A stretch of DNA of 12,425 nucleotides from contig JAADFL010000207.1 in NCBI GenBank assembly GCA_013152945.1, positions 1 through 12,425 of the forward strand. The letters are read 5' to 3'. This stretch comes from Deltaproteobacteria bacterium. Lineage in GTDB: Bacteria > Myxococcota_A > JAADFL01. The stretch's first letter is position 1, and each line of letters begins with the position of its first letter. Under the pieces are notes generated by a model. It saw only the letters and a program-made list of their open reading frames with translations, made no database searches and was not told the DNA's origin. The position numbers and the translations under genes are program-made. Below are positions 1 through 12,425 of the stretch, piece by piece.

Positions 1-2
1 GT

Positions 3-110
3 CATCGGGTAACGGGCAAAAAATGTGCTTGTAATGGGCCGGCACATATACAGCCGAATAATAATTACGCCGTGTTGTATTTTTCCAGGTTTAAAGCCGC
101 CTGCCTGTAG
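3..110 (+). CDS. Possible 3' end of an upstream gene (partial)
   Basis: The reading frame beginning at base 3 is open from the window edge to a TAG at 108-110, about 35 codons, ending in residues like NNNYAVLYFSRFKAACL. In many bacteria holB (DNA polymerase III delta' subunit) lies immediately upstream of ricT, and delta' proteins often end in an Asn-rich then hydrophobic helix, so a holB tail would fit. That is inference from position and a vague pattern. An open stretch this short can arise by chance, and no catalytic or diagnostic motif is visible. Other frames close within the first few codons. Confidence 0.2.
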   Translation, partial: HRVTGKKCACNGPAHIQPNNNYAVLYFSRFKAACL

Positions 111-120
111 CTTGTATCCC

Positions 121-167
121 AATTCCGAAATCCGAAATCCCGGATCCCAAATCCAAAATCCCGGATC
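121..167. repeat. Short AAATCC-type direct repeats
   Basis: A 12-base sequence AAATCCCGGATC occurs at 135-146 and again at 156-167, a 21-base period. It is embedded in related short units (CCGAAATCC, CCAAATCC, CCAAAATCC). The same CCAAATCCAAAA string reappears at 244-254, joining this family to the larger repeat downstream. The pattern suggests replication slippage or repeated insertion of a short intergenic element. No coding function is apparent. Confidence 0.7.
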
Positions 168-349
168 AAAAAGGGCTGGCGTCGTGGTAGGGCCTCCGTC
201 CCCCTTGGGTCCCGTCCCCCTTGGTCGCCCCCCTTGGTCGCCCCAAATCCAAAAAGGGCCGGCGTGGATGGCGCTCCGTCCCCACCTCGCCGTCCCCACC
301 TCGCCGTCCAAAAAGGGCCGGCGTGGATGGCGCTCCGTCCCCACCTCGC
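168..349. repeat. REP-like repeat: two perfect 43-bp copies plus a diverged copy
   Basis: Bases 248-290 and 307-349 are identical over 43 bp, a 59-base period. A diverged relative at about 168-203 shares the A-run, GGG(C/T)TGGCGT-like core and CCTCCGTCCCC end. Each perfect copy contains an imperfect palindrome, GGATGG (266-271, 325-330) facing CCGTCC (276-281, 335-340) across a CGCT loop, with one G-T wobble. It could therefore form a small hairpin, as in REP-type intergenic elements. Between the diverged and perfect copies lie three CCCCCTTGG units (200-208, 216-224, 229-237). Confidence 0.75.
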
Positions 350-385
350 TGTCCCACCTCGCTCCCACCTCGCTTCCCACCTCGC
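281..385. repeat. Six CCCACCTCGC units, G-rich on the minus strand
   Basis: The 10-mer CCCACCTCGC occurs at 281-290, 295-304, 340-349, 353-362, 364-373 and 376-385. The last four copies are nearly back to back, separated by only 1-3 bases. On the minus strand this gives four or more regularly spaced GGTGGG tracts with short loops, which could in principle fold as a G-quadruplex. Variable spacers around an identical core indicate recent slippage-type expansion. Confidence 0.8.
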
Positions 386-387
386 TA

Positions 388-416
388 TTGACGTAAACAT
401 TCAAAAAAAGTACAAG
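388..416 (+). promoter_or_regulatory. Candidate sigma70 promoter for ricT-metG
   Basis: TTGACG at 388-393 (5 of 6 matches to the -35 consensus) is followed by a 17-base AT-rich spacer and TACAAG at 411-416 (4 of 6 to TATAAT). Transcription would start near 423, leaving a leader of about 30 bases before the ricT ATG. The element sits directly after the repeat array, so expansion of the array would change what lies just upstream of it. Confidence 0.45.
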
Positions 417-454
417 CCCAAGACCACTTGAGAGAACCTGGAGCATGGTGAAAA

Positions 455-1846
455 ATGACTTGGAAGGATGAAGATAACACGAGGTACCGGGAATCCGGGG
501 AGAATGAGGAAGGACCGGGACAGGGGGAGGATCGTGTGGACAAAGAAATGGAAGAAGAAAGTGAAGAAGAAAGTGAAGAAGAAATTACAGAAGAGCCCGG
601 GGGCCTTGATGAAGACAAAAGACTGCCTATGCCCACGAAAATATGCGCCGTGAGATTCAGGGACTCGGCCCAGGTATTTGAACTTTTGTGCCACAATCTG
701 GATCTGCAGCCAGGTGACCAGGTGGTTGCCGAGGGTGAGCGTGGAAGCCAACTGGCGACTGTTATACGGCCGCCCAGGGACGTTTCCAGGGCGGATGAAA
801 ATGGGGCGAATGAAAGGCGTATTCTTCGTAGGGCACGGCCGACTGACTTACGTCAGGCGCATAGCAACAGCCGGAAGGAGGACGAGGCCCAGGCTTATTG
901 TAAGGAAAGGATAAAGGCCAGGAATTTGCCCATGGAACTCGTCAGGGTTGAATTTTTGCACACGGGCAGTAAGGCGATCTTCTACTTTTCGGCAGAGAGC
1001 AGGGTTGATTTCAGGGAACTGGTAAGGGACTTGGCCCAGCGATTCCACATACGGGTCGAAATGAGGCAAATAGGCGTGCGGGATGCGGCCAAGATGCTCG
1101 GAGGGGTCGGGATATGCGGCAGGGAGCTTTGTTGTACTTCGCATTTGAAAAGGTTTGCGCCTGTCTCGATAAAAATGGCAAAGTCACAGAGCCTGTCCCT
1201 GAATCCCCAGAAGGTTTCCGGCGTGTGTGGCAGGTTGCTCTGTTGTCTCGCGTATGAGCATGAAACATATAAAGAAGCTGCAAAGTCCCTCCCAAAAGTC
1301 AACAAGAAGGCTGTCACTCCAAGGGGGGTCGGTAAGGTAAGGGAAGTGGATGTACTGCGAGGAATCCTGAAGATACAACTCCAGGATGGGTTGGCGACAT
1401 TTGACAGGGAAGAAGTCAGGCAGTTGACCCAGGATGAAATAAAGGCCTTGAACAATGGAGATGAACCTGTTTTGCCTGCTCCCAAGAAAAAGGAGGAAGA
1501 CGATACTTCCGGGCAGTATTTAACACCAGAACAAAAAAATACCGGTAATGGCGGTAGGCAGGAAAAAAGACAGAGGGGGGCGGCCGGCAAACAGGAGAAA
1601 AAGAGAAATACCCGGCCTCGTAAGCGAACCAAGGCAAACAAGGGAGGCAAAGACGCCGGGAAGAATAATGCGGCGGGATCCGGGACCTCCGGGGCCCCGC
1701 CCCGAAGAGAAAGTGGAAATGCAGAGAACGAAGACCGGAAGAAAACCAGGAAGCGAAAGAGGCGTGGAGGCAGGAAAAGGAAATCAAGGGATGCCGGAAA
1801 GGCCGGATCTTCGGGTCATGACAATGATAATCGGAATAAAGGCTGA
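455..1846 (+). CDS. ricT: PSP1-family protein RicT (YaaT)
   Basis: This is a PSP1-domain protein of the RicT/YaaT family. In Bacillus, RicT acts with RicA and RicF in an iron-sulfur complex affecting RNase Y-dependent RNA processing, competence and sporulation; its partners in other phyla are less clear. The PSP1 core starts near residue 60 (KICAVRF). The two family signatures are CGRELCC (Cys221, 226, 227) and CGRLLCC (Cys258, 263, 264), with VSIKMAKSQSLSLNP between them; all expected cluster-ligand cysteines are present. A KOW-like stretch (TPRGVGKVREVDVLRG) follows. Two parts are unusual. The N terminus (residues ~1-55) is very acidic and includes three 12-bp repeats at 551-586 encoding EEES, EEES, EEEI. 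The tail from ~345 to 463 is Lys/Arg-rich, low in complexity and probably disordered. The start at 455 has only a weak GGAG (440-443); Met32 at 548 is an alternative. metG follows after 93 bases, a common neighbour order. Confidence 0.93.
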   Translation: MTWKDEDNTRYRESGENEEGPGQGEDRVDKEMEEESEEESEEEITEEPGGLDEDKRLPMPTKICAVRFRDSAQVFELLCHNLDLQPGDQVVAEGERGSQLATVIRPPRDVSRADENGANERRILRRARPTDLRQAHSNSRKEDEAQAYCKERIKARNLPMELVRVEFLHTGSKAIFYFSAESRVDFRELVRDLAQRFHIRVEMRQIGVRDAAKMLGGVGICGRELCCTSHLKRFAPVSIKMAKSQSLSLNPQKVSGVCGRLLCCLAYEHETYKEAAKSLPKVNKKAVTPRGVGKVREVDVLRGILKIQLQDGLATFDREEVRQLTQDEIKALNNGDEPVLPAPKKKEEDDTSGQYLTPEQKNTGNGGRQEKRQRGAAGKQEKKRNTRPRKRTKANKGGKDAGKNNAAGSGTSGAPPRRESGNAENEDRKKTRKRKRRGGRKRKSRDAGKAGSSGHDNDNRNKG

Positions 1847-1906
1847 AACGATGATTATGGGACACGGAAATTGTGATGCCGTACATCATGGAGAACAGTC
1901 ATCAAT

Positions 1907-1916
1907 GCACATGTGC
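1907..1916. promoter_or_regulatory. Perfect 10-bp palindrome in the ricT-metG gap
   Basis: GCACATGTGC is a perfect palindrome 24 bases before the metG ATG and just before its ribosome-binding site. It could be a protein-binding half-site pair or a minor RNA hairpin near the start codon. A 10-bp palindrome can occur by chance, and nothing else in the 93-base gap marks a promoter or terminator. Confidence 0.2.
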
Positions 1917-1924
1917 TGCTGTTA

Positions 1925-1932
1925 GCGGAGGA
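1925..1932 (+). promoter_or_regulatory. Ribosome-binding site setting the metG start
   Basis: GCGGAGGA lies 7 bases ahead of the ATG at 1940. It rules in that ATG over an upstream in-frame GTG at 1913, which has no Shine-Dalgarno sequence and would add nine residues not expected before the MetRS N terminus. Confidence 0.8.
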
Positions 1933-1939
1933 TTTCAAT

Positions 1940-3859
1940 ATGGGCAATTCACTGTATTACGTTACAACGCCGATTTATTATGTGAATGCGGAACCTCATC
2001 TCGGGCACACCTATACCACTTTGGCGGCGGATACCTTTGCCAGGTATCATGAGCTTGTCGGTGATGATGCATTTTTCCTGACAGGTACGGATGAGCACGG
2101 CGACAAGATAGCAAGGGCCGCCACCGAGCAGGGAACAACTCCACAACTGATTGCCGACAGGGTCAGCGCTTTGTTCAGGAAGACATGGAAAGAATGCGGC
2201 ATATCCTTTGATCGTTTCATCAGGACGACCGACCCTCAACACGTTCGTACGGTCAAATATGTTCTTCAGAAAGTGTTCGATAAGGGCGAGGTGTACAAAG
2301 CCGAGTACGGCGGTTATTATTGTTTCGGTTGTGAGCGCTATTTTACCCAGACAGAGTTGGATGAACTTGAAGACAAGGTTTGCCCGGATCATAAAAAGCC
2401 CCTGGAGTATGTTAAGGAAGAAAATTATTTCTTCAAGATGAGCAAATACAGAGATGCCCTGAGGGATTACATAGAATCTCATCCCGGGTTTATTCGACCC
2501 GAAAGGTACAAAAACGAGGTATTGGGATTCTTGAAAGAACCCCTGGATGACCTTTGCATTTCCAGGCCCAAGTCCAGGCTCACCTGGGGCATAGAGTTGC
2601 CCTTCGACAAGGATTTCGTAACCTATGTTTGGTTCGATGCCTTGTTGAACTACCTTACCGGTATCGGATATCCCGACGACCCGGATTGGAAGGTCCGTTG
2701 GGCTGTATGTGAGCACATTATAGGCAAGGATATCTTAAAGACTCACGCGGTTTATTGGCCGACCATGCTGATGGCGGCCGGTGTCCCCTTGTTCAAGACA
2801 TTGAGCGTCCATGGATTCTGGAAGCAAAAAGAGAGCAAGATCGCAAAGAGCACGGGAAATGTCGTCAGACCTCTCGAAATGAAGGCGAAATACGGGATGG
2901 AAGCGTTCAGGTACTATTTGCTGAAGGACATGGTTTTCGGCCTGGATGCGTCCTATAGTGAAGAGGCGCTTGTACAAAGAGTGAACGCAGACCTTGCAAA
3001 CAACCTGGGCAACATGGTGAACCGTGTATTGAACATGGCGGAGAAGTATGTCGGCGGCATTGTGCCCCAAAGGGGAGACTCTTTGGGCGAAGTACACGAG
3101 GCATTTAAAAAGGAAACTTTGTCGGCGGCCGGCAATGTAATGGCTGCAATGGAGGAAATCAAGCCATCCAGGGCCTTGGATGCGATTATCAGGATTGCGG
3201 ATTCGGCGAATCGATACATAGTGGCCACCGAGCCGTTCAGGATGGTTAAGGACGATGAAAAGAAAGAAGAGCTGGAACACGTTTTATACAATCTTCTCGA
3301 GTGTATCAGGATCATCGGTATATTACTCTCGCCGTTTTTGCCCCGGACCTCGAAGGAGTTGCTCTCAAGGGTAGGGTGGAAGTCCGTGGAAGGACGGGAC
3401 CATATTGCAGCGGCAGGGCAATTCGGGTTGTTGCAACCCGGTTCGAAGGTGTACAAGGGCGGGCCGCTTTTCGATCGTCTTGAAATTACGAGTGTGACGA
3501 ACGACAGAGACATGCCAAAAGAATCGGATCATCCGGCGGCCTTGATTGATTTCGATCTATGGGAAAAGCTCGACTTGCGAATAGGCCTGGTGAAGACCGC
3601 GGAACCGATACCCAAGTCGAAAAAGTTGCTGAAGCTGCAGGTTGATATCGGGGAGGTCAGAACGGTCGTGGCAGGGATGGCCAAGTACTATGCACCGGAG
3701 GAACTGGTGGGCAAGAGCGTGGTAGTGCTTGCCAACCTCAAGCCTGCAAAGCTGATGGGAATCGAGAGCAGGGGAATGGTGCTGGCCGTTGTCAGCGGCG
3801 GCCGGGGTTCTGTCCTGACCACGGACAGGCAGAGCGTTCCCGGAAGCAAAGTGAGTTGA
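1940..3859 (+). CDS. metG: Methionyl-tRNA synthetase
   Basis: Class I aminoacyl-tRNA synthetase that charges tRNA-Met (initiator and elongator) in the cytosol; 639 residues from the chosen start. The N terminus reads YYVTTPIYYVNAEPHLGH, with the HIGH-type motif HLGH at residues 20-23. A zinc-knuckle insertion carries Cys128, Cys131, Cys148 and His151 (CFGC...CPDH), the arrangement of the Thermus-like MetRS class. The KMSKS loop is KIAKS at 300-304, followed by TGN. An anticodon-binding helical domain follows. From about residue 537 there is a C-terminal OB-fold tRNA-binding domain (Trbp111/EMAP type: WEKLDLRIG, VVAGMAKYY, LKPAKLMGIESRGM). That domain usually mediates dimerisation and tRNA retention. 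All expected domains are intact. The gene is probably co-transcribed with ricT and converges with the cyclophilin gene. Confidence 0.98.
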   Translation: MGNSLYYVTTPIYYVNAEPHLGHTYTTLAADTFARYHELVGDDAFFLTGTDEHGDKIARAATEQGTTPQLIADRVSALFRKTWKECGISFDRFIRTTDPQHVRTVKYVLQKVFDKGEVYKAEYGGYYCFGCERYFTQTELDELEDKVCPDHKKPLEYVKEENYFFKMSKYRDALRDYIESHPGFIRPERYKNEVLGFLKEPLDDLCISRPKSRLTWGIELPFDKDFVTYVWFDALLNYLTGIGYPDDPDWKVRWAVCEHIIGKDILKTHAVYWPTMLMAAGVPLFKTLSVHGFWKQKESKIAKSTGNVVRPLEMKAKYGMEAFRYYLLKDMVFGLDASYSEEALVQRVNADLANNLGNMVNRVLNMAEKYVGGIVPQRGDSLGEVHEAFKKETLSAAGNVMAAMEEIKPSRALDAIIRIADSANRYIVATEPFRMVKDDEKKEELEHVLYNLLECIRIIGILLSPFLPRTSKELLSRVGWKSVEGRDHIAAAGQFGLLQPGSKVYKGGPLFDRLEITSVTNDRDMPKESDHPAALIDFDLWEKLDLRIGLVKTAEPIPKSKKLLKLQVDIGEVRTVVAGMAKYYAPEELVGKSVVVLANLKPAKLMGIESRGMVLAVVSGGRGSVLTTDRQSVPGSKVS

Positions 3860-3860
3860 A

Positions 3861-3897
3861 GCTGCAGCAGGCTAACATGCAGCCCGTTTGAAATGGG
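3861..3897 (+). terminator. Paired hairpins after metG, possible terminator
   Basis: Two adjacent inverted repeats begin immediately after the metG stop. GCTGCA (3861-3866) pairs with TGCAGC (3878-3883), and CCCGTT (3883-3888) pairs with AATGGG (3892-3897, one G-T) around a TGA loop. There is no downstream T-run, so a classical intrinsic terminator is not shown; they may be 3'-end stabilising structures. The rest of the 216-base convergent gap up to 4075 shows nothing further that I can support. Confidence 0.25.
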
Positions 3898-4075
3898 TTG
3901 ATAAAAGAGCTGGTAGCGTTCCCGGTCGTCGATACCATGGACACATTAAAAAAAGATGTCGTGCCGTTGGTCCCTTTATCTTATGTTATTTTAATAAGGA
4001 AGGATTGTATAAACCGGGAGTCAGGATATGACCGGATGAAACCAAAGGGATGCGCTAATGCTCGATTTTCCTCTG

Positions 4076-4669
4076 CTACTTTTCGACTACTGATTCGATG
4101 ATGACCGCCTTCTGGGGGCAGTCGCTTGCAAAAGGACCTTTGGGACCGGTTGGAACCGATGCAATCTTGTCGACGACATCCATGCCCTTGATGACTTTTC
4201 CGAAGACGGCATAGCCGAAGTCTCTCGTGCCGTGGTCGAGGAACTTATTATCCTTCAGGTTGATGAAAAACTGGGATGTGGCCGAGTCGACGACGTTGGT
4301 TCTGGCCATGGCCAGCGTGCCCCGCAGGTTTTTCAACCCGTTCTCAGCCTCGTTTTTGATTGGAGGCTTGGTGTTCTTCCTGGCCAGTTCCTGCGTGTAA
4401 CCGCCGCCTTGAATCATGAAGCCCGGAATGACCCTATGGAAGACCGTTCCTTTGTAGAATCCATCCTTGACATAGGACAGAAAGTTCTTGACCGAGATGG
4501 GAGCCTTGTCAGCGAAAAGCTCCACCTCGATATCGCCCATGTTCGTCTTGATAACCACTACCTTTGCCTCCTTCCCTTTTTTCTTGCCGTGCCTCGCTCC
4601 GGCAATCGACTGCTGGCTCCACATCAAGAGCAGAGCGGAAAAAAAGATTGACAAGTTCCTCAGGCTCAT
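4076..4669 (-). CDS. Periplasmic cyclophilin-type peptidyl-prolyl cis-trans isomerase
   Basis: Catalyses cis-trans isomerisation of X-Pro bonds during protein folding, here probably in the periplasm. The 197-residue product begins with a signal peptide: hydrophobic residues 6-17, then a likely signal peptidase I site after SIA (residues 21-23). A Lys-rich linker (GKKKGKEAK) follows, then the cyclophilin fold. Active-site hallmarks are [13 protein letters not shown] (catalytic Arg, Phe, Gln) and SQFFINL. As in many bacterial cyclophilins, the positions matching the eukaryotic cyclosporin-binding Trp and active-site His appear to be Phe (NKFLDHG) and Tyr (GYAVFGKV). The start is the ATG at 4669, because TGGAGG (plus-strand 4678-4683) sits 8 bases ahead; a GTG at 4678 overlaps that site. 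It lies between the convergent metG gene and an unknown membrane-protein gene on the same strand, with its own promoter at 4709-4737. It resembles both PpiA and PpiB, so I leave the symbol blank. Confidence 0.95.
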
Positions 4670-4708
4670 GAGCAGCACCTCCAGAGAACGTTCAATTTCA
4701 AGTCTGCG

Positions 4709-4737
4709 ATTCTGCTATTCCATGAATTCAATGTCAA
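4709..4737 (-). promoter_or_regulatory. Sigma70 promoter for the cyclophilin gene
   Basis: Read on the minus strand, a perfect TTGACA (plus-strand 4732-4737) is followed by 17 bases and CAGAAT (4709-4714, 4 of 6 to TATAAT). Transcription would begin near 4702, giving a leader of about 33 bases with the TGGAGG ribosome-binding site. This suggests the cyclophilin can be expressed independently of the upstream membrane-protein gene. Confidence 0.5.
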
Positions 4738-4768
4738 CCCGTGCAAGATCATTTTTTGATTTATTATT

Positions 4769-5449
4769 TTATGGCGCTGTCGGGTTGGAGAACTTCCAGT
4801 AGAGTGTCTTGTTGTCCCCAAAAATTACCTTGAGTGTCGACGGGACGGTATTCCCCGGGGCTGCACAAGGATCTTGCCCGGCCCTGCTCGAGTAACGTCG
4901 GCCTCGCTTGTGACGGCGTCTCCGCCTGTTTTTTTTCCTGTATTTTTTTTTCATATTTTTTTGGGGGTTGTTTAGAGTGCACTGGATTTTTCTGAAACTG
5001 CCTACAGGTGTTGAAAACGAGTTACCGGGCATCATTGATTTGTTTGTCATGAGTTCATACTTGCCGTTCAGCACGAGCTTGATTCCCTTCCACTTGTAGT
5101 CGCTGCGGTTCTCAATCTTGACATAGTACTGGTCCTCCAGAGTTTGCATCCATGAACCGGCCCAGAGCTGGGGCGACGGCGACCGGTCGGCAAAGATGAA
5201 AGCAAGGACCAGCAATGAAAACCCGATATATGAAACAAGGATGTAGGTCTTGGTTTTTTGGTATGGATTGGCTTTTTGCCAGCTTGAAGAGATACGGGTG
5301 AATAGACCAGGGGATGCTTGAAAAAATTTTTTTGTAGTATTTTTCCACTTGGATGAACCTGCTTGCAATGACTTGCCGGTATTGTCGGCTGCATCCGTTT
5401 TCATCGGGGTCTTATTGGCGTTTCCGGCGTTTGGGTTTTCTTTTTCCAT
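4769..5449 (-). CDS. Unrecognised single-span membrane protein with slippery A-runs
   Basis: I do not recognise this 226-residue protein. Residues 1-67 are polar, Lys/Asn/Ser-rich and probably cytoplasmic. One transmembrane helix (about 69-86, YILVSYIGFSLLVLAFIF) follows, and the C-terminal part should lie outside. That part begins with beta-strand-like sequence containing Trp, Tyr and Asn (VKIENRSDYKWKGIKLVLNG). It is interrupted by a strongly basic stretch (about 165-186, KKKYRKKNRRRRRHKRG) and resumes with LKVIFGDNKTLYWKF. The pattern looks like a small extracytoplasmic beta-sandwich with a basic insertion. The insertion is encoded by A7, A9 and A8 runs that include in-frame A AAA AAT and A AAA AAC heptamers. 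No Shine-Dalgarno sequence precedes the ATG at 5449, and Met16 (ATG at 5404) is no better placed. It is divergent from the outer-membrane barrel gene. Confidence 0.72.
   Translation of the reverse strand: MEKENPNAGNANKTPMKTDAADNTGKSLQAGSSKWKNTTKKFFQASPGLFTRISSSWQKANPYQKTKTYILVSYIGFSLLVLAFIFADRSPSPQLWAGSWMQTLEDQYYVKIENRSDYKWKGIKLVLNGKYELMTNKSMMPGNSFSTPVGSFRKIQCTLNNPQKNMKKKYRKKNRRRRRHKRGRRYSSRAGQDPCAAPGNTVPSTLKVIFGDNKTLYWKFSNPTAP
4929..4967 (-). other. Homopolymer cluster with in-frame slippery heptamers
   Basis: On the plus strand this is T8 (4929-4936), T9 (4943-4951), T7 (4956-4962) and G5 (4963-4967). In the coding strand these become C5, A7, A9 and A8. The zero-frame codons CAA AAA AAT and AAA AAA AAC each contain an X XXY YYZ heptamer (A AAA AAT and A AAA AAC). 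The -1 frame beyond them stays open to a stop at about 4764, only 5 bases past the zero-frame stop. Confidence 0.6.
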
Positions 5450-5535
5450 GGGGTTTCTATTAGACTATTTCTGCCGTCGCATCAATGATATTTCGGGCTC
5501 GGGAAAAACAAGTGGATAGAAATTGGAAAAACCGC

Positions 5536-5565
5536 TTGACACTCCTGGAAGGTGCGGAATATGTT
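5536..5565 (+). promoter_or_regulatory. Sigma70 promoter for the outer-membrane barrel pair
   Basis: A perfect TTGACA at 5536-5541 is followed by 18 bases and TATGTT at 5560-5565 (4 of 6 to TATAAT). The start of transcription would be near 5572, leaving a leader of about 70 bases. The promoter lies inside an upstream in-frame extension of the barrel gene, which supports the internal ATG at 5644 as the true start. Confidence 0.5.
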
Positions 5566-5643
5566 ATCGCAATCATTGAGCCCGGCAGTCCGGGGATTAG
5601 GCGGCAGAAAGGTGTCGCCTTAGCTCTGCGAAAGGGAAGGATT

Positions 5644-7044
5644 ATGAGAGAGAGCCTGGTTGCAACTTGCGTAGCGATAACAGCAGCCCTGTTCTCGGTC
5701 CCTGTTCAAGGTGGGCCTTTTGGGCGTAAAGCTTCACAGGTTGATGTGCCCAAACTGATTATCGAGAGGCCATTGACATTGGGACGGGGTGTGCTTGAGT
5801 TGAGCCTCGGATATTCGAACAGATCCGTAAACAGCGTCTTTGACAGCGGAGGGTCGGTCGAACCTTCCGTAAAGGCGGTCACCATCACGACAAGGGATCT
5901 GCTCAAGGCCGAACCTGAAGAGGTGACGACCAAGTACAACATCCTGGATTTGAGCCTCAACTTCGGGTTGACCAACAATCTTAGCCTGGGTTTCGACATC
6001 CCCTTCTACTTTGTGGGCCAGAACATCGACAACTTCGATGCATTGGTTGCCTCAACAGGCGGGGATGCCCAGGTCAAGGCGTCGTTGAAGGACCAGGAGC
6101 CGACAGCCACCAACATGGGTGACGCCAGGCTGTGGGCCATATACCAGTTCTGGGGTAAAGCTGCTCCCTTGTCGTCCTTTGCCGTGAAGGCAGTGCTGAA
6201 AACAGCCTCGGGCAATGATTCCTTCGGCGAGGTTACTACCGAAACAGCCTTCAACAATGAGAAGGGAGAATGGTATCCCGAAGATGCGACCGATGAACAG
6301 ATCATCAAGGACCGGCGAACAATCTTGACTGGAACCGGTCAAGTGGATTTCGCACTATCATTGCTGTACAAGCAACAGCTCGGGCCGGCTGCAGGGACCG
6401 TGGAAGTCGGTTATAACGCCAGGTTCGAAGATCGGGTCATGTACATGCCGTACCTGTTGGGCAATACGGTAGGATTCACCGGCAAGATCGATCCGGGCGA
6501 TGAAGTGTTCGCGAACGCGAACCTGACATTCCAGCCGATGGAGTACTTTGCGGTTGGCGCCGACTTCAGGTTCTTCTACCGGCAAAAATCACGGGCCGCC
6601 TGGCCGAAGATGTACTATTCATTGCCGGATGAACAGAACCAGACAGACAAGCCGAACGATATTTTTGTCGGAGATACGTACAGGGATGTGCTGGTGCCCG
6701 AGTTTGCAAAGGACCAAAAGGGCGACTACCTGGTGTATCGTAACGGAAAAGAGGCGACACCTGTGGTGGATTCCTGGCACAGCAGCGAGGGTTACTTGTT
6801 TACATTGAGACCCAAGTTGTACTTTTTCATCACAGATCATCTCGACATCACTATTGCCGCTGATTTTCACCTGATGGGAAAGAACATGGGCAATATAACG
6901 AATTATTTGATGGGTGAATCCAGAGGATCAGCTTGGGTGACATCGAACAACCAGGTGATTTATCCGAATGACGCTCTTGGAACAGATATCGGCGGAGGCG
7001 TAATATTCGGCTCCATCACCGGAAAGGCAACGGTCCGCTTCTAA
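5644..7044 (+). CDS. Putative outer-membrane beta-barrel protein
   Basis: A 466-residue exported protein. The chosen ATG follows AAGGGAAGGA (5631-5640) and opens a signal peptide (MRESLVATCVAITAALFSVP, cleavage near VQG). An upstream in-frame ATG at 5485 would bury that signal peptide behind 53 residues. The mature part alternates polar and hydrophobic residues in amphipathic strands rich in Gly and aromatics. Examples are LELSLGYSNRSVNSVF, LSLGFDIPFYFVG, GTVEVGYNARFEDRVMYMPY and FAVGADFRFFYRQ. It ends in Phe (GKATVRF), the usual C-terminal signature for BAM-dependent barrel insertion. NILDLSLNFGLTNNLSLGFDIPF resembles the strand-turn-strand of many uncharacterised barrels. Substrate or function is not visible. 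The next gene begins 61 bases later with no promoter seen between them, so the two probably share a transcript. Confidence 0.85.
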   Translation: MRESLVATCVAITAALFSVPVQGGPFGRKASQVDVPKLIIERPLTLGRGVLELSLGYSNRSVNSVFDSGGSVEPSVKAVTITTRDLLKAEPEEVTTKYNILDLSLNFGLTNNLSLGFDIPFYFVGQNIDNFDALVASTGGDAQVKASLKDQEPTATNMGDARLWAIYQFWGKAAPLSSFAVKAVLKTASGNDSFGEVTTETAFNNEKGEWYPEDATDEQIIKDRRTILTGTGQVDFALSLLYKQQLGPAAGTVEVGYNARFEDRVMYMPYLLGNTVGFTGKIDPGDEVFANANLTFQPMEYFAVGADFRFFYRQKSRAAWPKMYYSLPDEQNQTDKPNDIFVGDTYRDVLVPEFAKDQKGDYLVYRNGKEATPVVDSWHSSEGYLFTLRPKLYFFITDHLDITIAADFHLMGKNMGNITNYLMGESRGSAWVTSNNQVIYPNDALGTDIGGGVIFGSITGKATVRF

Positions 7045-7090
7045 TGCGGCGGTGTTGTATGAATATGCTAGTAAAGACCCCAGCGGAAAT

Positions 7091-7100
7091 AGGCGGAGGA
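7091..7100 (+). promoter_or_regulatory. Ribosome-binding site setting the large-barrel start
   Basis: AGGCGGAGGA lies 5 bases before the ATG at 7106. That ATG opens a clean signal peptide, whereas an in-frame start at 7052 would add 18 polar residues ahead of it and has no good Shine-Dalgarno sequence. Confidence 0.75.
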
Positions 7101-7105
7101 CGCTA

Positions 7106-10100
7106 ATGAAAGGCAACCTCGCGAAGAACGTAGCTTCGTTCGCTGTTGTTATCGGTTTGATTTTTACCATGGCGAGCGGGACTGCTCTGGCGCAGTATTT
7201 TGAATGGCCCTTTCCTGACAACGAGTGGAGAACGATAGATACCGAGCATTTTAGTATCCACTACGTCAAGGGCAATGAATTCATGGCCAACAAGGTGGCC
7301 AAGTGGGCGGAAATCATCTACCCGCAGGACTGCAAGGTATATGACTACTGGCTCGAGGAGAAGATACATATATTGCTCCGCGACCAGGAGGAGAATGCGA
7401 ATGGTTTCGCCGCGTACAGCGACGATTATGTCACCTTGTGGTCCACCCCGCTCTATTACAGGTTGAGGGGGCGGGGCGACTGGGTGCCTATGGTCTTCTC
7501 CCACGAGTTCGGACATATCGTGTCATTGAAATTGAACGATCCCCTGGCTGAAAATGCTTCAATTATTTTGGCTGCCGGGCTGTACGAAGATGGGATGAGA
7601 AGGATAGATCTGGGCGCCCAGGTAATAGCAGGCCACGGGCAATCACCTATTTGGTGGTACGAAGGTGCGTCCCAGTATGCCTCCCATGAATCGGGTGGGT
7701 ACGACCTCTGGAGCACCAGCCGGGACATGCTAATGAGGATGTCCGTACTCGAGGACAACACGCTGGACTGGAGCGAGATGCAGGTTATCGTTGACAAGCA
7801 CGGTTTCGGCGGGGAGCAGGCGTACAACCATGGTTTTTCATTGGCATTGTACGTCAAGGAGAACTACGGCGCCGAAAAATGGGCCCAAATGGCCAAGAAC
7901 CACAGGGACAAGGGCAGTATTCTCAACTGGAACCAGACCATCAAGCTCTCTCTTGGAATATCGGGTGAACAGCTCTACAGGGAATGGCAGGCCTGGCTCA
8001 AGAAAAAATACGAGGCCCAAGCAGCCAAGGTTCGCAAGGAAGGAGAGGTTACCGGTTCACCGTATGATCAGTTGACAGATCCCAAGGAAGACAACGAGCG
8101 TCTCAAGCGAATGGACAGGAGGGAACGACACAGGTTCAAGATCAAGCAATGGGGCGGAATGTGGAATCAGTTTCTTACCTATTCGCCCAAGGGAACATAT
8201 CATGCCATGGTTTCCCTCAATAACGTGGTGTACGCAAAGCCGATACCAAGGGACAAGCACCCCGCATTTACAGGCAAATACTGGACAAAGAAAGAGCAGG
8301 GCAAGTACATGCTCAAGATGTCTGAAGAAAAGCAAATGGGTATGATACCCAGGGTCAATTGGGACAGTGCATTCTCCTTTTCTCCGGATGAGACCAGGCT
8401 GATAGTCTCGGCTGTGGACGTAGAGCATTGGTACGGTAACTATTATCCCAATGGATACAGATTCAACAACCTGGTTATTTACAGGCTTGGGACCAAGAAT
8501 GTGCGTCAAAAGGCATGGAAGCTTACAAACATGGCGCGCGCTATCAATCCTTCATGGTCGCCCGACGGAAAATCAATCCTGTTCATAAGGGAATGGGATC
8601 AGTCCACTGAATTGATTCGAATGGACTTCCCGGACGATCATCCCGAGAATGTAGCTGAAAATTGCGGGGCATTGGACTTTCACGATGAAAACAGCCTTCA
8701 GAGAATCAAAAACCCGGATGGCACCGTTTCCTGGGAATTAAAGGATAAATGTTACATTGATCATGGTGTATCCATCAAATCAGTGTTCAACCCGGGTAAC
8801 GGCGATCAGATAGGACCGCCGAAATGGTCTCCGGACGGAAGCAAGATAATATTTGCTTTCTACCACGCGAACCATGCCGAGGGAGACGCTCTTTATAACG
8901 AACAGGATCTTTACATCATGAACTCGGATGGAACAGGGCTGCGACCTGTTACCTGGGACAAGGCGGAAGACACGGACATGATATGGGCCGACGGCGGTAA
9001 ATCAATAATCTGGTCCTCTGATAGAACCGGTATCTTCAACATCTATAAAATGAACCTGGAATCCGGAGAGATCAGGCAATTGACAAATGTAATCGGCGGA
9101 GCGTTCTGGCCGGCACTTACTCCTGACGGCGACCTGGAATACTTGAGCTTCAGTTCGTTCGGTTTCAAGCATTACGTACTGCCCAAAGAGAAATTCTTTA
9201 ACAAGAAGATAGAGAACAACTACCATGTCACGGAAGAACTGGTTAAGAAGAAGTTGGTTCCTGAAGATATCCCGGATGTAACCAAGGACAGCAAGCCGTA
9301 CAACACGTTCCTGGCATTGAAACCGGTCTTTGCCATTCCGATGATGATTTACGAGGATCGTGGAATTACGGCAGGCACCGAGGCCTATTTCGCGGATTAC
9401 ACGGATACGCATTTTCTCTATACGCGGGCCTGGCTTGGACAAAATGAGACATATGTCCTGGCCTATTTCAACCAGATGTGGTACCCGGAGTTTTCGATTG
9501 GAGCAGTGCTGGGTTACCGTAATTCTGTTTTCGGATTGAGCCTCCCCGCCACCCGGCCCAATGAGGGCGAGCTGGTGGGCACTACTCCGGTTACAGGAGG
9601 AATCAGGCAGGCCCTCCGGTATATCTACTATTTCGCCGGGGTGAATGTTCCTTTGAACAACAATCTGAAGCTTTCGGCGGAGTACGTTCGCTTGAAATAC
9701 GGAATAAGGTCGTACAGGGAAGGCGGAGGCTATGAACCGTACCTGAATCGAAGCAGCGTTGATTTGTCTTTGAATTTTTATAATATCAGTCCATGGCGCG
9801 GCAATGCGGATGTCAACCCAAGGGGTGGAAGGTACCTCTATATCGGTTATTCCTACATGAACACCGATCTCGATCTGCCTTCGTACAATGGCGGAGAGAT
9901 TATCGGCGGGAATTTGTCCTATGAGTGGCCGGAGAAAGGCTCGAAGCAGACGATAAATGGAACTGAATACGAAGTTGTGGATGATCACGGCACCCTGCGG
10001 ACCCCGGATGGTCAAAAGACAACGTATAAGCGTAACAACGTGACACTGCACAGGAATGCACCGGGTGAACCTGATTATGCTGCTCACATGATAGAATTTT

Positions 10101-10825
10101 CCTACCGGGAACTCTTGGCTACCCCATGGTTCAAGAAGGCCGGGCACACGCTTACGTTGGCCATGCGAGGCGGTTGGGTAAACAGAAATGTCGCATACCT
10201 GGATGAGTTTGCCGCAGGCGGAGTGCATCCCCAGCGCTACAGGATTGATATTCAGCCGAACCAGGAATTCTCGGGTTATCCGGGTTGGAGCATCAGGGGT
10301 GAGACCATGCTCATTTTCTCGGCTGTGTACACGTTCCCGATCTACCGGGATATCGACTATCACTTGGGACCGTTTTATTTCGACAGTGTATTTGCACAAT
10401 TGTTCGGCACGGCAGGGAACTGCTGGGGCTTTAGGGGTAAGTACTACATGGACTCAAGGACAGGAAAGCCCAGGTATGATCCCATTGCAAAGATCGAAGG
10501 TACGAATTTTGTCAGTGGTGGAATTCCATGGGTGATTCCCGGCTCGGTAAGGCGGGAAATTCCCTTTGTGGATTATTCAGAGGAGAATGGAAATTACCTT
10601 CTTTATGACCTGGGCTTCGAACTTCGTATGAAGGCATTTATCGACAATGTAATTCGTTGGAATTCATTCGTTAGGATCGCTTACGGACTTAATGATATTT
10701 TTGGGCGTGGCGGCGACATCAACAATGACAGTATTTACAGCGATCACTATCCCAACGATCCGTTGCATGATGAACAACAGACTAAATCTTTCAGGGTTTT
10801 TGTCGGAATAGGGTCGAACTGGTAA
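7106..10825 (+). CDS. Exported zinc metallopeptidase-like / TolB propeller / outer-membrane barrel fusion
   Basis: A 1239-residue multidomain envelope protein. Residues 1-29 are a signal peptide, cleaved after ALA. Residues ~35-305 look like a peptidase MA / M1-M61-like gluzincin domain. HEFGH (His133, Glu134, His137) supplies the zinc and catalytic residues, and WWYEGASQY supplies the likely third ligand Glu186. A helical tail follows (YNHGFSLALYVKENYGAEKW...LYREWQAWL). The 49-residue gap from His137 to Glu186 is long for the family. Residues ~375-700 contain TolB/WD40-like propeller blades: FSFSPDETRL (~423), NPSWSPDGKS (481), PKWSPDGSKI (~573), IWSSDRTGIFNIY and ALTPDGD (~671). Residues ~733-1239 are amphipathic strands ending in Trp (VFVGIGSNW), consistent with an outer-membrane barrel. 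An attractive reading is a peptidase and propeller held at one face of the outer membrane by their own barrel. Which face is not decidable here, and no substrate is evident. It probably shares a transcript with the upstream barrel gene. Confidence 0.92.
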   Translation: MKGNLAKNVASFAVVIGLIFTMASGTALAQYFEWPFPDNEWRTIDTEHFSIHYVKGNEFMANKVAKWAEIIYPQDCKVYDYWLEEKIHILLRDQEENANGFAAYSDDYVTLWSTPLYYRLRGRGDWVPMVFSHEFGHIVSLKLNDPLAENASIILAAGLYEDGMRRIDLGAQVIAGHGQSPIWWYEGASQYASHESGGYDLWSTSRDMLMRMSVLEDNTLDWSEMQVIVDKHGFGGEQAYNHGFSLALYVKENYGAEKWAQMAKNHRDKGSILNWNQTIKLSLGISGEQLYREWQAWLKKKYEAQAAKVRKEGEVTGSPYDQLTDPKEDNERLKRMDRRERHRFKIKQWGGMWNQFLTYSPKGTYHAMVSLNNVVYAKPIPRDKHPAFTGKYWTKKEQGKYMLKMSEEKQMGMIPRVNWDSAFSFSPDETRLIVSAVDVEHWYGNYYPNGYRFNNLVIYRLGTKNVRQKAWKLTNMARAINPSWSPDGKSILFIREWDQSTELIRMDFPDDHPENVAENCGALDFHDENSLQRIKNPDGTVSWELKDKCYIDHGVSIKSVFNPGNGDQIGPPKWSPDGSKIIFAFYHANHAEGDALYNEQDLYIMNSDGTGLRPVTWDKAEDTDMIWADGGKSIIWSSDRTGIFNIYKMNLESGEIRQLTNVIGGAFWPALTPDGDLEYLSFSSFGFKHYVLPKEKFFNKKIENNYHVTEELVKKKLVPEDIPDVTKDSKPYNTFLALKPVFAIPMMIYEDRGITAGTEAYFADYTDTHFLYTRAWLGQNETYVLAYFNQMWYPEFSIGAVLGYRNSVFGLSLPATRPNEGELVGTTPVTGGIRQALRYIYYFAGVNVPLNNNLKLSAEYVRLKYGIRSYREGGGYEPYLNRSSVDLSLNFYNISPWRGNADVNPRGGRYLYIGYSYMNTDLDLPSYNGGEIIGGNLSYEWPEKGSKQTINGTEYEVVDDHGTLRTPDGQKTTYKRNNVTLHRNAPGEPDYAAHMIEFSYRELLATPWFKKAGHTLTLAMRGGWVNRNVAYLDEFAAGGVHPQRYRIDIQPNQEFSGYPGWSIRGETMLIFSAVYTFPIYRDIDYHLGPFYFDSVFAQLFGTAGNCWGFRGKYYMDSRTGKPRYDPIAKIEGTNFVSGGIPWVIPGSVRREIPFVDYSEENGNYLLYDLGFELRMKAFIDNVIRWNSFVRIAYGLNDIFGRGGDINNDSIYSDHYPNDPLHDEQQTKSFRVFVGIGSNW

Positions 10826-10861
10826 AGATTGTTCGAAACATCTTAAATCGCTTAATGGCGT

Positions 10862-10891
10862 TTGACAGCTTGAGGTGTGCATTTCTATACT
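10862..10891 (+). promoter_or_regulatory. Strong sigma70 promoter for the lipoprotein gene
   Basis: A perfect TTGACA at 10862-10867 is followed by an 18-base spacer and TATACT at 10886-10891 (5 of 6 to TATAAT). It is the best consensus match in the window. Transcription would start near 10898, giving a purine-rich leader of about 80 bases. It separates the lipoprotein gene from the upstream barrel pair. Confidence 0.6.
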
Positions 10892-10968
10892 ATCCAAGAA
10901 AATGAAGGCGAAGAGGAGAGAGGTTCATAGGTTTTTATTTCGTACCAAGGTAGAACTTTGGGATAAAA

Positions 10969-10975
10969 GAGGAGG
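10969..10975 (+). promoter_or_regulatory. Strong ribosome-binding site of the lipoprotein gene
   Basis: GAGGAGG lies 5 bases before the ATG at 10981, close to a perfect Shine-Dalgarno match. Together with the promoter this suggests high expression of the lipoprotein. Confidence 0.75.
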
Positions 10976-10980
10976 ATTGA

Positions 10981-12425
10981 ATGAGAAGAACAAGTAAGAT
11001 GAACTGGTTGGCAATGGTTTTAATGGCCTTTGTCGTATCTTTTTGGTTCCAGGCATGTCTGGACGACAACAACAATGGACCGTATAACGGTGACACCGAC
11101 ACAGACACAGACACAGACACAGATACTGAAACCGCCGATGTAGACGTGGATGCAGACACCGACACTGACAGTGACATTGATACGGACACGGACACGGACA
11201 CAGACACTGATACTGATACTGATACTGACTGTAGTGATCCCAACACCTGCCTGAACCAGGGATGCGGCCTTGTATGCAAACCCACGGGCAATGACTGCCC
11301 GGCCGGTTTCCAGTGCTTGGCCTATGCGGGACAGGACACAGGCTTTTGCACCATGGCATGTGACAGAAACGACGACCGTTGCGGTTGTTACTGGCATTGC
11401 GGCCCGGTTGGCGATGGTGCCGGCGGAACCGTGTGGTACTGCTTGCCCGGCGGTGATTTTTGTACCTATGACGGCGCATGCGGGGACACGCAGAAATATG
11501 TGTGCACCTTGTCGGTCGAGGACGAAAACGGAAACGGTAAGGTAGACGGCATAAAAGGCAGGTGCGGCGAGCGCGAAAAGGATGGAGCTGGAACAGGCGA
11601 TGTTTGTACGAACACGGTAAAGTGTTACAACAATCTCTGCTTGGGCGGCAACAATGCCCAGGGGCAGTTTGAAGGAACATGTTATTCTTTCTGCAGGGAT
11701 GCCAACGATTGTCCGCAGGACTTTGATTGCACCACCATCAACATAGGACTTGGCGATACGGCAGAGGTTGCATCTGCTGCTATCGATGTGTGCGTTGCAA
11801 AGGGCACCCCGTGCGAACGTGATGAAGATTGCGCCGACAACAACCAGGTTTGCGGAATCTCCATGTCACTGAGCCCGACCTGCATCGATCCGCCCTGTGA
11901 GAGGGGCAAGGAACACTGCCTGAACCCGGGAGACAAGTGCGGTCAGGGTGGAGACCCATGCTACAACAACTGTTGCCTTGGTTCCGGCAATGACTTTTTG
12001 TGTTATGAATTCTGCAGAGATGGCCATGACGAAGACTGTGATGTCGCAGGCCAGAAATGCAAGGGCCTTCCCACACAGGAAGGAACCATTCATGTTTGTG
12101 TCGCCGCGGGCGAGTCATGCACCAAGGATGAAGATTGCACCAATGACCAGGTATGCGGTATCGGTTCGACACTGGACGCCGAATGCATTGACGAGCAGGG
12201 AACCGATCAGAACAGGGTATATTCTGGCGACGAATGCAACAACAAGGATAAAATTTGTTACAACAAGGTGTGTCTTGGCCAGGGTCAGGGTGATGCTTTC
12301 AAGGGCACTTGCTACGAGTTCTGCGATCCTGACACGGAAAAAGACAACCCAACTTGTCCGCAAGGACAGGCATGCGCTTCAATCAATGTCAACACAGGCA
12401 ATGATGTAACGAAATTGAACGTATG
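10981..12425 (+). CDS. Cysteine-rich lipoprotein with Asp-Thr linker (3' end beyond window)
   Basis: The frame is open for 481 codons to the window edge, so the C terminus is missing. A lipoprotein signal peptide (MRRTSKMNWLAMVLMAFVVS) leads to FQAC, with Cys26 as the probable lipidated residue; Phe at -3 is a slightly unusual lipobox. An acidic linker of alternating Asp and Thr (about residues 38-83) would project the rest from the membrane. About fifty further cysteines follow, roughly a tenth of the residues, suggesting many disulfides in an exported domain. From residue ~207 a unit of about 100-110 residues repeats (starts near 207, 318 and 417). Its pattern is CYNN-CLG, then CY-FCRD, then VCVA-G--C--DEDC----QVCGI and CID. 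An EF-hand or dockerin-like loop, DENGNGKVDGIK, lies at 181-192. Function is unknown; a surface-exposed structural, adhesive or binding role is a guess. Such Asp-Thr lipoproteins are frequent in Myxococcota and relatives. Confidence 0.9.
   Translation, partial: MRRTSKMNWLAMVLMAFVVSFWFQACLDDNNNGPYNGDTDTDTDTDTDTETADVDVDADTDTDSDIDTDTDTDTDTDTDTDTDCSDPNTCLNQGCGLVCKPTGNDCPAGFQCLAYAGQDTGFCTMACDRNDDRCGCYWHCGPVGDGAGGTVWYCLPGGDFCTYDGACGDTQKYVCTLSVEDENGNGKVDGIKGRCGEREKDGAGTGDVCTNTVKCYNNLCLGGNNAQGQFEGTCYSFCRDANDCPQDFDCTTINIGLGDTAEVASAAIDVCVAKGTPCERDEDCADNNQVCGISMSLSPTCIDPPCERGKEHCLNPGDKCGQGGDPCYNNCCLGSGNDFLCYEFCRDGHDEDCDVAGQKCKGLPTQEGTIHVCVAAGESCTKDEDCTNDQVCGIGSTLDAECIDEQGTDQNRVYSGDECNNKDKICYNKVCLGQGQGDAFKGTCYEFCDPDTEKDNPTCPQGQACASINVNTGNDVTKLNV
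11092..11229 (+). repeat. In-frame hexanucleotide (GAY-ACN) repeat encoding the Asp-Thr linker
   Basis: Six-base units encode Asp-Thr pairs. GACACA occurs four times in a row at 11098-11121, GACACG three times at 11185-11196 and at the related GATACG just before, and GATACT three times at 11209-11226. Different synonymous versions are grouped in blocks, as expected from local slippage of each version. An imperfect middle (ETADVDVDADTDTDSDID) separates the blocks. Because units are 6 bp, length change would keep the reading frame. Confidence 0.85.
11599..12425 (+). repeat. Three tandem cysteine-rich protein repeats (~300-330 bp each)
   Basis: Homologous coding units begin near 11599, 11932 and 12229, with spacings of 333 and 297 bases; the third runs off the window. 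Each opens with GD(V/K/E)C, then CYN--CLG, C-Y-FC and later DEDC and QVCGI where present. Nucleotide identity is visibly lower than protein-pattern identity, so these are old duplications that kept their cysteines. Confidence 0.75.

Follow-up and report, generated by a model that had tools for sequence, protein, structure and literature searches.

The window analyzed here, a DNA stretch of 12,425 nucleotides, encodes a 1239-residue protein in which a gluzincin-fold metallopeptidase domain, a TolB-like β-propeller and an Omp85-type outer-membrane barrel follow one another in a single chain. The protein is the published WD40-Omp85 subfamily type with a metallopeptidase domain added, and this long form, itself undescribed until now, is a conserved variant within an established barrel family. 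Its gene is paired with that of a small outer-membrane protein (OMP) encoded directly upstream, a pairing that is new here and for which we call the OMP an obligate partner. Both this linkage and the invariance of the active site are shown by computation, and the pairing suggests a dedicated outer-membrane assembly or quality-control unit. With its metallopeptidase site conserved, an OMP gene strictly linked to it and no POTRA, this widespread branch of Omp85 proteins offers a compact system for asking whether a protease can be built into an outer-membrane assembly factor, and it gives a subfamily otherwise known only as “WD40-Omp85” a domain that bears a function.

Domain architecture and distribution

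The open reading frame begins with an ATG at 7106, and a GGAGG Shine-Dalgarno sequence lies about 7 bases 5' of it. By inspection, residues 1–29 form a signal peptide, as named in a preliminary description of this DNA; it is of Sec type, with lysine residues, a hydrophobic core and an ALA/Q cleavage site (MKGNLAKNVASFAVVIGLIFTMASGTALA/Q). An AlphaFold2 model of residues 40–1239, built from a 53-sequence alignment, is confident (mean pLDDT 82, pTM 0.83) and contains a gluzincin-fold domain, a TolB-like propeller and a 16-strand barrel; the three domain calls of the preliminary description hold, their structural matches being gluzincins (M1, M9, M30), TolB and BamA/TamA, respectively. The three-part architecture and its fold families are shown by computation and well supported, and the function discussed below is what we infer. 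The features of the gene and protein are as follows.

7106..10825, + strand: long-form peptidase–propeller–Omp85 barrel protein, 1239 aa
7106..7192, + strand: signal peptide, residues 1–29
7193..8065, + strand: gluzincin zinc-metallopeptidase domain, residues 30–320
7502..7516, + strand: HEFGH motif, residues 133–137, with putative zinc ligands H133 and H137 and catalytic E134
7661..7663, + strand: E186, predicted third zinc ligand, in a WxxEGxxxY motif
7823..7825, + strand: Y240, probable catalytic tyrosine (YxxG)
8066..9205, + strand: TolB-like β-propeller and linker, about residues 321–700
9329..10822, + strand: Omp85-type 16-strand β-barrel, residues 742–1239, without preceding POTRA

Full-length homologues with the same order of parts occur in Myxococcota, Bdellovibrionota, Gemmatimonadota, Latescibacterota and Neomarinimicrobiota, a recurrence far beyond chance. 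What had first been viewed as a single fusion is instead a conserved subfamily, with a second, shorter copy (the short-form paralogue) in the same genome. The searches matched 225 genomes, many of them through nothing more than the propeller or the short form, and the long form was counted only at E ≤ 2.6e-27. A scan of genome contigs with the 1239-residue sequence alone as query returned nothing, and an alignment query gave the homologues; a plasmid search returned matches to the propeller only.

The peptidase domain carries an invariant gluzincin active site

The peptidase domain was modeled separately, because propeller and barrel matches filled the structure-match list of the full-length protein, leaving the peptidase region barely tested. 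Modeled alone (pLDDT 85, pTM 0.83), the domain matched M30, M1, M9, M60 and M61 structures in the PDB (Foldseek best E 1.5e-4; VIA Z up to 16.0), and all of its top matches are gluzincins or M1-fold proteins. No curated family reaches its cut-off on this domain, Peptidase_MA_2 (PF13485) scoring 19.7 bits here and 28.5 bits in the homologue L127 under a cut-off of 32.4.

As expected of clan MA(E), the domain combines the gluzincin fold with HExxH and a downstream invariant Glu. WWYEGASQY begins at residue 183, placing Glu at 186, and profile alignment matches E186 with WWSEGIAEY (M9 collagenase) and WLNEGFTSY (an M1 aminopeptidase), so that the zinc ligand proposed earlier falls at the third-ligand position of M1/M9 gluzincins; likewise, Y240 aligns with YVKG of an M1 aminopeptidase. 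H133, E134, H137, E186, R211, Y240 and G243 are invariant in 53/53 homologues from five phyla, and all seven are also present in six short-form paralogues. Fold, helix placement, profile alignment and invariance argue that H133, H137 and E186 meet at one site, and zinc-peptidase activity of the N-terminal domain is strongly indicated. The domain shares the fold, HExxH, the third-ligand Glu in WxxEG and the catalytic Tyr in YxxG with M1, M9 and M30 gluzincins, yet is only about 8–14% identical to them.

A TolB-like propeller precedes an Omp85-type barrel without POTRA

The propeller is recognized by Pfam PD40 (47 bits, cut-off 20.9) and superimposes on TolB 3iax with Z 22.2 over 238 residues at 2.6 Å, but it scores only 78.9 bits against the TolB equivalog TIGR02800 (cut-off 343) and is thus TolB-like, not TolB. 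TolB itself differs in being soluble, with its own N-terminal domain and the partner Pal, and has neither peptidase nor barrel.

In the model, 16 barrel strands are counted, and the structure search aligns the barrel with BamA/TamA at Z 19–20 over about 276–313 residues. No Pfam barrel family is found on the protein itself; Pfam Omp85 is found in two homologues (L113 and L035, 42.8 and 39.4 bits, cut-off 24), and a profile match of the barrel to the genome's own Omp85 proteins, among them its BamA, gave P = 2.8e-5 versus 0.55 for an unrelated OMP control. The last 500 residues, proposed earlier as an outer-membrane barrel, therefore form not a soluble fold but the C-terminal 16-strand barrel of the Omp85 superfamily, which is defined by this barrel and not by the L6 motif (PMC4104836). 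Few parts of the homologues are as conserved as the barrel.

No POTRA domain of the BamA, TamA, FhaC or PlpD types is present, two short helices lying between the propeller (ending at ~700) and the barrel (from 742); Omp85 subfamilies without POTRA have already been published (PMC4104836). In place of the L6 motif (V/I)RG(F/Y) the protein has FSGY. At the motif's Arg position, most Myxococcota members have A/S and other phyla K/R, the G being invariant, whereas the same genome's own Omp85 paralogue retains LRGF. With the L6 Arg lost in the Myxococcota clade (F[A/S]GY), BamA-like insertase activity may be absent.

The long form is paired with an upstream OMP gene

The features flanking the long-form gene are as follows.

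5536..5565, + strand: promoter-like TTGACA-18-TATGTT ahead of the OMP–protease pair
5644..7044, + strand: small outer-membrane-protein gene, about 466 aa from ATG 5644 (longest ORF from 5485)
10981–12423, + strand: lipobox protein gene, the downstream neighbor

The OMP gene, which the preliminary description had overlooked, has an SD-like AAGGGAAGG ahead of its ATG 5644. Its family is present in 41/42 long-form genomes across about ten families and stands beside every long-form gene with upstream DNA, adjoining it at 43/43 loci found, with two copies each in two genomes. Linkage of this kind establishes a task in common but does not by itself make the OMP a substrate. The strict pairing nevertheless names the OMP as partner and makes the question directly testable. 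The same OMP family was absent from the Gemmatimonadota, Latescibacterota and Neomarinimicrobiota homologues and from the short-form paralogues, and the core function therefore cannot depend on the OMP in all members.

While the upstream OMP is constant within the long form, the downstream genes vary by clade: conserved lipoprotein genes follow the long form in many Myxococcota, a subtilase gene lies beside homologue L075, and Latescibacterota homologues have PorV nearby, together with an M6 peptidase that gives a sorting-tail match. Downstream lipoproteins were rejected as obligate partners, since they differ between the window and its closest relatives. The segment after the OMP's signal peptide was also considered as a special docking or cleavage site and dropped (conservation 0.52, versus 0.44 for the rest). 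The promoter-like site matches the consensus at 10/12 positions only, and promoter sites in the surrounding region show no excess over shuffles.

A possible periplasmic assembly and quality-control factor

A literature search found no experiments on any family member. As our leading but tentative reading, somewhat short of an even chance, the protein would be an Omp85-superfamily metallopeptidase/assembly factor that sits in the outer membrane, faces the periplasm and serves the upstream OMP. The 16-strand barrel would be seated in the outer membrane, with the TolB-like propeller and then the active-looking gluzincin peptidase hanging in the periplasm where BamA has POTRA. The propeller would bind envelope clients and hand them to the peptidase and barrel, with the small upstream OMP as preferred client or complex partner. 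Such a unit could aid assembly or maturation of this OMP, perhaps also of co-encoded lipoproteins, and clear OMP copies that have failed; in E. coli, BAM and the peptidase BepA serve LptD in a similar way. The client's identity and the assembly or quality-control role are what we infer; the missing POTRA and the L6 Arg lost in the clade count against an assembly factor and leave that part in doubt.

A less probable alternative joins the protein and the small OMP in a stable outer-membrane complex of two barrels, which would be a transporter or surface platform, with the peptidase acting on another substrate or trimming the complex once. Strict one-to-one pairing and adjacency, the further lipoprotein genes conserved downstream in many Myxococcota, which suggest a multi-protein envelope complex, and the lost L6 Arg would all fit this arrangement, but catalytic residues invariant over deep divergence suggest continuing catalysis and not a structural role. 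Rather unlikely is a more novel version of the assembly-factor reading, a single-chain protease–assembly machine that would unite Omp85 insertase, client-binding propeller and quality-control peptidase in the service of one dedicated upstream OMP client, a minimal counterpart of BAM plus BepA existing apart from the cell's BAM. Still more doubtful is a secretion or processing port, whose barrel would export or surface-display neighbor proteins (lipoproteins, M6 or S8 peptidases) processed by the gluzincin on the periplasmic side; the Myxococcota lipoproteins, the window's lipobox protein, the L075 subtilase and the Latescibacterota PorV and M6 peptidase invite this idea, yet these downstream genes differ from clade to clade, unlike the OMP upstream of the long form, and characterized Omp85 exporters (TpsB) use the POTRA that is lacking here. 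We give little credence to a general periplasmic protease on an inert barrel anchor with the propeller as substrate sensor, as the preliminary description implied: active-site invariance and the TolB-like propeller agree with it, but the barrel is conserved beyond what mere anchoring would call for, and the reading leaves the obligate OMP partner unexplained.

The soluble part almost certainly, or at the least on strong grounds, faces the periplasm and not the surface: between propeller and barrel, five homologues have an OmpA peptidoglycan-binding domain, which must be periplasmic, and in PlpD, a relative, the enzyme domain is periplasmic as well (PMC11116518). Outward passage of the N-terminal domains through the barrel to give a surface-displayed protease, as formerly proposed for PlpD and raised by Heinz and Lithgow for other enzyme–Omp85 fusions (PMC4104836), is highly improbable on the same evidence.

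Relation to known Omp85 and BepA systems

The WD40-Omp85 subfamily was described by Heinz and Lithgow in 2014 and likened to a BamA–BamB fusion; as in the protein studied here, its main-text description gives a C-terminal barrel, an N-terminal WD40/TolB-like propeller and no POTRA, but not the N-terminal gluzincin domain and the upstream OMP found here (PMC4104836). The word “peptidase” does not occur in the main text of that survey, its supplementary tables lying outside this statement, and literature searches for the peptidase–propeller–barrel combination returned only the survey (PMC4104836) and side matches.

PlpD, of the patatin-Omp85 type, is likewise a single chain in which an enzyme domain and an Omp85 barrel are fused, but it has a patatin lipase and POTRA where the present protein has a zinc peptidase and a propeller without POTRA. 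A further comparison involves PF00149, which we take to be the calcineurin-like phosphoesterase fold. It is the “metalloprotease” of the “Metallo” Omp85 subfamily, in which a metal-enzyme domain likewise sits on an Omp85 barrel (PMC4104836), whereas the domain here has a true HExxH gluzincin fold. Insertion or export of other proteins is the role described for experimentally characterized members of the Omp85 superfamily, PlpD being a reported exception (PMC11116518). In E. coli, the periplasmic zinc metallopeptidase BepA (M48) acts on LptD during its assembly at BAM (PMC8423444), so that a peptidase works on an OMP at an Omp85 barrel; the analogy is functional only, since BepA, with M48 plus TPR, is a polypeptide separate from the barrel, whereas here an M1/M9-like domain and a propeller share one chain with the barrel.

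Domain architecture and folds

The frame at 7106-10825 (+) is real and encodes 1239 residues from an ATG with a GGAGG Shine-Dalgarno sequence; as first described, the protein starts with a Sec signal peptide and has its HEFGH motif at residue 133; E186 lies within WWYEGASQY. In single-sequence profile searches of this protein, the propeller was the sole domain identified with certainty (47 bits with PD40, 79 bits with the TolB-type model). For the peptidase, the match was below cut-off (19.7 vs 32.4 bits) and the barrel gave no match, and therefore the domain calls of the preliminary description, a gluzincin-like domain, a TolB/WD40-like propeller and an outer-membrane barrel in one chain, needed structure and homologues.

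From a 53-sequence alignment, AlphaFold2 modelled residues 40-1239 with a mean pLDDT of 82 and pTM of 0.83, and the peptidase domain alone with values of 85 and 0.83. The N-terminal domain is predicted to be a gluzincin fold, matching lugdulysin (M30), M1 aminopeptidases, LTA4 hydrolase and M9 collagenases in structure comparison (Z 13.4-16.0), with M60 and M61 members also in the Foldseek list. By VIA-align, the propeller superposes on TolB 3iax (Z 22.2, 2.6 Å, 238 residues), covering TolB residues 164-411. The C-terminus superposes on BamA/TamA barrels with Z 19-20 (3.7-5.0 Å over about 276-313 residues), and 16 barrel strands were counted between residues 742 and 1234. Only ~40 residues with two short helices separate propeller from barrel, so this protein has no POTRA domain. 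The full set of three parts is present in homologues from Myxococcota, Bdellovibrionota, Gemmatimonadota, Latescibacterota and Neomarinimicrobiota, and on these folds and homologues the three-domain observation was correct.

Active site of the peptidase domain

H133, E134, H137, E186, R211, Y240 and G243 are invariant in 53/53 aligned homologues and in six shorter (short-form) paralogues. At E = 7e-4, the family profile aligns WxEGxAEY to WWSEGIAEY of microbial collagenase; a weak alignment (E = 0.7) pairs it with WLNEGFTSY of an M1 aminopeptidase, in which YVKG aligns with Y240-x-x-G243. The M1 equivalents of E186 and Y240 serve as third zinc ligand and catalytic tyrosine, respectively. In the AlphaFold2 model, E186 lies on the next helix after the HExxH helix, with a strand hairpin between. 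Because of these alignments and this placement, an E186 remote from the histidines, a possibility raised earlier, is indirectly contradicted. We strongly infer zinc-peptidase activity.

Relation to known Omp85 subfamilies

By architecture, the long form (this protein and its full-length homologues) belongs to the WD40-Omp85 subfamily that Heinz and Lithgow described (PMC4104836). These proteins are handled there as propeller plus barrel, and "peptidase" does not occur in the main text, whereas the long form has a peptidase domain outside that description. The domain therefore extends a known kind of protein rather than making a new one, and the three-part architecture is undescribed yet not unprecedented. 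Pfam Omp85 scores above cut-off (24 bits) in a second, short-form member from the window's own genome (another contig, ~970 residues, HELTH; 42.8 bits) and in a Bdellovibrionota member (39.4 bits). Between the family barrel profile and the Omp85 proteins of this genome there is a match (P = 2.8e-5); in the same comparison, the profile of the unrelated upstream outer-membrane protein (OMP) family matches neither (0.55 and 0.32).

In the tree, the window protein groups with three Myxococcota MAG proteins (L075, L083, L091; about 40% identity). Three MAG contigs, CAMAXZ010000037, CAMBIK010000004 and CAMAWH010000008 (loci L081, L086, L111), are titled "Klebsiella pneumoniae"; their proteins nest within the Myxococcota clade, and these public records are almost certainly mislabelled.

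Pairing with an upstream outer-membrane protein

Features flanking the long-form gene:
5644-7044, +, small OMP-like gene directly upstream (coordinates from the likely ATG)
5536, promoter-like site ahead of the OMP gene
10862, promoter-like site ahead of the next lipoprotein gene

A gene of this OMP-like family immediately precedes the long-form gene at each Myxococcota-type locus whose upstream DNA is long enough, and at the Bdellovibrionota locus L113; at L121 it is also upstream, the long-form gene being split into more than one frame. Among 282 genomes of the phylum, the long form occurs in 42, the OMP in 43 and both in 41 (Fisher P about 1e-45, relatedness ignored), and the two genes are adjacent at 43/43 loci of these 41 genomes, two of which have two pairs each. 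Contig ends clearly truncate two of the three exceptions. In the remaining one, genome G086, the OMP stands 377 bp away from a contig end, a stretch in which no long-form gene start was detected. Short-form loci and those of Gemmatimonadota, Latescibacterota and Neomarinimicrobiota are without this OMP. The promoter-like sites, in number not above shuffles, would be consistent with a two-gene unit. The OMP is a clear, testable partner.

Proposed mechanism and membrane topology

We propose that the Omp85 barrel carries propeller and peptidase hanging from its periplasmic side, and that the protein would act on the co-encoded OMP, a possible client, in its assembly, maturation or disposal. BepA, which works on LptD at BAM (PMC8423444), may serve as a model by analogy. 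The architecture, the folds, the invariant active site and the pairing of the two genes are computational results, on which this proposal builds. The main alternative is that long form and OMP make a stable two-barrel complex. A plain insertase appears less compatible with the Omp85 L6 motif (VRGF/Y), which is FSGY in the window protein (residues 1055-1058; 10268-10279): the Arg is lost in its clade (FSGY/FAGY), while the own-genome short paralogue retains LRGF. At this position, most Myxococcota members have A/S, and homologues of other phyla have K/R.

As for the membrane side, in five long-form homologues (L120, L138, L140, L141, L142) the propeller is followed, ahead of the barrel, by an OmpA-type peptidoglycan-binding domain (Pfam OmpA, 1.7e-21; GHTDxxG...NxxLSxxRA), a useful natural topology marker. 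Since peptidoglycan lies in the periplasm, we strongly infer the same location for propeller and peptidase. The enzyme domain of PlpD, shown to remain periplasmic, agrees with this placement (PMC11116518), and a surface protease is unlikely because of both the insertion and this precedent.

Other neighbouring genes

Many Myxococcota loci (such as L087:13508-17619, L109 and L076) have two more conserved genes downstream, mostly with lipoprotein-like N-termini: the first of about 500 residues with ACG/GCG..DVKxAGVGLNPDEIGP, the second of about 750-880 residues, lipoprotein-like, containing a TIG domain plus CxDGxDNDxDGxxDxxDPxC repeats. In the window, another protein takes their place, a Cys-rich, lipoprotein-like ORF with a lipobox (10981-12423 and beyond, running past the window end), whose Thr-Asp runs come from GACACN hexamer repeats (11092-11123, 11155-11229), potentially variable in length. 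At L124-L139 (Latescibacterota, Gemmatimonadota, Neomarinimicrobiota), the context is unlike that in Myxococcota: upstream of the homologues lie a PorV-like gene and an M6-like peptidase, the latter weakly matching a T9SS sorting tail. Elsewhere in the window, a 226-residue ORF at 4772-5449 (-) shows, by inspection, what looks like a membrane helix and a segment rich in Lys/Arg, with no Pfam match, and tandem repeats, 59-base and shorter, lie at 248-386 near the left end.
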